DNA of 64,000 nt from an uncultured Rhodospirillales bacterium. Its GTDB lineage: Bacteria; Pseudomonadota; Alphaproteobacteria; Rhodospirillales; JABHCV01. Below, piece by piece: positions 1 to 64,000 of this stretch (position 1 is the first letter of the stretch; each line of letters begins with the position of its first letter). The translations under genes were made by a program, and so were the position numbers. Location of the stretch: NCBI GenBank assembly GCA_938092065.1, contig CALKND010000001.1, positions 1-64,000 of the forward strand, in the 5' to 3' direction. The notes beneath the pieces were generated by a model. That model saw only the letters and a list, made by a program, of their open reading frames with translations. It ran no database searches and had not been told where the DNA came from.

Positions 1-564
1 ATGCCTGTGGATGGTGCGGGCAATCCCGTAGTTGAACCAGGTCAACCCGAAACTTGCCCAGCTGATGCGTGCCAAGCTCCTCCAATGGACGGTGCATGTG
101 CTACAGCTGCGCCAAGTATGATGCCCCCAGAAGGCGGATATGATCATGCTCCAATGAATGATGACTTTGTAATGCCAGAGCCATTTGTGATGGCTACACC
201 AGATCCAACAGGTGAGTTTTCCGGAGCAGAAAACATAGCACCAGATGCCATGGGTGGCCCCGCTATGACTACCCCAGAAGATTTTGGTAACCCAGCCGGT
301 GATGATCCAATGCAGGCAAACTTGGATGATGGAGGAAGAGAGGCCCTGGAGGATTCTATAGGGGCTGACCACGCGGGGATTGCAGTTACCCAAGACGGAC
401 CTAACCAAGACGATGTTGCTGTCGGCGCTGCCATGGACGGAGCAACAGAGCAAGGTGGAGGGGTCGGTTCCGGTGCTAGCGTCGGTCAGGACTTTGGCAA
501 CAATGGCGAAGGTGAGGAAGGGAACGATTCCCAAGATGTTGATCCTTCTGCTGGCATGGGTTGA
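1..564 (+). CDS. Acidic low-complexity protein, probably the C-terminal part
   Basis: The frame is open from the first base of the window and stops at 562-564, so the 187 residues seen are probably the end of a longer protein; the ATG at base 1 could be internal. The composition is very rich in Gly, Asp, Pro, Ala, Met and Glu, with almost no Lys, Arg or aromatic residues, so the protein is strongly acidic and probably disordered. There is no recognisable domain and no hydrophobic segment. Three cysteines lie near the start (CPADAC and GACAT contexts). A strong terminator follows 20 bases downstream, which supports this being the true end of a transcription unit. I do not recognise the family; it could be the tail of a surface or secreted protein. 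Confidence 0.6.
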   Translation: MPVDGAGNPVVEPGQPETCPADACQAPPMDGACATAAPSMMPPEGGYDHAPMNDDFVMPEPFVMATPDPTGEFSGAENIAPDAMGGPAMTTPEDFGNPAGDDPMQANLDDGGREALEDSIGADHAGIAVTQDGPNQDDVAVGAAMDGATEQGGGVGSGASVGQDFGNNGEGEEGNDSQDVDPSAGMG

Positions 565-583
565 CATAAACAAAATAATACAT

Positions 584-625
584 AAATCCCGTAGTCACTT
601 AATCAGTGTTGTGGGATTTTTTTTT
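584..625 (+). terminator. Rho-independent terminator after the acidic protein gene
   Basis: An inverted repeat with arms AAATCCC...GTCAC (584-597) and GTG...GGGATTT (606-619) is followed by an uninterrupted run of T on the plus strand. It lies 20 bases after the stop codon at 564. Confidence 0.8.
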
Positions 626-1282
626 CTTTCTTTATTTTTTAAAATAGGTTTCAGTTAAAAAAGATGAGCGAGTTTTTGCGAATAAAAGAAAAGGTCTGGA
701 ACCTCAAGGGCATGAAAGTTCATAGTTGCTCTTATTTAGGGCTAAAAAATAGAGATAAGAGTGGCAATAGAACGCGATTAATTACCTCTGATCAGAAGCA
801 AAAATACATTTTGACGTTTTGATATAATTTAGCTTTCGCTGAATTAGAAGTTTTAAAGCGCCTCTCGAAAAGGAACGACGCCCTGCCAAAGTTAGTGAAC
901 AGAGCAGGCAATTGGTTGGACAAGTAAAACAATAAAAAACATAAGGCGCGTTCAAGTCTCAGTAAAATATGCATGCTTTAGATGTAAGGCGACTTTGTAG
1001 CCTAATGGTTTTAATGAAATTGTGTTCTATAGACTTCGATAACGACATCGTGTTTAAACATCCTAGCAATCGCAATTTCAAGCCAGTTCGCCGTTGAAAC
1101 TGTTTACTTCTCCTGATATAAAATTTGACCAACTTTGGAGTACCCAGAAAAGCCGAGAAGGATATTCTTACCCATTTAACCTGATCTGGTTAACACCAGC
1201 AAAGGAAACGAGGCTTTTTTACAATCCATGCATCATTCAAGTTCGCTTTAGTAAACGGATTTGTATATATGAGGACTAAGAC
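626..1282. other. Intergenic stretch upstream of thiD
   Basis: About 650 bases with no convincing gene. One short plus-strand frame at 969-1097 (42 codons from ATG) reads like a protein in its second half, with a basic end (HPSNRNFKPVRR), but it has no clear ribosome binding site and no recognised relative. I searched for a TPP riboswitch in front of thiD and did not see the conserved CTGAGA core. A weak hairpin around 724-766 (TCTTAT...ATAAGA) has no T-run. Confidence 0.4.
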
Positions 1283-2104
1283 ATGTCAAATATAGTGTCT
1301 AACTCAGTTTCGACGGCACTGACCATTGCGGGCTCCGATAGTGGTGGTGGAGCTGGCATTCAGGCAGACTTAAAATCTTTCTCAGCGCTTGGTGTGTATG
1401 GCGCAAGCGTGATAACTGCAGTCACTGCTCAGAATACCCAAGAAGTGACCGCCGTTCATGGAATTCCTGACAAAATTATTGCGGCTCAAATTGAAGCTGT
1501 CTTGTTAGATATTCGCGTTGACGCACTGAAAATTGGTATGTTAGCTACATCTAGCATTATTCAAACAGTCGCAAAAAAACTAGAATCTCAGTCTATTCCA
1601 ATTGTTTTAGATCCTGTCATGATTGCAAAATCAGGTGATGTCTTACTGGAGGAAGAAGCAATTTTAGCCCTTCGTTCCAATTTATTACCAATGGCATCAC
1701 TTCTCACACCAAATTTGCCAGAAGCTGCTGTCCTGCTCAATACCAAAATGGCAACGACTTTTGATGAAATGGAGAATCAAGGACAGGCCTTGCTTGATAT
1801 GGGCCCACAAGCGGTCCTCATGAAAGGTGGTCATGCCAAAGGTTCCAATTGTGTCGATATTTTGGTTCTTGGTGACGCACCAGCAATTCGATTTACTGCT
1901 CCACGCATTGAGACGACAAATACACACGGAACGGGCTGTACACTCTCATCATCTATCACCGCAGGACTTGCAAAAGGATTAACGATTCCAGAGGCCACAA
2001 GTGAAGCCCACAGCTATCTGCAAGGTGCCATTAAAGCCGCTGATGTTCTGAGTATTGGTTCGGGCCATGGGCCAGTACACCATTTTTATGAGAGTTGGTC
2101 TTAG
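1283..2104 (+). CDS. thiD: Hydroxymethylpyrimidine/phosphomethylpyrimidine kinase
   Basis: ThiD phosphorylates HMP and then HMP-phosphate to give HMP diphosphate, the pyrimidine half of thiamine, in the cytoplasm. The 273-residue protein has the ribokinase-fold signature: GSDSGGGAG near residues 17-25, followed by ADLKSFSALGVYG, and the catalytic THGTGCT motif at about 214-220. The ending GPVHHF is typical of the family, and the length is normal. The ATG start is preceded by AGGA about 8 bases upstream. It stands alone, with no other thi genes in the window. It could also act on pyridoxine, as some ThiD proteins do. Confidence 0.95.
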   Translation: MSNIVSNSVSTALTIAGSDSGGGAGIQADLKSFSALGVYGASVITAVTAQNTQEVTAVHGIPDKIIAAQIEAVLLDIRVDALKIGMLATSSIIQTVAKKLESQSIPIVLDPVMIAKSGDVLLEEEAILALRSNLLPMASLLTPNLPEAAVLLNTKMATTFDEMENQGQALLDMGPQAVLMKGGHAKGSNCVDILVLGDAPAIRFTAPRIETTNTHGTGCTLSSSITAGLAKGLTIPEATSEAHSYLQGAIKAADVLSIGSGHGPVHHFYESWS

Positions 2105-2160
2105 CTTTTCGTATAGTACTTATCTATTATTGAGCAAACACAAAAGAACTGAGGTAGCTA

Positions 2161-2625
2161 ATGACTTGGCATATAATAATGGTTGCGCTGGTATGGCTTT
2201 CAGTTAGTAACTCCGCAAATTCGCAAGATATAATTTCTCCACATCCCAATATACAGCCACAAGACGTTATAAAAATTCAGCTTAAATCATTACAGCAAAA
2301 TAATAAGCCCTCACTAGACGCTGGAATTTTACAAACTTGGGCATTTGCGCATCCAAGCAATAAGATCATGACAGGGCCGGTTGAACGTTTTACTCTTATG
2401 ATGAAAAGCCAAAATTATAAGAATATTTTATATCATCGTGACCACAGTATTGAGTTAATTTTCAAAACTAAAAGATATTCACAATTCGCCGTTTCTATAA
2501 CCACTTTAGATGACCAAAAGATGATATTTAAATGGGAGTTGGAGAAAGTTCAAAAAGGAGAGTTTTCCAATTCATGGATGACTACATCTGTCTCTCCTCC
2601 CTTACTATCCGTAAACTCTTTATAG
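2161..2625 (+). CDS. Secreted DUF4864-like protein
   Basis: This 154-residue protein has an N-terminal hydrophobic signal-like segment (residues 4-18) with probable cleavage after SANS. The mature part resembles the DUF4864 family: an initial helix (PQDVIKIQLKSLQ) followed by a FAHPSNK.. segment and a TGPVERFTLMMKSQNY segment, then beta strands ending in WELEK. DUF4864 proteins are small periplasmic or secreted proteins of unknown function. The start is supported by GAGGTAG immediately upstream. It lies 57 bases after thiD on the same strand and may share its transcript. The DUF4864 call rests on my memory of the motif order. Confidence 0.65.
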   Translation: MTWHIIMVALVWLSVSNSANSQDIISPHPNIQPQDVIKIQLKSLQQNNKPSLDAGILQTWAFAHPSNKIMTGPVERFTLMMKSQNYKNILYHRDHSIELIFKTKRYSQFAVSITTLDDQKMIFKWELEKVQKGEFSNSWMTTSVSPPLLSVNSL

Positions 2626-2772
2626 CATTAATTATAGAATTCGAAGACACTAAAGCTAACTCCATCAGCTTGAAATTGCGTAGAATTAAATTTCATATTA
2701 ATAATTTCTTACTCCGTCTTATTGAAAAAAACAATAAAATGGTTGTAAAAGATTTAATGGTAAAAAATGTGG

Positions 2773-3306
2773 CTACTGGGCACACTGGGCAAGGATAAAG
2801 CTAATTAATTCGTCACGCGCTTCGTTAACTGAGACAGTACCAGTATTAATGATGAGATCAGATTTTTCTGGTGGTTCGTAGGGAGCGTTCGGTGAATACC
2901 CAATCAAGTTCTCCATTTCCCCGTTGCGAGCTTTGACATAGAAGCCTTTTGTGTCACGGTTTTCAAGTATTGAAATTTCGGCAAATAAATAAATTTCAAA
3001 AAAACCAGGAGATAGTTGTTGCCGTGCTTTAGTACGGGATTCCGCGTAGGGAGAAATAACTGGCACTAGAAGAATATCAGCAAGCTCTCTCTCACTTTCG
3101 CACAACTCAGCAATAAGTTTGTTGTTTTCTTTAATTTCTAATTCGCTAAAACCAAGATGACGATGCAGACGGTTTCGAACATCATCTCCATCGAGCACAG
3201 ATACCTTGAAGTTCCGAGTGTTAAGGCGCTCGCGCACTAGGTTAGCAATAGTCGTTTTTCCCACCCCAGAAAGTCCGGAGAACCAAAAAATTAAGCCCTG
3301 CTTCAT
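2773..3306 (-). CDS. cysC: Adenylylsulfate (APS) kinase
   Basis: CysC phosphorylates APS to PAPS using ATP. The 177-residue protein starts almost directly with a perfect P-loop, GLSGVGKTT (residues 11-19). It also carries the family motifs LDGDDVR, NRLHRHLGFS, VISPYAESR, EIYLFAE and KGFYVKAR. The length is that of a stand-alone CysC. The start codon overlaps the stop of the upstream pyruvate kinase-ATP sulfurylase gene by 4 bases, so the two are translationally coupled and together would make APS and then PAPS. No cysH, cysDN or sulfotransferase gene is in the window, so whether PAPS goes to assimilation or to sulfation cannot be told here. Confidence 0.95.
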   Translation of the reverse strand: MKQGLIFWFSGLSGVGKTTIANLVRERLNTRNFKVSVLDGDDVRNRLHRHLGFSELEIKENNKLIAELCESERELADILLVPVISPYAESRTKARQQLSPGFFEIYLFAEISILENRDTKGFYVKARNGEMENLIGYSPNAPYEPPEKSDLIINTGTVSVNEARDELISFILAQCAQ

Positions 3307-5477
3307 TCTACAAACAAGGTTTGATTTTTAGCGACTTCTAAACGCAGGCTATCTTGAACAACTTCACGCATCATCCAGTCAGGGATGCTCTTCCCATCTC
3401 GTAGGGAAGCTCGAATTTGTTTGTCGTCAATCGCGAGCATATTTACACTATCACTAACAGGTCCGTAACTGGCTGTTGAAGTATTGTAGCCAACAGTATC
3501 AAAAAATACCAACTGAATGCCAAAATCACCAAGATTTTCTATAAAATCTTGGTTAGCCCCAAGCGCATGAAAATCTTCTACACCCGCATAATCACTGCCA
3601 AAGATGTAATGGCTACACCCCATATTCTTACGACACAAGGCCGTAAAAACTAATTCACGGGGCCCCGCATAACGGGAATATGCGGCAACAGTCCCAAGGA
3701 TAACCTTGCCTTTTGGGAACAGTCCAAAATCTAACATCGTCTGATAGCTCAGCATAATTGGGCCAAGCATAAAATCACCATACTCTTTTGGCTTAATAAC
3801 TGGATTGATATACAGCCCGTCTGCACCCGTATCTTCAAGCGCTTTTAGTTGTATATGCTCGTGACCACGATGAATTGGATTGTGAGTATAAAAACCAATC
3901 ACTTTTGACCACCCTTTATGGGCAAAAATGAATCGGCTTTGCGCTGGGGTCAATTCGTAGTGCCTATGTGAAGACGGCAGCCGCTCTACTAAGAAAACAT
4001 CACCCGCGACAAACCGATCACCACCCTTAAAAAGCCGAGCGACACCTGGATGTTTCTTAGAAGTGGTATTGAACCATTTTTGTGCAAGTGGCTCCAGGTC
4101 CATAGTAAAAATTTCTGAAACATCTAAGGTCGCGTAAACTTTTCCATTAGCCCCAGCAAGGGCAATTCGATCTCCAACTCCAAAGCTATTGGCAGCTATC
4201 TCAGGCGCAGCTAGGAGGATTGGCATTGTCCAGATAGTACCGTCTGGAAGTCGGTTGGTTTCTAGAACTGCTTCGCAAGTCTGATGGTCCATAAAGCCAG
4301 CTAATGGTGAGTAGGTGCCATGGGCTATTTGCTCACAATCAAGAAGTGTTGTGCTAGAAACTGAGAGCTGAATAAGATGAGTTACTTGCTCACATTCTTT
4401 AACGCTTGCAAGGCACTGAACAAGACTCCCGCCATGGGGTTCAACTAGCAAGGATATAGGATCAAAAGGATATTCTAGCGGGTCAGCTAATTTAGGCTTT
4501 TCGAAATTACGGACCATCTTAACTACCATAGAAGCACAGGCAATAGGATGGTCGCCAATTGCCGTTTCTGCAGCAAGGACTAAACCATCAGCGCCATCAA
4601 GCAAGGTGTTGTATATATCATTTACTTCGGCTCTAGTTGGTGTTGGATGTGTGATCATTGATTCCAGTAAATTTGTAGCAACATATACTTTGCGGTTCAT
4701 ATCCTTGGCACTTTGGATGATTGCTTTTTGAACTTCTGGTATGCGCTCCAGGGGCAATTGACGCGACAAATCTCCACGGTCAATCAGCAAGGCGTCAGAG
4801 GCAGTCGCAATTTCAACTAAATGGGCCAGTCCCAGAAGAGACTCTATTTTTGAAATAATGAAGGCATCGTTTCTTGTTAGTTGGCGGATCTTTTCGACGT
4901 CTTCACTGCAACTAGCGAAGGATAGAGCATAATGACTAAGATTTCTTTCCATACCTATAGCTAGGCAAGCCTGGTCATTTTCTGTTAAGGGAGCCAAAGC
5001 AATGTCACGGTCAACTGTCACTGCTTTGTTTCGACCAACCAGACCCCCATTAATGACACGCAAGATTGCACCATCTTCTTCTATTCCTATAACCTGAACC
5101 AAGACAGAGTTAAAGTCGATGCTGATGAAGTCTCCGATTTGGAACTCATCAACTATATTATTTGGATAGAAGTTAAAGCTTTCTGCGTCACCAGGAACCT
5201 TTCGGCGGTGACCACAGACAATATTGTTTTCTTTAAGCTCAATCTGATTCTCAACAAAGTCACCAGTCCTGACCTGCGCGCCTTCCGTATCTAGACAAAT
5301 GGGTACATCAGTATTACACTGAATAGTCTCAATAATTGACGGTAAATCATGGGCCTTAGTGTGAGATAAATTAATACGAAAAAGTCCAACTCCCAGCTCA
5401 TCTAGCCGCTTAATAATCTGTCCATCCAATGAGCTGGGCCCAAGTGTACATAAAATTTCTTTTTTGTTTTTTTTCAT
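3303..5477 (-). CDS. Fused pyruvate kinase-like / ATP sulfurylase protein
   Basis: A 724-residue two-part protein. Residues 1 to about 345 are a pyruvate kinase barrel with its B domain: LCTLGPSS, RINLSHT, CLDTEGAQVRTG, ISKIES, DRGDL, ESMITHPTPTRAEV and GLVLAAETAIG. The usual C-terminal allosteric domain of pyruvate kinase is missing. From about 350 to the end is an ATP sulfurylase (Sat): YSPLAGFM, then FYTHNPIHRGHEHI (529-542), RYAGPRE, and a GSDYAG (627-632) where canonical enzymes have GRDHAG. The HxxH nucleotide motif is kept, but the usual QTRN is YTHN, so part of the presumed sulfate pocket differs. The gene is coupled to cysC, so APS synthesis is the likely role. Whether the kinase half is active is unknown. 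Confidence 0.85.
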   Translation of the reverse strand: MKKNKKEILCTLGPSSLDGQIIKRLDELGVGLFRINLSHTKAHDLPSIIETIQCNTDVPICLDTEGAQVRTGDFVENQIELKENNIVCGHRRKVPGDAESFNFYPNNIVDEFQIGDFISIDFNSVLVQVIGIEEDGAILRVINGGLVGRNKAVTVDRDIALAPLTENDQACLAIGMERNLSHYALSFASCSEDVEKIRQLTRNDAFIISKIESLLGLAHLVEIATASDALLIDRGDLSRQLPLERIPEVQKAIIQSAKDMNRKVYVATNLLESMITHPTPTRAEVNDIYNTLLDGADGLVLAAETAIGDHPIACASMVVKMVRNFEKPKLADPLEYPFDPISLLVEPHGGSLVQCLASVKECEQVTHLIQLSVSSTTLLDCEQIAHGTYSPLAGFMDHQTCEAVLETNRLPDGTIWTMPILLAAPEIAANSFGVGDRIALAGANGKVYATLDVSEIFTMDLEPLAQKWFNTTSKKHPGVARLFKGGDRFVAGDVFLVERLPSSHRHYELTPAQSRFIFAHKGWSKVIGFYTHNPIHRGHEHIQLKALEDTGADGLYINPVIKPKEYGDFMLGPIMLSYQTMLDFGLFPKGKVILGTVAAYSRYAGPRELVFTALCRKNMGCSHYIFGSDYAGVEDFHALGANQDFIENLGDFGIQLVFFDTVGYNTSTASYGPVSDSVNMLAIDDKQIRASLRDGKSIPDWMMREVVQDSLRLEVAKNQTLFVE

Positions 5478-5692
5478 ATGAGGGACGTTATCCAGGGATT
5501 TTAACTTTAGTTTTAAATAGCACTCTTAGTATCTCTTCGTTAGCCGTCATAAACAGCCACAAGCTATTCCTAATCACGAAGGGTCCCTTATCTAATTTCA
5601 GGAAGGCTCTAAACTTATCCATGGGTTAAGATTTGGCTTATTTGTTTTTGATTGAAATTAATCACAGGTTGTCCTGTTATGCCCTTACTCGG

Positions 5693-5738
5693 ATAATAGA
5701 ACTTTAACCGCATACATTGCTTTGATCCAGATCAAAGC
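5693..5738 (-). promoter_or_regulatory. FNR/FixK-type box with a -10 element, facing the pyruvate kinase-Sat gene
   Basis: A perfect palindrome GCTTTGATC-CA-GATCAAAGC lies at 5719-5738 and contains the exact FNR/Anr/FixK consensus TTGAT-N4-ATCAA (5722-5735). On the minus strand a TATTAT hexamer (5698 to 5693) follows 23 bases later, putting the box at about -42 from a start near 5686, the geometry of a class II FNR-activated promoter. The resulting leader to the gene start at 5477 would be about 210 bases. No comparable -10 element or gene is found on the plus strand. Confidence 0.6.
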
Positions 5739-5882
5739 AAAATTTATCATCACTGTGATGACCAAAAAAACAGATTGTATTGGTAGCGCCTTGATGACTT
5801 TTTATGTATTTTTAACATTAGAAAGTTTGGCACATCACCAAATGAGGTTATTATATTTTTTAACTTTAATTCAAACTCCCAG

Positions 5883-6254
5883 TCAAAGACGCTTAACAAT
5901 CTTAGTAATACTTACAGCAAGGTGTTCATCGATTACCACTACTTCCCCCTTAGCGATTAAATTATCTTCTGCAAAAAGCTCAATTTCTTCACCGACGAAG
6001 CGTTCCAGTTCAACAACTGCACCACGTCCAAGTTTTAGGACTTGGCCTATCGGCATATTTGATGTTCCAAGTACTGCCGTAACATCAATGGCAACTCCAT
6101 AAACAGCCTCAATGACTTCCTGATCAGCATCATCAACCTTCAAAGCCCCACCAGAACCAAAATTATCATCTTCGGCTTTTAATGCCTCACCAGAATCAAT
6201 ACCATCATCCTCAGCCTTTAATGTGTCACCAGAGTCATTATATTCTTCAGCCAT
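5883..6254 (-). CDS. fliN: Flagellar motor switch protein FliN
   Basis: The 123-residue protein has a C-terminal SpoA/FliN domain (about residues 47-123): YGVAIDVTAVLGTSNMPIGQVLKLGRGAVVELER...EEIELFAEDNLIAKGEVVVID. The LGRGAVVEL and NLIAKGEVV segments are diagnostic of FliN in the C-ring, which sets rotation direction with FliM and FliG. The N-terminal 45 residues are acidic and made of three 13-residue repeats. No other flagellar gene is in the window, so the gene sits apart from the main flagellar cluster, or the cluster lies elsewhere. It is preceded on the same strand by a 75-residue unknown gene, 57 bases upstream. Confidence 0.9.
   Translation of the reverse strand: MAEEYNDSGDTLKAEDDGIDSGEALKAEDDNFGSGGALKVDDADQEVIEAVYGVAIDVTAVLGTSNMPIGQVLKLGRGAVVELERFVGEEIELFAEDNLIAKGEVVVIDEHLAVSITKIVKRL
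6120..6236 (-). repeat. Three 39-base tandem repeats inside fliN
   Basis: Three in-frame units encode residues 7-19, 20-32 and 33-45 of FliN: DSGDTLKAEDDGI, DSGEALKAEDDNF and GSGGALKVDDADQ. The first two are nearly identical and the third has diverged. Confidence 0.85.
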
Positions 6255-6311
6255 TTTTATTTACCATAGGATAGCTTAAACCTGCTTTACACCAAGCGTC
6301 CATGATTTAAG

Positions 6312-6539
6312 TCAATGTAAACAATTTTGCTCTGGATGCGTTTTTTCAAAAATGCCATCAACAAGCATAACCAAGCGTTTCCATATTCTATAGCCAGTCA
6401 TATCACCCGTACTCAACTTCTCACCAGCTTGTAGGGATGCAAAAACAGAAGCATCACTGCCATGTTGTTTCAGAAGGGTGCCAGCCATTTCATAAATTTC
6501 TGCATTTGAGAACTCCTCACCTAAATTTCGTTTCTTCAT
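6312..6539 (-). CDS. Small conserved-looking protein upstream of fliN
   Basis: A 75-residue soluble protein, charged and probably helical, with no signal peptide and no membrane segment. It reads as a genuine protein: NAEIYEMAGTLLKQHG, then GYRIWKRLVMLVDGIFE. The segment EIYEMAGTLLKQHGSDA suggests a short helical domain of a kind often found as small unknown proteins in Alphaproteobacteria. I do not recognise a named family. It lies 57 bases before fliN on the same strand and may be co-transcribed with it. No clear Shine-Dalgarno sequence precedes the ATG at 6539. Confidence 0.6.
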   Translation of the reverse strand: MKKRNLGEEFSNAEIYEMAGTLLKQHGSDASVFASLQAGEKLSTGDMTGYRIWKRLVMLVDGIFEKTHPEQNCLH

Positions 6540-6552
6540 ATTTGAATAGCAG

Positions 6553-6699
6553 TCATCTAACTACTCCAGGGTGGATTTTTCTACAGCAATCTTGAGTAGT
6601 CTCTGTCCACTTATAAAGGCAAAGCACCTTATACTTTTGCCCAGCATTAATGCCAGTCCTTGATATCACATATTCATTATAATTCTGTTGATAGCGCAT
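6553..6699 (-). CDS. Possible 48-residue protein
   Basis: An ATG-initiated frame of 48 codons ends 13 bases before the 75-residue gene upstream of fliN. Its product is moderately basic, with three cysteines (VLCLYKW and DCCRK contexts). The frame is also open for 19 codons upstream of the ATG without another start. There is no ribosome binding site and no recognised relative. It may be a real short gene at the head of the fliN unit or a remnant. Confidence 0.25.
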   Translation of the reverse strand: MRYQQNYNEYVISRTGINAGQKYKVLCLYKWTETTQDCCRKIHPGVVR

Positions 6700-6731
6700 G
6701 TTTGTTCTAAATAGCCTGAAATGTCCAAATC

Positions 6732-6968
6732 CTATTCTAGAAACTCTATAAGAGCTTTCTCAACAAATCGTAAACAGCTAGGAATTTCAATTTCATTTTT
6801 TATATTATATTCAAGTGAATATAGGAGTTTCATGATACGAACTTGAGATGGAAAAAAATATATTTCAGGGCAATTGAAGTTAACAACATAGATCTCTTTA
6901 AATGTAGAAGAGAAATGAATTTTTTGAGGGACTTTAAATTTAGCTGTTAATAAATAACTGTCTGACCT
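6732..6968 (-). pseudogene. Protein-like open frame without a proper start
   Basis: On the minus strand the frame stays open for 78 codons before the TAG at 6734-6732 and reads like a folded protein (IYVVNFNCPEIYFFPSQVRI, then LRFVEKALIEFLE). There is no ATG, GTG or TTG start until codon 46 (ATG at 6833). The stretch is much more AT-rich than the flanking genes. It could be the degraded end of a gene or a chance open frame in AT-rich DNA. The remainder, up to 7156, holds nothing I can support apart from the promoter region of the ABC exporter gene. Confidence 0.25.
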
Positions 6969-7156
6969 TTACAAACCAAATTAACACTTAAAAAGAAAAT
7001 TGTGAACGGAAGTTATATTAGCTATTCAAAGCACAAGTGGTATCAAGTTAAAGGATTTTAAGACTGAAAGTTTTGCTTCAGCAGTAGCAAAAAACCAAAC
7101 AAACAATTATATAATTTATATTCTGATTACTTTGGTCTCTAACAACTTGAGCAAGC

Positions 7157-9040
7157 ATGCCTAAACCTAGATACAACCCACAACACAGTAAGCTTTCAGG
7201 CGACTTCAGTTCAATTCGCTCCTTATTGCCCTATCTATGGCCACAGGATGAGTTTTCAGTGCGGGCCCGGATTGTTTTGTCTATGGCGTTACTAACACTT
7301 GCAAAGCTGAGCGCCGTGGCAGTACCGGTCCTCCTTAAATATGCTGTCGACGCATTAAGCAAACCAATTCCTGGACAGGGGATCGATGCCGAAAGCTTTG
7401 TCATCATTGTTCCCATTGGTCTACTCATCAGTTACGGGTTATTGCGAGTATTATCTTTGGCTTTTAAGGAATTACAGTGTGCAGTTTTTGCCACAGTTGC
7501 TGAGCGGGCGATCCGTAAGGCAGGTGTCCAGACATTTCGCCACATACATGATCTCGCTTTACGCTTCCATTTGGATAGACGTACTGGAGGCTTAAGTAGG
7601 GCTATTGAGCGTGGCACAAAGGGCATTGAATATTTGCTACGTATGTTATTATTTAACGTCATCCCAACCATGGTCGAGATCCTGTTGGTGCTCGGCCTAC
7701 TTTGGGGGCTGTTTGACGTTTTGTTTTCCTTAGTAACAGCCGTCACCATAGCCTGCTACGTTTTTTGGACCCTAGTAGTTACTGAATGGCGTATCAAGTA
7801 CCGCCGTACCATGAACGATTCTGACAGCGATGCGCACACCAAAGCCATTGACAGCCTAATCAACTATGAGACCGTTAAATACTTCGGCAACGAGGAACAC
7901 GAGGCAGTGCGTTTTGGCAAGGCCATGAGAGCGTATGAAGCCGCAGCTATAACGGCTAAGGTTTCTCTATCGTTTCTTAACACGGGACAAGGGGCAATCA
8001 TTGCTAGCGGGGCAACTATAATCATGATTATGGCTGGATACGGCGTTACCAGTGGCACTATGACCGTTGGAGATTTTGTTCTTGTCAACACCTACTTGTT
8101 GCAGCTCTATATACCGCTTAGCTATTTGGGCTCAAGCTACCGCGAGATTAAACATTCCCTAATCGATATGGAACAAATGTTCGCTTTGTTGAGTGAACAA
8201 GCCGAAGTGGTAGATTCCCAAAGGGCTCCGATACTTAAAATTAAGGGTGCGGAAGTGGAATTCAGAAATGTCTCGTTTGCCTACAACTCGAATAGGCCTA
8301 TCCTTAATAATATTTCGTTCAAGATTCCAGCAGGTAATACCACTGCTATTGTCGGATCTAGTGGCTCTGGAAAATCAACAGTATCTCGACTTCTTTTTCG
8401 TTTTTATGATGCCAACCAAGGCAGTGTGCTGATCGATGGGCAGGATACCCGCAGCGTCACTCAAGATAGCTGGCGCGCCGCTATTGGCATAGTTCCACAA
8501 GATACTGTGCTATTTAACGATACAATTTTTTATAATATTTGTTACGGGCGTCCTAACGCAACCTCTAAAGAAGTAGAGGAAGCCGCAAAACTAGCTGCTA
8601 TCCACGACTTTATTTCTAGCCTACCAGATGGATACCAGAGCGACGTTGGCGAGCGTGGTCTTAAGTTATCTGGTGGTGAGAAACAGCGTATAGCCATAGC
8701 CCGTACAATCTTAAAAAGACCATCTATATTTGTGTTTGACGAGGCAACATCATCACTAGATACCCACACAGAAAAAGAAATTCAGGATTCTCTAAAGCGT
8801 GTCTCCAGTGGCCGCACAACTCTGGTTATTGCCCATCGCCTATCCACTATTATCCATGCAGACGAAATTATAGTGCTAAATGGAGGTTGCGTGGCCGAAC
8901 GTGGCAACCATGCCACATTACTAGCTAAAGAAGGAATATATTCAGGCATGTGGGTTCACCAACAGGAAACTGAAATTACCGGTGAGATTTTTGCACATAC
9001 AGGTGCAATTAAGTCCCCCAAAGAAGCAACCGCACAATAA
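7157..9040 (+). CDS. Atm1/ABCB7-type ABC exporter
   Basis: A 627-residue half-transporter: six membrane segments (about residues 40-330) fused to one ATPase domain. The ATPase has Walker A GSSGSGKST (400-408), the signature LSGGE (about 504), Walker B IFVFDE (about 524-529) and an H-loop AHRLST. The N-terminal pattern (SSIRSLLPYLWP and the RAIERGTKGIEYLLRMLLFN loop) is characteristic of the Atm1/ABCB7/HMT1 group. That group exports glutathione-linked sulfur or metal species across the inner membrane and is the bacterial relative of the mitochondrial exporter needed for cytosolic Fe-S proteins. It is not in an operon with the ISC genes but lies in the same 15 kb. It ends 4 bases from the convergent mnmA gene. 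The exact substrate is not decided by sequence. Confidence 0.9.
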   Translation: MPKPRYNPQHSKLSGDFSSIRSLLPYLWPQDEFSVRARIVLSMALLTLAKLSAVAVPVLLKYAVDALSKPIPGQGIDAESFVIIVPIGLLISYGLLRVLSLAFKELQCAVFATVAERAIRKAGVQTFRHIHDLALRFHLDRRTGGLSRAIERGTKGIEYLLRMLLFNVIPTMVEILLVLGLLWGLFDVLFSLVTAVTIACYVFWTLVVTEWRIKYRRTMNDSDSDAHTKAIDSLINYETVKYFGNEEHEAVRFGKAMRAYEAAAITAKVSLSFLNTGQGAIIASGATIIMIMAGYGVTSGTMTVGDFVLVNTYLLQLYIPLSYLGSSYREIKHSLIDMEQMFALLSEQAEVVDSQRAPILKIKGAEVEFRNVSFAYNSNRPILNNISFKIPAGNTTAIVGSSGSGKSTVSRLLFRFYDANQGSVLIDGQDTRSVTQDSWRAAIGIVPQDTVLFNDTIFYNICYGRPNATSKEVEEAAKLAAIHDFISSLPDGYQSDVGERGLKLSGGEKQRIAIARTILKRPSIFVFDEATSSLDTHTEKEIQDSLKRVSSGRTTLVIAHRLSTIIHADEIIVLNGGCVAERGNHATLLAKEGIYSGMWVHQQETEITGEIFAHTGAIKSPKEATAQ

Positions 9041-9044
9041 TATA

Positions 9045-10172
9045 TTATTCAATTTCGTCTTCGCGCATAATCCAGCCACCACCCATGACCCTGTCACCAT
9101 CATAAAAGACACACGCCTGCCCGGGCGCCACGGCACCTTGCGAGTCTTTTAAAACAACTTTTGCCATACCTTCGCCGCATTGACTTATAATTGCACTCAG
9201 GGGAGGTTGGGTGGAGCGTAATTTGACCTTGAGCTTAAAATCATTTTCTGGAAAATCACCAGCTCCCAACCAGTTTATATCCTTGAGGGTAAGGCACTGG
9301 CGTTTAAGCGCATTTTTTGGGCCAACAACCACTTGCGATGTGAGTGGATCCAAGCGTATCACATAAAGAGGCTCTTTAGCGGCAATACCTAAGCCCCGTC
9401 GCTGACCAACCGTGTAGTTAATGATGCCTAAATGACGACCCAGAACATTTCCGTCTAAGTTCACAATATCACCTTCAGTCACAGCTTCTGGGCGCAGTTT
9501 ACGCACAATGTCACTGTAGGAGCCTTTCTGCACAAAGCAAATATCTTGGCTATCGCGTTTAGAGGCGACAGGCAGGTTATACTTGCGGGCCAGATTACGG
9601 GTGGCATTCTTGTCCATGTGACCCAAAGGAAAGCGCAAAAAATCAAGCTGTTCACGATTCATAGAGAACATGAAATAGCTTTGGTCGCGTGTATAGTCGC
9701 TACCGGCATGAAGCTCGGCCCCATCCTGCCCCATCAGTCGGCGTACATAATGTCCAGTTACCATCAAATCTGCACCCAAGTCTTCTGCTTTGACCAATAG
9801 ATCCGTGAACTTGACAGTTTCATTGCAACGTACGCACGGAATTGGGGTTTCTCCACGCAAGTAAGTATCTGCAAAGTCATCTATCACTGCTTCTTTGAAG
9901 CGTGTCTCAAAATCTAGAACATAGTGTGGAATGCCAATGGCATCAGCCACATTGCGTGCATCATTTATATCACGTCCAGCGCAACAGGTGCCTGACTTTG
10001 ATACAGCCTTGCCGTGATCATAAAGCTGTAAGGTGATGCCTACTACGTCATAGCCATCATTGTGCAACATGGCCGCTGTGACTGAACTGTCAACGCCACC
10101 GGACATGGCAACAACGACTCGAGTTGCCGATGCTGACTTTGCTAATCCTAAAGAATTTAGTGCAATACTCAT
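9045..10172 (-). CDS. mnmA: tRNA 2-thiouridylase MnmA
   Basis: MnmA adds sulfur to uridine 34 of tRNA-Lys, -Glu and -Gln, using persulfide sulfur that starts from a cysteine desulfurase. The 375-residue protein has the ATP-pyrophosphatase loop SGGVDSSV (24-31) and then the family segments [23 protein letters not shown] (catalytic Cys) and ISQDICFV-like [16 protein letters not shown] (second catalytic Cys). GHYVRR and [12 protein letters not shown] are also typical. The length matches the family. It has its own minus-strand transcript, convergent with the Atm1-type exporter. Confidence 0.95.
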
Positions 10173-10229
10173 CTAAAGGAATATAAGCGTTTTGGGCACG
10201 CGTACAATAGCCCTTTTTAAGGACTAATA

Positions 10230-11045
10230 CTAAATAATTGAATGTCGAATTTTTGCGGAGACCCACTCACTCAAGATCACAGTCACTAAAATAACAAGTA
10301 AGATCAATGAAACCTGCGTCCAGCTTACTGTGTCGATTGAGGAACTTAGCTGTAGTCCAATTCCACCAGCTCCAACGAGGCCCAAAATAGCTGACTCACG
10401 AATATTGATGTCCCAACGAAAGACTGAAATACCTGCGAACGCAGGCAATATTTGAGGCACAATACCATAATTTAGCACCTGCGAACCCTTGGCCCCAGTA
10501 GCGGTAACAGCCTCAACCTGAGTTTCATCAATTTCTTCAATCGCTTCATACAGAAGCTTAGCGCAAAAACCTATTGAGCGAAAACCAATAGCCAATACCC
10601 CCGCGAAAACACCAGGACCCAGAATGGTCACAAGCATTAACGCCCAAAGTAAGGAGTTTATTGATCTGGAGGAAACAATAATAAATAAAGCAAAAGGGCG
10701 AACAAAAGCTGTCGATGGGGTTGTGTTTCGCGCTGCTAGAAAGGCGATAGGAAAAGCAAAAACCACAGCCATCAAGGTTCCCAATGTAGCAATGATGACC
10801 GTATCCCAGATGGGGCGCCAGAGGACGTCCATATATTCCCACTTTGGTGGCAACATTCGCTCAAACATATCATTTGCTTGATGTGGTGCGTCGGTGACAA
10901 ACATCCAAATCGTGTTATCAGAGACTAACTGCCAGCAGTATACAAATATGGCAACACCGATAAACTGGCAAGCCCAGATCGTCAGTTGATGTCCGCGATC
11001 ACGGCGCTGCCAGATTTTTATTTTCGCTTGCTGCTCGTTTGGCAT
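10230..11045 (-). CDS. phnE: Phosphonate-type ABC transporter permease (second PhnE)
   Basis: An inner-membrane permease of about 271 residues with several membrane segments. It carries the PhnE-type EAA loop near LYEAIEEIDETQVEAVTATGA and the typical RWDINIRESAILGLVGAGGIGLQL block. The preferred start is the ATG at 11045, whose A is the last base of the previous gene's TAA (TAATG); a GTG at 11057 in the same frame is possible. It is the last gene of a phnD-phnC-phnE-phnE operon. Two tandem PhnE permeases usually form a heterodimer. Confidence 0.92.
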   Translation of the reverse strand: MPNEQQAKIKIWQRRDRGHQLTIWACQFIGVAIFVYCWQLVSDNTIWMFVTDAPHQANDMFERMLPPKWEYMDVLWRPIWDTVIIATLGTLMAVVFAFPIAFLAARNTTPSTAFVRPFALFIIVSSRSINSLLWALMLVTILGPGVFAGVLAIGFRSIGFCAKLLYEAIEEIDETQVEAVTATGAKGSQVLNYGIVPQILPAFAGISVFRWDINIRESAILGLVGAGGIGLQLSSSIDTVSWTQVSLILLVILVTVILSEWVSAKIRHSII

Positions 11046-11839
11046 TACTGAACCCACTTCCTGATATAGCCAGACGAATACTCTACAGCCATGACAATAC
11101 CGATGATAATTAGCAAAATGGAAGCGGATGAACTGAATTCATAACGATCAAACGTGGTTAACAGAGTCGCACCAATGCCACCCGCACCTACAATACCAAG
11201 CACTGCCGATTCCCGAAAGTTAATATCAAAACGATACATGGCCAGTCCAATCATACGAGGGGTAACTTGCGGCTGAACCGAATAATTTAGCCACTGTAAC
11301 CACGACGATCCCGTTGATTTAACTGCTTCAGCCTGCACTGGATCCATGTCTTCAATATCTTCCGCAAGCAGCTTTCCGTAGAATCCAATGCTGCCAATGG
11401 ACAAAGCGATTATGCCGGCAAAGGGTCCAAAACCAAATAATTTAACTGCAAATAAAGCGATGATAATTTCTGGAAAAGTCCTTGAAACTGCAAGAACTCC
11501 TCGAAAAAACAAGTAGATTGGACGAGGTGCTAAATTTCGTGCAGCTCCTAAACCTATTGGGATAGAGAGAAGAATACCAATCACCGTAGAGACTACGGTC
11601 ATCCAAAGGCTTTCAAATATTCCTTCCCAAATATCACTGGACTTACTTGCAAAATCTGGTGGGAAAAAAGAGGAGATAAACCGTTCTGCCCGCGGTACAC
11701 CTGCTGCTACCCGCTGCCAGTTAACGTCCATGGTGCCAATGGCAACTAATAAAAAAAGACTGCCTCCAATGGTCAGGCTCCAACGTAGCCAAGCTCGTTT
11801 AATAAATGGTGGGCGCTTCCAGATGCGTATAGCGGACAT
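11045..11839 (-). CDS. phnE: Phosphonate-type ABC transporter permease (first PhnE)
   Basis: A 264-residue inner-membrane permease. Membrane segments are evident around residues 20-40, 85-105 and 125-150. The EAA-like loop LLAEDIEDMDPVQAEAVKSTG and the block RFDINFRESAVLGIVGAGGIGATL are characteristic of PhnE. It lies 12 bases after phnC and overlaps the next permease by one base, so it is in the same operon. It partners with the second PhnE and the ATPase PhnC to import phosphonates, phosphite or related compounds delivered by PhnD. Confidence 0.93.
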   Translation of the reverse strand: MSAIRIWKRPPFIKRAWLRWSLTIGGSLFLLVAIGTMDVNWQRVAAGVPRAERFISSFFPPDFASKSSDIWEGIFESLWMTVVSTVIGILLSIPIGLGAARNLAPRPIYLFFRGVLAVSRTFPEIIIALFAVKLFGFGPFAGIIALSIGSIGFYGKLLAEDIEDMDPVQAEAVKSTGSSWLQWLNYSVQPQVTPRMIGLAMYRFDINFRESAVLGIVGAGGIGATLLTTFDRYEFSSSASILLIIIGIVMAVEYSSGYIRKWVQ

Positions 11840-11851
11840 ATTAATTGCCCC

Positions 11852-12673
11852 CTACTTTCCCGATGCCAAAGAAGTTGAGTCTTTTCTCTTTTCCTCAAAA
11901 TCTTCTTCTTTAACTTTTTCGATAGTAGACTCCCAGTCCTCTTCACCATAAATTGTCGTCAACACATCAGGTGTTAGGCCATCGGGTGGGCCATCGTAGA
12001 CAATTTCACCCAATTGCAAGCCGACGATACGTTCAGCGAACATTTGCGCTAAAAAAACATCATGAATATTAATGATTGCAGAGAGTTTCCGCTCCTTGCA
12101 CAGCTCACATATAAGCCTCATAATTTGACGCGAAGTTTTAGGGTCAAGGGAGGCGGTCGGCTCATCAACTAGCAGTAATTCCGGGTTCTGGATTAAGGCT
12201 CTACAAATTCCTACCCGTTGACGCTGGCCACCGGAAAGTTCATCAGCACGTTTGTCAGCCATATGATCCAAACCCACCCGCGCAAGCAACCGGTATGCTT
12301 CATCCACATCAGTCTGTGGGAAATTTCGAAAGTACGAACGCCAAAACGATACATATCCAAGACGACCGGACAGCACGTTTTCCATCACGCTCAAACGCTC
12401 GACCAAGGCGTATTCTTGGAAAATCATTCCCATACGGCGGCGTGCTCTCCTCAACTCGCCCTGGCTAAGGGAAGAAAGTTCTGTTTCATTTAAACAGATG
12501 CTGCCTGAAGTTGGTTCAACTAGGCGATTAACACAACGGATCAATGTTGACTTGCCTGCACCAGATGGACCAATCAAAGCCATCACCTGACCATCAGGTA
12601 TCTCAAGATAGATATCGTTGAGAGCCAAGTCGCCCGTTTTGTACTGCTTAGTTAGTTTATCAAGGCTTAGCAT
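11852..12673 (-). CDS. phnC: Phosphonate-type ABC transporter ATPase
   Basis: PhnC powers phosphonate import at the cytoplasmic face. The preferred start is the ATG at 12673 ([15 protein letters not shown]), which matches family N-termini and gives 273 residues; a longer frame reaches 12736 but runs into a hairpin. Motifs are Walker [11 protein letters not shown]-loop [12 protein letters not shown], signature [12 protein letters not shown], Walker [13 protein letters not shown] and a switch His in NIHDVFLA. The C-terminus is an acidic and lysine-rich tail (about 30 residues) that is longer than in the E. coli protein. Confidence 0.93.
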
Positions 12674-12716
12674 TGTAAGACTCGCAAAAAAACAATGATT
12701 TGTAATGATCCTCGTG

Positions 12717-12751
12717 GGGAGGCAGGCCGCAAACATGCGCCATTGCCTCCC
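12717..12751 (-). terminator. Hairpin between phnD and phnC
   Basis: Arms GGGAGGCA (12717-12724) and TGCCTCCC (12744-12751) pair perfectly, with an additional inner stem. It begins 13 bases downstream of the phnD stop and has no T-run. This fits an mRNA-stabilising or partial attenuating hairpin that lets the binding protein be made in excess over the permeases. Confidence 0.55.
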
Positions 12752-12763
12752 TGAGAGAAAAAT

Positions 12764-13759
12764 TTACTTACAGGTGTATTTTATACCGTTGGCCGAATCA
12801 ATTTTACGAATAACGTCCCAATCGAACTTATGAACTATTGAGATAAACTTACCTTCTCCTGATTTCTCAAACTCTTTTTTCAAAGCGGAGCCTTCCCACT
12901 TAAAAGTAAAGAAAGCCTGACGAACTTTTGCTGATAGGGCTGGGTCCAGATTATGAGAATGTCCAAAGCCGGTGGTTGGAAAGGTCTGTGACTTGTAAAT
13001 AGTGCGGATCTTAGCAGGATCAACAGCCTTGCGGTCAACCATACGGCGCATTACAGAGTTGGCAACTGGAGCAACTTCATAATCCTTGTTGGCAATCCCA
13101 AGAACAGAGTTATCATGTTTTCCTGAGAAGCTGGTTTTAAAGTCAACATCCTTAACCAGACCAAACTCGGATTTTAGCAAGGCAGATGGAGCCTTGTTTC
13201 CAGAGTTTGATGTAGGAGAGGTAAAAGTGAGTGTTCTGCCCTTGATATCAGAAGGCGACTTGATGGGACTGTCTACGGGAACAATAATTTCCATCTCGTA
13301 GCCGAAGGATCCATCATCAGAAGCCATCATTGCAAAAGGCACAAAGCCAGCGCAACTAACGGCAATAGGGTTTGAGCCAGTATTAAAACCTGCAACATGC
13401 AGACGGCCGGAACGCATGGCTTCTAACTGAGCAGCGTTGGATTGAACCGAGAAAAATATTACCTTCTTTCCGGTTGTCTTGGAAAGATGGTCAATAAAAC
13501 CAGCCCAAACAGACTTATAGACAGCCGGATCTTCAACAGGTGTGTATGCAAAAATCAAAGCTTCTGGATCAACCCATTTTGACTGGTCAATTGGCAGATC
13601 AGCTGTAAGATTGCCATCACGGTCACAATATTGTTTATCCAGTGTACCGCGAGGACATTCCGCAGCTTGAGCGATGGTTGTCAGAGATACCAAACCAAGG
13701 GCAACCATGCCACTCAGTCCCATAAAGAAGGCACTCTTAGTCTTTTTAATATCAAACAT
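12764..13759 (-). CDS. phnD: Phosphonate-type periplasmic binding protein
   Basis: A 331-residue secreted protein with a signal peptide (residues 1-32, ending in TIAQA). The mature part is the PhnD/phosphite-phosphonate binding fold: LIFAYTPVEDPAVYKSVWAGFIDHLSKTTGKKVIFF, the MRSGRLHVAGFNTGSNP segment that contacts the phosphono group in relatives, and TFTSPTSNSGNKAPSALL. It is the first gene of the operon, with GGGAG 8 bases before the ATG. No phosphonate-degrading genes (phnGHIJKLM, phnWX) lie nearby, so the substrate is not certain and could be phosphite, phosphonate or another organophosphorus compound. Confidence 0.92.
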   Translation of the reverse strand: MFDIKKTKSAFFMGLSGMVALGLVSLTTIAQAAECPRGTLDKQYCDRDGNLTADLPIDQSKWVDPEALIFAYTPVEDPAVYKSVWAGFIDHLSKTTGKKVIFFSVQSNAAQLEAMRSGRLHVAGFNTGSNPIAVSCAGFVPFAMMASDDGSFGYEMEIIVPVDSPIKSPSDIKGRTLTFTSPTSNSGNKAPSALLKSEFGLVKDVDFKTSFSGKHDNSVLGIANKDYEVAPVANSVMRRMVDRKAVDPAKIRTIYKSQTFPTTGFGHSHNLDPALSAKVRQAFFTFKWEGSALKKEFEKSGEGKFISIVHKFDWDVIRKIDSANGIKYTCK

Positions 13760-14323
13760 AGTATTCTCCCTTAGTGTGAACCTCTAGCCAAATTAGGCTG
13801 ATAGATGATAATTTTCTTATTTTGCAAGGAACTGTAGATGTTCCATTTATTTTAACACAATGAAGTTAACTTTATTTTACATTTTTTCACAAGCAATCTT
13901 CTCAGCATGTGGGATGCCGTTTTAAGTAGCAAATGATAGAAATTGATAACGTCTAAATCTCACAATTGTGAATTGCTCGGGTTAACTTATCAGTTATTTT
14001 ATATAAATAACCAACGTTGAAGGCGATAACTTAAAATGAAAAAAATCAATTATTAGCTCATTATTAGGGGTTTTTTTAATCGTCTTTGTCATAGTCAAAA
14101 CTTATTTTTTGGTGTTGTGGTTCCACTGCCGCTAGGTATTAATATAACTTTTACCCTAAACGCCTCATCAGGGCATTTGAAAAACGATTTTATCAGAGCC
14201 GAGGAAAACCAACGCTAACTATTTTTCATATTAGCTTGGCAACGTCCATCAAGCTATTTCTCATTGAAATGCAGATGCCAACTATCAACGAACTTATAAA
14301 CGTGAGCAACAAGCCCCGTAGCC
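13760..14323. other. Intergenic region between phnD and the metallo-hydrolase gene
   Basis: About 560 AT-rich bases that hold the phn promoter region. Visible elements are a perfect 12-base palindrome TCACAATTGTGA (13960-13971), about 200 bases upstream of phnD, which looks like an operator. A second element is a hairpin CCAA-GCTAA...TTAGC-TTGG (14209-14239) without a T-run. No pair of Pho-box repeats (CTGTCAT-like) could be recognised by eye. Confidence 0.45.
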
Positions 14324-14977
14324 TTATGTTGCAAGAGTAATTACATCATCGCCAACGAATGGGTTGGTCTTACGCTCATAACCAAAAGTTGATGTTACGC
14401 CGTGACCGGGAAAAAATTTTACATCATCGCCCAAGGGCCACAGTTTCTGAGTAATGGAGTCAAGTAAGTCCTGATGGTTTCCACGGGGAAAGTCAGTACG
14501 CCCAACAGATCCTTGAAAGAGCACGTCACCAACCAATGCAACGTTTTCTTCTGGCTGATAAAAAATCACATGACCCGGTGTGTGGCCGGGACAGTGAAAC
14601 ACCTTGAGGTTTACATTGCCGATATTAACGGTATCACCATCATCAAGCCATCTTTCAGGAACGAAGGATTGACTTTTTGGAAAGCCGAACTGAACCGTTT
14701 GTTCCGGCAATTGCTTTATCCAGAAGTCATCATCCTTATGGGGGCCCTCAATAGGTACGTTGAGACGTTGAGCTAATTCAAGAGCCCCTCCGGCATGATC
14801 AACGTGGCCATGCGTAATCAGAATTTTTTCAACGTTAAGACTGTTATCATCAACAGTCCTGATGATCTGATCTACATCACCGCCAGGGTCAACAACACCT
14901 GCCTTCATAGTTTTCGAGCACCAGACAACAGAACAATTCTGCTCAAACGCAGTGACAGGAACGACTATGACTTTCAT
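14324..14977 (-). CDS. Metallo-beta-lactamase-fold hydrolase (glyoxalase II-like)
   Basis: A 217-residue cytoplasmic protein with the THGHVDHAGG metal motif (HxHxDH) near residue 55, a later FHCPGHTPGHV and a terminal FFPGHG. It resembles the YcbL/GloB family of small glyoxalase II-like or persulfide-handling hydrolases. It lacks the extra C-terminal domain of true glyoxalase II. Its ATG overlaps the stop of iscX by one base, so it is the last gene of the ISC operon. A role in thiol or persulfide metabolism is inferred from that position, not proven. Confidence 0.85.
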   Translation of the reverse strand: MKVIVVPVTAFEQNCSVVWCSKTMKAGVVDPGGDVDQIIRTVDDNSLNVEKILITHGHVDHAGGALELAQRLNVPIEGPHKDDDFWIKQLPEQTVQFGFPKSQSFVPERWLDDGDTVNIGNVNLKVFHCPGHTPGHVIFYQPEENVALVGDVLFQGSVGRTDFPRGNHQDLLDSITQKLWPLGDDVKFFPGHGVTSTFGYERKTNPFVGDDVITLAT

Positions 14978-15171
14978 CAGTCCCTTTCATCTAACCAGGC
15001 CATCTGGATGGCCTCAAGAACTTTCTCATTGGACTTCTGAGGATCATCATCAAAACCAGGTAGGGCCTGAACCCATTTCCACAAGTCAGTAAAGCGAAGA
15101 TTAACTACATCAACGTCAGGATGTGCATATTCTAGCTCAATGGCAATGTCATTAATGTCACCCCACTTCAT
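14977..15171 (-). CDS. iscX: Fe-S assembly protein IscX
   Basis: IscX is a small acidic protein that binds IscS and iron and modulates Fe-S assembly. Starting at ATG 15171 (MKWGDINDIAIELEYAHPDVDV) gives 64 residues, the usual length. Conserved parts are LEYAHPDVDVVNLRFTDLWKWV, LPGFDDDPQKSNEKVLEAIQMAWLDE. It is one base after fdx and one base before the metallo-hydrolase, completing the canonical order hscB-hscA-fdx-iscX. Confidence 0.92.
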   Translation of the reverse strand: MKWGDINDIAIELEYAHPDVDVVNLRFTDLWKWVQALPGFDDDPQKSNEKVLEAIQMAWLDERD

Positions 15172-15172
15172 T

Positions 15173-15505
15173 TTAATCAACCAACATATTGCGAGTGGCT
15201 GAAGGCAACGTGACTCGAAGACCGTCAAACTCTTCAGACATTTTAATTTGGCAACCAAGGCGGGATGTGTGTGTCAAGCCAAAGGCAAGATCAAGCATAT
15301 CTTCCTCCTCCTCAGAGGCCTCGACCAATTTCGGAAACCATTCATTGTCGACGATGACATGGCAAGTTGAGCATGCCAGAGATCCTTCGCAAGCACCTTC
15401 AAGGTTAATATCATTTTTATGAGCGACTTCCAATACCGACAAACCATTTGGAGCGTCAAATTCCTTGGATGTGCCATCAGCGGTAACGAAAGTGATCTTA
15501 GGCAT
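15173..15505 (-). CDS. fdx: [2Fe-2S] ferredoxin of the ISC system
   Basis: This 110-residue ferredoxin supplies electrons for Fe-S cluster assembly and is close to mitochondrial adrenodoxin. Cluster cysteines lie in [10 protein letters not shown] (C-x5-C-x2-C) and a final LGCQIK. The [12 protein letters not shown] helix, here [14 protein letters not shown], is the partner-binding acidic helix. An AAGGAG ribosome binding site precedes the ATG. Confidence 0.95.
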
Positions 15506-15550
15506 CTGTTTTTCTCCTTAGAGACAAATAAATAAAATAGTTGAGGCCTT

Positions 15551-17443
15551 TTAGCCTTTTGACGCTTGCTCATCAAGGGTGTCCACATCAACCCCACGCA
15601 GAGCCATGCGAATGCCTTGGTCCATACGCTTTTCAGCGAAGTCCTTGGTCGCCTTTTCAAGCTGTTCAGCGGCTTCCGTAATAGCATCTCGATCAGTACC
15701 CTTAACAACGTCTTCTAGTTGACAAATAACGGCCTGAATCTCAGCAAATTGGGTGCTACTGAGTAAGTGTTTATCTTTACTCAGGGCAGCAGATACCGCA
15801 TTAAGGTTTCGTCCTGCCTCAACCCTAGATTCTGCCAGCAAGCGCTCTTCCATATCGTCTTTAGCGTATTTCATACTATCGTATAGCATCTCGGCCATTT
15901 CTTCTTCATTTATGCCGTAAGACGGTTTGACTGCAACTTCGGCTTCCACCCCAGTAGTGTCCTCCATTGCTGACACAGTCAAAAGCCCATCTGCATCGAC
16001 GGCAAAAGTGACCCGAATACGAGCAGCCCCCGCTGTCATTGGTGGTATTCCATGCAACTCAAAACGCGCAAGGGAACGATTATCCTCGACCATTTCACGT
16101 TCACCCTGAGTAGCATGAACCGTCATGGCCGTTTGACCATCGATATAAGTGGTGAATTCCTGAGCCTTGGCTACAGGGATCGTTGTGTTCCGAGGTATAA
16201 TCTTTTCAACCATACCACCCATGGTCTCAATGCCAAGGCTCAAAGGGGTAACGTCAAGTAATAAAGTTTCGGAGCCAACTGTTAGGGCTTCCGCTTGTAA
16301 GGCTGCCCCAACAGCAACTACCTCATCAGGGTTAATATCTGATAAGGGATCTTTGCCAAACAATTCAGCAACCTTTTGTCGGACAAGGGGAATGCGGGTC
16401 GAGCCCCCAACCAGAACCACACCTTTGATTTCTTCGGGCAGTAGGCTTGCATCTTCAGAAACAGTCTTACAGATATCAATTGTATGCTCTACCAAAGGAC
16501 TAATCAGACCTTCAAATGTGGCACGATCAAGTTTGTGGTAAGATGTATTACCATCTATTTCAATAGACCACTCATCCCTATTTTCAGTACTCAGGCATTC
16601 CTTAGCACGACGCGCCGTCATCAAGGTCATTTTCACTTCACTAGTGTTGAGTTTGTCTTTTACTTTATCTTTAAGAAAATGCTCCGCAATTACATGATCA
16701 AAATCATCCCCACCCAATGCTGCATCCCCGCCAGTTGCCAAGACCTGAAAAACACCTTTTTCCATACGCAGAATGGAAACATCAAAAGTTCCCCCACCCA
16801 AATCGTAAACTGCGTAGGTGCCCTCTGTTCCCTTATCTAAGCCATACGCAAGAGCCGCAGCTGTTGGCTCATTGACCAGACGCAGAACTTCTATTCCAGC
16901 CAGTTTAGCAGCGTCCTTTGTAGCAGTGCGCGCCCCATCGTCAAAATAGGCTGGAACCGTGATGACTGCCTGATCAACAACATGCCCCAAGTGTTCCTCA
17001 GCACGTGCTTTCAAAGCGCTCAGGATGTCTGCGGAAATCTTCACTGGGGTCAACTTATGCCCAGCCACTTTTAGGCGAACCATACCACTTTCATCTTCTG
17101 TTTGAGGCTCGACATCAAAAGGAAGTACACCAGCAAGACTTTTTACATCTTTAAGACCGCGACCCATCAAGCGCTTAACAGAGGTAACGACGCATTCTGG
17201 GCGTTCAATCAAAAGGTCATTTGCCAAACCACCAACTATGAATGACCCATCTGGAGCATAAGCGATTGTAGACGGAACCAACGCCCTTCCATCCTCATCA
17301 CGCAGAATTTCAGGGTTATTTTTATCACTAACAGCAACAACAGAATTAGTAGTGCCCAGATCAATGCCAATGGCCAAACGAGGTCCGCCGCTGTGAGGCG
17401 TTGGAGTTTCACCTGGCTCATGAATTTGCAGCAAAGTCGCCAT
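15551..17443 (-). CDS. hscA: Hsp70-type chaperone HscA
   Basis: HscA is the dedicated Hsp70 that helps release clusters from IscU. It is 630 residues, with an Hsp70 nucleotide-binding domain (IGIDLGTTNSVVA near 25-37, VYDLGGGTFDVS, VLVGGSTRIPLVR) followed by a substrate-binding domain (VTPLSLGIETMGG). It is more divergent and shorter than DnaK, as expected for HscA. It follows hscB by 4 bases in the same operon. The upstream partner IscU carries the LPPVK motif that HscA recognises. Confidence 0.95.
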   Translation of the reverse strand: MATLLQIHEPGETPTPHSGGPRLAIGIDLGTTNSVVAVSDKNNPEILRDEDGRALVPSTIAYAPDGSFIVGGLANDLLIERPECVVTSVKRLMGRGLKDVKSLAGVLPFDVEPQTEDESGMVRLKVAGHKLTPVKISADILSALKARAEEHLGHVVDQAVITVPAYFDDGARTATKDAAKLAGIEVLRLVNEPTAAALAYGLDKGTEGTYAVYDLGGGTFDVSILRMEKGVFQVLATGGDAALGGDDFDHVIAEHFLKDKVKDKLNTSEVKMTLMTARRAKECLSTENRDEWSIEIDGNTSYHKLDRATFEGLISPLVEHTIDICKTVSEDASLLPEEIKGVVLVGGSTRIPLVRQKVAELFGKDPLSDINPDEVVAVGAALQAEALTVGSETLLLDVTPLSLGIETMGGMVEKIIPRNTTIPVAKAQEFTTYIDGQTAMTVHATQGEREMVEDNRSLARFELHGIPPMTAGAARIRVTFAVDADGLLTVSAMEDTTGVEAEVAVKPSYGINEEEMAEMLYDSMKYAKDDMEERLLAESRVEAGRNLNAVSAALSKDKHLLSSTQFAEIQAVICQLEDVVKGTDRDAITEAAEQLEKATKDFAEKRMDQGIRMALRGVDVDTLDEQASKG

Positions 17444-17447
17444 AGCT

Positions 17448-18089
17448 TTAGATCAACTTCATTTGGTGAATACGGGTTTCTTCGGTCAGCTTTTTCAAAT
17501 ATCTCAGTCGTGTCTTTAACCTACAGGCACCTTCGATATCATTATCCTTAAACAGTTTTGAAAGTTTCTCAATACAGCCTTTAATTTCGTTTTCGGCACG
17601 GGTTGACAAAGCATTGACTTGCTCCAAAGTTTCACATTCCTCTAAGGCCTCGCGTAATTCCATAGTTTCCATAAGCAAGGCTTGATCATTGACCAAGTCG
17701 CAACCATCTGGCAATAGGTCAGCGCTGAGCAAATCAACCAAATAATCAGCTCGCCTCAAAGGCTCCTTGAGTGTTTCGTAGGCGTCGTTGATTGTTGTGG
17801 CCTGTTGTTGGCTCAATGATTTTTCTTGAGCGGAGCTTATTGCAAAGCGATCTGGATGAAGGTTGCGCTGCATATTAAAATAATGTTGATCGAGCCAATC
17901 AATATCAATATCGAAAGAAGTCTCAAGGCCAAGACGAAGAAAATGATTTACTTGTCCTGGCGGCTGCACTGCCCCGCACGTTTCGCAGAATGGTACCACT
18001 TGTAATACTGGCCCCTTACATGACCAACACGCAATGACACCTTCTTCATGGGCCTTTTGCTCTTCAACTGTAGTATCCAGGCCGTCCAT
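17448..18089 (-). CDS. hscB: J-domain co-chaperone HscB with N-terminal zinc-finger-like domain
   Basis: HscB brings IscU to HscA. The 213-residue protein has an unusual N-terminus with four cysteines, C21-x2-C24 and C35-x2-C38 (ACWSCKG... and FCETCGA). A J domain then carries HPD at residues 78-80, and a C-terminal helical domain binds IscU. The E. coli HscB lacks the tetracysteine part, whereas the mitochondrial HSC20 has a similar one. The rest is ordinary. It lies between iscA and hscA. Confidence 0.93.
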   Translation of the reverse strand: MDGLDTTVEEQKAHEEGVIACWSCKGPVLQVVPFCETCGAVQPPGQVNHFLRLGLETSFDIDIDWLDQHYFNMQRNLHPDRFAISSAQEKSLSQQQATTINDAYETLKEPLRRADYLVDLLSADLLPDGCDLVNDQALLMETMELREALEECETLEQVNALSTRAENEIKGCIEKLSKLFKDNDIEGACRLKTRLRYLKKLTEETRIHQMKLI

Positions 18090-18172
18090 AAGACCATAAC
18101 TTCCCTAATGTGATACGGGACCGCCCCAGTTTTAAGGAAGCGGCCCCCATACTTTAATGCATTATAGCTGTA

Positions 18173-18514
18173 TCAAACGTGGAAGGATTCACCACAGCCG
18201 CAACGGCCTTTTTCATTGGGATTAGAAAACACAAAACCTGATTGAAGCTTATCAACAACATAATCCATTTCAGTACCAATGATGAACATGGTTGCCTTGG
18301 GATCTATCAAAATAGTGACACCCTTCTCTTCAAGAATTTCGTCGAAAGGTCCCTTTTCATCTGCGAACTCAAGAGTATAGGACATACCAGAGCAACCCTT
18401 AGTACTAATTCCAATACGAATTCCTACAGAAGGCTTGTTTCGACTACCAAGCAATACCTGTACCTGCTTAGCTGCAGCGTCACTTACACTCATCAATGCT
18501 GGACGTTCAATCAT
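18173..18514 (-). CDS. iscA: A-type Fe-S carrier protein IscA
   Basis: IscA is an A-type carrier that delivers clusters or iron to targets. The 113-residue protein has the three conserved cysteines: KGCSGMSY (about residue 41) and the GRCGCGESF ending. It carries ISTKGCSGMSYTLEFADE. A shorter start at MSVSDAAAK is also plausible. It lies 42 bases after iscU and 83 bases before hscB in the ISC operon. Confidence 0.93.
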   Translation of the reverse strand: MIERPALMSVSDAAAKQVQVLLGSRNKPSVGIRIGISTKGCSGMSYTLEFADEKGPFDEILEEKGVTILIDPKATMFIIGTEMDYVVDKLQSGFVFSNPNEKGRCGCGESFHV

Positions 18515-18556
18515 GTTCTCTGGTTCTCCACCTTCAACATTCTTAAAAAAACAGCT

Positions 18557-18958
18557 TTATTCGGCCGCTCTACTTTTTGAACTTTTCTTTGATTTATAGT
18601 CAGCAATTGCAGCTTTTATAGCATCCTCAGCAAGAATCGAGCAATGAATCTTAACTGGCGGCAAAGATAGTTCCTGCGCAATGTGCGTATTTTTTATTTC
18701 CGATGCCTCGTCCACTGTCTTGCCTTTGACCCACTCAGTTACTAATGAGCTTGATGCAATGGCAGAGCCACAGCCAAAGGTTTTGAATTTAGCATCTTCT
18801 ATAATGCCATCTTCATCAACCTTGATCTGCAACTTCATCACGTCCCCACAAGCTGGTGCTCCTACCAGGCCTGTGCCAATGTCACCCTCATCTTTGTTTA
18901 GTGACCCAACGTTGCGAGGGTTTTCGTAGTGGTCAAGCAATTTGTCGCTATAAGCCAT
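18557..18958 (-). CDS. iscU: Fe-S cluster scaffold IscU
   Basis: IscU is the scaffold on which [2Fe-2S] clusters are built. The ATG at 18958 (MAYSDKLLDHYENPRNVG) gives 133 residues and the usual N-terminus; the longer frame reaching 19045 overlaps iscS and is not likely to be used. Conserved cysteines lie in APACGDVMKL, FGCGSAIASSS and KIHCSILAED. LPPVK, here SLPPVKIHC, is the HscA-recognition motif. The C-terminus has a short Lys/Ser-rich tail. Upstream is iscS, downstream iscA. Confidence 0.95.
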   Translation of the reverse strand: MAYSDKLLDHYENPRNVGSLNKDEGDIGTGLVGAPACGDVMKLQIKVDEDGIIEDAKFKTFGCGSAIASSSLVTEWVKGKTVDEASEIKNTHIAQELSLPPVKIHCSILAEDAIKAAIADYKSKKSSKSRAAE

Positions 18959-19010
18959 TTTCTTAGTCTCCTTAAATTTCCGGGAAAATACCCGGCACAT
19001 ATTACCTAAA

Positions 19011-20249
19011 TCAGTGGTCTGCCCACTCGATGGACTTAATATCAATACCTTCTTGCGCCATTTCCCATAGTGGGCTCATTGCACGCAGGCGGGTTACTTC
19101 GTTGGCAATTTTTTCTACCGCATAATCAACTTCTTCTTGGGTGGTGAATCTACCAAAGCCTATTCGCAAAGAAGTGTGGGCCAGTTCTTCCTCAACACCC
19201 AAAGCGCGAAGTACATAAGATGGTTCAAGCGAAGCTGAGGTACACGCTGAACCACTGGATACCGCTAAATCGTTGACCCCCATCATTAGGCCTTCGCCTT
19301 CAACATAAGCAAAACTAATGTTCAAATTGCCTGGAATTCGTTGTTCGAGGTCACCGTTCAGGAATACCTCGTCCAAGCGCTCATTTATTTTTGTGTAGAA
19401 GCGCTCGCGCATCATCTTCAATCGTTCAGTTTCCACGCCCATCTCTCTTTCTGATAACTCACAGGCCTCTCCGAGACCCACACAAAGTGGAGTGGGCAAC
19501 GTACCTGAGCGCATTCCTCGTTCCTGACCACCACCATTGATCATTGCGACTATTCGAACTCGCGGGCGACGACGCACATAAAGAGCACCAATACCCATGG
19601 GGCCATAGAGCTTGTGACCGGAAATGCTCATCAAATCTATATTCATGTCATCAACGTCAAGTGGGATTTTTCCTACCGCTTGGGCTGCATCTGTGTGGAA
19701 GAAAGCACCTTTTTTACGACACAAGGCACCAATTTCCTTAATTGGCTGGATAACGCCAATTTCATTGTTAACAGCCATAATTGAGACCATCAGGGTGTTG
19801 TCAGTAATGGCCGCATCTAATTCTTGTAAATTAATCAGCCCATTTTGCTGTACTGGCATATAAGTAATTTCAAATCCATCCTGTTCCAGATGGCGGCAAG
19901 TGTCGAGCACACATTTGTGTTCAGTAACACAAGTAATAATATGATTTCGTTTGTCTTTGTAAAACCTACCCACGCCATTAAGCGCCAGATTGTTAGATTC
20001 TGTTGCACCAGATGTGAAAATAATTTCCTTGTGGGTCGCCCCGATTAACGAAGCTACCTGGGCACGAGCAACCTCGACTGCACTCTCTGCATCCCATCCA
20101 ATTTGATGTGTTCTCGAATGAGGGTTCCCAAAGCGCTCTGAAAAGAACGGCAACATTTTTTCAAGCACTCTAGGATCCATTGGCGTAGTAGCTTGGTAAT
20201 CCAAATAAAGGGGAGTGTCCTTGCTCCAGTTACCTTTTGTCATACTCAT
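19011..20249 (-). CDS. iscS: Cysteine desulfurase IscS
   Basis: IscS removes sulfur from cysteine and passes it to IscU and, in relatives, to tRNA-modifying enzymes such as MnmA. The 412-residue PLP enzyme has the lysine site [12 protein letters not shown] and the active-site loop [17 protein letters not shown], which matches the IscS group rather than NifS or SufS. The ending [15 protein letters not shown] is typical of the alphaproteobacterial and mitochondrial type. It lies between a second desulfurase gene and iscU. Confidence 0.95.
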
Positions 20250-20337
20250 AATCTTATCCTATATAAAGCCCTTAAAATATAATTAGTAATCACAGTACGT
20301 AAATGAATACTAGATAGATGTCTCTCAACCCGTTTTT

Positions 20338-21474
20338 TTAGGCCGCCGATAAATTAAATCTTCGAGATGATTTTCGTGAATTTAGTTCACGCCAGGCTTC
20401 AACAAAAACCTCAACATCACTCGCCTTACTATTCCATCCCAAAGATACTCTAACAACACTTCTGGCATTTTCATTTGAGACATTCATTGCTTTCAAAACA
20501 TCAGAGGTCTTTGCCTTACCAGAAGAACAGGCAGATCCTGCACTGACCCCGATCCCTGCCAAGTCAAATGCCATGACCTGAGTGTCACCATCGGTGCCAG
20601 GCATTGTTAAACATGAAGTATTGGGCAGACGCTTGACGTCTTCACTAAAGATCACAGTTTCTGGTTCAATCATTTTGATAGCCGTCTCAATGGCATCACG
20701 AAGCTTTGCTAGCTTAGCAAAATCGCTCAGCCCAGAGAGAGCCGCATTTGCTGCCGCGCCAAACCCTGCAATACCAGCTAAATTTTCTGTACCCACCCGA
20801 TACCCACGCTCCTGTCCACCGCCAAGCAAAGTCCCCTTGAGATTACAACCCGTTTCACTCCCAAGGCCCGGAGCGATCAGCGCCCCTGACCCTGCGGCCC
20901 CACCAATTTTATGCGCTGACAAAGACATAAGGTCGAAACCTAAATCAATAACATCAACTGGAATTTTTCCTGCAGCTTGAATGGCGTCACAATGGACAAG
21001 CGCACCATGACGGTGGGCTATATTGACAATATCTTTGATAGGTTCGATGACGCCAGTTTCGTTGTTGGCCAGCATGACCGAAACCAAAGCTGGTGTGTCA
21101 TCAAAAAGGAGTTGCTCATCAAGTCTATCAAGATCAACAACACCATTTTCGTCAACCTCAATTATCTCGCCACCACCGTTCAAAACGGAAGAATGTTCTA
21201 CGGCAGAAACAAGCCTACGTGTGCGCCCACAACCAATTAGCGCAAGATTATTTGCTTCAGTTCCACCGCTGGTGAAGACGACATCCTCTGCGGAACCATT
21301 GACTAGTTCGGCTATAGATGTGCGAGCTTGCTCCATAACCTTTCGTGCTTCACGTCCGGGTTTATGAACAGACGATGGATTACCAACACTTGAAAAAATG
21401 GACATAGCCGCCTGAATTGCTTCAGGTCGTGTCACTGTCGTTGCGTTATGATCTAAGTAAACGTATTTGCGCAT
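20338..21474 (-). CDS. Second cysteine desulfurase (NifS-like)
   Basis: A 378-residue class V PLP enzyme starting at ATG 21474 (MRKYVYLDHNATTVTRPEA); a longer frame begins at 21492. It has the lysine site LSAHKIGGAAGSG and the active-site loop GSACSSGKAKTSDVLKAM, which is NifS-like and differs from that of the neighbouring IscS. It sits between iscR and iscS. I recall a similar pairing of two desulfurase genes ahead of iscU in Rickettsiales and some other Alphaproteobacteria. Its separate role is unknown. The spacing to iscS is 88 bases. Confidence 0.9.
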   Translation of the reverse strand: MRKYVYLDHNATTVTRPEAIQAAMSIFSSVGNPSSVHKPGREARKVMEQARTSIAELVNGSAEDVVFTSGGTEANNLALIGCGRTRRLVSAVEHSSVLNGGGEIIEVDENGVVDLDRLDEQLLFDDTPALVSVMLANNETGVIEPIKDIVNIAHRHGALVHCDAIQAAGKIPVDVIDLGFDLMSLSAHKIGGAAGSGALIAPGLGSETGCNLKGTLLGGGQERGYRVGTENLAGIAGFGAAANAALSGLSDFAKLAKLRDAIETAIKMIEPETVIFSEDVKRLPNTSCLTMPGTDGDTQVMAFDLAGIGVSAGSACSSGKAKTSDVLKAMNVSNENARSVVRVSLGWNSKASDVEVFVEAWRELNSRKSSRRFNLSAA

Positions 21475-21521
21475 ATCCTGCCTATTGCACATGATGGTAA
21501 TAAAAAAATCGCGTCACTACT

Positions 21522-22007
21522 TTACTGCACGCCAACAACCCGAGCTCCTTCATTCACTTGACGTTCCAACTGCAAACTACTCGTTCCAAGAACCCGCTTT
21601 TCGCAAACATCCGCGAGGGAGACCGAACTTAAATACATAATAATCTGATTTGTAAGTTCGTCCCACAAATCATGGGTCAGACAACGACTTTTGTCAGCTC
21701 TACAACCTTCTGCTGAACCAGGCGAACAACGGGTCGCTGATAAATGTTCGTCAGCAGCAGTAACAATGTCTGATATCCTTATGTCTTCGTAATTGCGGGA
21801 AAGTAAGTATCCACCCCCTGGACCACGGACACTCTTGACAAGGCCACTCCGTCTTAACTTACCCAGCAACTGTTCCAAATAGGAAAGAGATATTGCCTGA
21901 CGGGTTGCTATATCAGATAGGGAAACTGGCTTGCCTCTTTCAGAGGTGGAGTTCGCCAAGTCAACCATGGCCATAACGGCATAACGTCCTTTTGTACTTA
22001 ATTTCAC
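21522..22007 (-). CDS. iscR: Fe-S cluster regulator IscR
   Basis: An Rrf2-family transcription factor of 161 residues that senses Fe-S status. The N-terminal winged helix is MKLSTKGRYAVMAMVDLA, with recognition-helix segments ISLSYLEQLLGKLRRSGLVKSVRGPGGGYLL. Three cysteines for the [2Fe-2S] cluster lie in CSPGSAEGCRADKSRC (spacing x7 and x6, slightly wider than in E. coli). A GTG start is preceded by AGGAG 8 bases upstream. It lies between cysE and the NifS-like gene, and probably represses the whole unit through the IscR-like site in front of cysE. Confidence 0.93.
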   Translation of the reverse strand: MKLSTKGRYAVMAMVDLANSTSERGKPVSLSDIATRQAISLSYLEQLLGKLRRSGLVKSVRGPGGGYLLSRNYEDIRISDIVTAADEHLSATRCSPGSAEGCRADKSRCLTHDLWDELTNQIIMYLSSVSLADVCEKRVLGTSSLQLERQVNEGARVVGVQ

Positions 22008-22036
22008 GGCACATCTCCTACAAAGCCTGAGCGCGA

Positions 22037-22783
22037 TCAGCGCTTGCCCCTGGAAGCAACAACTTTTTCCTTATTGCCTTCGCTATCACCTGCAACATTA
22101 TCATCAAGGCGATTTTCCATGTCTCTTACTTGAACCATTAAGGTCGTGACTTGTTGACGCAAACCTTCAATAGTTCGCAGCACCGGATCAGGACACCCAT
22201 CTATAGGTTCACCATAGGCGACAAACTTCTTTGCCTCCTCCTTATCGCGAGGCATTACAACTCGAGCAGGTATTCCAACTGCCGTAACACCGGCAGGAAC
22301 ATCCTTGGTGACGACTGCGTTTGCTCCAACACGGGCACCTTCACCAACAACAATTGGTCCCAAAATTTGCGCGCCTGAACCAATTATAACTTTACTAGCC
22401 AGTGTCGGGTGGCGTTTTTGGTCTACTTGCTCGTGGGAATCTACCGACGGAGATACACCCCCTAGCGTGACCCCTTGATATAAAGTGACGTCGTCGCCGA
22501 TAATCGAGGTTTCCCCAATAACAATTGCACTGCCATGATCGATTACAAAACGTCTCCCAATCTCAGCGCCTGGATGAATTTCGATCAAAGTTACCAACCT
22601 ACCAATTGAAGAAACAAAACGTCCCAACACACGCCAATTGTCGCGCCACAGCCAATTAGACAGGCGATAAAACAGCAAGGCATGGTATCCAGGATAGCAA
22701 AGCGCCACCTCAAGACGAGACCGTGCCGCTGGGTCACGAGCCAAAAAGGCATCTATATCTTCTTTAAACCTCTTGAATTTCAT
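22037..22783 (-). CDS. cysE: Serine O-acetyltransferase CysE
   Basis: CysE makes O-acetylserine, the carbon precursor of cysteine. Starting at ATG 22783 ([22 protein letters not shown]) gives 248 residues; a TTG at 22831 extends it but is unlikely. The protein has the N-terminal helical domain and the left-handed beta-helix of hexapeptide repeats, with catalytic [16 protein letters not shown] and HRHPT-like [23 protein letters not shown]. The C-terminus is longer than usual and charged. The gene is the first of the ISC operon, linking cysteine supply to Fe-S assembly. Confidence 0.93.
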
Positions 22784-22878
22784 CAGTTTTTCTTTATATG
22801 TTGGGCAGCAAATTCGCTTATCAATACTCAATACGTTGACTAAATTTTTTACTATTCAATTTTGATGATTATAATAAG

Positions 22879-22911
22879 GATATAATATGTCCGACCCTAC
22901 AGGTCAAGTAT
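22879..22911 (-). promoter_or_regulatory. Promoter with IscR-like box in front of cysE-iscR-isc
   Basis: A minus-strand promoter reads TTGACC (22907 to 22902), a 17-base spacer, then TATATC (22884 to 22879), about 90 bases before the cysE ATG. A 25-base element (22887-22911), starting ATACTTGAC and ending GTCGGACAT, overlaps the -35 region and spacer. It matches about 18 of 25 positions of the E. coli type 1 IscR consensus as I remember it. In E. coli such sites lie across the iscR promoter and bind [2Fe-2S]-IscR to repress it. Confidence 0.5.
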
Positions 22912-23008
22912 TAGACGAAGTTTTTTTGTCTTTGCTACCGTTAATACCCCCTAGAAAAGACTCGGGATTTTCCCCTATTAATGAAAAACGAAAAATAAAT
23001 AGCAAGTC

Positions 23009-23659
23009 ATGCCTGAAGTAATATTTAACGGCCCAGAGGGCCGCCTGGAAGGGCGCTACCAGCAGTCGAAAAAGGCCAACGGCCCAACCGCACTGGTACT
23101 TCACCCCCACCCACTACATGGCGGCACCATGAACAACAAGGTAACCTACGCGCTTTATCAGACCTTTGTTAAGCGTGGCTTCTCTGTTTTACGCTTCAAC
23201 TTCCGCGGCGTTGGGCGATCGCAAGGGCAGTTTGATAGTGGCATTGGCGAAATGAGTGATGCAGCTGCAGCCCTTGACTGGATGCAAACCCAAAACCCTA
23301 ATGCCTCAACCTGCTGGATTGGTGGCTTTTCGTTCGGTGCCTGGATCGCCATGCAGCTTATGATGCGGCGCCCAGAAATTACTGGGTTCATCTCGCTGGC
23401 TCCACCTGCGGATGCATATGACTTCACCTTCCTAGCCCCGTGCCCTGCTTCAGGGCAAATCATCCATGGCGATAAAGACGAAATCGTACAAAAAGATGCT
23501 GTGGATAAACTTGCACAAAAGCTTTCGAGCCAGAAAAACATCGTCATCGACTACGACACTATTGCTGGTGCAGATCATTTTTTCTCAAATAAGATGGACA
23601 TACTTAACAAATTGACTGACAATTATCTCGATAAGACATTTGCTGATGAAGCAGTTTAG
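23009..23659 (+). CDS. Alpha/beta hydrolase
   Basis: A 216-residue cytoplasmic protein of the alpha/beta-hydrolase fold, close to the COG2945 group. Elements are the oxyanion strand LVLHPHPLHGGTMNNKVT, the core FNFRGVGRSQG, the nucleophile elbow GGFSFGAW (Ser about residue 111), an acid in GDKDEIV and the final His in GADHFFSN. Substrate unknown. It is convergent with anmK (11 bases apart) and divergent from cysE. Confidence 0.85.
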   Translation: MPEVIFNGPEGRLEGRYQQSKKANGPTALVLHPHPLHGGTMNNKVTYALYQTFVKRGFSVLRFNFRGVGRSQGQFDSGIGEMSDAAAALDWMQTQNPNASTCWIGGFSFGAWIAMQLMMRRPEITGFISLAPPADAYDFTFLAPCPASGQIIHGDKDEIVQKDAVDKLAQKLSSQKNIVIDYDTIAGADHFFSNKMDILNKLTDNYLDKTFADEAV

Positions 23660-23670
23660 CTAGCCAACTT

Positions 23671-24777
23671 TCAAACCTCAAAAAGAGTGCCCCCCATCAT
23701 GGGGCGTGAAACCTTTGTTGTTTTTGGGAGGCTTAAGGGCAGGCCATACAATGAACGTATTGCGAGAAAGGCAAATGCCTGAGCCTCAAGTGCATCCCCA
23801 TTAAAATTGATTGCTTCAATAGGCTCGACACCCCCACCTACAAGTAAATCCAGCATAGCCATCATGGTATTATTATGACGACCACCGCCTGTCACCAACC
23901 AGCGCTTGGCAACCTTAGGAAAATAATCACGTGCCTTGCCAATACTGCGAACACTAAAAGCACACAAGGTCGCCGCACCATCTTCAGTAGACAGTCCTGA
24001 AACTGCATGCATAGCCCAAGCAAAGTCGTCCCGATCCAAGGACTTTGGCGGATTCCGATTGAAGAAGGGATTTTCAAGCAAGCCGTTCAATATATCTTCG
24101 TGGACCCTCCCCGCTTGGGCTAATTGGCCACCCTCATCCATAGAGCAACCTATGGTTGTTTTTACCCAGTCATCAATTAATGCATTGCCGGGGCCTGTGT
24201 CGAAGGCCATAATATTTGGACCTTCGAAGGTGTCGTCTCCACCAATCCAAGTCACATTAGCAACTCCCCCAATGTTAAGAACAGCCAAGGGTTTTTCCAA
24301 GTCGGCACAGAGCGCGTGATGAAACAAAGGCGCGAGAGGTGCACCTTCGCCACCTTCGGCCACGTCATTAGATCTGAAATCGCCGATCACCGGAATGCCT
24401 GTCTCTTTAGCAAGTGTTGCTGGATCGCCAATTTGTAATGTTAATTGGTCTTCTGGACGATGCAAGGTCGTGTGGCCATGAAAGCCAAGCAAGTCTATGT
24501 CCGATGCATTCATATTATTCTCTTGGAGCATATGCTTAACTGCATTAACGTGATGACTAGTTAGTTTTCCCGCAACACCTGCGACACCAGTGTCCTCAAG
24601 AGTTTTGCCCAGACATGAGCGCAATTCCTCGCGAAAAACTGGATCGTAAGGAAAGCTTCCCAACGCACCGATTTCAATCAGCTGCACCCCATCGCTTACA
24701 ATCACCGCCGCGTCAATTCCATCTAGTGAGGTACCACTCATCAGGCCAAGCGCCTTTAGTGGTAAATAGTTCGCCAT
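23671..24777 (-). CDS. anmK: Anhydro-N-acetylmuramic acid kinase
   Basis: AnmK cleaves and phosphorylates 1,6-anhydroMurNAc released by peptidoglycan turnover, giving MurNAc-6-phosphate. ATG 24777 (MANYLPLKALGLMSGTSLDGIDAA) is the preferred start, with AGGA 8 bases upstream, and gives 368 residues. Diagnostic motifs are GLMSGTSLDGID, GFHGHTTLHRP, GDFRSNDVAEGGEGAPL, NIGGVANVTW, FDTGPGNALIDDW and the C-terminal TGGGRHNNTMM. Divergent from tyrS, 86 bases apart. Confidence 0.95.
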   Translation of the reverse strand: MANYLPLKALGLMSGTSLDGIDAAVIVSDGVQLIEIGALGSFPYDPVFREELRSCLGKTLEDTGVAGVAGKLTSHHVNAVKHMLQENNMNASDIDLLGFHGHTTLHRPEDQLTLQIGDPATLAKETGIPVIGDFRSNDVAEGGEGAPLAPLFHHALCADLEKPLAVLNIGGVANVTWIGGDDTFEGPNIMAFDTGPGNALIDDWVKTTIGCSMDEGGQLAQAGRVHEDILNGLLENPFFNRNPPKSLDRDDFAWAMHAVSGLSTEDGAATLCAFSVRSIGKARDYFPKVAKRWLVTGGGRHNNTMMAMLDLLVGGGVEPIEAINFNGDALEAQAFAFLAIRSLYGLPLSLPKTTKVSRPMMGGTLFEV

Positions 24778-24863
24778 GTATTCATGTCCTCTGTGCATTG
24801 TAAATTGAAGCAAGAATATGTTAAGACCGCATTATTGTAACTAGTTAAAGAACCATTCTCCAG

Positions 24864-26117
24864 ATGAACAGTCACAGCTCAGAATTTATTCAAAACGTTA
24901 TAGATCGTGGCTACATGCACCAATGTACAGATCTGAACACGTTGGATGACCTTGCTTCAAAAAATATTATCTCAGCCTATATCGGTTTTGATTGCACTGC
25001 ACCCAGTTTGCATGCCGGATCACTTGTGCAAATAATGATGCTGCGTCTTTTGCAACGCACCGGCCATAAACCTATTGTCCTTATGGGCGGAGGCACAACA
25101 AAGGTAGGCGACCCCTCAGGCAAAGATGAGAGTCGCAAGCTGCTAAACAACGAAGCCATCGCTGCTAACATGGCGGGTATCAAGGACGTGTTTGAAAAGT
25201 TTCTTACCTTTGGCGATGGCCCAACAGATGCTATAATAGTTAATAATGATGACTGGCTTACTGGCATTGAGTATATTGAATTTTTGCGCGATTATGGCCG
25301 ATATTTTTCAGTCAATCGCATGCTTAGTTTTGAGTCCGTAAAAATCCGGCTTGAGCGCGAGCACAATCTCAGTTTCCTAGAATTCAACTATATGATTTTA
25401 CAGGCTTATGACTTTCTTGAGTTAAGCCGGCGCTATGGCTGTTCGCTTCAAATGGGTGGCTCCGACCAATGGGGCAACATCATTAATGGCGTAGAACTGG
25501 GAAGGCGGACTGATCAACGTAACATTTACGGCTTAACGACCCCACTGCTTACAACCTCGTCTGGAGCAAAGATGGGCAAAACGGCAGCCGGGGCTGTCTG
25601 GCTTAATGCTGACATGCTATCCCCTTATGACTATTGGCAGTACTGGCGTAACACAGAAGATGCAGACGTTGGTAAATTTCTTAAGCTATTCACGGACCTG
25701 CCTTTAGATGAAATTGCCGACTTGGAAAAAGCTAAAGCTGTGGAGATCAACGACGTCAAGAAACGTTTGGCAACGGAGATCACTGAACTGTGTCATGGCG
25801 CTGATGCAGCTATTGAAGCCGCAGAGACCGCGCGACGTACTTTCGAAGAAGGTGGACTAGGTGATGCTTTACCAAACGTCGATATCCCAAAAGCCTATCT
25901 AGAATCGGGCATTGTAATCTTTGAGCTTTTCAAGCTTGCCGGACTAGCCGCGTCGAATGGTGAAGCAAGGCGCCTAATCAAAGGTGGTGGCGGCAAGCTA
26001 AATGATAAAAAAATCGACGACGAGACCCAAATTATTACCCGTGTGAACATAAATAGCGAGGGAGTGATTAAACTATCGGCAGGCAAAAAACGCCATGTAA
26101 TTATAAACCTTGTTTAG
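24864..26117 (+). CDS. tyrS: Tyrosyl-tRNA synthetase
   Basis: TyrS charges tRNA-Tyr. The 417-residue class I synthetase has the HIGH-type motif [10 protein letters not shown] (about residue 50), tyrosine-binding [10 protein letters not shown] and [11 protein letters not shown], the KMSKS-equivalent GAKMGKT, and a C-terminal S4 RNA-binding domain ([15 protein letters not shown]). The stop overlaps the last bases of the convergent AsmA-like gene by 4 bases. Confidence 0.97.
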
Positions 26118-29100
26118 AGACCTTCTGTCTTATTAATTATTTTTTTGTTTATCTCGTTTGTATTCTCACTTTCTTGGTGTGCCTTAGGGCTATCAGCCAA
26201 AAGGCCAAAAATGTTGCGTAAAATACCCGGTGCCAGAGCTGATAGCGGGTTAACCTTAACCTCTGGGTCTTCCAATGGGCCTTTCATTTTATATGTTGCA
26301 GCAAAGACACCGCTGCCATCCTCCGTACCTGTCAACAGGGTGCCAATAAAAGGAATGTTTCCAAGAACGCTATTCAGCGCGTATACGGGAACAACGGTCC
26401 CTTCAATATCAATTAACTCTGTGTATATATTAATCTTGCCTTTGGCCGTATACCCCAGTGATAGCCCTGTCGCCTTGACGTCCTTAATGTCAACAACACC
26501 TTTTCTTATAACAAAAGGTGCATTGAACTTGCCGAAGGCCAATCCGTCCCCCTGTAAAGCTTCTTTTAGACGAGCCAGTGTCATTTCTCCAACAAGCTGA
26601 GTCAAAGCAGGGGCATCAACAAGCCTATAATCGCGAATAAGAACTTCACCCGTCAGCGGATTGTCTTCAACTGTATCATCAAATGTAGCCTCCACATCAA
26701 GTGTTCCACCGATCATAGTGCCATAAACATCCAAGGTCCGTAGCATATTCCCAGCATCTGTCGTTTTAATCTTAACCCAACGCTTGCCCTTGCCGCTGGG
26801 CCTAAGCAGCACATTAAATTTTTCATCGCTGCTAAGACCACCGTCGACACTGATACCATGCCAACGATTGTCGGCTCTGTTAAGAGTGCCAGTAATATGC
26901 TTCAAAAAATGCTTTTGACCTATCCAAACCTTGTCAACATTAACAGACAGACTAAGCTTTAAATCTGACTCATCTTCAACATCTGGTGATGCTTTGAATA
27001 AGCTGTCGAATGAGGGTTCTAGGTCAAGGCTTGGTCCGTGGAAACTAACAGTCCAGCCGCCATCATTTCCGGGCATAAGAACACCGGCTAAATCAGTCCT
27101 TTTAAAACTGATTTGATCGATATTAACTCTATCTAGTCGGGTTCCGTCCTTAGCATAATCTGCAGAACCATTAATTTTCATGTCTCCAGCGGCAAGTGAA
27201 AATTTAGGAATATTGATTATACGGGTGTCATCAATTTCAAGATTGACGAGTGCAATTCCAGCAGAACCAGCCTTCTTAGACCATCCAATTGCAGGAACCG
27301 TTAATACGGTCTTATCCAAATCAAATCGAACCTGCACCTGACCTTTTCCAAAATCGTGGGTGGTCAACTGGATATCAACATCCACACCACCTTCAATAAA
27401 ATTCCCAAGCAAAGGGTGAGAATTTATACCCGGATGGTTAAGACTTTGAAGATCATCAATTTTGGAGGCAATTTTATATTTTCCCCGATAAGGGGCACCA
27501 GCGCTGAAATTATGCCACACCTCAAGTGAAGCTGGGATATTTCCAAATTTTACATCTCCATTGACGATAAGCCCTTGCCTAGAGACTTTTAAAGAAAGTT
27601 GGCCATTCTGGATGCCTTGGCCAAGTATGATACTATCAATGGAAACATCCTGCATGCGCGCAGAGACATTAAAATCAATCTCATCACTGCTTAAATTATC
27701 CTCAACCAAAAAATTTAATTTAATATGGGCATCAGTCGAGCCATTTACCTGCTCAGGAGATCCCCCTAAAGCTGATATAATGCCCAAGGGTTCTTGATCA
27801 ATCAAAGAGAGAGCGTTTTTTAAAGGCCCTTTAATAAACAAATCCATATTCGCATATGTATCAACCTCATCTAGACCCATGAATGAAATAACGCTTTTTC
27901 GTGTGCTTATACCCTTCACTTGTGCCTGAGTAATGAAAATATCGAATTTCTTTTTATTGAAACGTGCTGTTGCCATAATATTTGAAATTTTTGGCATAGA
28001 CGAGAGGAAGCTAGCCTTTGCACCGCGTATGTTCATTTCTCCATTCAATGCCAACAACTCAAAACCTGTGTCTTTGGAATAACGTGCCTGAATTACTGCT
28101 CGAACTTCAGGCACACTTCCCTGTGACACATTTTCGATAACCCATTTCCGGGCTTTTTTGGCTAAACTTCTTGGCCAATGAGTAGAAAAGTAGTCTCGAT
28201 TAAAATCTCTGACAACTCCATTGGCCCCAAGCGAGACTCCACCCCCATTCGTTACAAGATTAAGCGCAATTGCTATGTGGGGGCCGTCTAGGTCCAGTTC
28301 GAGCACATCAAGCTGAAGTTGAGAGCCTTCGCTAAAATACCGTCCACGTGCATTTAAGGTTTTGAGTGGCATTTCATGGTCAAAAGGATGAGGCAAATAA
28401 ACTTTGCCCTGAGCACCTAATTCGAGTGTAAAGTTGCTAATCTCAGTTTTTTTGAGCTTTCCCTCATAGCGACCCATAAAGTTTATTGCTTCGACATCTA
28501 AGCTTTTAGACAATTGAAGAAGACCTAACTTTTTTGCTGTTTTAACAGGTAAAGCAACAATACCTCTTGACCCAGCCACTTCGAATCCAAAACTTTCAAT
28601 CGCACCATCGCCCAACACAGAGAATGTCAAGGTTCCCTGAAGGGGAATTTCAATGCCTGCCAGTGCAGAAAGTTCAGGTGATAGCTTAGCAAAAGCCGCA
28701 GGCTTAACTTCGTAGAAGTCTATTCCAATATCAAAACGTCTTTCGGCTTCAAGGTACTCGCCTTGCATGGATATATTCGCCTTGGTATCACCTGCCAAAA
28801 CATCCATTGTGACTTCGCTCGTTATACCCTTGGCACCGCGCAAAAGCTTAATCTGTACGTTCGGGGCACTCCACGAAATTTTCAAATTTTGATCAACTAC
28901 TTCTAAGTCCGCATCAATAATACTGACCCTGGACAGGTAGCTCATGGGATGGGAAACACTAGGCTTCTGCAACAAGATGGCGAACATTTGTTGCAAGAAT
29001 TCATCTGAATTTGCATCTTCAGTATTAAAGCCGACTTCCAGTGAGCCATCACGATGACGTATGACTTTAAGACTAGGGCGAAACATTTCGATGCTTTTTG

Positions 29101-29449
29101 GCGCAATCATTCCATTGAACAAAGCCTTGGCGCTAAAGGACAATGAAAGTTCAGGAACACTGGCGATTAAGGCGTCGCCTTCCCCCAAGACACGCACGTT
29201 AATAACACGAATATCCAATGTGCGCTCCCAACCAGCCCAGGTCAGGATGGTATCATCCAAGCGAATTTGGGAAGATTTATGAAATCTTGCCAGTGTGCTT
29301 TCAAAGTACGGTGACAAAAAAGCCAAGGAAATTGGGCCATTTGAGAGTTTCCAAGCCGACAGAACCATCATAATAGCCAAACCGGTGCCTAATCCACCCA
29401 ACAGATGGATCACTCCACGAATAACTCGTTTAATCACACTATTTTTCAT
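26114..29449 (-). CDS. Large AsmA/YhdP-like envelope protein
   Basis: A 1111-residue protein with one N-terminal membrane anchor (residues 13-32). It is followed by a long, mostly beta-stranded periplasmic body of the DUF3971/AsmA-like type. Relatives (YhdP, TamB, AsmA) bridge the periplasm and move phospholipids to the outer membrane. Recognisable parts are the early [29 protein letters not shown] segment and the C-terminal [50 protein letters not shown] block with [40 protein letters not shown], typical of this family. Convergent with tyrS, divergent from glnE. Confidence 0.88.
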
Positions 29450-29546
29450 ATTTTCAACAGTACTTTAGGGCCACAACATATAAAGTGAGCTTTGATAACA
29501 TCTAGATTTCTACAATTACTATCATTTTGTGACGAATAAAGAGTTA

Positions 29547-32500
29547 ATGATTATGCCATATTTCAGCGTAGCAAACGAACGAAGCTTAATCCCCATCACA
29601 ATTGAACCCGAACTTGCAGCCTTAGGGATGGAACGTTGGTTGGATGCGCTCAAGACTTGCGGTGATAAAAAACTTGTCACGCATGCAAAAAAAATTATCA
29701 AAGATCCAGCTTTGAAAGATCTATTGGAGATCACCTTCTCATATAGTCCTTATCTAACTCAAAGCATTGTATCAGATCCAGTATTTACTTGTGCCCTATT
29801 TCAAGAGGGGCCTAAACGGTTAATGAAAAAAATACTGGCCAACATCCGAGGCGCTCGAAAAAAAATTCCAAGCACGCCTGAAGGAACAAACAAAATAGCT
29901 GCGCTTCTACGCAAAACAAAACGACAGGCATCTCTTGTCATTGCCCTAGCAGATATTTCCGGTGTTTGGGAGTTGGCAGAAATTACGGGTGCACTTTCTG
30001 AGCTCGCAGAGGCTTCAATATCAACCGCATCGTCTCATTTGCTTACTCTAGCAGCTAGTCAAGGAGCTATAATCGTTGAAGACATGAATAACCCCGAGTG
30101 CGGTTCCGGTCTGGTAATACTGGGCATGGGCAAGCTTGGCTCACGAGAACTAAATTACTCCAGTGATGTCGACCTAATTATTCTCTATGACCCAGACCGC
30201 CTGAAAACTAATGATCGTGAAGGTTTGCAAAATAACTTCGTTCGCCTTGCCCGAGGTTTGGTCAAACTGCTCGATGAGCGAACCGTTGATGGTTACGTTT
30301 TTCGTACAGATTTACGCTTGCGCCCGGACCCAGCAGCAAATCCTATTGCCCTGTCAGTTTTAGCGGCCGAAAACTATTACGAAAGCATTGGTCAGAACTG
30401 GGAACGCGCAGCCATGATTAAGGCGCGACCAGTTGGTGGTGATAAAGACGCGGGTGAAGCTTTTTTAAAATGGCTCAAACCCTTTATATGGCGCAAAAAT
30501 CTCGATTTCTCAGCCATTGAGGATATTAACTCTATTAAGCGCCAAATCAATGCATATCGCGGTGGTGAAAAAATAGCCATCAACGGACATAACATTAAGC
30601 TGGGAAGAGGAGGCATACGGGAGATTGAATTTTTTACCCAAACCCAGCAACTGATTTGGGGCGGTAGACTTGTTGAGCTCCGACGGGCGCCCACAGAAAA
30701 CGGCCTTACTGCGCTGGCAAAATTTGGCCAGATAACAAAAGCTACTTGCAACGACATGATCGCTGCATATCGTTATCTACGCCGTGTCGAGCATCGCCTG
30801 CAAATGATCAATGACGAACAAACTCATTCCCTACCTGAAGAACCCAGAGCCATTGCGGGTCTGGCCGCTTTTCTTGGCTACCCAGATGCAAGCAGTTTCA
30901 CAAATGAGCTAAGCTACCATCTAAAAACTGTTGAAGGTCACTACGGCGCCCTATTCGAGAATTCACCATCGCTTGGCTCTGATGATAGTATCTCAAGTAA
31001 TCTTGTCTTTACAGGCAGCGAAAGTGATCCTGAGACCCTAAAAACTATTGAGCGTATGGGATTTAGCAAACCTGATATTGTTGATCAGATAGTCAGGGGT
31101 TGGCATCATGGACGTTATAGATCTATACGTAATGCTCGTTCTCGTGAATTACTAACGGAAATATTTCCCGTTCTGTTGAAGTCGATCGCAGGTACCCGAG
31201 AACCAGACGATACATTTCTGAAATTTGATGAATTCCTGAGAGGTCTTCCCTCGGGAGTTCAACTCTTTTCCATGTTTTATTCAAATCCCAGCCTGCTTGA
31301 CCTTGTCGCTGAGATCATGGGCGGTGCGCCACGTCTGGCTGAATATTTGAGCCGCCGCACGCAAGTTCTTGAAATAGTAGTAACACCTGGATTTTTCGGA
31401 GCCTTACCTTCAAAAGAAGAAATGCACTTGGAACTTTATAGCTTGTTGGAACGTGCGAGAAATATAGAAGACGTCCTAGTCGCAACTCGACGCTGGGCCA
31501 ATGACAGGCGTTTTCAAGTCGGTGTCTTAAGTTTGCTGTTGAAGATTGATCAACTTGAAAGTGCGGATGCTCTTTCGAATATAGCTGATAGCGCCATCAG
31601 TGCCCTTTACGAAAAGATAGAAAAAGAAATGGCGGCACAGCACGGGCGAATCTCCGGGTCTAGTATGGCAATCGTTGCCATGGGCAAACTAGGCAGTCGG
31701 AAGATGACGCCTGAATCTGATCTAGACCTAGTCTTTGTTTACGATTTACCTGAGAACTCAAAGTCATCTGACGGTTCCAAGCCATTATCACCAGGACATT
31801 ATTTTGCCCGGCTAAGTCAACGTTTTATCACCGCCATGACCTCACAGACTAGTGAGGGTAATCTGTACGAAGTGGATATGCGCTTGCGTCCCTCGGGCAC
31901 TGCTGGACCTATCGCCTCTAGCTTGGACTCTTTTAAACAATATAACTATGAAGAAGCTTGGACTTGGGAACAAATGGCACTGACTCGTTCAAGAATCATC
32001 AGCGCGCCAAACCATCTAGCCAAAAAAATCACCGATATCATTTATAACACACTTACACGCCAGCGTGACCCAAAAGCTCTATTAGCAGATGTGAATGACA
32101 TGCGAAACCGTATGCTAAAAACTCACAAAACGAATTTTATTTGGGATGTGAAACATATTCGCGGGGGGCTCATTGATGTGGAATTCCTGACACAATTTCT
32201 ACAGTTGTACCATGCCCACAAACACCCAGATATTCTGGCACGCGATACAAAGTCCGCTCTAGAAATTATGACGTGTAAAAAATTAATCGACCCGGTCATA
32301 GCTAGTGACCTGCTGCAAGCCCTAGAGCTGTGGAACGGCCTGCAAGGTATGCTGCGCCTAACTATTCCAAGAGAATTACGCCAAATTCGCCAACACGACA
32401 TTCCAGTGAGCCTTCGTGACAAACTTTCCTGTATCGGTGGAGCCAAAGATTATGATAACTTACTACATATTATGGATTATTGCGCAGCTAGGGTTCTTAA

Positions 32501-32567
32501 GCATTTCAAAACTATTATAAGCAGTCAGGCACTAAACCTGAGGTTAGAAAAGAAAAATACTTTATAA
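29547..32567 (+). CDS. glnE: Bifunctional glutamine synthetase adenylyltransferase/deadenylylase
   Basis: GlnE adds and removes AMP on glutamine synthetase in response to nitrogen signals from PII. The roughly 1006-residue protein has two nucleotidyltransferase domains: GMGKLGSRELNYSSDVDLIILYD (N half) and AMGKLGSRKMTPESDLDLVFVYD (C half), each followed by a helical domain. Both carry the GxSD(L)D catalytic pair. Two other in-frame starts exist (GTG 29529 and ATG 29553); AAGAG lies upstream of 29547. It stands alone, with no glnA or glnB nearby. Confidence 0.93.
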   Translation: MIMPYFSVANERSLIPITIEPELAALGMERWLDALKTCGDKKLVTHAKKIIKDPALKDLLEITFSYSPYLTQSIVSDPVFTCALFQEGPKRLMKKILANIRGARKKIPSTPEGTNKIAALLRKTKRQASLVIALADISGVWELAEITGALSELAEASISTASSHLLTLAASQGAIIVEDMNNPECGSGLVILGMGKLGSRELNYSSDVDLIILYDPDRLKTNDREGLQNNFVRLARGLVKLLDERTVDGYVFRTDLRLRPDPAANPIALSVLAAENYYESIGQNWERAAMIKARPVGGDKDAGEAFLKWLKPFIWRKNLDFSAIEDINSIKRQINAYRGGEKIAINGHNIKLGRGGIREIEFFTQTQQLIWGGRLVELRRAPTENGLTALAKFGQITKATCNDMIAAYRYLRRVEHRLQMINDEQTHSLPEEPRAIAGLAAFLGYPDASSFTNELSYHLKTVEGHYGALFENSPSLGSDDSISSNLVFTGSESDPETLKTIERMGFSKPDIVDQIVRGWHHGRYRSIRNARSRELLTEIFPVLLKSIAGTREPDDTFLKFDEFLRGLPSGVQLFSMFYSNPSLLDLVAEIMGGAPRLAEYLSRRTQVLEIVVTPGFFGALPSKEEMHLELYSLLERARNIEDVLVATRRWANDRRFQVGVLSLLLKIDQLESADALSNIADSAISALYEKIEKEMAAQHGRISGSSMAIVAMGKLGSRKMTPESDLDLVFVYDLPENSKSSDGSKPLSPGHYFARLSQRFITAMTSQTSEGNLYEVDMRLRPSGTAGPIASSLDSFKQYNYEEAWTWEQMALTRSRIISAPNHLAKKITDIIYNTLTRQRDPKALLADVNDMRNRMLKTHKTNFIWDVKHIRGGLIDVEFLTQFLQLYHAHKHPDILARDTKSALEIMTCKKLIDPVIASDLLQALELWNGLQGMLRLTIPRELRQIRQHDIPVSLRDKLSCIGGAKDYDNLLHIMDYCAARVLKHFKTIISSQALNLRLEKKNTL

Positions 32568-32806
32568 GATTGCAAAGCTTTGGAAGCTTAATTATTCGTC
32601 ATTTTTCTATTGGCGTAAAAATGCATCAGAAGAGCTCAGTAATACCCTTTGATATATTAAAATCAAAGGATGTAAAACTTAGGATGCTATATGAAGAGAA
32701 TCTCAAAAAAATTACCCGAAGCATGCGGAGCGACATTATTAAAATAGCCAGCGACGTCTTGAACTTGGTAAAATTGAGTGGGTTTTATTGTCTCTTTTAC
32801 TATATC

Positions 32807-33911
32807 TTAATTTCCCTTGACCCGCGCAGCTAGAGCTGCTGCCATAAAATCATCTAGATCTCCGTCAAGCACACTTTGAGTATTTGATGTTTCAAGTTCT
32901 GTGCGTAAATCCTTGACCATCTGATAGGGCTGCAGCACATACGAGCGTATCTGGTGTCCCCAACCGATATCAGTCTTTGATTCGTGCTCGGCTTGAGCCT
33001 CATCCTCGCGTTTCTGGAGTTCCGCCTCATAAAGACGCGCCTTCAGCATGCTCATGGCTGCAGCCCTATTTTTATGTTGTGAGCGGTCATTCTGGCACTG
33101 TACGACAATGTTGGTCGGCAAGTGAGTAATACGAATGGCGCTATCCGTCTTATTCACATGTTGGCCACCCGCACCCGAGGCCCTATATGTGTCGACGCGT
33201 AAATCCTTATCCTCAATTTCAATATCAATAGCGTCATCTATCACAGGATAAATCCAAACTGACGAAAAGCTTGTGTGACGACGCGCACTAGAATCAAAGG
33301 GCGATATACGAACCAGTCGATGAACACCACTTTCTGTCTTAAGCCAGCCATAGGCATTATATCCAGATATCCGAACAGTTGAAGATTTAAGCCCAGCTTC
33401 TTCACCGATGCTTTCTTCTAGCCATTCAACTTTGTATCCCTTGGATTCAGACCAGCGGGTATACATTCGAAGAAGCATTTCGGCCCAGTCCTGAGCTTCA
33501 GTGCCTCCAGCGCCTGCATGAATTTCTAAGTAAGCGTCATTTGTATCAGCCTCGCCAGACAAAAGCGTCTGCAGTTCTGCCTTGGTCGCGGTTTTGTGGA
33601 TAGCTATAAGGGCAGCTTCAGCTTCAGCTACGATTTCTTCATCGTTCTCGACCACGCCCATTTCAAGTAATTCTACATTATCAGTAAGGTCAAGTGTTAG
33701 TTGGTCAATGGCTTTGAGCCCATCCTCTAATCCAGTACGCTCTCGCATCAAAGCTTGGGCCCGCGCCGAATCATTCCAGAAATCTGGGCTTTCTGTCTCT
33801 GCGTTCAGTTCTTGTAAGCGTTGTAATGCATTATCATAGTCAAAGATGCCTCCTCAACAGTTCCAGTGACTGTTTAATTTCCTGGCCAAGGGCTGCTATT
33901 TCAGCACGCAT
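32807..33911 (-). CDS. prfB: Peptide chain release factor 2, with programmed +1 frameshift
   Basis: RF2 ends translation at UGA and UAA. Translation starts at ATG 33911 and reads 23 codons ([19 protein letters not shown] then RRHL) before an in-frame TGA at 33842-33840. Skipping one T gives [20 protein letters not shown] and continues to the stop at 32807, 367 residues in all, the normal RF2 length. The shift site reads AGG AGG CAT CTT TGA C, with the Shine-Dalgarno-like AGGAGG next to the slippery CTT as in E. coli. Functional motifs are SPFD for stop-codon recognition and [13 protein letters not shown] (GGQ) for peptide release. Confidence 0.96.
33839..33854 (-). other. prfB: prfB autoregulatory frameshift site
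   Basis: Minus-strand sequence AGGAGGCATCTTTGAC: internal Shine-Dalgarno, slippery CTT (33845-33843), stop TGA (33842-33840) and following C. When RF2 is scarce, the slow stop allows +1 slippage and completes RF2 synthesis. This is seen directly and matches the known mechanism. Confidence 0.95.
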
Positions 33912-33966
33912 ATTAATATTCTTTCACAACCAACTTAAGGAGCTTGGGTTTACCCTTGATAAGAAT

Positions 33967-36390
33967 TTAATACAAGCCACCCGTACCCGCGGATGGCGAG
34001 GGACCAACAACAGATTCACCTCGTAAAATTTGAGCTTCACCTTTTGGAACGGTTCCCGGCTTAAAGGCCTCAAGAATAATTTTTTTATCACCACTGCGTG
34101 CCAAGCGGCCTGTCGTGGCATTAACCCTGACAAGACGAATTCCTGGTGGAATACGGAACGTTGTTGCAGGGCTGTCGGCCAAAGCCTCTTTCATAAAGGC
34201 TTTGAAAATAGGCGCTGCAACCGATGCCCCTTGTTCCATATGGCCCATAGACCTAGGCTTATCAAAACCCGCAAACACGCCAACAGCTAGATCTGGTGAA
34301 AAACCAATGAACCAGGCATCTACACTGTTATTAGTTGTCCCAGTCTTACCACCTATGGGTTTTCCTATTGAACGAAGGGAACGTCCCGTGCCACGTTCGA
34401 CCACTCCCTTCAAAATAGAAACAATTTGATATGCACTGGCTGGATCCGTTAATTGATCTCGAGAATTTGCCAATAATGGCACTGGCTGAGATGTCCAGAA
34501 AGGAACACTACACTCATTACAAGACCTAAGATCATGACTAAAAATTTTCCGTCCATTACGGTCTTGAATTCGATCGATCAAGGTTGGGCTGACCTTCTTT
34601 CCCCCGTTAACGAGCATTGCGTATGCCGTAGTTAGCTTTAGTAGCGTTGTCTCTCCAGCGCCAAGAGACATGGCCAACTGCTCGGGCATGTTATCGTACA
34701 CTCCAAAGCGTGATGCGTACTCACTCACTTTATCCATACCAATAGTTTGGGCCAATCTTACAGTCATTAGGTTACGTGATTTTTCGACGCCCAAACGCAT
34801 TGTGCTAGGACCATAGAACTTCTTTGTATAATTAGCTGGACGCCATTTCGGCAGACCTGGACCTTGGTCGATTACAAATGGCGCATCAAGTATCAGAGTT
34901 GATGGTGTATATCCTGAGTCCAATGCTGCCAGATATACGAATGGTTTAAATGCCGAACCCGGCTGTCTTTTAGCCTGCGTTACCCTGTTGAACTGACTTT
35001 TTGCATAATCGTAACCCCCGGACATTGCTAAAATCCTTCCAGTGTGAGGGTCCAACACGACGAGTGCGCCCTCAATTTCTGGAATTTGCCTTAATCCGTA
35101 AGTATCAGAAGGGTAAGCATTGCCTTCTTTGTCTTCAAGCAGAGCCTCAACGGCAATAATATCACCCTTAGCAAGGACATCTGAAGGGTGTTTTACTTTG
35201 GGACCAAGTTTTTCTTTTTTTTCCCAGGGTCGCGCCCATTTTAAATTAGCTAGAGAAATTTGCCCATTCGTTCCATCAGCAAGTCCTATGACAGCGTAAG
35301 CAGACTCCAATTTAAGGACCAATGCCAATTTCCAGCTGCCAAGGCCAGGCATTGGCTCAATGGCAGCCAATTTTGCAGGCCAAAATTGATCTACTTCACT
35401 TTCATCAATATGCATCAACGGACCGCGCCAACCATGACGGCGATCATAAGACAAAAGGCCGTTTCTAACAGCCCTGTCGGCAATATCCTGCAATTCTGGG
35501 TTCAACGTGGTACGCACAGAGAGCCCGCCTTTATAAAGTTCTTTCTCACCATATCGTTTAGCCAGTTCCCTGCGCACCTCTTCGGCAAAATATTCAGCCG
35601 TGACAAACTCAGTTTCCGAACGATTGCGAGTAATGAGCGGCTCAGCCCGTGCAATGTCTGCTTCAATCGAACCTATTATGCCGTCCTCAAGCATCCGCCC
35701 GATAACCCAGTCTCGGCGAATGATTGCAGCATTACGGCGTTTATGCGGATGATAGTTATTAGGCGCCTTAGGAAGAGCGGCAAGATAGGCGGCCTCAGCG
35801 ATGCTTAGCTGATTCAAAGATTTGTCAAAATAATTAAGTGCCGCCGTCGCAACCCCATAAGAGCCGTAGCCCAAATAAATTTCATTCAAGTAAAGTTCAA
35901 GAATTCTATCTTTTGTGAAAGCACGCTCAATCCTAAAAGCAAGGATAACCTCTTTGATTTTGCGTTCCCAAGAAACCTCTTGTGTCAAAAGAAAATTCTT
36001 TGCCACCTGCTGGGTAATGGTTGATGCCCCCACCATGCGGCGCTGTTTGCCAAGGTTTTTGAGATTAATGACCACAGATCGAATAATTCCGGGAGGATCA
36101 ACTCCCCAATGAGCATAGAAATTCTTATCCTCGGCTGACAAAAAAGCTTGAATAACAATGCGTGGCATGGCCCCAACTGGGACAAACACTCTTTCCTCAG
36201 TGGCATATTCAGCCAACAAACGTCCATCACCGGCGTGAACACGGGTCATTACATCTGGCTCGTGGTTACCAAGGTAGTGAAAATCTGGCAATTCCGGGCC
36301 AAATTTATTCAACACAAAAATCAACCCGCCTAGACCAATAAAGACGAATATGATTAACGTGCCTAAAAAAGTAAATATTCCCCTAAGCAT
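33967..36390 (-). CDS. mrcA: Class A penicillin-binding protein 1A
   Basis: A bifunctional peptidoglycan polymerase and cross-linker of the inner membrane. It is 807 residues with an N-terminal membrane anchor (residues 8-28) and a glycosyltransferase domain (AEDKNFYAHWGVDPPGI, GASTITQQVAKN). The transpeptidase domain has SxxK in GSAFKPF, SRN in KSRNLM and KTG in GGKTGTTN, followed by an extra C-terminal stretch. The arrangement with an OB-like insert fits the PBP1A subfamily (ponA/mrcA). It lies 55 bases after prfB and 115 bases after amiC on the same strand. Confidence 0.93.
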   Translation of the reverse strand: MLRGIFTFLGTLIIFVFIGLGGLIFVLNKFGPELPDFHYLGNHEPDVMTRVHAGDGRLLAEYATEERVFVPVGAMPRIVIQAFLSAEDKNFYAHWGVDPPGIIRSVVINLKNLGKQRRMVGASTITQQVAKNFLLTQEVSWERKIKEVILAFRIERAFTKDRILELYLNEIYLGYGSYGVATAALNYFDKSLNQLSIAEAAYLAALPKAPNNYHPHKRRNAAIIRRDWVIGRMLEDGIIGSIEADIARAEPLITRNRSETEFVTAEYFAEEVRRELAKRYGEKELYKGGLSVRTTLNPELQDIADRAVRNGLLSYDRRHGWRGPLMHIDESEVDQFWPAKLAAIEPMPGLGSWKLALVLKLESAYAVIGLADGTNGQISLANLKWARPWEKKEKLGPKVKHPSDVLAKGDIIAVEALLEDKEGNAYPSDTYGLRQIPEIEGALVVLDPHTGRILAMSGGYDYAKSQFNRVTQAKRQPGSAFKPFVYLAALDSGYTPSTLILDAPFVIDQGPGLPKWRPANYTKKFYGPSTMRLGVEKSRNLMTVRLAQTIGMDKVSEYASRFGVYDNMPEQLAMSLGAGETTLLKLTTAYAMLVNGGKKVSPTLIDRIQDRNGRKIFSHDLRSCNECSVPFWTSQPVPLLANSRDQLTDPASAYQIVSILKGVVERGTGRSLRSIGKPIGGKTGTTNNSVDAWFIGFSPDLAVGVFAGFDKPRSMGHMEQGASVAAPIFKAFMKEALADSPATTFRIPPGIRLVRVNATTGRLARSGDKKIILEAFKPGTVPKGEAQILRGESVVGPSPSAGTGGLY

Positions 36391-36505
36391 GGATCTTAAG
36401 TTCTTTATTTGTGGACATCTGGTTTATTACCTAATTTTTCAAATTAAAATCTTAAGCCTTATCGTTGATGCGATAAAGAATTAAGAGGTAATCAGTGCAA
36501 GCACG

Positions 36506-37777
36506 TTATTTTTTATAAGCTTCTTCTATATTTGAGAAGTAACCAATTACCGCACGCACCATACCCTTGGCCAATTTGGCGCGAAATTTTTTATCCTTCA
36601 GCGCCTTCTCATCCTTCCTGTTTGACAAGAAGCCTAACTCGACTAGGACTGACGGCACATCTGGTGCTTTCAAAACAGCAAATCCTGCAAAACGATGGGT
36701 ATTACGTAGCACCTTTGTCTGATGACGTAATTGCCTAACCAGGCCAATGGCGAATTTTGCCGACTCGTTCATAGACAAACGGCGAGTAAGGTCAATCAAG
36801 ATGTTTGAAATCTCTGGTGTTTCTTCGCTAAAATTAATTCCAGCGATCAAATCTGCCTTGTTTTCTTTTTCTGCCAAAGCAGCTGTCTCACGATCAGAAG
36901 CCAGTTCTGAAAGAGTGTAAACAGAAAGCCCACGGGTTTTCCTATTCTTTGTGGCATCTGCGTGGATTGAAATAAACAAATCAGCCCCTGCATCACGCGC
37001 GCGTGCTACTCGATCGCGCAGAGGAACAAAAATATCACGATTTCTTGTCAACAGGGCTTGAAATCTACCTATCTTGTTCAGTTCCGACTTAAGTTGGCGC
37101 GCCATTGCCAGTGTTATATGTTTCTCATAAGTCCCACTTGCTCCGATAGTTCCTGGGTCAACGCCGCCATGGCCAGGGTCAATAAAGATAATCTTTTTGG
37201 CTGGTATTTTAGAAGTGATAGTAGGTTTCGCTAAGGCCAAAGGTTTGGGCATAGCAAATGCCGCGGGGGCAATACCTTTTTTAAACGGCGCATCATACGG
37301 TGAAGTAGTCTTCTTGCGCGCACTGGAGAAAGCTTCATTAGATATGTGGCCAAAATCTACAACCAGCCTATGCCCAATTTTACCTTCCGGCGTGAGAATG
37401 AATTTTTTTTCAATATTCGGCGGTTTGTTGACATCTAGGACAATCCGGGAGGTGCCCGGTTGAAATAATCCATAACGCATATTTTTTAACATACCAATAC
37501 CCGCAGGCAAAGGACGTGCGGGCAAGCGCCAGCCCACTTCTGGTAAATCAATGACAATCCGATAGGGTTTAGCTAGAGCGAAAACCTTGAAAGGAATTTT
37601 TTCAGTCAGGTCTAAAACTAACCGAGTCGTTTGACCATTTTGTCCCACTCGTACGTCAGTGACAATGGATACCGCGCCGCTTGCTGTGCCCGGTGCAAAC
37701 CCACCCCCCCCTAGAAGAAGTGCCATTAAGCTTAAAAGAAACGTGAAAGTTCCAAAACCTTGTTTTCCAGAGTGCAT
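36506..37777 (-). CDS. amiC: N-acetylmuramoyl-L-alanine amidase (AmiC type)
   Basis: A secreted zinc amidase that cuts septal peptidoglycan. The 423-residue protein has a signal segment (residues 8-36), an N-terminal AMIN domain (about 40-145, TRLVLDLTEKIPFKVFAL and SRIVLDV) and a C-terminal Amidase_3 domain (about 190-415). Zinc and catalytic motifs are IDPGHGGVDPGTIG, YEKHITL, SIHADA and VELGFLSN. It is in the same direction as mrcA, and the gap of 115 bases may hold a weak terminator or promoter. Divergent from rne. Confidence 0.93.
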   Translation of the reverse strand: MHSGKQGFGTFTFLLSLMALLLGGGGFAPGTASGAVSIVTDVRVGQNGQTTRLVLDLTEKIPFKVFALAKPYRIVIDLPEVGWRLPARPLPAGIGMLKNMRYGLFQPGTSRIVLDVNKPPNIEKKFILTPEGKIGHRLVVDFGHISNEAFSSARKKTTSPYDAPFKKGIAPAAFAMPKPLALAKPTITSKIPAKKIIFIDPGHGGVDPGTIGASGTYEKHITLAMARQLKSELNKIGRFQALLTRNRDIFVPLRDRVARARDAGADLFISIHADATKNRKTRGLSVYTLSELASDRETAALAEKENKADLIAGINFSEETPEISNILIDLTRRLSMNESAKFAIGLVRQLRHQTKVLRNTHRFAGFAVLKAPDVPSVLVELGFLSNRKDEKALKDKKFRAKLAKGMVRAVIGYFSNIEEAYKK

Positions 37778-38130
37778 GGCTCACCAATAAAAGACAACAC
37801 ATACGCAATAATACGATTGTCGAACTAAATTCCTACCGTTATATTAATATTATTATCTGAGTTGTATAATTTTATGACTACCACAGTTTAAAATTTCACT
37901 AGTGTGAGTGGCTATTTTTTTGGCACCCCACATTTTAAGCAAGTTTTGAGTAAAAATTACGAGTTTTCCTATGCAGGATAAAGCAGCGCGAACATTCATG
38001 AAGGAAAAGCCGTCTTTATTGAAGGTCGAGAATTCGTTCGAATGCGCCGCCAGCTTTAAACAAACACGCATCGTCTCCATCAATGGATATGATCCTAATG
38101 ACGGGCCGACGCTTTGGAGTTTCAGTTTTA
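37778..38130 (+). promoter_or_regulatory. Divergent amiC-rne control region and rne 5' leader
   Basis: About 350 bases between amiC (minus) and rne (plus). In relatives the RNase E messenger has a long structured 5' leader through which the enzyme degrades its own mRNA. A long leader is therefore expected here, but I have not resolved a defined structure. A frame with ATG at 37971 runs through it and overlaps the start of rne in another frame; its product has no recognisable features. Confidence 0.45.
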
Positions 38131-40485
38131 ATGTCAACCAACAAAATGTTAATCGACGCCGCCCACCCGGAGGAAACCCGGGTCGCGGTGCTAAGTGGGA
38201 ATCGCCTTCACGACTTTGATGTCGAATCAGTAGCCCGCAAACAAATTAAGAGTAATATATATCTGGCAAAAGTTATCCGGGTTGAGCCATCGCTACAAGC
38301 TGCGTTTGTCGATTACGGTGGAAACCGTCATGGTTTCTTATCCTTCAGTGAGATTCACCCGGATTACTATCAGATCCCCATTGAGGACCGACAAGCATTG
38401 CTCGCCGAGCATCAAGCTGCTGAATTAGCTGAAGAAGCAACTGAAGAGGATGAACTTACAAAGGTTACTGATAAAGAATCAGAAACCACCGAAGAAAATG
38501 CCCTAGCTGCTGACACCGAAAACTTTAATGAAGAACCTGAAGAACAAAGCACCAGCTATGAAGAAACTGAAGAAGCACTTCCCAAACGCCGTGCGCCCAG
38601 TCATCACCGCTATAAAATTCAGGAAGTTATCAAGCGCCGCCAAATCCTGCTGATTCAAGTAGTCAAAGAGGAACGAGGTAATAAGGGAGCAGCGCTGACC
38701 ACATATATTTCACTTGCTGGACGTTATTGCGTGCTGATGCCCAACACCGCGCGTGGCGGCGGTATCTCACGCAAAATCACCAACGGTGCAGACCGCAAGA
38801 AATTAAAAGCCATTCTTTCTGAGTTGCAAATTCCTGAAGGCATAGCAGTCATTGTTCGTACGGCTGGCAGCAAGCGATCGAAGGCGGAGATAAAACGTGA
38901 CTACGAATATTTATTGCGCCTCTGGGATAGCGTGAGAAATCTGACTTTAGAATCTTCAGCCCCATCACTAGTCCACGAAGAAGGCAATCTGATCAAACGT
39001 TCGATCCGTGACCTTTATGCCCGCGAAATTGAAGAGATCATAGTAGCGGGTGAGCGCGGTTATCGCATGGCCAAGGATTTCATCAAGTTGCTGGTGCCAA
39101 GTCACGCTAAGCGTGTGCAGCCTTACACGGAAACAAAAGAAACCATCTTTCAATATTATCAAGTTGAAAATCAGCTTGATGCCCTTCATTCTCCAGAAGT
39201 TCAAATGAAGTCCGGTGCTTATATTGTTATAAATCCAACTGAAGCACTGGTTTCAATTGACGTGAACTCTGGCCGCTCAACCCGCGAGCGTAACATCGAA
39301 GAAACTGCTTTTAAAACTAACCTTGAGGCCGCAGATGAAATTGCGCGCCAGTTACGCTTACGCGATCAAGCTGGACTCATTGTCATTGACTTCATTGACA
39401 TGGAATCTAACCGCAACAACTCCCTTGTGGAAAAACGGCTTAAGGAAGCTATGCGCTACGACCGAGCGCGTATCCAAATCGGCAGCATCAGTCCTTTTGG
39501 GCTTCTTGAAATGTCACGCCAGCGTTTACGCATGTCTTTGATTGAGACCAGTTCTGAGCCCTGCCCCTATTGCGAAGGCACGGGCATCAGACGCTCCACA
39601 GATTCTTCATCCCTTGTTGTCTTACGCGCCATTCAAGAAGAAGCCAATAACAAAGAGACCAGTTCTCTCATTGTATATGTTCCGACTGCGGTTGCTCTTT
39701 ATATTCTAAACCAGAAACGCCAAACACTAGCCGACATTGAAAAAAGCACAGACGTTTTCATAACCCTCAACGCTGACGAATCTCTTATTCCACCCGCTCT
39801 GAGAATCGAGCGGCTTAACGCTGATGGCAAAATTGAACTGGTAACACAAAACCCCAACAACGATACAACCCCTACTGAAGAAAAAGTATCCAAGCGTAAA
39901 CGCCGTCCGCGTCGACGCGTATCATCTGATATAGCGGCAGAAACAGTTGATGGCCAGCCTTCCAAAAACAACAGTCAGAACAAAGAAACAACTGAGGCTA
40001 TTTCTAGTGATGATGAAACTAGTGAAGATAAGAATCCAAAACGCCGGCGTCGTGGAAAGCGTGGTGGACGCCGCCGCCGTGGACGCTCCGAAGAAGGCGA
40101 CTCAAGTGAGAATAATTCTACTGAGAGTGTGACTGAATATAAAACTTCCGAAGCAGACATAGATGCTGTATTGGAGGGCCCAGTTGAGCAAACCGCCAAA
40201 GAAGTAAAAGATGGCGAAAAAGATTCTATTCCCGCCAAAAAACGAGTCAGTCGACGCCGTTCGATTAAGACCACTGCAGAAAAAAAGACAACCGCAACCG
40301 ATGCGGTGTTACAAACATTTGGTGATGCATCCAACGTGTCAGCTTTGAATGAAAATATTTCAGAGCCATCAGTAACAAATAAAAAAAATGTTGCTGAAAC
40401 TCCAAAAACTACGGTTATAAATATTGGTGATGGAAGCAACGTGGCTACTGAGAAACCTAAAAAGGGATGGTGGTGGTCCGGGTAA
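38131..40485 (+). CDS. rne: Ribonuclease E
   Basis: RNase E starts mRNA decay and processes rRNA and tRNA precursors. Starting at ATG 38131 (MSTNKMLIDAAHPEETRVAV) gives 784 residues. The catalytic half contains an S1 domain interrupted by an acidic insertion (about residues 100-175), VSIDVNSGRSTRERNIEETAF, DFIDMESNRNNSLVEKRL with catalytic Asp residues, and the zinc link CPYCEGTG. The C-terminal half is disordered and carries an Arg-rich RNA-binding block (RRRRGKRGGRRRRGR) and a terminal KKGWWW motif. Both are usual in Alphaproteobacteria. GGAG 11 bases upstream supports the start. Confidence 0.95.
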   Translation: MSTNKMLIDAAHPEETRVAVLSGNRLHDFDVESVARKQIKSNIYLAKVIRVEPSLQAAFVDYGGNRHGFLSFSEIHPDYYQIPIEDRQALLAEHQAAELAEEATEEDELTKVTDKESETTEENALAADTENFNEEPEEQSTSYEETEEALPKRRAPSHHRYKIQEVIKRRQILLIQVVKEERGNKGAALTTYISLAGRYCVLMPNTARGGGISRKITNGADRKKLKAILSELQIPEGIAVIVRTAGSKRSKAEIKRDYEYLLRLWDSVRNLTLESSAPSLVHEEGNLIKRSIRDLYAREIEEIIVAGERGYRMAKDFIKLLVPSHAKRVQPYTETKETIFQYYQVENQLDALHSPEVQMKSGAYIVINPTEALVSIDVNSGRSTRERNIEETAFKTNLEAADEIARQLRLRDQAGLIVIDFIDMESNRNNSLVEKRLKEAMRYDRARIQIGSISPFGLLEMSRQRLRMSLIETSSEPCPYCEGTGIRRSTDSSSLVVLRAIQEEANNKETSSLIVYVPTAVALYILNQKRQTLADIEKSTDVFITLNADESLIPPALRIERLNADGKIELVTQNPNNDTTPTEEKVSKRKRRPRRRVSSDIAAETVDGQPSKNNSQNKETTEAISSDDETSEDKNPKRRRRGKRGGRRRRGRSEEGDSSENNSTESVTEYKTSEADIDAVLEGPVEQTAKEVKDGEKDSIPAKKRVSRRRSIKTTAEKKTTATDAVLQTFGDASNVSALNENISEPSVTNKKNVAETPKTTVINIGDGSNVATEKPKKGWWWSG

Positions 40486-40684
40486 TTGGCAGCTTACGTC
40501 ACTTTTTGTGCCACTTGTTAAAATATAAAAGTGCATCCAAAATACCCGCTATCATTTGCTTGAATTAATATGAGCGAGCCACTTAACCATAGGAATCATT
40601 ACAATTAAGATTGTTCATTTGAGCGAGTGAAAACTTTATCTATTGCAACCCTACAACTTAAGTCAAACCGTCTTAATTCAAATG

Positions 40685-41833
40685 CTAGCGCTGCCACTCA
40701 ATCAAGCGTCTTGTTGCATCCACCATGTCTTCAAAGGGGCCAGCAAAGGAAAAACGCACGAACTGATTGCCGCGTTCAGGGTCAAAATCAATACCAGGAG
40801 TTATGGCGACGCCAGTATCGTTAAGACAGCGACGGCAGAATTCTTCGCTGTCGTTTGTCATGTGTGATACGTCTGCATACAGATAAAAAGCTCCATCTGC
40901 CTGTGATAACTTGTTGAAACCAGCCTTTGGTAGCAAATCAAATAATAAATCCCGGTTAAGCCTGTATTTTGCAACGTGGCCATCCAGATGCTCCCTACAA
41001 TCAAAAGCTGCAACGCACGCTATTTGAGAGAGTGTTGGTGGGGAAATAAATAGATTTTGTGACAAACATTCAACAGACCTGAGTAAAGACTCCGGCACTA
41101 CCATCCATCCTAAACGCCAACCGGTCATAGAAAAATACTTTGAAAAGCTGTTGATGACGATTGCATCATCACTAAATTCTAATGCTGAACAAGCCATCTT
41201 CTCATAGGTAATTCCATGATAAATTTCATCAGAGATCAGACGGATACTGCGCTCTTTGCAATACTCAGCAAGAGCCTTCATCTCGTTGTGCATAATCATA
41301 GTGCCAGTGGGGTTGGATGGGCTAGCTATAATCAAGCCATTCAGTTCGCCTTCGATAGTATCAAGAATTTTTGGTGTCAGTTGAAAGTTACTTTGTGGAC
41401 CAACCGGAATTCCAATTGGTTCCACATCTAAGGCTTTCAGTATGTTGCGATAGGCTGGGTATCCTGGATTAGCTAAAGCAACTCTATCACCCACATCAAA
41501 AGCACTCAAGAAAGCGAGGATAAAACCGCCTGATGAACCTGTCGTAATTGCAATACGCTGAGCCGGAACTGCAAGACTGTAGAAGTCCTGATAGTGCTGT
41601 GAGAGTCGCTGACGCAACGGCTCAATGCCAAAGGCTAGAGTATAACCTAAATGATCACCATCCAGAGCTGCATGCGCGGCTTGAATAACCGACGGTGGCG
41701 CCGTTGTGCCCGGCTGGCCAACCTCCATATGAATGACATTCTTACCGCTGGCTTCCCGGCTAGAAGCAGCGCGCATTATATCCATTACAAGAAATGCAGG
41801 TATGGAACCACGTTTTGCTACTTTAAGCGTCAT
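40685..41833 (-). CDS. Class I/II PLP-dependent aminotransferase
   Basis: A 382-residue fold-type I aminotransferase. The PLP lysine lies in SFSKYFSMTGWRLGW. GEVG-like MEVGQPGTTAPPSV, SNPTGT and SDEIYHGITYE are typical of the AspC/AlaT branch. Substrate uncertain (aspartate, aromatic or branched amino acids). Convergent with rne (199 bases apart) and 9 bases downstream of the gamma-glutamyltransferase gene on the same strand, which suggests a shared transcript. Confidence 0.88.
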   Translation of the reverse strand: MTLKVAKRGSIPAFLVMDIMRAASSREASGKNVIHMEVGQPGTTAPPSVIQAAHAALDGDHLGYTLAFGIEPLRQRLSQHYQDFYSLAVPAQRIAITTGSSGGFILAFLSAFDVGDRVALANPGYPAYRNILKALDVEPIGIPVGPQSNFQLTPKILDTIEGELNGLIIASPSNPTGTMIMHNEMKALAEYCKERSIRLISDEIYHGITYEKMACSALEFSDDAIVINSFSKYFSMTGWRLGWMVVPESLLRSVECLSQNLFISPPTLSQIACVAAFDCREHLDGHVAKYRLNRDLLFDLLPKAGFNKLSQADGAFYLYADVSHMTNDSEEFCRRCLNDTGVAITPGIDFDPERGNQFVRFSFAGPFEDMVDATRRLIEWQR

Positions 41834-41842
41834 TGTAAAAGC

Positions 41843-43561
41843 CTAGTCATGTAACTTCACAGCCAGACCAAAACCCCTAGGATCAGTTGCCACTTCACAG
41901 CTATTCAAATCATTAGTCAAGCCTTGCAAACAGCCAACTGCATTAACCAGCCCAAGCGAAGGGGTTTCTGCAACCCGGTGGCCTTTTTTGATCAAAGTTT
42001 GAATCACAGCTTCATTGTAGCCCTGTTCGTAATAAACGATGTCCGGATTGCCACTATGGTGTATGCGCTTGGCAAGCAGAGCATCCTGAAGCCCCCCCAC
42101 ATTGACAGCGTTAGATAAGGCCACAGACATCAAAGCCGTAGGTGCGGTCACACCGCCAGAGGCTGCTCCAGCAAAGAAAAAATTATTAGTAGCATGGTCA
42201 ACAGCAAGCATGGGGCCTAACGATGCTGAACCGCGTTCACCATCTGGTAAGGAAGCCATCAAAACCCCTGTGTTTTTGGCTACGAGTCCGTTACCAAACA
42301 AACTGTTCATGCTAAGCGCACAAGCAACAGCTGCACCATCTTCATCCATTACCGCAAAGCTTGTAGCTGAGGTGTCATCAACTATCTTAACCGGAGGCGG
42401 GCTTAATGACGCAGTCGCAACATGGGCATCAGCGCGATAGCTGCTCATAAGCTGGTCTATTCTGGGTTTGGAGACTAATTCAAAAGAATCAACGTTGCTG
42501 CTACCATCAGCCTGCATCCATAGCCCACGATCAGCATGTGCCCTAATGATGGATTCAATAAACAGATGTGGACGATCCTGAGGAGTGGAATCAATATAAC
42601 GATTTCCTTGAAGCAGCATCGCCAGAATTTCCGCAGCAACAGCACCACCAGCAGCAGGCGGAGGTGAAAAGTGGACAGTAATGTGGCCCAAGGGAACTTG
42701 GATGGAGTTTCGCCATGCAGGTTTGTAGTCAGTCATGTCGGCAGCCTCAAGGAAACCACCACCAGCGACAACTGCAGCAGCAAAAATTTCGGCACCTGGC
42801 GCCTTATATAATGCCGCTGAGCCTTTTGTGCGGACATTGCCTATGACTTTGGCCAGATTCGGCTGCAGCCACTTATCACCTTCACCAAGTAGGCCTCCCA
42901 GAACCGGACGACTGAAAATATAATTTGCTGCCGGCTCTGAAAGCAGGGCATCGCCAATTTTTTCCAAGTCATGTGAAAAAGCACGCGATACACTTGAACC
43001 AAAACGAGCCAGGCCCTCCGCAGGAGCTACAAGTTGGGCCCAGGGCAATCTTCCATAACGCGAATGCAAAGCATGAAATCCAGCAATATTGCCAGGAACC
43101 GCATTGGCTCGCTTTGCAGGAACACCCGTTTTCTCTGGTGTTCTTGTAAGGAAATCAAGTGACTTAGTAGTGTTCGATTGTGCATCATGGACAATACAAA
43201 CCCCGCCACCACCTATGCCTGCCACTGAAGGCATGGTTACGGCAAGGTTGAAGTATATCGCTGTTGCAGCATCGACCGCATTTCCCCCAGCTTCAAGGAC
43301 ATCGCGACCTGCGAGGGTTGCACTTGGTTCACCTGTTGCTAACCCGCCAAGAAACCCGACATAGTTATCCTCTTCAAAATCTGCTCGAAGACCCTTACCA
43401 AGTTCAGAAAAATCATCACTTATTTTAGTCATCGCACCACAGGATGTAAGCGTCAACGTAATCAATAACACAAGTGGCGCAATACGCTTAAATTGACTAG
43501 GGCGCTCTCTAGTACTATTTTTAAGAGTTATGGAACTTATAAATTGTCTATTAAAATTCAT
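41843..43561 (-). CDS. ggt: Gamma-glutamyltransferase-like lipoprotein
   Basis: A member of the Ntn-hydrolase family that moves gamma-glutamyl groups from glutathione. With ATG 43561 the protein has 572 residues and a lipoprotein-type signal (LLITLTLTSC, lipid cysteine at residue 41). The family segment GRDVLEAGGNAVDAATA is present. The autocatalytic threonine region reads DTSATSFAVMDEDGAAVACALSMNSLFGNG, in the place of the usual TTHFSVVD. The His in that motif is replaced by Ser, so activity is likely but not certain. Its 5' end overlaps that of the divergent M48 gene by 32 bases. Confidence 0.87.
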   Translation of the reverse strand: MNFNRQFISSITLKNSTRERPSQFKRIAPLVLLITLTLTSCGAMTKISDDFSELGKGLRADFEEDNYVGFLGGLATGEPSATLAGRDVLEAGGNAVDAATAIYFNLAVTMPSVAGIGGGGVCIVHDAQSNTTKSLDFLTRTPEKTGVPAKRANAVPGNIAGFHALHSRYGRLPWAQLVAPAEGLARFGSSVSRAFSHDLEKIGDALLSEPAANYIFSRPVLGGLLGEGDKWLQPNLAKVIGNVRTKGSAALYKAPGAEIFAAAVVAGGGFLEAADMTDYKPAWRNSIQVPLGHITVHFSPPPAAGGAVAAEILAMLLQGNRYIDSTPQDRPHLFIESIIRAHADRGLWMQADGSSNVDSFELVSKPRIDQLMSSYRADAHVATASLSPPPVKIVDDTSATSFAVMDEDGAAVACALSMNSLFGNGLVAKNTGVLMASLPDGERGSASLGPMLAVDHATNNFFFAGAASGGVTAPTALMSVALSNAVNVGGLQDALLAKRIHHSGNPDIVYYEQGYNEAVIQTLIKKGHRVAETPSLGLVNAVGCLQGLTNDLNSCEVATDPRGFGLAVKLHD

Positions 43562-44912
43562 ACCTAGGCCTGGCACCATCAGGTGGTTAATTCTTTGTGT
43601 GTTTATAATCTGCTTTGCTTTTATATCAGCAAAAGCTGAAGCCAAAAAGCTATCGTTTATCCGTGATGCGGAAATAGAACATATCCTCCGCAGCTATTCT
43701 ACGCCAATTTTCCAAGCAGCTGGTTTGGAACCCTCTGCCGTTGATCTTTATATTGTCAATGACAAGTCTCTTAATGCCTTTGTTGCTGGGGGGCAAAAAC
43801 TATTTATTAATACGGGCCTTTTGATGAAAACCAAAACTCCTGGGCAAATTATCGCTGTTATAGCACATGAAACTGGACACATTTCTGGTGGCCATCTTTC
43901 AGGGATCCGCGACGCTATGAAGAATAGCTCAGCGGCTAATATTTTGGCGACAGTTCTTGGCGGCTTAGCTTCAATCGGGGGATACGGTGAAGTTGGCACC
44001 GCCATCACTGCAGGCGGTAAGGGTATGAGCACCCGTAAATATCTACAATACAGCCGCACTCAAGAAGGCTCTGCAGATGCAGCAGCTATGCGGTTCCTTG
44101 AGCAGACTGGGCAATCCGCCGTGGGCATGTTGAGTTTTTTCAAAGTTCTTGGTGACCAAGAACTATTGAGTGTCGAACGACAAGATCCATATTATCGTTC
44201 ACATCCTTTAACTCGTCAAAGAATGAGCGCGGTAAGCGCTTTTATTAGGTTTTCAAAGTATAAAGATAAACCTGATCCACCAAGTTTTATCCAAAGTCAC
44301 GCTCGAATGAAAGCCAAACTAAAGGCCTACATTGATAAACCGAGCAGTACATTAAGGGCGTATAAGAAGGATGATAGTCGCGTTGTGGCCCGGTATGCGC
44401 GCGCTATTGCATATTACAGGATACCTGACTTGACAAAGGCGCTTCCATTGATTGATGGCCTAATCGATGAGTATCCAACTGATCCCTATTTTCAGGAACT
44501 AAAGGGTCAAGTATTGTTTGAAAATGGCAATATTAATGATTCTATAATCCACTATGAAAAAGCCGTAATGCTGGGTAAGGGCTCGCATCTTCTATACCGC
44601 GCACTTGGCCGTGTCCTAATCGAAACCGGTGACCCTGCATTGCTGAAACAAGCCATAAAAAACCTTACTCTTGCTGTTGATGCCGATAAGAGCGATAGCT
44701 TTGCTTGGCGGCTTTTAGGAACTGCCTATGGCAAAGCCGGAAAATTGGGGCAGAGCTCTCTGGCGTTGGCGGAAGCGGCCCTGCTTAACAGGAAACAGGC
44801 AGATGCACGCTTCCATGGCGAGCGCGCCGCTTCTTTGCTTAAGAAAGGCTCCGCAGAATGGATCCATGCAAAAGATATTTTGCACGCACTAAAAAGCCAT
44901 AAACCAAAATGA
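43530..44912 (+). CDS. BepA-like M48 metalloprotease with TPR repeats
   Basis: A periplasmic zinc protease of 460 residues that in relatives (YfgC/BepA) handles outer membrane protein assembly. It has a signal or anchor segment (residues 18-36), the HETGH zinc site (113-117) within AVIAHETGHISGGHLSG and the third ligand region QEGSADAAAMRFL. At least four TPR-like helix pairs follow towards the C-terminus. ATG 43530 is preceded by AAGAG. The stop overlaps the next gene by 4 bases, so the two are co-translated. Confidence 0.9.
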   Translation: MELINCLLKFIPRPGTIRWLILCVFIICFAFISAKAEAKKLSFIRDAEIEHILRSYSTPIFQAAGLEPSAVDLYIVNDKSLNAFVAGGQKLFINTGLLMKTKTPGQIIAVIAHETGHISGGHLSGIRDAMKNSSAANILATVLGGLASIGGYGEVGTAITAGGKGMSTRKYLQYSRTQEGSADAAAMRFLEQTGQSAVGMLSFFKVLGDQELLSVERQDPYYRSHPLTRQRMSAVSAFIRFSKYKDKPDPPSFIQSHARMKAKLKAYIDKPSSTLRAYKKDDSRVVARYARAIAYYRIPDLTKALPLIDGLIDEYPTDPYFQELKGQVLFENGNINDSIIHYEKAVMLGKGSHLLYRALGRVLIETGDPALLKQAIKNLTLAVDADKSDSFAWRLLGTAYGKAGKLGQSSLALAEAALLNRKQADARFHGERAASLLKKGSAEWIHAKDILHALKSHKPK

Positions 44913-45649
44913 AATTTCTACAAATTTTTCTCGAGGTGACCACACTTGCAGGAGTGATATTGCTAATACTACCCGGATGCACCGTCAAGCAAGCCAGCGT
45001 TGCACCGGAAGGTTTGTTGTCTGTCCTAGGCCCGTTCCCGGGCTTCTCACCCCTAGACCTTCCCATCGACTGGATTATTGAAAAGAGTGACAGCTTGGAC
45101 GTTGGCCAACTTCGTGTTGTTACCAAAGACGGAATACCCTCCCTCAGAATTACCAACTCAGAAGAATCATTTATCATTGTCAGACGTACCAACGCAATGA
45201 TGTTGGCGACACCTTTCCTCAGTTGGTCGTGGCTTATTGAACCGCCATCAACATCGGGCCATCACCCTGTGCGCATGGTTATTGGCTTTTATGGAGGTGC
45301 TTCAAAAGGTCAACGCGTCAGCAGTCAACCGTTTAGATGGCCCGGAAGTTCCCTTCCCACCCATGACCGTATAATAAGCCTAACTTGGGGAGAATCTGCC
45401 CTACAACGTGGCACCATAGTAATGCCACCTAAGGACAGCACCAACCCAGTTCCTCGCTACACGGTCAGAGGAGGACGTGAGAATACTGGGTCATGGTGGG
45501 TGGAGACAGTCGATCTGTCTGACCTTTACCGTAAAATCTGGCCAGAAGACAATAGGGCCATTGTTCAGGTTGTCTTTATTGGAATCTCGGCGGTTGCCGG
45601 ACATGTTCCAGCACCAGTCCATATGTCAGGCATAATCCTCTCCCGCTAA
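44909..45649 (+). CDS. DUF3047 envelope protein
   Basis: A 246-residue exported protein with a hydrophobic N-terminus (residues 8-28) and a lipobox-like GC (LILPGC) that may make it a lipoprotein. The body resembles DUF3047: SFIIVRRTNAMMLATPFLSWSWLIEPP, IISLTWGES and VRGGRENTGSWWVETVDL. Function unknown. It is coupled to the M48 protease gene by a 4-base overlap. Confidence 0.8.
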   Translation: MKFLQIFLEVTTLAGVILLILPGCTVKQASVAPEGLLSVLGPFPGFSPLDLPIDWIIEKSDSLDVGQLRVVTKDGIPSLRITNSEESFIIVRRTNAMMLATPFLSWSWLIEPPSTSGHHPVRMVIGFYGGASKGQRVSSQPFRWPGSSLPTHDRIISLTWGESALQRGTIVMPPKDSTNPVPRYTVRGGRENTGSWWVETVDLSDLYRKIWPEDNRAIVQVVFIGISAVAGHVPAPVHMSGIILSR

Positions 45650-45722
45650 ATCGCTCTGGGACTTGCCTTAGGCTAGAAGCTGGCGCATTGTGCTATTAAA
45701 TTATATTATTTATGTTTAAGGA

Positions 45723-46487
45723 ATGATAAAAAAAATGCTCACAAAGACCATTTATTGCACCTTTCTTATAGCAACCATTTCGCTTTTTAATATCGCTGGC
45801 ACATCCGCAAAAGAAAATATGAGCGATGCTCTGAGGAAGGAAGTCGAGGCTGTTATTCAGGATTACATCCTAAAAAACCCTGAAGTTCTTATGCGCGCCA
45901 TTCAAACTTACCAAGTCAAAGCGCAAGCAGCAAAAAGCGAACGAGCCAAGAAAAACTTGACCAGCTTAACTTCTGAGTTAAGCCATAATGCGGGCTCACC
46001 AGTGATTGGCAATCCAGCTGGAGATATCACTATTGTTGAATTTTTCGATTACCGCTGTGGCTATTGCAAACGAGTTTTTCCAACTATTCAGGCCTTACTG
46101 GAGGAAGACGGCAATATCCGCTATGTGCTGAAAGAGCTTCCAATTCTAGGGCCTGATTCTCTTTTTGCATCTCAGGCCGCACTAGCTGTCTGGAACACGA
46201 CACCAGAAAAATATCTACCTTTTCACGCCGCGTTGATGGCATCACGAGGAAACCTGAACGCAGAAAAGATCTTCACTATCGCTGACGACTTGGGTCTTAA
46301 CAAAGACGTCATAACCAAAGGCATGAAAAATGAATCGGTTAATAATGAATTAAATAAGAACGCGGAACTATCAGAACGTCTAGACATCACTGGAACTCCA
46401 GCTTTTATAATAGGTGACCAGCTCTCCCCCGGCGCCATCAGTATGCAAGAAATAAAAAGAATGGTCGCGCTGGCCCGCAAAAGGTAA
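45723..46487 (+). CDS. DsbA-family periplasmic disulfide oxidoreductase
   Basis: A 254-residue secreted thioredoxin-fold protein: signal (residues 5-29), a helical oligomerisation segment of the ScsC/Com1 type (LRKEVEAVIQDYILKNPEVLMRAI), the active site CGYC (112-115) and the cis-Pro region ITGTPAFII. It probably oxidises or isomerises disulfides in exported proteins such as the EipB neighbour. Two nearby ATG codons (45723, 45735) are possible starts; AAGGA lies immediately before the first. Confidence 0.9.
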   Translation: MIKKMLTKTIYCTFLIATISLFNIAGTSAKENMSDALRKEVEAVIQDYILKNPEVLMRAIQTYQVKAQAAKSERAKKNLTSLTSELSHNAGSPVIGNPAGDITIVEFFDYRCGYCKRVFPTIQALLEEDGNIRYVLKELPILGPDSLFASQAALAVWNTTPEKYLPFHAALMASRGNLNAEKIFTIADDLGLNKDVITKGMKNESVNNELNKNAELSERLDITGTPAFIIGDQLSPGAISMQEIKRMVALARKR

Positions 46488-46722
46488 GCAACTGATAAAT
46501 ATATCTTTTACTCCAAAAAATTAAAAAATATCAGCTTGCACCTTCTACTAGATGCAATACGAGGTTTTTACACTTTTTTTTACTTCATATATAACATGAT
46601 AAGGTCATAAAGATTTTTGACTAGTCAATAAATTGAATAATCTTACTAAGCTATAAAGCCATACTGGTTGCTATTTCGAATCGATTAAAGGCCATGATCA
46701 AATGAACTATGTGAAAACCATA

Positions 46723-47553
46723 CTATGAACAGTCTGGCAAAGGAATATCATCAAGGCGAACCTGAGTCAGAATAACAGTAAAATCTTGATAATCCAACAT
46801 TAGGGAGGGAGTGATGCCGTTATCAAGTTGCAAAACCTCCATCTCATAGGCGGGCATGGAATTCTTAGAATCTAGCTCATAAAAGCCCATGCGAATATTC
46901 CAACCTGGGCGCTGAGATAAAGGACCAAGTAACGTGCCCTGTTCTTTTGAAATATGCTCACCGTACTGCATTTTTTTACCAATAAACGCTGTAACTTTTT
47001 GAACTCCTTGTTGTGTGCCGTCAAAAAGTGTGTTGGACACCTGTCGTTCTCCGGCTAAGGCACGTTCTATTAACCATGATGTATGGCCAAGTGGGAACAA
47101 AGTGCCCTTTGGCAAAGGAACTTTTAACTCCTCAGGAATGCTGTAATTAGCATTTCCAGTTCCATTTTCCAATACCTTCAACGCACGTCCACGAAAGTCG
47201 TTCCGCACACCATCGACATTATTAGAAGCGAAAAACCGATAACGAGTGCCATCATCAGATTCCCACCCTGTAAAGCGCAAATCCTGAATAACCTGGCCCC
47301 CATCAGAAGTAGCCAAGATCATATGTAATGTTTGTGACATAGTCCAACCGTCACATGTGTGCTCTAGGGACAAGCTCACATTACCTTGTGCACCGATGAA
47401 GTCACTACCTTCACTTACAGTACCCAGTTTTAGAGAATAAAACGCTTTGTGTGCTACCAATTCAGCTGCCCAAGCACGCTCAGCATAAGAAAGTAGAGCT
47501 AATCCAAATAAACATTTGGTAATGTATTTATAACTGAAACTGGTAAACCTCAT
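46723..47553 (-). CDS. eipB: EipB-like cell envelope integrity protein (DUF1849)
   Basis: A 276-residue periplasmic protein conserved in Alphaproteobacteria and needed for envelope integrity in Brucella. Signal peptide residues 1-29. Conserved segments are LVAHKAFYSLKLG, EHTCDGWTMSQ, RFFASNN, LPKGTLFPLGHTSWLIERALAGE and a final cysteine in PLPDCS. The two cysteines can form the disulfide known in EipB. The gene has its own promoter and is separated from the divergent wecB gene by about 100 bases. Confidence 0.88.
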   Translation of the reverse strand: MRFTSFSYKYITKCLFGLALLSYAERAWAAELVAHKAFYSLKLGTVSEGSDFIGAQGNVSLSLEHTCDGWTMSQTLHMILATSDGGQVIQDLRFTGWESDDGTRYRFFASNNVDGVRNDFRGRALKVLENGTGNANYSIPEELKVPLPKGTLFPLGHTSWLIERALAGERQVSNTLFDGTQQGVQKVTAFIGKKMQYGEHISKEQGTLLGPLSQRPGWNIRMGFYELDSKNSMPAYEMEVLQLDNGITPSLMLDYQDFTVILTQVRLDDIPLPDCS

Positions 47554-47654
47554 AAAATAAACAATAGTGTAATTTGCCTATTGAAAGGAAGTTCTATTGT
47601 TTTTTAGTCACCTACAACCCTTGCGGAAAAGTGTGGATAGCGATATCCAAGTGT

Positions 47655-48770
47655 ATGAAAATTCTTTGTGTATTTGGCACACGCCCTGAAGCCATCAAAA
47701 TGGCTCCGGTAGTGAAAGCCCTTGAAGCTAATCCAGACATTAAAAGTGAGGTCTGTGTTACTGCACAGCACCGTTATATGCTAGATCAAGTTTTGAGCCT
47801 ATTTTCAATCTCTCCAAAATTTGATCTCAACATCATGCGCAAAGATCAAGACCTGACCCACGTCACTAGTGCTGTACTTTCAGGCCTTGGCGAAGTTCTT
47901 GATCAATACCAGCCGGATCGTGTTTTGGTACATGGCGATACAACGACAGCCTTCGCCGCTGCCCTAAGCGCCTTTTATCGCAAAATTCCAGTTGGCCATG
48001 TAGAAGCTGGATTACGAACCGGCAATATTATGGCGCCTTGGCCAGAAGAAATGAACCGCCGCTTGTGTGACAACATTTCTGATATACACTTCGCCCCAAC
48101 GGCAAAAGCAGCTGAGAACCTCAAAAAAGAAGGGCATGCTCAGGAAAATATTTTCGTTACGGGTAATACTGTGATTGATGCCCTTCTCGACGTCACAAAA
48201 CGTCTCCAAGACGACAAATTGCTCCAAAGCAATATAGTCAAGCTTTTCCCTTACCTAGACCTGTCCCGTAAACTAATTTTGGTCACCGGTCATAGGCGGG
48301 AAAATTTTGGTCAAGGCTTTGAAAACATCTGCCTGGCACTAGCAAAAATTGCAAAGCGCGGCGACGTTCAAATCGTTTACCCTGTTCACCTAAATCCTAA
48401 CGTGTGTGAACCTGTAAATCGTATTTTAAAAGATGAAGACAATATTTACCTTATTGAGCCCCTGGACTACCTGCCTTTTATATTCCTGTTGGATCGTAGC
48501 TTTCTTGTGATCACGGATTCTGGTGGGATACAAGAAGAAGCACCATCCCTTGGCAAACCCGTTCTGGTCATGCGTGATGTCACTGAAAGGCCAGAAGCAG
48601 TTGAAGCCGGAACAGTTAAGCTGGTTGGAACAAATGATGACGTAATCGTACGAGAGTGCACGAGATTGCTCGATGACAAGGCCTCTTATGCGATAATGAG
48701 TAGAGCCTATAACCCTTATGGAGATGGCAAGGCAAGCCTGCGCATAGTTGATATGATTACTAAAAGATGA
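47655..48770 (+). CDS. wecB: UDP-N-acetylglucosamine 2-epimerase
   Basis: WecB interconverts UDP-GlcNAc and UDP-ManNAc. ATG 47655 ([23 protein letters not shown]) gives 371 residues, the normal length, and [11 protein letters not shown] is the family signature. Other motifs are [53 protein letters not shown] and [20 protein letters not shown]. It overlaps wecC by 4 bases. Confidence 0.96.
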
Positions 48771-50014
48771 ATGAGTTTAAAAAAATATGCGTGCTAGGAC
48801 TGGGCTATGTTGGTCTGCCAACAGCCGCTATTTTTGCGTCACGAGGAGTTCAGGTCATTGGTGTCGATATTAATGAGACGACTGTTGAAACCATAAATCA
48901 GGGCAAGATTCACATAATCGAGCCTGGCCTTTATCTGATGGTTAATGAAGCCGTTAGTATGGGGAAACTTATAGCTGACCCTCAACCACAACCATCAGAT
49001 GCCTACATTATCGCCGTGCCAACGCCCCTTACTATAGCCAATCAACCAGATCTCACTTTTATTGAGGCAGCGACGCGCTCAATTGCACCAGTGCTGAAGA
49101 AGGGCGCATTGGTGATCCTAGAATCAACCAGTCCCATCGGGACCACTGAAAAAATTTGTCAGTGGTTGTCACAAGAACGAGACGATCTAAGCTTCCCTAA
49201 TGTTGCAGGAGATGAAGCTGATATTCAGGTTTCGCATAGCCCTGAAAGGGTTCTACCTGGAAATGTGCTTATAGAGCTTGTTAACAATGATAGGGTTGTT
49301 GGAGGGATCTCCCCCAAATGTGCTAGGCGGACCAAACAACTTTATAAAATTGCTGTTAAAGGCAAATGCCTACTGACCACTGCAGCCACCGCAGAATTTA
49401 TTAAACTCTCAGAGAATGCCTACCGTGACGTCAACATCGCTTTTGCAAATGAACTTTCCATAGTTGCCGACAAAATTGGCATCAACATTTGGCAAGCCGT
49501 TAAACTTGCTAACCATCATCCACGAGTTAATATTTTACAGCCCGGCCCTGGGGTCGGCGGCCACTGCATTGCTGTTGATCCCTGGTTCATTGTTGATAGT
49601 GCACCTGATAATACACCACTTATTAAAAGTGCACGTAAGGTTAATGATGGAAAGCCAAATCATATTGTCGAGAAGATATTAGCCACTGCTTATAAAAAAG
49701 GTGCAACAACAGTCGCCTGTTTGGGCCTTGCCTATAAAGCTAATATCGATGACATGCGGGAAAGCCCAGCCGTTACTATCACTGCTACCTTAACTGAACG
49801 ATTTGATGGTGAAGTGCTTGTTGTCGAACCAAACATTAAAACATTGCCTGACACACTAGCTGATACAAAAGGCCTCACCTTGTGCGACCTAGATTTAGCC
49901 TTGGAAAAAGCCCAGATCATCGCATTACTGGTTGACCACCAAGAATTTCAAATTTTGGACCCCATCCTTCTTAATGACAAGGTAATTATCGATACGCGTG
50001 GAATTTGGAGTTAG
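48767..50014 (+). CDS. wecC: UDP-N-acetyl-D-mannosamine dehydrogenase
   Basis: WecC oxidises UDP-ManNAc to UDP-ManNAcA using two NAD. The 415-residue protein has the Rossmann motif [14 protein letters not shown] (about residues 11-24), the family YIIAVPTPL and [10 protein letters not shown] segments, [16 protein letters not shown], the catalytic-cysteine motif [13 protein letters not shown] and [15 protein letters not shown]. With wecB it provides an acidic sugar for surface polysaccharide. No glycosyltransferases or flippase genes follow. Confidence 0.95.
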
Positions 50015-50562
50015 GTTGTTTTTGTAGCGAGCAAATAACTAAATAAAAATCCAACTAATCTCCGTAGTCTTGGGATCAAAAAGTCTTCCTAATGTAAAAT
50101 CAATATTGATTTAGCTAAGTCAAAATTGCCCCTGACTTCCAATTGGGTCAGGGGCAATTTCATGTGTCAAATAAAAGCAAGTCTCACAAATAAGTATGAA
50201 TACTACTATGCAGAATTTTATCACTTCTTCTGCAATACCATCATCGCCATGATGATTGATCGGTCCAAATTTTTTCACCTATTAAAAAAAATCTGATAGC
50301 TCAGGTTGTGGTATGAGGCGAGCACTAGCCATTCGAGTTTCAGTTTAAGCACAATTACACAAATGCGAATGATTTGCAGTTGCATATAATAAAATAGTAA
50401 TATATTATGATATTAATAATTATTTTCATCTTGAAGCTACATTTATAGGCAACACGAAGTTATCTTTATGCAATATTCAGCCGTGCTCCCAACTCATTAT
50501 GTCAATCTTCTGCACACTAAAAAAAAGAAACGCAAGAGACAGTTAAATAATTGGGTTATGTG
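50015..50562. other. AT-rich intergenic region after wecC
   Basis: About 550 bases. Contains a perfect hairpin (50123-50160, listed separately) and no frame of useful length on either strand. The last 100 bases, before the unknown 172-residue gene, are AT-rich and would hold its promoter. Confidence 0.5.
50123..50160. terminator. Terminator-like hairpin after wecC
   Basis: A perfect 14-base inverted repeat, AAATTGCCCCTGAC (50123-50136) and GTCAGGGGCAATTT (50147-50160), with a 10-base loop. It is 108 bases after the wecC stop. The stem ends in TTT rather than a long T-run. Confidence 0.7.
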
Positions 50563-51081
50563 ATGGCCCAAGTAGAGAGAATAACCCACGCAAAACCTGA
50601 AGATGAATTCTTAGAATTATCATTTGGAGAACAATTTCTTCTTTGGGGAATTCGCATCTGGGTAATTAGCTATAGGAATGATTCAAATCCCCAGAATTTG
50701 CTTCGCTTAGCTTATACACAAGCTGGTGCTCCCAATGCGCACACAGAGCTAAACACTATGATGGAAATGATAACAGCCTCTGGATACGGTGTTATGGATG
50801 TCCACTGGCCAAACTGTCTAAAAATTAGCACTGATGAAATGCGTTTGATGGGGGCGATTGCCGCTTGGCAACATGGAACTGGCCAACACGATGGTGATAT
50901 TTACTCGGAATACTTGGCAAAACCAGCAACCCTTCGCATTCTGCGTCCTGCTGCCCGAACCCTTGCTAAAGCTTTAAAAGAGGGTGGCCTATTGATCCGA
51001 CCGCGTCCCTGGTCACTTAGCCCACTTTTACCTAGCAGGCAAAATACAAGCAATAAATTGCAGCACGTCACTATCCATTAA
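50563..51081 (+). CDS. Unknown protein, 172 residues
   Basis: Soluble protein without signal peptide or membrane segments, starting at ATG 50563 (MAQVERITHAKPEDEF); a TTG at 50551 would add 4 residues. It contains GEQFLLWGIRIWVISYRN near the start, then DVHWPNCLKISTDEMRLMGAIAAWQHG and an Arg-rich RILRPAARTLAKALKEGGLLIRPRPW. The FLLWGIRIW and RLMGAIAAWQ patterns look like a conserved small alphaproteobacterial protein, but I do not recognise a named family. It lies 41 bases ahead of the peroxiredoxin gene. Confidence 0.7.
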   Translation: MAQVERITHAKPEDEFLELSFGEQFLLWGIRIWVISYRNDSNPQNLLRLAYTQAGAPNAHTELNTMMEMITASGYGVMDVHWPNCLKISTDEMRLMGAIAAWQHGTGQHDGDIYSEYLAKPATLRILRPAARTLAKALKEGGLLIRPRPWSLSPLLPSRQNTSNKLQHVTIH

Positions 51082-51122
51082 CTGAAATTATTGTCCTAAT
51101 CTCTTAAAAAAAGGAAATTAAA

Positions 51123-51635
51123 ATGCGCAACCCAATTCATAAAAAAATAGGTGACCTTGTCCCAGATGCTATTTTCCCCATTCGACAAGGAGATGATTGG
51201 CACACATTAACAACAGCTGATGTTTTTAAAGAACGAAAAGTTGTTTTGTTTGCTTTACCAGGCGCTTTTACTCCTACTTGCTCCAAAAGTCATCTCCCCG
51301 GCTATTCGAGCCATGCAACTCAACTACTAGACACTGGGATAGATACTATCTGCTGCCTATCCGTAAATGACTGGTTCACGATGGAAGCTTGGAAAAAAGA
51401 CTTGAAAATTGAGGAAGAGGTAATGATGCTGCCTGATGGGAATGCAGATTTTACAACTGCAATGGGTATGCTGGTGGACAAAAGACACCTTGGTTTTGGG
51501 GCACGCTCTTGGCGCTATTCAATGATGGTAAACAATTGCATTATTGAGAAGTTATTTGTCGAGGACTTTAATAATGATGGCGATCCTTTTAAGGTAAGTG
51601 GTGTAAAATCAATGTTAGAGACACTCGAAAAATAA
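51123..51635 (+). CDS. Peroxiredoxin (Prx5 type)
   Basis: A 170-residue thioredoxin-fold peroxidase that reduces peroxides. The peroxidatic cysteine is C53 in GAFTPTCSKSHLPGY, a pattern typical of the Prx5/AHP1 group. Two further cysteines (77-78, DTICCLSVN) could act as resolving residues. The family SVNDWFTMEAWKKD segment and GFGARSWRYSMMV are present. AAGGA lies 8 bases before the ATG. Confidence 0.92.
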   Translation: MRNPIHKKIGDLVPDAIFPIRQGDDWHTLTTADVFKERKVVLFALPGAFTPTCSKSHLPGYSSHATQLLDTGIDTICCLSVNDWFTMEAWKKDLKIEEEVMMLPDGNADFTTAMGMLVDKRHLGFGARSWRYSMMVNNCIIEKLFVEDFNNDGDPFKVSGVKSMLETLEK

Positions 51636-51820
51636 GAGATGAAACAGACCTTGAGCTAAACTAGTTCAATAATTCGACAAAAAGATAAAACGATAATACT
51701 ATTACTCGTTATGGGAACACTTAATAGCCAAATAGGCCGCGTCAGCAGATACGAACGCGAAGGTTTCGTATATCGAATGATAGTTCACTTAGATAAATAA
51801 TATGGGCGCACCGCAATTTT

Positions 51821-52684
51821 TTAATACCCTTTGAGATGTAAAATAATTGGCTGATGATCAGATGCTATAGTTTCTTGCTGAACCTCAATATCTCTCACGT
51901 TCGCGATCAAACTATTTGATATAAAGAAAAAATCTCGGCAGTGCCCTCCCTGAGGCCATTGAGTGTGGTCATATATACCACAGGTTGGTGCATGTAATTC
52001 CTGTCCTTTGATGATCCTCCATGCATCCAGATATTCGTTTTCAGTAGCCTTTTGTGGCGAAGTGAGAACATTATAAACAAGGTCATCTGGGTCAGAATTG
52101 AAGTCGCCACATAGGATGCTTTTTGCAGGACGTGGGATTGCAGCATAGGGACCAGAAGATGGGGCTAGGTTAAGGTATTGCTGATTTTTTACGACCTCGG
52201 CTTGAACCTCAAGCAATCGTCTTGCCTGTGCTAAACGTTGAGCTTCAGAGTGATACTCTAAATGGGTAGTGGTTATTCGTAGAGGACCATCATTAGCCTC
52301 GACGACAACTTCAAGCGCCTGGCGAGGCATATGTTTGTAGGGACCCTCAGGGGCAGGTTGTGGAAGAAGATGCTTAAACACCTGAAGAACCGGCAATCGT
52401 GATAAAATCATATTACCAAATTGTCGTCGTTGGTTTTGCGTATTGCCTTGCCGGTTAAGCGCTGGACCAAAAAACGAGAAGTGATCTGAAAAAAAAGCAC
52501 TCAGAACTGATACCTGATCAACCCCTTCTCCCCCGTCTAGTTCGCTATCGAATCGCGACACCTCTTGTAGGCAAATAATATCGGCGTCACCCATCTCTTT
52601 GATAACATCAGCTACGCGTATAAGGTCCACCCGACCGTCTACGCCAAGCCCACATTGAATATTCCATGTAAGAATGCTCGTCAC
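51821..52684 (-). CDS. Endonuclease/exonuclease/phosphatase-family phosphodiesterase
   Basis: EEP enzymes are metal-dependent phosphodiesterases that act on phospholipid headgroups, nucleic acids or small phosphodiesters. The GTG at 52684 (VTSILTWNIQCGLGVDGRVDLIRVADVI) is the likely start: its GTGA overlaps the stop of ugpE by 4 bases and gives 287 residues. Motifs are TWNIQCG, ICLQEV (metal-binding Glu), TTHLEYHSEAQR, CGDFNSDPDD and a C-terminal ASDHQPIILHL. It takes the position of ugpQ at the end of the glycerol-3-phosphate type operon, so a role in hydrolysing glycerophosphodiesters is likely but inferred. Confidence 0.9.
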   Translation of the reverse strand: MTSILTWNIQCGLGVDGRVDLIRVADVIKEMGDADIICLQEVSRFDSELDGGEGVDQVSVLSAFFSDHFSFFGPALNRQGNTQNQRRQFGNMILSRLPVLQVFKHLLPQPAPEGPYKHMPRQALEVVVEANDGPLRITTTHLEYHSEAQRLAQARRLLEVQAEVVKNQQYLNLAPSSGPYAAIPRPAKSILCGDFNSDPDDLVYNVLTSPQKATENEYLDAWRIIKGQELHAPTCGIYDHTQWPQGGHCRDFFFISNSLIANVRDIEVQQETIASDHQPIILHLKGY

Positions 52685-53508
52685 TTTATGCCTGCATGCA
52701 TAAAGGACTGGACAAACTGGCGCTGGAACAAAAGGAAAGCGACTAGCAGCGGCGCTACGGCCAACAGAGTACCAGCCGTAATAACCGACCAGTCTACACC
52801 TGATTCCGGTGCGCCGAATATTGCCAACCCAACGGTGAGAGGACGGGTGTTGACAGAATTGGTGATTACCAAAGGCCAAAGGAAATTGTTCCAGTGATAA
52901 CTGACCGACACAAGCCCATAGGCAACGTAGGTGGAACGGGCCAGCGGGACGTACACTTTCCAGAGAGTTTGGAGCGTAGAGCAGCCTTCGACGCGCGCAG
53001 CGTCTTCTAGTTCTTTTGGTATGGTTTTAAAAGTTTGGCGTAGCAAAAAAATACCAAACGCACTCGCCATATACGGCAAGCCGACACCAGTGATTGTATC
53101 AACAAGGTTGAGTTTGCTCATAGTTACATAGTTTTCGACAATTAGGACTTCTGGCATTATCATCAACTGCAAAAGGACAAGCGCAAACGCTATTGATTTA
53201 CCGGGAAAATCAAAACGAGCAAATGAATAAGCTGCCAGCGTACAGAGAATAAACTGCGCTATCAGGATTACTGTAACCAGCATGAATGTATTTAGAAAAT
53301 ATCGCGCGAAAGGGGCCTGATCCCAGGCGACTCTGAAGTTTTCAAGCGACAGAGGTGCGAACAGATCGAACTTTGTCGCATATTCTGGCGGGTGAAATGC
53401 ACTCCAGAAAGCGTAGATCAGTGGCAACATCCACAAGAAAGCTAACAACCATGCGGCCGCTGTTTCCAGATGAAAGCTCAGTCCAGTATTTCTGTTCATC
53501 CCGCTCAT
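52681..53508 (-). CDS. ugpE: Glycerol-3-phosphate type ABC transporter permease UgpE
   Basis: A 275-residue inner-membrane permease of the MalG/UgpE family with six membrane segments. The EAA loop LEDAARVEGCSTLQTLWKVYVPLA (about 165-188) is characteristic. It overlaps ugpA by 4 bases at its start and the EEP gene by 4 bases at its end, so ugpA-ugpE-EEP are translated together. Assignment to Ugp rather than another sugar ABC system comes from gene order and the linked glpD. Confidence 0.85.
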   Translation of the reverse strand: MSGMNRNTGLSFHLETAAAWLLAFLWMLPLIYAFWSAFHPPEYATKFDLFAPLSLENFRVAWDQAPFARYFLNTFMLVTVILIAQFILCTLAAYSFARFDFPGKSIAFALVLLQLMIMPEVLIVENYVTMSKLNLVDTITGVGLPYMASAFGIFLLRQTFKTIPKELEDAARVEGCSTLQTLWKVYVPLARSTYVAYGLVSVSYHWNNFLWPLVITNSVNTRPLTVGLAIFGAPESGVDWSVITAGTLLAVAPLLVAFLLFQRQFVQSFMHAGIK

Positions 53509-54386
53509 CGGTAATGGACCCTCTTGTCGAGAAACACAAACTGGCCGATAGCGATCAGGGCGAGCACTGCCAACAAAACAACAGTTAGCGTTGAGGCATA
53601 GGCCTGGTCTAGGAAACTGAAAGCGACTTCATAAATGTAGTAAAGCAGCAAGGAACTTGCGTTGTCTGGGCCACCCTTGGTCAGGATGAAGAGCTGATCA
53701 ACAAGCTTGAAAGAATTAATTACGGCATTGATCAGAACGAATAGTGTTGTGGGCATCAAGAGTGGGAACATGACACGGCGAAAGTAGTACCACCGGCTGG
53801 CGCCTTCGAGGTACGCCGCTTCCTCTAGCTCTGGCGGTAGCGTCTGTAAGGCAGCAAGATAGAAAATCATAAAGAACCCAGCTTCCTTCCAGATCGTAAT
53901 GGCAATGATACAGCCAAGCACAGTGTCTGGGTCACCTAACCAATTATGGCTAGCAAAGCCAAAGTTCCGGGAGACCTGATCAATCAGGCCAATATCTGGT
54001 GTGTAAAAAAAAAGCCAGATATTAGCAACCGCGATCATAGGCAAAATTGTTGGGGTGAAATAACTCATGCGGACTATTGACTTGAGCGGCAGACGCCCAT
54101 TGACCCAAACTGCCATCAAAATTGCCAATGCAATTGATATAGGGATTGTACCAACAGCATAGACGACATTATTCCAAGCAATTTTCCAGAAGATATCATC
54201 TTCCAGCAAGCTTTCAAAGTTTTCAAGCCCAACAAATTCAGACGGTTTGATAGCTGTACCCTGAGAGAAAAAGCTTTTCGCTAGTGTTGCGACGGTCGGG
54301 TAATACGTGAACGCAATCAAAAATATAGCCGCTGGCATTAACAGTAACCAGCCATAAATATGCGATTTCGATAGCCGTCGGTTCAT
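53505..54386 (-). CDS. ugpA: Glycerol-3-phosphate type ABC transporter permease UgpA
   Basis: A 293-residue permease of the MalF/UgpA family with an N-terminal membrane segment (residues 12-32) and five more. The EAA loop is LEEAAYLEGASRWYYFRRVMFPLL. TLAKSFFSQGTAIKPSEFVGLENFESLL is the usual periplasmic loop. It lies 82 bases after ugpB, a gap that holds a strong hairpin, and overlaps ugpE by 4 bases. Confidence 0.87.
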   Translation of the reverse strand: MNRRLSKSHIYGWLLLMPAAIFLIAFTYYPTVATLAKSFFSQGTAIKPSEFVGLENFESLLEDDIFWKIAWNNVVYAVGTIPISIALAILMAVWVNGRLPLKSIVRMSYFTPTILPMIAVANIWLFFYTPDIGLIDQVSRNFGFASHNWLGDPDTVLGCIIAITIWKEAGFFMIFYLAALQTLPPELEEAAYLEGASRWYYFRRVMFPLLMPTTLFVLINAVINSFKLVDQLFILTKGGPDNASSLLLYYIYEVAFSFLDQAYASTLTVVLLAVLALIAIGQFVFLDKRVHYR

Positions 54387-54415
54387 ATGAATGTGGACCT
54401 ATAAAGAAAAAGAGT

Positions 54416-54450
54416 GTCCCGGAAACGTTTCACGTAAACGCTTCCGGGAC
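54416..54450 (-). terminator. Strong hairpin between ugpB and ugpA
   Basis: Arms GTCCCGGAAACGTTT (54416-54430) and AAACGCTTCCGGGAC (54436-54450) pair with one mismatch around a 5-base loop. On the minus strand the hairpin is followed by ACTCTTTTTCTTT. It lies 18 bases after the ugpB stop. This should act as an attenuator or an mRNA 3'-end stabiliser that sets the excess of binding protein over permeases. Confidence 0.75.
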
Positions 54451-54468
54451 GTGGGTTTTCCAGTGAGA

Positions 54469-55758
54469 CTAACGGTAACGTTTCAACAGACGGTCAGCCT
54501 GCTTTTGTGCCGCACTTAACGCATCAGCTGGAGACTTACTACCAACCAACGCAGATTGAATGGCATCATCTAGCAATTTACGAACCCGGCCTGTCTGGTA
54601 GGTAGACAGTTCAGCTGTCGCAAATTCCAGCTGGTCGCGAGCGACGGCAGCAGGCGGGAAATCTTTTACGTACTCCATCAGTTTTGGGGTTGCATATGCG
54701 TCCGCACGTGTGCCGAGGTAGCCTGTTTTCATACTCCATTCCGCTGTGCGTTCGGGCTGGGTCAGGAAACGAATGAGCTTCAAAGAAGCTGAACGTTCCT
54801 CCGGAGAGCTTTTCTTAAATATATAGAAATTTCCTCCGCCAGTTGGGGTGCCGCGACGTTTTTTGGCCGGAAGCATGGCGACGCCAAAATCAAACTTTGC
54901 TTTCTTTTTGACAGTCGTCAAGTTTCCAGTTGAATGCCACATCATGGCGGTTTTGCCTTCCAGGAAGTTCTGGCGAAGGGTGCCCCATTCGATGGTGCCC
55001 GATGGCATAACGCCGTACTTGTTACCAAGATCTTTCCAAAACTGAAGCGCTTCAACCGTTGCCGGTGCATCAAAGTGGGTTTTGTTGCCATCACCATTCA
55101 TCAGGGTCTGACCATTTTGCATGCTCAGGGCACCAAACATCCAGTAGGGGTAACCAGTGGATGGGATCATCGCGCCCCATTGATTTACATTACCACCACT
55201 TTTCTTGGTTAGCTTTTTGCCAATAGATACCATTTCGTCCCAAGTTGCCGGTGGTGCTTCAGGGTCGAGGCCGGCGGCACGGAAAGCATCTTTGTTGTAA
55301 TACATCACAATGGTTGAACGCTGAAAGGGGATACCCCAGGTTTTTTCCTGCGTTATTCCGTTTTCCATCAACGCAGGATAGAAGCTTTTCAGCCATTTTT
55401 TTTCATCAGCAGTTTTGACGACGTCATCGAAGGCGACGATTGCCCCCTGTTCAATTAATTCATACATATCGATTGAGAACATCACTGACGTCTGCGCTGG
55501 TTTGCCACTTTTCAAGGCAGCCAGCGCCTTGATGCGCGCATCGTTATAGTTTCCGGCATAAATGGCGTTAACCTTTATGTTTGGGTTTTCCTTCATGAAA
55601 TCCCCAACCAAGCCATCAACAATCTTGGTCAAAGACCCGCCGACAGCGACGGGGTAATACATGGTCAATTCAACCGCAAATGCGGTCGACGTCAGGCCGA
55701 GGCCTAAGGTCACAGCTAGGACTAATTTCTTGGCCTGGCTTTTTAGTTTGATAAGCAT
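54469..55758 (-). CDS. ugpB: Glycerol-3-phosphate type periplasmic binding protein UgpB
   Basis: A 429-residue secreted solute-binding protein (family 1). ATG 55758, with AAGGAG 7 bases upstream, starts a clear signal peptide (MLIKLKSQAKKLVLAVTL, ending STAFA). The mature part has PVAVGGSLTKIVDGLVGDF, NPNIKVNAIYAGNYNDA, WGIPFQRSTIVMYYNKDAF and NGDGNKTHFDAPATVEAL, the pattern of UgpB. It follows ugpC and precedes the hairpin. A different phosphodiester or polyol substrate cannot be excluded. Confidence 0.82.
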   Translation of the reverse strand: MLIKLKSQAKKLVLAVTLGLGLTSTAFAVELTMYYPVAVGGSLTKIVDGLVGDFMKENPNIKVNAIYAGNYNDARIKALAALKSGKPAQTSVMFSIDMYELIEQGAIVAFDDVVKTADEKKWLKSFYPALMENGITQEKTWGIPFQRSTIVMYYNKDAFRAAGLDPEAPPATWDEMVSIGKKLTKKSGGNVNQWGAMIPSTGYPYWMFGALSMQNGQTLMNGDGNKTHFDAPATVEALQFWKDLGNKYGVMPSGTIEWGTLRQNFLEGKTAMMWHSTGNLTTVKKKAKFDFGVAMLPAKKRRGTPTGGGNFYIFKKSSPEERSASLKLIRFLTQPERTAEWSMKTGYLGTRADAYATPKLMEYVKDFPPAAVARDQLEFATAELSTYQTGRVRKLLDDAIQSALVGSKSPADALSAAQKQADRLLKRYR

Positions 55759-55857
55759 CGTTTGCTCCTTCTGTTTATGAGGAAAACCATCCCATTGGCT
55801 TCCTCCCTGTTCCCACCTCACTTTTGTAGTGATAGTAGGCATTAAAATATCAAAGCA

Positions 55858-56925
55858 CTAGACAGCCAATCCCTGAACGCTGTCATTTCGTTTTCCGCTT
55901 TTGGAATCAAAAACGTGAATATTCTGATCACTCCAGGAAAGGTGTGCTGCGACGGGCTTTGTTACGCGGACCCGGCCAGCAGCACGAACAAGGATTTCCT
56001 GACTGCCAATGCGAGCGGTAATTACAGTTTCTGCGCCCAGGTAATCTCCTGATACTAACTCGGCTGGAATACCCTGACTGTCAGAAATTTTGACGTGTTC
56101 GGGACGAATTCCAAGCATTACTGGGCTCGCACTTTTTGCTAGTACGGGCGTATGATTTTCACTTTCGATCATGACGCCATTATCTGAAATCACTGTATTC
56201 AAAATATTCATTGGCGGCGTGCCTATAAAAGAAGCGGAAAATGCGGTTGCAGGTCTATCATATAAAGCGTCTGGCGTTCCTTCCTGCGCAATCTTACCGT
56301 CACGAATAAGAATAATTTTATCCGCCATACTCATTGCCTCAGCCTGGTCATGGGTGACGTAAATGACAGTCATTTTGAGGCGTTGCTGCAGAGCGCGAAT
56401 TTCGATGCGCATATCATGGCGTAATTTAGCATCAAGATTTGACAGGGGTTCATCCATAAGACAGATAGAGTTTTCGGCAATAATGGCACGCGCAAGAGCC
56501 ACCCGCTGCCGCTGTCCACCCGATAGCTGGGAGGGCTTTCTATTCAGGAGACTAGACAACCCAACGAGGTCAGTGACTTTTAACAATCGCGCAGACTGTT
56601 CTTCGGGTGGAATTTTCCGGATTTTTAAACCAAATAAAATATTTTCTTCAACATTCAAGTGAGGAAAAAGGGCATAAGACTGAAATACCATGGATAGTTT
56701 GCGCTCGGATGGAGCGGCATGGGTCATGTCAGCATCGCCAATCTTCAACTTACCTTCACTGATTTCTTCCAATCCAGCGATCATTCGAAGAGTGGTTGAC
56801 TTGCCGCAGCCCGATGGCCCCAATAAGACGGTAAATGTGCCCTCCTCAACCCGAAAGGAAATATTGTCGACCGCAACCAAACCTCCCCATCGTTTGGTAA
56901 TGCCACTGAGTTCAATAGCCGACAT
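55858..56925 (-). CDS. ugpC: Glycerol-3-phosphate type ABC transporter ATPase UgpC
   Basis: A 355-residue ATPase of the MalK/UgpC family: Walker A GPSGCGKST (36-44), signature LSGGQRQRV, Walker B NSICLMDEPLSNLD, H-loop VTHDQAEAM, then a C-terminal TOBE domain (PVMLGIRPEHVKI). It lies 99 bases before ugpB and 147 bases after the DeoR gene, a gap that carries an operator-like palindrome, so it may also have its own promoter. Confidence 0.9.
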   Translation of the reverse strand: MSAIELSGITKRWGGLVAVDNISFRVEEGTFTVLLGPSGCGKSTTLRMIAGLEEISEGKLKIGDADMTHAAPSERKLSMVFQSYALFPHLNVEENILFGLKIRKIPPEEQSARLLKVTDLVGLSSLLNRKPSQLSGGQRQRVALARAIIAENSICLMDEPLSNLDAKLRHDMRIEIRALQQRLKMTVIYVTHDQAEAMSMADKIILIRDGKIAQEGTPDALYDRPATAFSASFIGTPPMNILNTVISDNGVMIESENHTPVLAKSASPVMLGIRPEHVKISDSQGIPAELVSGDYLGAETVITARIGSQEILVRAAGRVRVTKPVAAHLSWSDQNIHVFDSKSGKRNDSVQGLAV

Positions 56926-57011
56926 ATCTATATTTGCCCTATCAATTAATGATCCCTGTTCCCAACTTTTATAACTCGCAAAACGTCAGAATCTGTACAT
57001 TGTTAGATTAG

Positions 57012-57030
57012 TGTAACATATATTACATTT
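57012..57030. promoter_or_regulatory. Operator-like palindrome upstream of ugpC
   Basis: TGTAA-CATATA-TTACA (57012-57027) followed by TTT. The half-site TTACAT is shared with the two operators in front of the HAD gene. It lies about 90 bases upstream of the ugpC start, in an AT-rich stretch. Possibly a site for the neighbouring DeoR regulator. Confidence 0.4.
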
Positions 57031-57072
57031 TAAGATCAAATTCTTCCAATACTGTTAGAGTCAGAAAAATTA

Positions 57073-57876
57073 CTAGGTGGGCTTCTCCTTGCTAACTTCT
57101 GGTGCAATAAAAAGTTTTGTACCACCCTGTTCTATTGCATTTGAGATTGTCGCAGGCGGCTGAATATCAGTAAAAAGATCATCCATCTCAGAAACGTGAA
57201 CGAAAGGCATCATTGCATCACCGTTGAACTTTGAATGATCCACTGCAGCTATTTTATGACGTGAAATCTTAAGCGCAGCTCGCGACGCTTGTGCATCACG
57301 ATAATCATAATCTAGCAAATGCCCGTCGTCAGTTATTGAGCCAATTCCGAAAATGCCATACCCAACACGGAATTGACTCAGAAATTCTGTGGTAGTTTCT
57401 CCGGTAACGGCCCGGTCATGATTTCTAACAAGGCCTCCAGATATTATGATTTCAAAGTCTGTGTTTTCGCAAAATATTGAGACAACTCCAACATGATTGG
57501 TTATTACGCGCAGACCCTCGTGCCCCGTCAGGGCCACTGCGACTGCCTCCATGGTTGTGCCTATATCTATAAAAACGGATGCTTCATTGGGAATACGTTC
57601 TGCAATGGCCTCGCCAATAAGTGATTTTTGGTGAGCGTTTCGTATTTTTCGGTTGGAATAAGCTAAACTTTCTAATCCTGGAGGTAAACCTGCACCGCCA
57701 TGATGACGCTGCAAAAGTCCCTTTTGGCTCAGGTATATAATATCCCTGCGGACAGTTTGCTGTGCAACATCAAATTTGTCCGCCATCATTTCAATAGAGG
57801 CGTAGCCTTGATCACGAACCAGACTGATAATCTGATCCTGACGACTGCTAATACCCAGGCGTTTTTGATCTGCCAT
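57073..57876 (-). CDS. DeoR-family regulator (GlpR-like)
   Basis: A 267-residue repressor with an N-terminal DeoR winged helix (RQDQIISLVRDQGYASIEMMADKFDVAQQTVRRDIIYLSQKGLLQRHHGGA) and a C-terminal sugar-phosphate binding domain with FIDIGTTMEAVAVALTGH, ISGGLVRNHDRAVTG and FGIGSITDDGHLLDYDYRDA. It is first in the ugp-type operon and divergent from the HAD gene. The likely ligand is glycerol-3-phosphate, as for GlpR. GAGGAAC precedes the ATG. It probably binds the tandem operators at 57935-57970. Confidence 0.88.
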   Translation of the reverse strand: MADQKRLGISSRQDQIISLVRDQGYASIEMMADKFDVAQQTVRRDIIYLSQKGLLQRHHGGAGLPPGLESLAYSNRKIRNAHQKSLIGEAIAERIPNEASVFIDIGTTMEAVAVALTGHEGLRVITNHVGVVSIFCENTDFEIIISGGLVRNHDRAVTGETTTEFLSQFRVGYGIFGIGSITDDGHLLDYDYRDAQASRAALKISRHKIAAVDHSKFNGDAMMPFVHVSEMDDLFTDIQPPATISNAIEQGGTKLFIAPEVSKEKPT

Positions 57877-57934
57877 TAGTTCCTCAATAATTCAGTACGT
57901 TAATTGAATGTCTGAAAGCCATGATAATGAAAAT

Positions 57935-57970
57935 TACATAAAATGTAAATTATTTTACATTTTATGTAAT
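57935..57970. promoter_or_regulatory. Two tandem palindromic operators in the divergent promoter
   Basis: Two 15-base sites of form TTACAT-N3-ATGTAA: the first at 57935-57949 with AAA in the centre, the second at 57956-57970 with TTT. Their starts are exactly 21 bases apart, two helical turns, and the whole block is itself an inverted repeat. They lie between deoR (start 57876) and the HAD gene (start 58033), so one repressor could control both directions. Confidence 0.7.
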
Positions 57971-58032
57971 GTTTTACCTTTCATAGAGAAACATACATAT
58001 GTATAAAGTGTTTTTATAATTATAGGTGTCTT

Positions 58033-58839
58033 GTGAAACCACTTTCCATTTTCCCCATGGGAAAACTTGCATCCGTTCGTGGTATCTTCACTGATATCGA
58101 CGACACGTTAACCACAGATGGTCGGTTAACCGCAGAAGCTTATTCAGCGATGGAAAACTTACAGGGACTTGGCATGGCTGTTGTGCCTATTACTGGACGT
58201 CCGGCTGGATGGTGCGATCATATAGCTAGAATGTGGCCAGTTGACGGTGTGGTGGGAGAAAATGGTGCATTTTATTTTTGCTACGATCGAAAAAAACAGC
58301 AAATGAATAGACGTTATGTCGACGGAATTGAGAAGAGAAGAAACAATAAAAAGAAGTTGATGATACTAGGACAAACCGTATTGGATAATGTCCCTGGTAC
58401 GGCTATTTCCGCAGATCAACCATACAGAGAGACGGACTTAGCCATTGATCATAGTGAAGATGTTCCCACATTGCCCAGAACAGAAATAAATAAAATCGTT
58501 AGCATTTTTGAGAAAGCAGGGGCAACAGCCAAGGTCAGCTCAATTCATGTCAATGCCTGGTTCGGGTCCTATGATAAATTGACCATGTCAAAATATTTTG
58601 CGGCAGATTGTCTTGGGGTCGATTTAAACACCTGCGAGAGTGATTTTGTTTTTTCAGGCGACTCTCCAAATGACGGTCCAATGTTTGGATTTTTTTCGAA
58701 CGCAGTCGGAGTCGCAAATGTTCGTGATTTTGAAGACAGCCTAACCGTTCCCCCAAAGTACGTAACTAAAAACAAAGGTGGTTTTGGTTTTTCAGAATTA
58801 GCTACATCTTTGATTAAGGCAAAAAGGGGCTGTTCCTAA
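58033..58839 (+). CDS. HAD-superfamily IIB phosphatase
   Basis: A 268-residue phosphatase of the Cof/sucrose-phosphatase type. HAD motifs are FTDIDDTLTTDGR (nucleophile Asp), VVPITGRPAGW, and the final SGDSPNDGPMFGFFSNAVGVANV (motif IV). GTG 58033, with AGGTG just upstream, is the favoured start; ATG 58057 is an alternative. It shares a promoter region with DeoR and precedes glpD. A sugar or glycerol phosphate substrate is inferred from context. Confidence 0.85.
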   Translation: MKPLSIFPMGKLASVRGIFTDIDDTLTTDGRLTAEAYSAMENLQGLGMAVVPITGRPAGWCDHIARMWPVDGVVGENGAFYFCYDRKKQQMNRRYVDGIEKRRNNKKKLMILGQTVLDNVPGTAISADQPYRETDLAIDHSEDVPTLPRTEINKIVSIFEKAGATAKVSSIHVNAWFGSYDKLTMSKYFAADCLGVDLNTCESDFVFSGDSPNDGPMFGFFSNAVGVANVRDFEDSLTVPPKYVTKNKGGFGFSELATSLIKAKRGCS

Positions 58840-58840
58840 T

Positions 58841-58924
58841 TAAACTTAGTTATGAGTGTTAAATGGCAGAGTGGTCTTTATGTAAATTTTAGCACGAACA
58901 CTCCCCCTTACGTAAACTTAGTTA
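58841..58924. repeat. Direct repeat between the HAD gene and glpD
   Basis: The 12-base sequence TAAACTTAGTTA occurs at 58841-58852 and 58913-58924, 72 bases apart, with a weaker copy near 58950. It falls in the presumed glpD promoter region. Confidence 0.4.
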
Positions 58925-58986
58925 ATCATCTGAGTGATTAAATATTTTTTAAGCTTAGTTTGAGGGCTCAAATAGGAATAGAGCAA

Positions 58987-60504
58987 ATGACAAATAACGA
59001 ATTTGATACTGATATTTTGATCATTGGAGGAGGTATCAACGGGGCTGGAATTGCGCGTGATGCAGCAGGCCGTGGCCTAAAAGTTACCCTTTGCGAGAAA
59101 GGAGATCTGGGTGAGGGAACCTCATCTTCGAGCACTAAGCTTATCCATGGCGGATTACGCTATCTTGAACATTATGAGTTTGGTTTGGTTCGTGCCGCAC
59201 TGAAAGAGCGTGAGGTTATATTACACGCCGCCCCACATATAGTGCGACCAATGCGTTTTATTTTGCCACAATCCCCCGGCGTGCGACCAGCCTGGCTAAT
59301 CCGGCTTGGGTTGTTTTTATATGATCACTTGGGAGCTAGAAAACGACTGCCAGGCTCTGGTTCATTAAACTTAATTGGAACGCCATATGGCAAACCCTTG
59401 CAACCACACCTTCAAAAAGCTGCATACTATTCAGACTGCTGGGTAGACGATAGCCGGCTTGTCGTTTTGAACGCTCTTGATGCGCAAGCACACGGTGCAT
59501 CAATTTTGGCTCGCACTGAATGCGTGAACGCTAAATCTGATCAAACTAGTGGTGGCTGGCTAGCCACATTACGCAATAGCAAAAATGGCTCCCTAAGAAA
59601 GTTGCACGCTCGTGTAATCATTAACGCCGCCGGCCCTTGGGCAAAAAGTTGTTTATTTGATGTAATTAAGGAACTGTCGGCGCCAGTGATGCGACTTGTT
59701 CGGGGCAGCCACATTGTCGTACCAAAGCTATTCGACCACGATAACGCTTATATTTTCCAAAACCCTGATCGGAGGATTGTTTTTGCCATTCCATATGAAC
59801 AAAACTTCACAATGATTGGCACGACTGATGAGGATTTCGATGGAGACCTTGATTCCGTTGCAGCTTCAACGCAAGAAATAAATTATCTGTGTGAAACCGC
59901 AAACAGGTTCTTTGCACAGCGTATAAGCACCGATGATATTATATGGACTTTTTCAGGTGTGCGGCCACTCCTTGAAGATGGATCAGGTCATGCAGAAAAG
60001 GTAACCCGCGATTATCGACTCGACCTCCAGAAGACAAAGAATGGCGCAGTAGCCCTCTCCATTTTAGGTGGAAAAATTACGACTTACAGGAAACTTGCCG
60101 AACAGGCTATTTCAAAACTGAGTGCCACATTTGACACTGAAAATAGAGCCTGGACGTCAACTGCGATATTGCCTGGCGGCGACCTTCCAGGTGCTAACAT
60201 CAACAAATTTATGGAGGTCACAGCCCATGAGTTCCCGTGGTTACCCCATAATTTATTGTACCGATATGTTACTTCCTATGGAACACGCATATCGTTGCTT
60301 TTAGATGGTATGACACGCTTAAGCGACTTGGGTGTTGAACTAGCCCCCAGCCTTTTTGAATGTGAAGTTCGATATCTCGTTACACATGAATGGGCCTTCA
60401 CAGCTGAAGATATCCTTTGGCGACGAACTAAAATAGGCATCCTCACAGACACACCTACCACAGTCAATTTACAGAACTGGTTAAATTCAAATATTGAGAG
60501 CTAA
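58987..60504 (+). CDS. glpD: Aerobic glycerol-3-phosphate dehydrogenase
   Basis: GlpD oxidises glycerol-3-phosphate to dihydroxyacetone phosphate and passes electrons to the quinone pool at the membrane. Starting at ATG 58987 (MTNNEFDTDILIIGGGINGAG), with AGGA upstream, gives 505 residues. Motifs are the FAD GGGINGAGIARDAAGRG, SSSSTKLIHGGLRYLE, VINAAGPWA, RLVRGSHIVVP and SILGGKITTYRKLAEQA. The final third is the GlpD C-terminal domain. It completes the glycerol-3-phosphate route started by the ugp-type transporter. Confidence 0.96.
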   Translation: MTNNEFDTDILIIGGGINGAGIARDAAGRGLKVTLCEKGDLGEGTSSSSTKLIHGGLRYLEHYEFGLVRAALKEREVILHAAPHIVRPMRFILPQSPGVRPAWLIRLGLFLYDHLGARKRLPGSGSLNLIGTPYGKPLQPHLQKAAYYSDCWVDDSRLVVLNALDAQAHGASILARTECVNAKSDQTSGGWLATLRNSKNGSLRKLHARVIINAAGPWAKSCLFDVIKELSAPVMRLVRGSHIVVPKLFDHDNAYIFQNPDRRIVFAIPYEQNFTMIGTTDEDFDGDLDSVAASTQEINYLCETANRFFAQRISTDDIIWTFSGVRPLLEDGSGHAEKVTRDYRLDLQKTKNGAVALSILGGKITTYRKLAEQAISKLSATFDTENRAWTSTAILPGGDLPGANINKFMEVTAHEFPWLPHNLLYRYVTSYGTRISLLLDGMTRLSDLGVELAPSLFECEVRYLVTHEWAFTAEDILWRRTKIGILTDTPTTVNLQNWLNSNIES

Positions 60505-60610
60505 GACTGCAATGCGGGAAGTATTGGTGGCCAATAAAACAACCTTTCACAAAGTCATTACTCATTCTGTTAAAAAATAAATAGGTAATATTGATGAAAG
60601 TATTTGATGA

Positions 60611-60775
60611 TTGTATAGAGGGAGTAAAAGTTTAATAAAAATCTTAGCTGAAAAAGTGATCAAACGAGTGTATGGTCAATTATTTAAATTCATATCAGAT
60701 CGTTTTTCGGCTGAAGATTATGATGAACTTGTGAATTTCGTTAATGATCAAGCCTACTTAATATGGCGATATTGA
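60611..60775 (+). CDS. Possible 54-residue protein
   Basis: A TTG-initiated frame of 54 codons whose second half reads like a folded protein (GQLFKFISDRFSAEDYDELV then NFVNDQAYLIWRY). There is no ribosome binding site; the next in-frame starts are GTG codons further in. Could be a short gene, the remnant of one, or chance. Confidence 0.2.
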   Translation: MYRGSKSLIKILAEKVIKRVYGQLFKFISDRFSAEDYDELVNFVNDQAYLIWRY

Positions 60776-60912
60776 CTTTTGTGTGCATCAACAAGTATCA
60801 ATAAATACATATTAATATAGATAATATAACCGAAAAGAAATTTTGTCATCTGATAGACGCATTGTAAAAATAGATTTTTCCTTACCCTCTGTCTGCTACT
60901 TTATTATTGTTT

Positions 60913-60944
60913 TATAATGATTAGAACGATAAGAACCCTGTTAC
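60913..60944 (+). promoter_or_regulatory. Probable tRNA-Ser promoter
   Basis: A consensus TATAAT (60913-60918) lies 27 bases before the tRNA 5' end. No convincing -35 element at 17 bases; the region is AT-rich. Confidence 0.5.
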
Positions 60945-61036
60945 GGAGAGGTGGCAGAGTCCGGCTGAATGCGCCAGTCTCGAAAACTGGTATACCTGCA
61001 AGGGTATCGAGGGTTCAAATCCCTCTCTCTCCGCCA
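60945..61036 (+). tRNA. tRNA-Ser (anticodon CGA)
   Basis: A 92-base class II tRNA with acceptor stem GGAGAGG/TCTCTCC, discriminator G and encoded CCA. The anticodon stem is CCAGT/ACTGG with loop CTCGAAA, giving anticodon CGA at 60981-60983. It has the long variable arm usual for serine tRNA. It reads UCG codons. Confidence 0.96.
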
Positions 61037-61061
61037 TTCAAAAGAGAACTAATTGCCTGAA

Positions 61062-61526
61062 ATGACTACGCTAAAATCACATGCACTTCATAATATTCCA
61101 AGGCCTGCTCTTAGCTTGGGGCTAGCCGGATTACTGCCGTTCTGGGGGTTGGCTATCTCAATTATAGTGCTGGATAACCCTATGAAAGACTTTGCCGTGC
61201 AAGCAGAAATCACCTATGGAGCCATTATTCTATCTTTCCTGGGTGGCATGCACTGGGGTTTGGCTGCAATGAATGAAAGACACGTAAATTGGCTAAATTT
61301 AGGTTGGGGTGTCACGCCTTCTTTGATTGCTTGGGGAGCATTGTTCTTGCAACCTTCTTTAGGGCTAATACTGCTCATTATTGGATTTTTAGCTGCAGCT
61401 ATAATTGATTTTCGTATTTTTGTTTCCAACGGTGATAACGCGTGGTTTGGTAGGTTGAGGACAGTTTTAAGTATTGGCACAATAACCGCTTTGTTGCTTC
61501 CACTTTCCTTCGGTAACATTTTCTAA
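61062..61526 (+). CDS. DUF3429 membrane protein
   Basis: An integral membrane protein of about 154 residues with five hydrophobic segments. The ATG at 61062 (MTTLKSHALHNIPRPALSLG) is a reasonable start, although TTG at 61053 is in frame and better placed relative to AAGAG upstream. Conserved in DUF3429 are the PRPALSLGLAGLLPFWGLA, YGAIILSFLGGMHWGLA and WFGRLRTVLS segments. Function unknown. It begins only 26 bases after the tRNA-Ser gene. Confidence 0.85.
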   Translation: MTTLKSHALHNIPRPALSLGLAGLLPFWGLAISIIVLDNPMKDFAVQAEITYGAIILSFLGGMHWGLAAMNERHVNWLNLGWGVTPSLIAWGALFLQPSLGLILLIIGFLAAAIIDFRIFVSNGDNAWFGRLRTVLSIGTITALLLPLSFGNIF

Positions 61527-61538
61527 GCATAGGTTAAT

Positions 61539-62555
61539 ATGGATCCTGTAACGCAAGGCGCATTAGGTGCAATACTACCACAATCCATAAGGACTAAATG
61601 GTTGAGAAACCATAAACACCATGTAGCCCTCGCAGGTTTCCTTGGAATGGTTGGTGGCATGTCTGCGGACCTAGATGTGTTTATCAGTTCGGACACTGAC
61701 CCACTTTTTTTTCTTAAGTATCATCGGCAATTTACACACTCTCTTATTTTTATTCCATTTGGTGGACTAGTAGTAGCGCTTTTAATGCACTGGGCTCTGG
61801 GGCAAAGATGCCATCTAAGGTTCTTTCAAACAGTGCTTTTATGTTCACTAGGCTACGCAACGCATGCACTTTTGGACACCACAACTTCATACGGCACAAT
61901 GCTGCTCTGGCCATTCATCGAGACCCGGTATTCATTGAATATTATTTCAATAGTAGACCCACTTTTTACCATACCGCTATTATTAGCGGCTGCAATTTCA
62001 GCAATCTATAGCAAACCTAACATAGCCAGAATTGGCTTGGCTTGGGTACTTATCTATTTGTTTGCAGGCTTCGTACAACATCAAGGGGCACTTCAAATAG
62101 CTAAAAATTTAGCAATATCGCGCGGTCATTTGCCGCTTCGTTTTGAAATAAAGCCCAGCTTTGGAAATATTCTTGTATGGAAGAGCGTTTATCAAGCCAA
62201 TGATAAGTTCTTTATTGACGCTATGCGGGTCGGAATTGCTCCCCAAGTTTATGAAGGATCGTCCGTATCAAAGCTAAATCCCACGAATGATTTTCCTTGG
62301 CTTATACCTCATTCGCAACAAGCACAGGATATAGGTCGATTTGATCATTTTAGTGATGGCTTTTCTGCGCTTGATCCAGAGAATCCAAATCGCATTATTG
62401 ATGTGCGCTATTCATTTGTTCCAAATGAAATTAGCCCACTTTTTTCAATTGAATTGGAGCCTAGTGCAGATTTGACCAGGCATGTGCATTACAATACGGA
62501 GCGCAAACAAGCGTACAAAAAACTTGGTCAGCTATGGGATATGTTGTTTGAATAG
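61539..62555 (+). CDS. YdjM-like membrane-bound metal-dependent hydrolase
   Basis: A 338-residue protein starting MDPVTQGALGAILPQ, the pattern of the YdjM/DUF457 family. His and Asp residues of the probable metal site lie in MSADLDVF, YHRQFTHSLIF and YATHALLDTTTSYG. At least four membrane segments follow. The C-terminal 150 residues are soluble. The E. coli relative is SOS-induced, but no LexA box was seen here. It lies 12 bases after DUF3429 on the same strand. Confidence 0.87.
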   Translation: MDPVTQGALGAILPQSIRTKWLRNHKHHVALAGFLGMVGGMSADLDVFISSDTDPLFFLKYHRQFTHSLIFIPFGGLVVALLMHWALGQRCHLRFFQTVLLCSLGYATHALLDTTTSYGTMLLWPFIETRYSLNIISIVDPLFTIPLLLAAAISAIYSKPNIARIGLAWVLIYLFAGFVQHQGALQIAKNLAISRGHLPLRFEIKPSFGNILVWKSVYQANDKFFIDAMRVGIAPQVYEGSSVSKLNPTNDFPWLIPHSQQAQDIGRFDHFSDGFSALDPENPNRIIDVRYSFVPNEISPLFSIELEPSADLTRHVHYNTERKQAYKKLGQLWDMLFE

Positions 62556-62741
62556 AGCACTGATCGTTCATTAAGCTCTATATTGGTTGCATTCTGCCAT
62601 TTATACAGCTCTTAATTCCATGATCAGATACTCACATCTGATATAGTTGAGGCTAACGGACAAAGCGGAAATTTCCTCAAGCTTGCATCAATATTTTGAA
62701 AGAAAATACAGAAATTAGAAAAAAATGGGCCAAAATATAGT

Positions 62742-62818
62742 TGGTGGGCCCGGCAGGACTCGAACCTGCAACCAGACCGTTATGAGCGGCCGGCTCTAAC
62801 CAGTTGAGCTACAGGCCC
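62742..62818 (-). tRNA. tRNA-Ile (anticodon CAU)
   Basis: A 77-base tRNA with acceptor GGGCCTG/CGGGCCC, discriminator A and encoded CCA. The anticodon loop CTCATAA places CAT at 62784 to 62782. The body (GTAGCTCAACTGGTTAGAGC...) is that of the minor tRNA-Ile, whose C34 is converted to lysidine by TilS so that it reads AUA; it differs from tRNA-Met. Confidence 0.92.
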
Positions 62819-62832
62819 ACCGAGTCTTCCGC

Positions 62833-62861
62833 TCGTAGCTCACTTGCGGAGACAATGTCAA
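62833..62861 (-). promoter_or_regulatory. Probable promoter of tRNA-Ile
   Basis: TTGACA (62861 to 62856), a 17-base spacer, then CTACGA (62838 to 62833), about 14 bases upstream of the tRNA 5' end. The -35 is perfect and the -10 weak. Confidence 0.4.
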
Positions 62862-62916
62862 AAATGCAGGTATGCTCTCCTATAGCCCTTTTAAACTATT
62901 TTGCTACTTGGTCAAT

Positions 62917-64000
62917 TTAGTAGTCCAGGAAACTTCTTAGTTTACGTGATCGGCTAGGATGCTTAAGTTTACGCAAAGCCTTAGCTTCAATCTGCCGTAT
63001 TCTTTCGCGTGTAACAGAAAACTGCTGTCCAACTTCTTCCAAAGTGTGGTCAGTATTCATCCCAATTCCAAAGCGCATACGAAGTACGCGCTCTTCACGG
63101 GCTGTCAAACTGGCCAACACGCGCGTCGTGGTCTCACGTAAGTTGGCCTGAATAGCCGCTTCCAGTGGCTGTACAGCATTTTTATCTTCAATGAAATCAC
63201 CTAAGTGCGAGTCTTCCTCATCACCAATGGGTGTTTCAAGGGAAATTGGTTCCTTGGCAATCTTTAAGACCTTGCGAACTTTTTCAAGCGGCATGGAGAG
63301 CTTGACCGCCAATTCTTCGGGCGTTGGCTCACGGCCAATTTCATGTAACATTTGGCGAGAGGTGCGAACCAACTTGTTAATAGTTTCGATCATGTGTACG
63401 GGAATTCGAATGGTGCGAGCTTGATCGGCAATGGAGCGGGTAATCGCCTGTCTGATCCACCAAGTGGCGTAGGTGGAAAATTTGTAACCACGGCGATATT
63501 CAAATTTATCTACTGCCTTCATAAGGCCGATATTGCCCTCTTGAATAAGGTCGAGAAATTGCAGCCCACGATTGGTGTATTTTTTGGCAATAGAAATCAC
63601 CAGGCGGAGATTTGCTTCGATCATTTCCTTCTTAGCCTTGGCGGCTTCACGCTCACCTTTTTGCACAACCCCAACAATTCGGCGGAACTCACTGACAGGT
63701 AGACCAGCCTCGTCAGATATTTCACCAATTTGCGCACGAATCTCTTTAACCTCGTCACCAGAGCGATTCACAAAACGCTCCCATGCCTTACCGGGTAGTT
63801 TTGAAACTTTATTAAGCCAGCGTGGATCCAACTCATGACCGTTATATTGCTCAAGAAAATCCTCACGCTTAACCTTAGATGTAGTAGCCATACGCAAAAT
63901 TCTGCCCTCAAAGCTAAGCAACCGGCTGTTAAGGCCGTATAGGTGGTCAACCAACTGTTCAATACGGTTGTTGTTGAGGTGTACACCTTCCATTTGTTCA
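62917..64000 (-). CDS. rpoD: Primary sigma factor RpoD (C-terminal part)
   Basis: The housekeeping sigma-70. The frame runs off the right end, so about 360 C-terminal residues are seen and the N-terminus is outside; the ATG at 63993 is probably internal, because the frame stays open beyond it. Region 2 includes [65 protein letters not shown], with the -10 recognition surface. Region 3 has [14 protein letters not shown]. Region 4 has [41 protein letters not shown], the -35 recognition helix. The protein ends normally. Confidence 0.95.

Follow-up and report, generated by a model that had tools for sequence, protein, structure and literature searches.

In the 64 kb stretch of DNA analysed here (the window), one reading frame joins a pyruvate kinase (PK) barrel to an ATP sulfurylase (Sat), and its sequence relatives provide fairly good support for a family of sulfate-activation modules with a built-in pyruvate kinase that is undescribed as far as the openly licensed literature shows; the accessible portions of that literature yielded no description of a PK-Sat fusion. 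That the module makes PAPS is fairly well supported, and we assign a probability of about 0.5 to the reading that it is a dedicated PAPS-making module in which the PK recycles ADP to ATP. The frame lies on the minus strand, the plus-strand translation of 3303-5477 being riddled with stops, and the following features were identified.

3303..5477, minus strand: PK-Sat fusion gene, 724 aa (open reading frame, Pfam, aligned homologues)
4539..5465, minus strand: pyruvate kinase barrel (A + B domains), residues about 5-313 (Pfam, 212 bits)
3984..4442, minus strand: PUA_2 N-terminal domain of ATP sulfurylase, residues 346-498 (Pfam, 136.9 bits)
3342..3962, minus strand: ATP-sulfurylase catalytic domain, residues 506-712 (Pfam, 176.6 bits)
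2773..3306, minus strand: CysC-like kinase, 177 aa (APS_kinase, 139.9 bits; 4-base overlap with the fusion gene)

The first-pass annotation had described a 724-residue frame in which a PK barrel without its C-terminal domain is fused to a whole Sat, with an APS kinase gene overlapping it by 4 bases, and the reading-frame and Pfam analyses bear this out. The profile search of both halves matched the PF00224 barrel and the ATP-sulfurylase domains, and the 724-aa fusion has no Pfam match to the PK C-terminal domain. The fusion scores below the cut-offs of TIGR01064 (253.8 vs 306.4), TIGR00339 (246.7 vs 322.95) and PRK04149 (305.1 vs 387). Its AlphaFold2 model (mean pLDDT 90.9, pTM 0.81) shares the A+B fold with pyruvate kinases, and Foldseek aligned 341-345 columns of it with mammalian PKM chains at 2.4-2.9 Å; many other PK rows extend over the other half of the fusion at 13-20 Å. 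Whereas known pyruvate kinases have a C-terminal domain and DTKGPE or DLQGPK, the fusion lacks that domain, carries D[TS]EGAQ and falls in a separate clade. With Sat-type ATP sulfurylases the window fusion shares the PUA_2 domain, the catalytic domain and the HxGH motif (HRGH), and its model has a TM-score of 0.93 (by target length) to the M. thermolithotrophicus ATP sulfurylase 8a8d. A promoter scan gave 8 sites against 8.8 expected. Terminator-like sites numbered 6 against 2.7 expected.

A genome scan with the fusion as a single sequence found no relatives; an alignment-based scan did, of which the best 80 matches were used, and its counts are lower bounds. At least 20 full-length PK-Sat fusions were found, including the window copy, and the at least 19 others that were aligned show 43-76% identity and represent about eight phylum-level lineages among the matches listed. 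The PK and Sat halves join at the same place in fused homologues of many lineages, and the fusion is present on two complete plasmid sequences, from Ensifer adhaerens and Sinorhizobium chiapasense. The window comes from a draft genome in 37 contigs and many of the homologues lie on MAG contigs, as would suit two genes joined by frameshift or misassembly, but the recurrence of the same junction in at least 20 loci, two of them on complete plasmids, refutes this artefact reading, whose probability we consider negligible. A sequencing error at the junction, which had been raised as a possible mask for a normal gene boundary, is likewise dismissed by the at least 19 other fusions that share it.

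In trees of the matches listed, the PK halves group with 17 stand-alone relatives in a single clade (100/100), apart from 26 canonical PKs, which comprise every third of 54 control PKs (18) and 8 from the window's order, with the partial L042 omitted; 21 fused Sat halves likewise group together (100/99), apart from 25 other Sats. A strict signature pattern matched six times in 385 genomes of the window's class. Four of these matches encode the family (three fusions, including the window's, and one stand-alone PK with CysC); the other two, L127 and L128, were rejected as members in that they show no PK and look like chance. Viral origin or carriage was also rejected: single-sequence patterns found no relative in viral_contigs, and the 22 phage records with a match align essentially to the PK half alone, at less than 40% identity and with none covering 80%.

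The gene neighbourhoods link the family to sulfate activation. Among the matches listed, 28 of the 38 distinct loci (L049 and L059 were removed as duplicates of L038 and L043) have a CysC-like gene no more than 200 bp away or a sulfotransferase-like gene no more than 6 kb away, compared with 0 of 54 canonical-PK control loci; the sulfotransferase-like gene within 6 kb accounts for 16 of 38 and 0 of 54, respectively, and 13 of the 17 sulfotransferase candidates passed a Pfam cut-off. By the same distance criteria, 10 of the 38 loci show neither partner, including all three from Thermoplasmata. Stand-alone PK barrels without Sat also adjoin CysC-like genes, and in one locus (L195) Sat, PK and CysC are separate overlapping genes, the PK being 25% identical to the window PK. 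In a Methylococcaceae member (L048), an APS/PAPS reductase lies directly next to the fusion and is followed by a sulfotransferase; this reductase scores 267.4 bits against TIGR02055 (APS_reductase, cut-off 235.3) and also passes PRK02090 (phosphoadenylyl-sulfate reductase). A TauE-family gene adjoins the PK of L060. Judged by eye, family loci often lie in apparent surface-polysaccharide clusters; the window fusion, also by eye, sits among non-polysaccharide genes (fliN, thiD), and no sulfotransferase gene was detected in the whole 64 kb.

The three altered motifs noticed at first reading (CLDTEGA, YTHNP and GSDYAG) are all present in the window fusion, and they differ in standing, the Glu of CLDTEGA being a family rule while YTHN and GSDY belong to the window copy only. 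The PK-clade signature is D[TS]EGAQxR (DTEGAQVR at residues 63-70 of the window copy), with the Glu in 36 of 37 rows among the matches listed. According to the family alignment and the alignment to solved PKs, the PEP, Mg, nucleotide and phosphoryl-transfer residues of the PK half are kept. Among the matches listed, R34, N36, D63, R70 and K151 occur in all 37 rows with letters and K210, E212, G235, D236 and T268 in all 38; K210, E212, D236 and T268 are the catalytic-type residues of the window PK. We take the equivalents of rabbit R72, K269, E271, D295 and T327 to be the PEP, Mg and phosphoryl-transfer residues. In a leave-one-out test without L042 and L035 (near-identical to L034), the window PK half differs at none of the 81 sites that do not vary among the other fusions. 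The predicted activity of the PK half is the formation of ATP from PEP and ADP.

At the K+-site positions the family has T or S, then E (36/37), Q (36/37), and T, N or S, and fits neither T113/K114/E117/T120 nor L113/Q114/K117/(L,I,V)120, signatures that each hold for about 80% of their class (PMC8835810). Gln at 117 has been reported in a K+-independent archaeal PK branch (PMC4374775). Replacement of DTKGPE by D[TS]EGAQ falls on the hinge between the A and B domains and on the K+ site, whose roles have been described (PMC8835810), and the nucleotide or cation used might differ as a result. A role as the cell's glycolytic PK was dropped because the window genome has a PPDK_N match and the same-genus genome G001 a canonical PK; a second PF00224 match was not found in the window genome.

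The window CysC has the P-loop GLSGVGKTT and scores above the NCBI apsK equivalog-domain cut-off (158.8 vs 138.7), while the second-type CysC-like genes of L034 and L063 fall below it (125.6 and 124.1). In the window gene LIGY replaces the canonical FTGI; [LM][IV]G occurs in 19 of 20 linked CysC-like rows and FTG in 15 of 15 canonical APS kinase rows (16 loci chosen, of which L152 gave no row). FTG is presumably the substrate-loop motif of APS kinase, with a role in adenine contact. The linked gene is the sole APS kinase above 21 bits, barring marginal partial matches, in G053 (100% complete) and G006 (96%); in G488, which has the fusion, no APS kinase was detected in the genome.

Fused Sat halves differ from the Sat type of TIGR00339 and PRK04149 in having H for the canonical Q of the sulfate motif. 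Among the matches listed, H[TGS]RN occurs in 20 of 21 fused Sats, YTHN being peculiar to the window copy, and GRDH in 18 of 21, the exceptions being GSDY in the window, GHNY in L041 and GRNH in L051; the Arg of xRN is thus retained in 20 of 21 and that of GR in 19 of 21 (all but the window and L041). Compared with its sibling L036 (G003), the window copy carries H530Y, R532H, R628S and H630Y. A two-arginine sulfate contact, R421 and R522, was obtained by docking in hPAPSS1 (PMC11697783), and these residues would correspond to the window positions 532 and 628. With both predicted sulfate-contact arginines gone, the sulfate activity of the window Sat half has probably been lost or changed. The number of its violations is ordinary (3 of 34 family-invariant Sat sites in the leave-one-out test, compared with 3 of 34 in L050 and 4 of 35 in L041); their position is what matters. 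Between window and sibling, dN reaches 0.165 in the Sat half and 0.114 in the PK half (dS was returned as -1, taken as saturation), and the ratio of dN window-to-L047 over L036-to-L047 is 1.26 and 1.21, respectively. These values rule out decay of the whole Sat half, and only the pocket is altered. Fusions with an intact Sat pocket include those of Mesorhizobium amorphae and Nitratireductor (L053/L057).

In the mechanism we propose, Sat would convert sulfate and ATP to APS, and a CysC-like kinase, either linked or canonical and elsewhere in the genome, would phosphorylate APS to PAPS with release of ADP. The PK barrel would then use PEP and this ADP to form ATP, relieving the ADP-dependent inhibition of APS kinase, and sulfotransferases, often in the apparent surface-polysaccharide clusters, would consume PAPS, with flux coupled along the route. 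Since the window Sat is probably inactive or changed, the window PK and CysC would act on APS supplied by the canonical Sat on contig C3. Points against this mechanism are the family's change at the hinge and K+ site, the non-canonical linked CysC-like kinases, the 25 of 36 genomes with an APS kinase of at least 170 bits, the His in the sulfate motif of fused Sats, the loci showing neither partner, the stand-alone-PK genomes whose APS source is unseen, the fusion-bearing G488 in which no APS kinase was detected, and the window's own surroundings, where no sulfotransferase gene was detected and the neighbours are non-polysaccharide genes. Known bifunctional PAPS synthases (Sat-APS kinase; CysN-CysC) carry sulfate-activation steps on one chain or operon and serve sulfation (PMC3734648). 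The present module likewise joins such steps, but the partner of Sat is here a pyruvate kinase and the APS-kinase-like step a separate overlapping gene. In vitro, human PAPSS1 needed PK/PEP to synthesise PAPS because APS kinase is inhibited through an enzyme-APS-ADP complex (PMC9885120, PMC3734648). Such cascades use like enzymes, and PK has the purpose proposed here (ADP removal and ATP recycling), although they are man-made mixtures with no natural fusion (PMC9885120). The wider claim, to which we give slightly less than even odds, is a natural PEP-powered PAPS synthase family in which PK regenerates ATP and scavenges ADP. One lineage would have PK fused to Sat, another would encode Sat, CysC and a distant PK as separate genes, and sulfation clusters moving horizontally would have carried the family across bacteria and some archaea.

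An unlikely but substantial alternative is that the trio makes a PAPS analogue, instead of ordinary PAPS, for the sulfotransferase-like enzymes: the PK-like protein would phosphorylate or activate an acceptor, the Sat-like protein couple a nucleotide to it and the CysC-like protein add the 3'-phosphate. Cj1415 of Campylobacter is CysC-like. The comparison is with the O-methyl phosphoramidate capsule pathway of that genus, cj1415-cj1418 (PMC3907429). Family-specific changes in all three active sites (D[TS]EGAQ in PK, Q to H in Sat, FTG to LIG in CysC) would suit such a route. A separate canonical Sat or CysD is present in 29 of 36 genomes and an APS kinase of at least 170 bits in 25 of 36 (in G487 this is the gene near the fusion), so the module would not be needed for housekeeping PAPS; moreover, out of 17 genomes with a stand-alone PK, five (G073, which is 97% complete, G492, G498, G502 and G503) show neither PF01747 nor CysD, leaving their APS source unseen. 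Against an analogue stand the reductase directly after one fusion, the sulfate-motif Arg retained in nearly all fused Sats listed, the apsK score of the window CysC and the TauE-family gene.

The earlier reading had offered two options, a bifunctional enzyme and a domain that senses PEP/pyruvate on behalf of Sat. The bifunctional option is strengthened at sequence level by the kept phosphoryl-transfer residues, by the linkage to CysC-like, sulfotransferase-like and one reductase gene, and by the unfused Sat-PK-CysC row. A non-turnover sensor through which carbon status gates the activation of sulfate, somewhat less probable than the analogue, would explain the lost C domain and the family-specific change at the hinge beside the K+ site; however, full or near-full invariance extends to the catalytic Lys, the two Mg ligands, T268 and the residues that contact the nucleotide, beyond the needs of a PEP sensor. 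This reading is further weakened by PK barrels that adjoin CysC-like genes without any Sat, and by the window copy, where the Sat pocket is altered and the PK is not. It is improbable that the barrel serves folding or assembly as a structural or oligomerising scaffold, without PEP chemistry: the window keeps an apparently impaired Sat under overall constraint, and domains can persist for non-catalytic reasons, but the columns invariant across PK halves include catalytic-type residues.

The activation of sulfate is an unfavourable reaction that cells drive with PPi hydrolysis, with the phosphorylation of APS or, in the case of CysDN, with GTP hydrolysis. If the PEP-driven PAPS module is real, a PEP-driven route built into the enzyme would add another solution to this problem and tie sulfation to carbon status, and biotechnology would gain a ready one-chain version of part of the multi-enzyme PAPS cascade. 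The family also offers a clean way to test whether the trapping of APS kinase by ADP is limiting in cells, and its unusual K+-site signature marks out a PK subfamily that would probably be labelled plain pyruvate kinase in databases.

The first-pass annotation had described a pyruvate kinase (PK) barrel without its C-terminal domain, joined to an ATP sulfurylase (Sat) and overlapping an APS kinase gene by 4 bases. The reading frame and Pfam bear this out:

3303-5477, minus strand: PK-Sat fusion gene, a single open frame of 724 codons
Residues 5-313 of the fusion protein, minus strand: PK barrel (Pfam)
Residues 346-498 of the fusion protein, minus strand: PUA_2 domain (Pfam)
Residues 506-712 of the fusion protein, minus strand: ATP-sulfurylase domain (Pfam)
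2773-3306, minus strand: CysC-like gene of 177 codons, overlapping the 3' end of the fusion gene by 4 bases

Pfam identifies the product of the 177-codon gene as an APS kinase and finds no PK C-terminal domain in the fusion protein. The AlphaFold2 model of the fusion protein (36 rows) is confident, with a mean pLDDT of 90.9 and a pTM of 0.81. In Foldseek, its Sat half resembles the ATP sulfurylase 8a8d, with a TM-score of 0.93 by target length, and its PK half the PK A/B domains. Among the 50 matches listed, no description mentions a PK-Sat chain. Just upstream on the same strand lies a gene for a FliN C-ring protein (5883-6254); no flagellar genes were seen adjoining the homologous loci inspected by eye. 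Elsewhere in the window we noticed, by eye, thiD and other genes, and three minus-strand genes at 10230-12736 resembling a phosphonate/phosphite-type ABC transporter (phnC, phnE, phnE).

Our alignment comprised 20 full-length fusions (that of the window among them), 17 stand-alone PKs and a single partial fusion. R34, N36, D63, R70 and K151 are conserved in all 37 family rows with letters and S38 in all but one of these, whereas K210, E212, G235, D236 and T268 are conserved in 38/38; from the known roles in rabbit PK and alignment to solved PKs, we take these residues to serve PEP, Mg, K+ and nucleotide binding. The Lys-to-Glu change noted earlier in the DTKGP-type segment (CLDTEGA) is genuine and turns out to be part of a family signature, D[TS]EGAQxR (Glu and Gln each in 36/37 rows), while the 54 control PKs carry DLQGPK[IL]R (49) or DTKGPE[VI]R (5). 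Two studies link K+ dependence and the A-B hinge to these residues (PMC8835810, PMC4374775), and the latter reports Gln at 117 for a K+-independent archaeal branch. The family signature fits neither of the published K+-dependence classes.

In the Sat half, H[TGS]RN is found in 20 of 21 fused Sats, compared with QxRN in 24 of 25 other Sats (N replaces Q in one). The altered motifs YTHN and GSDY, singled out in the first-pass annotation, were confirmed as specific to the window copy: no other fused Sat among the 21 combines them, and only locus L041 (GHNY) has a comparable loss. In a docking study, R421 and R522 of hPAPSS1 contact sulfate (PMC11697783); mapped by alignment position, both of these predicted sulfate-contact arginines are lost in the window copy (R532H, R628S). 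In a leave-one-out comparison over 19 fusions, of the sites invariant in the others the window copy is changed at none of 81 in PK, none of 18 in PUA and 3 of 34 in Sat, namely H530Y and R532H in the sulfate motif and Y637H. Both halves look constrained overall as judged from dN, dS not being computable. The window copy (180.4 bits) and L041 (genome G006, 187.5 bits) have the lowest Pfam scores among fused Sats in our 36-genome census, and both genomes have a separate canonical Sat.

The survey of the fusion's spread proposed in the first-pass annotation placed the 20 aligned full-length fusions in many lineages. Among 100 relatives searched (own included), seven genomes have a full-length fusion, one more (G027) has a fusion interrupted at a contig end, and four others have a stand-alone barrel of the family type. 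The fusion is also present on plasmids recorded for Ensifer adhaerens and Sinorhizobium chiapasense. The best 80 matches of a genome_contigs scan gave at least the fusions L047-L058 (L049 repeats L038), from Alphaproteobacteria, Methylococcaceae, Verrucomicrobia, Omnitrophota, Actinomycetota (Salsipaludibacter), Elusimicrobia, Nitrospina, a Parcubacteria-group MAG and Pirellulales, and at least the stand-alone barrels L059-L072 (L059 repeats L043), Thermoplasmata archaea included; lone taxonomic placements could be binning errors because many of these records are MAG contigs. The Nitrospina MAG G487 has two fusions (G487:C45 and G487:C47; L055, L196), each with an APS kinase match within ~2 kb on the same strand; the kinase near L055 keeps the canonical FTG motif. 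The 37 complete family PKs form one clade (100/100) separate from 26 canonical PKs, as do the 21 fused Sat halves (100/99) from 25 other Sats, and the fusion label requires three changes on the PK tree. These phylogenies fit one fusion event followed by Sat losses; independent fusion events may have occurred instead.

A CysC-like gene within 200 bp or a sulfotransferase-like gene within 6 kb accompanies 28 of 38 distinct family loci, or 30 if L036 (partial APS kinase at a contig end) and L071 (CysC at 353 bp) are admitted. The same queries found either partner at none of 54 canonical-PK loci, a non-random, mostly Bacteroidota set with some short loci; this control matters because the sulfotransferase queries were drawn from the family loci themselves. 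Among 17 sulfotransferase candidates chosen by eye, 13 exceed the Pfam cut-off, L056 and L069 fall slightly under it, and L041 and L065 have no Pfam match. A sulfotransferase gene directly adjoins the fusion in L050, L052, L054 and L058 (4-base overlap to 37 bp); none was detected within the 64-kb window. In L048, the fusion is followed, with a 9-base overlap (longest frame), by an APS/PAPS reductase gene, which scores above the cut-offs of both TIGR02055 APS_reductase (267.4 bits against 235.3) and PRK02090 phosphoadenylyl-sulfate reductase (271.4 against 154), and then by a sulfotransferase gene. A Na_H_Exchanger-type (CPA2/Kef-like) transporter gene, Pfam-checked for L041 alone of the six loci, adjoins the fusion or CysC in L034, L035, L039, L041, L053 and L057 and may supply ions or anions. 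In L038 (G084), several large genes, most of ~600-785 aa, flank the fusion on both sides; some of them match the sulfotransferase queries and have N-termini that look TPR-like by eye.

An unfused counterpart (L195:1-2418, genome G500) has separate overlapping genes in the order Sat (317 aa), PK (438 aa) and CysC (truncated by the contig end). Its PK has another signature (DLPGIKPR) and just 25% identity to the window PK; therefore, this partnership seems to have a separate origin. A 117-aa CTP_transf_like nucleotidyltransferase gene (L071:9639-9992) lies between a CysC-like gene and a stand-alone PK in a Pelagibacteraceae genome that has neither a PF01747 nor a CysD match, and its product could substitute for Sat.

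Among the 36 genomes that encode a family member, 29 also have a canonical-strength PK (>=294 bits), six have the family PK alone (G000, G003, G483, G486, G501, G502), and G496 adds only weak PK fragments. An APS kinase of >=170 bits occurs in 25/36 (that of G487 close to its fusions). Marginal partial matches aside, G053 and G006 have no APS kinase other than the linked CysC-like gene. A separate canonical Sat or CysD is present in 29/36 and absent from G003 (67% complete), G073, G488, G492, G498, G502 and G503. The window genome (90.65% complete) has a canonical sat on C3, a canonical cysC on C17, one PPDK_N match and no further PK match. Since most genomes have separate copies of these enzymes, the module seems to have a dedicated role and not a housekeeping one.

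The linked kinases keep alive an alternative in which the module acts outside ordinary PAPS synthesis. By eye they comprise two sequence types, and 19 of 20 rows carry [LM][IV]G, versus FTG in 15/15 canonical rows; this departure, together with two second-type genes under the NCBI apsK cut-off, is its main support. The window CysC-like protein passes that cut-off (158.8 versus 138.7). We favor a role in sulfate activation or sulfation, with a probability of about 0.75; whether the PK half turns over on ADP we consider an even bet.

According to earlier studies, APS kinase releases ADP and becomes trapped as enzyme-ADP-APS (PMC3734648), and human PAPSS1 in vitro forms practically no PAPS without PK/PEP and forms it with them (PMC9885120). 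In the cell, a PK coupled to Sat and CysC would play the part of the PK/PEP added in vitro, with the net reaction sulfate + ATP + PEP -> PAPS + PPi + pyruvate. Where the PK stands alone or Sat is impaired, PK and CysC would work on APS from elsewhere, given a source; five stand-alone-PK genomes have no visible APS source, which for them counts against this mechanism. The mechanism leaves the family-specific PK residues unaccounted for, and these may reflect K+ independence or a different nucleotide. Our literature searches, as far as the literature outside subscription reaches, found no published PK-Sat fusion; PAPS-making enzyme systems are already known, and PK as their partner seems not to have been described. 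The proposed mechanism would explain why PK is the constant part of the module, why CysC or a sulfotransferase frequently adjoins it, and why even the distant PK of L195 entered the same alliance.
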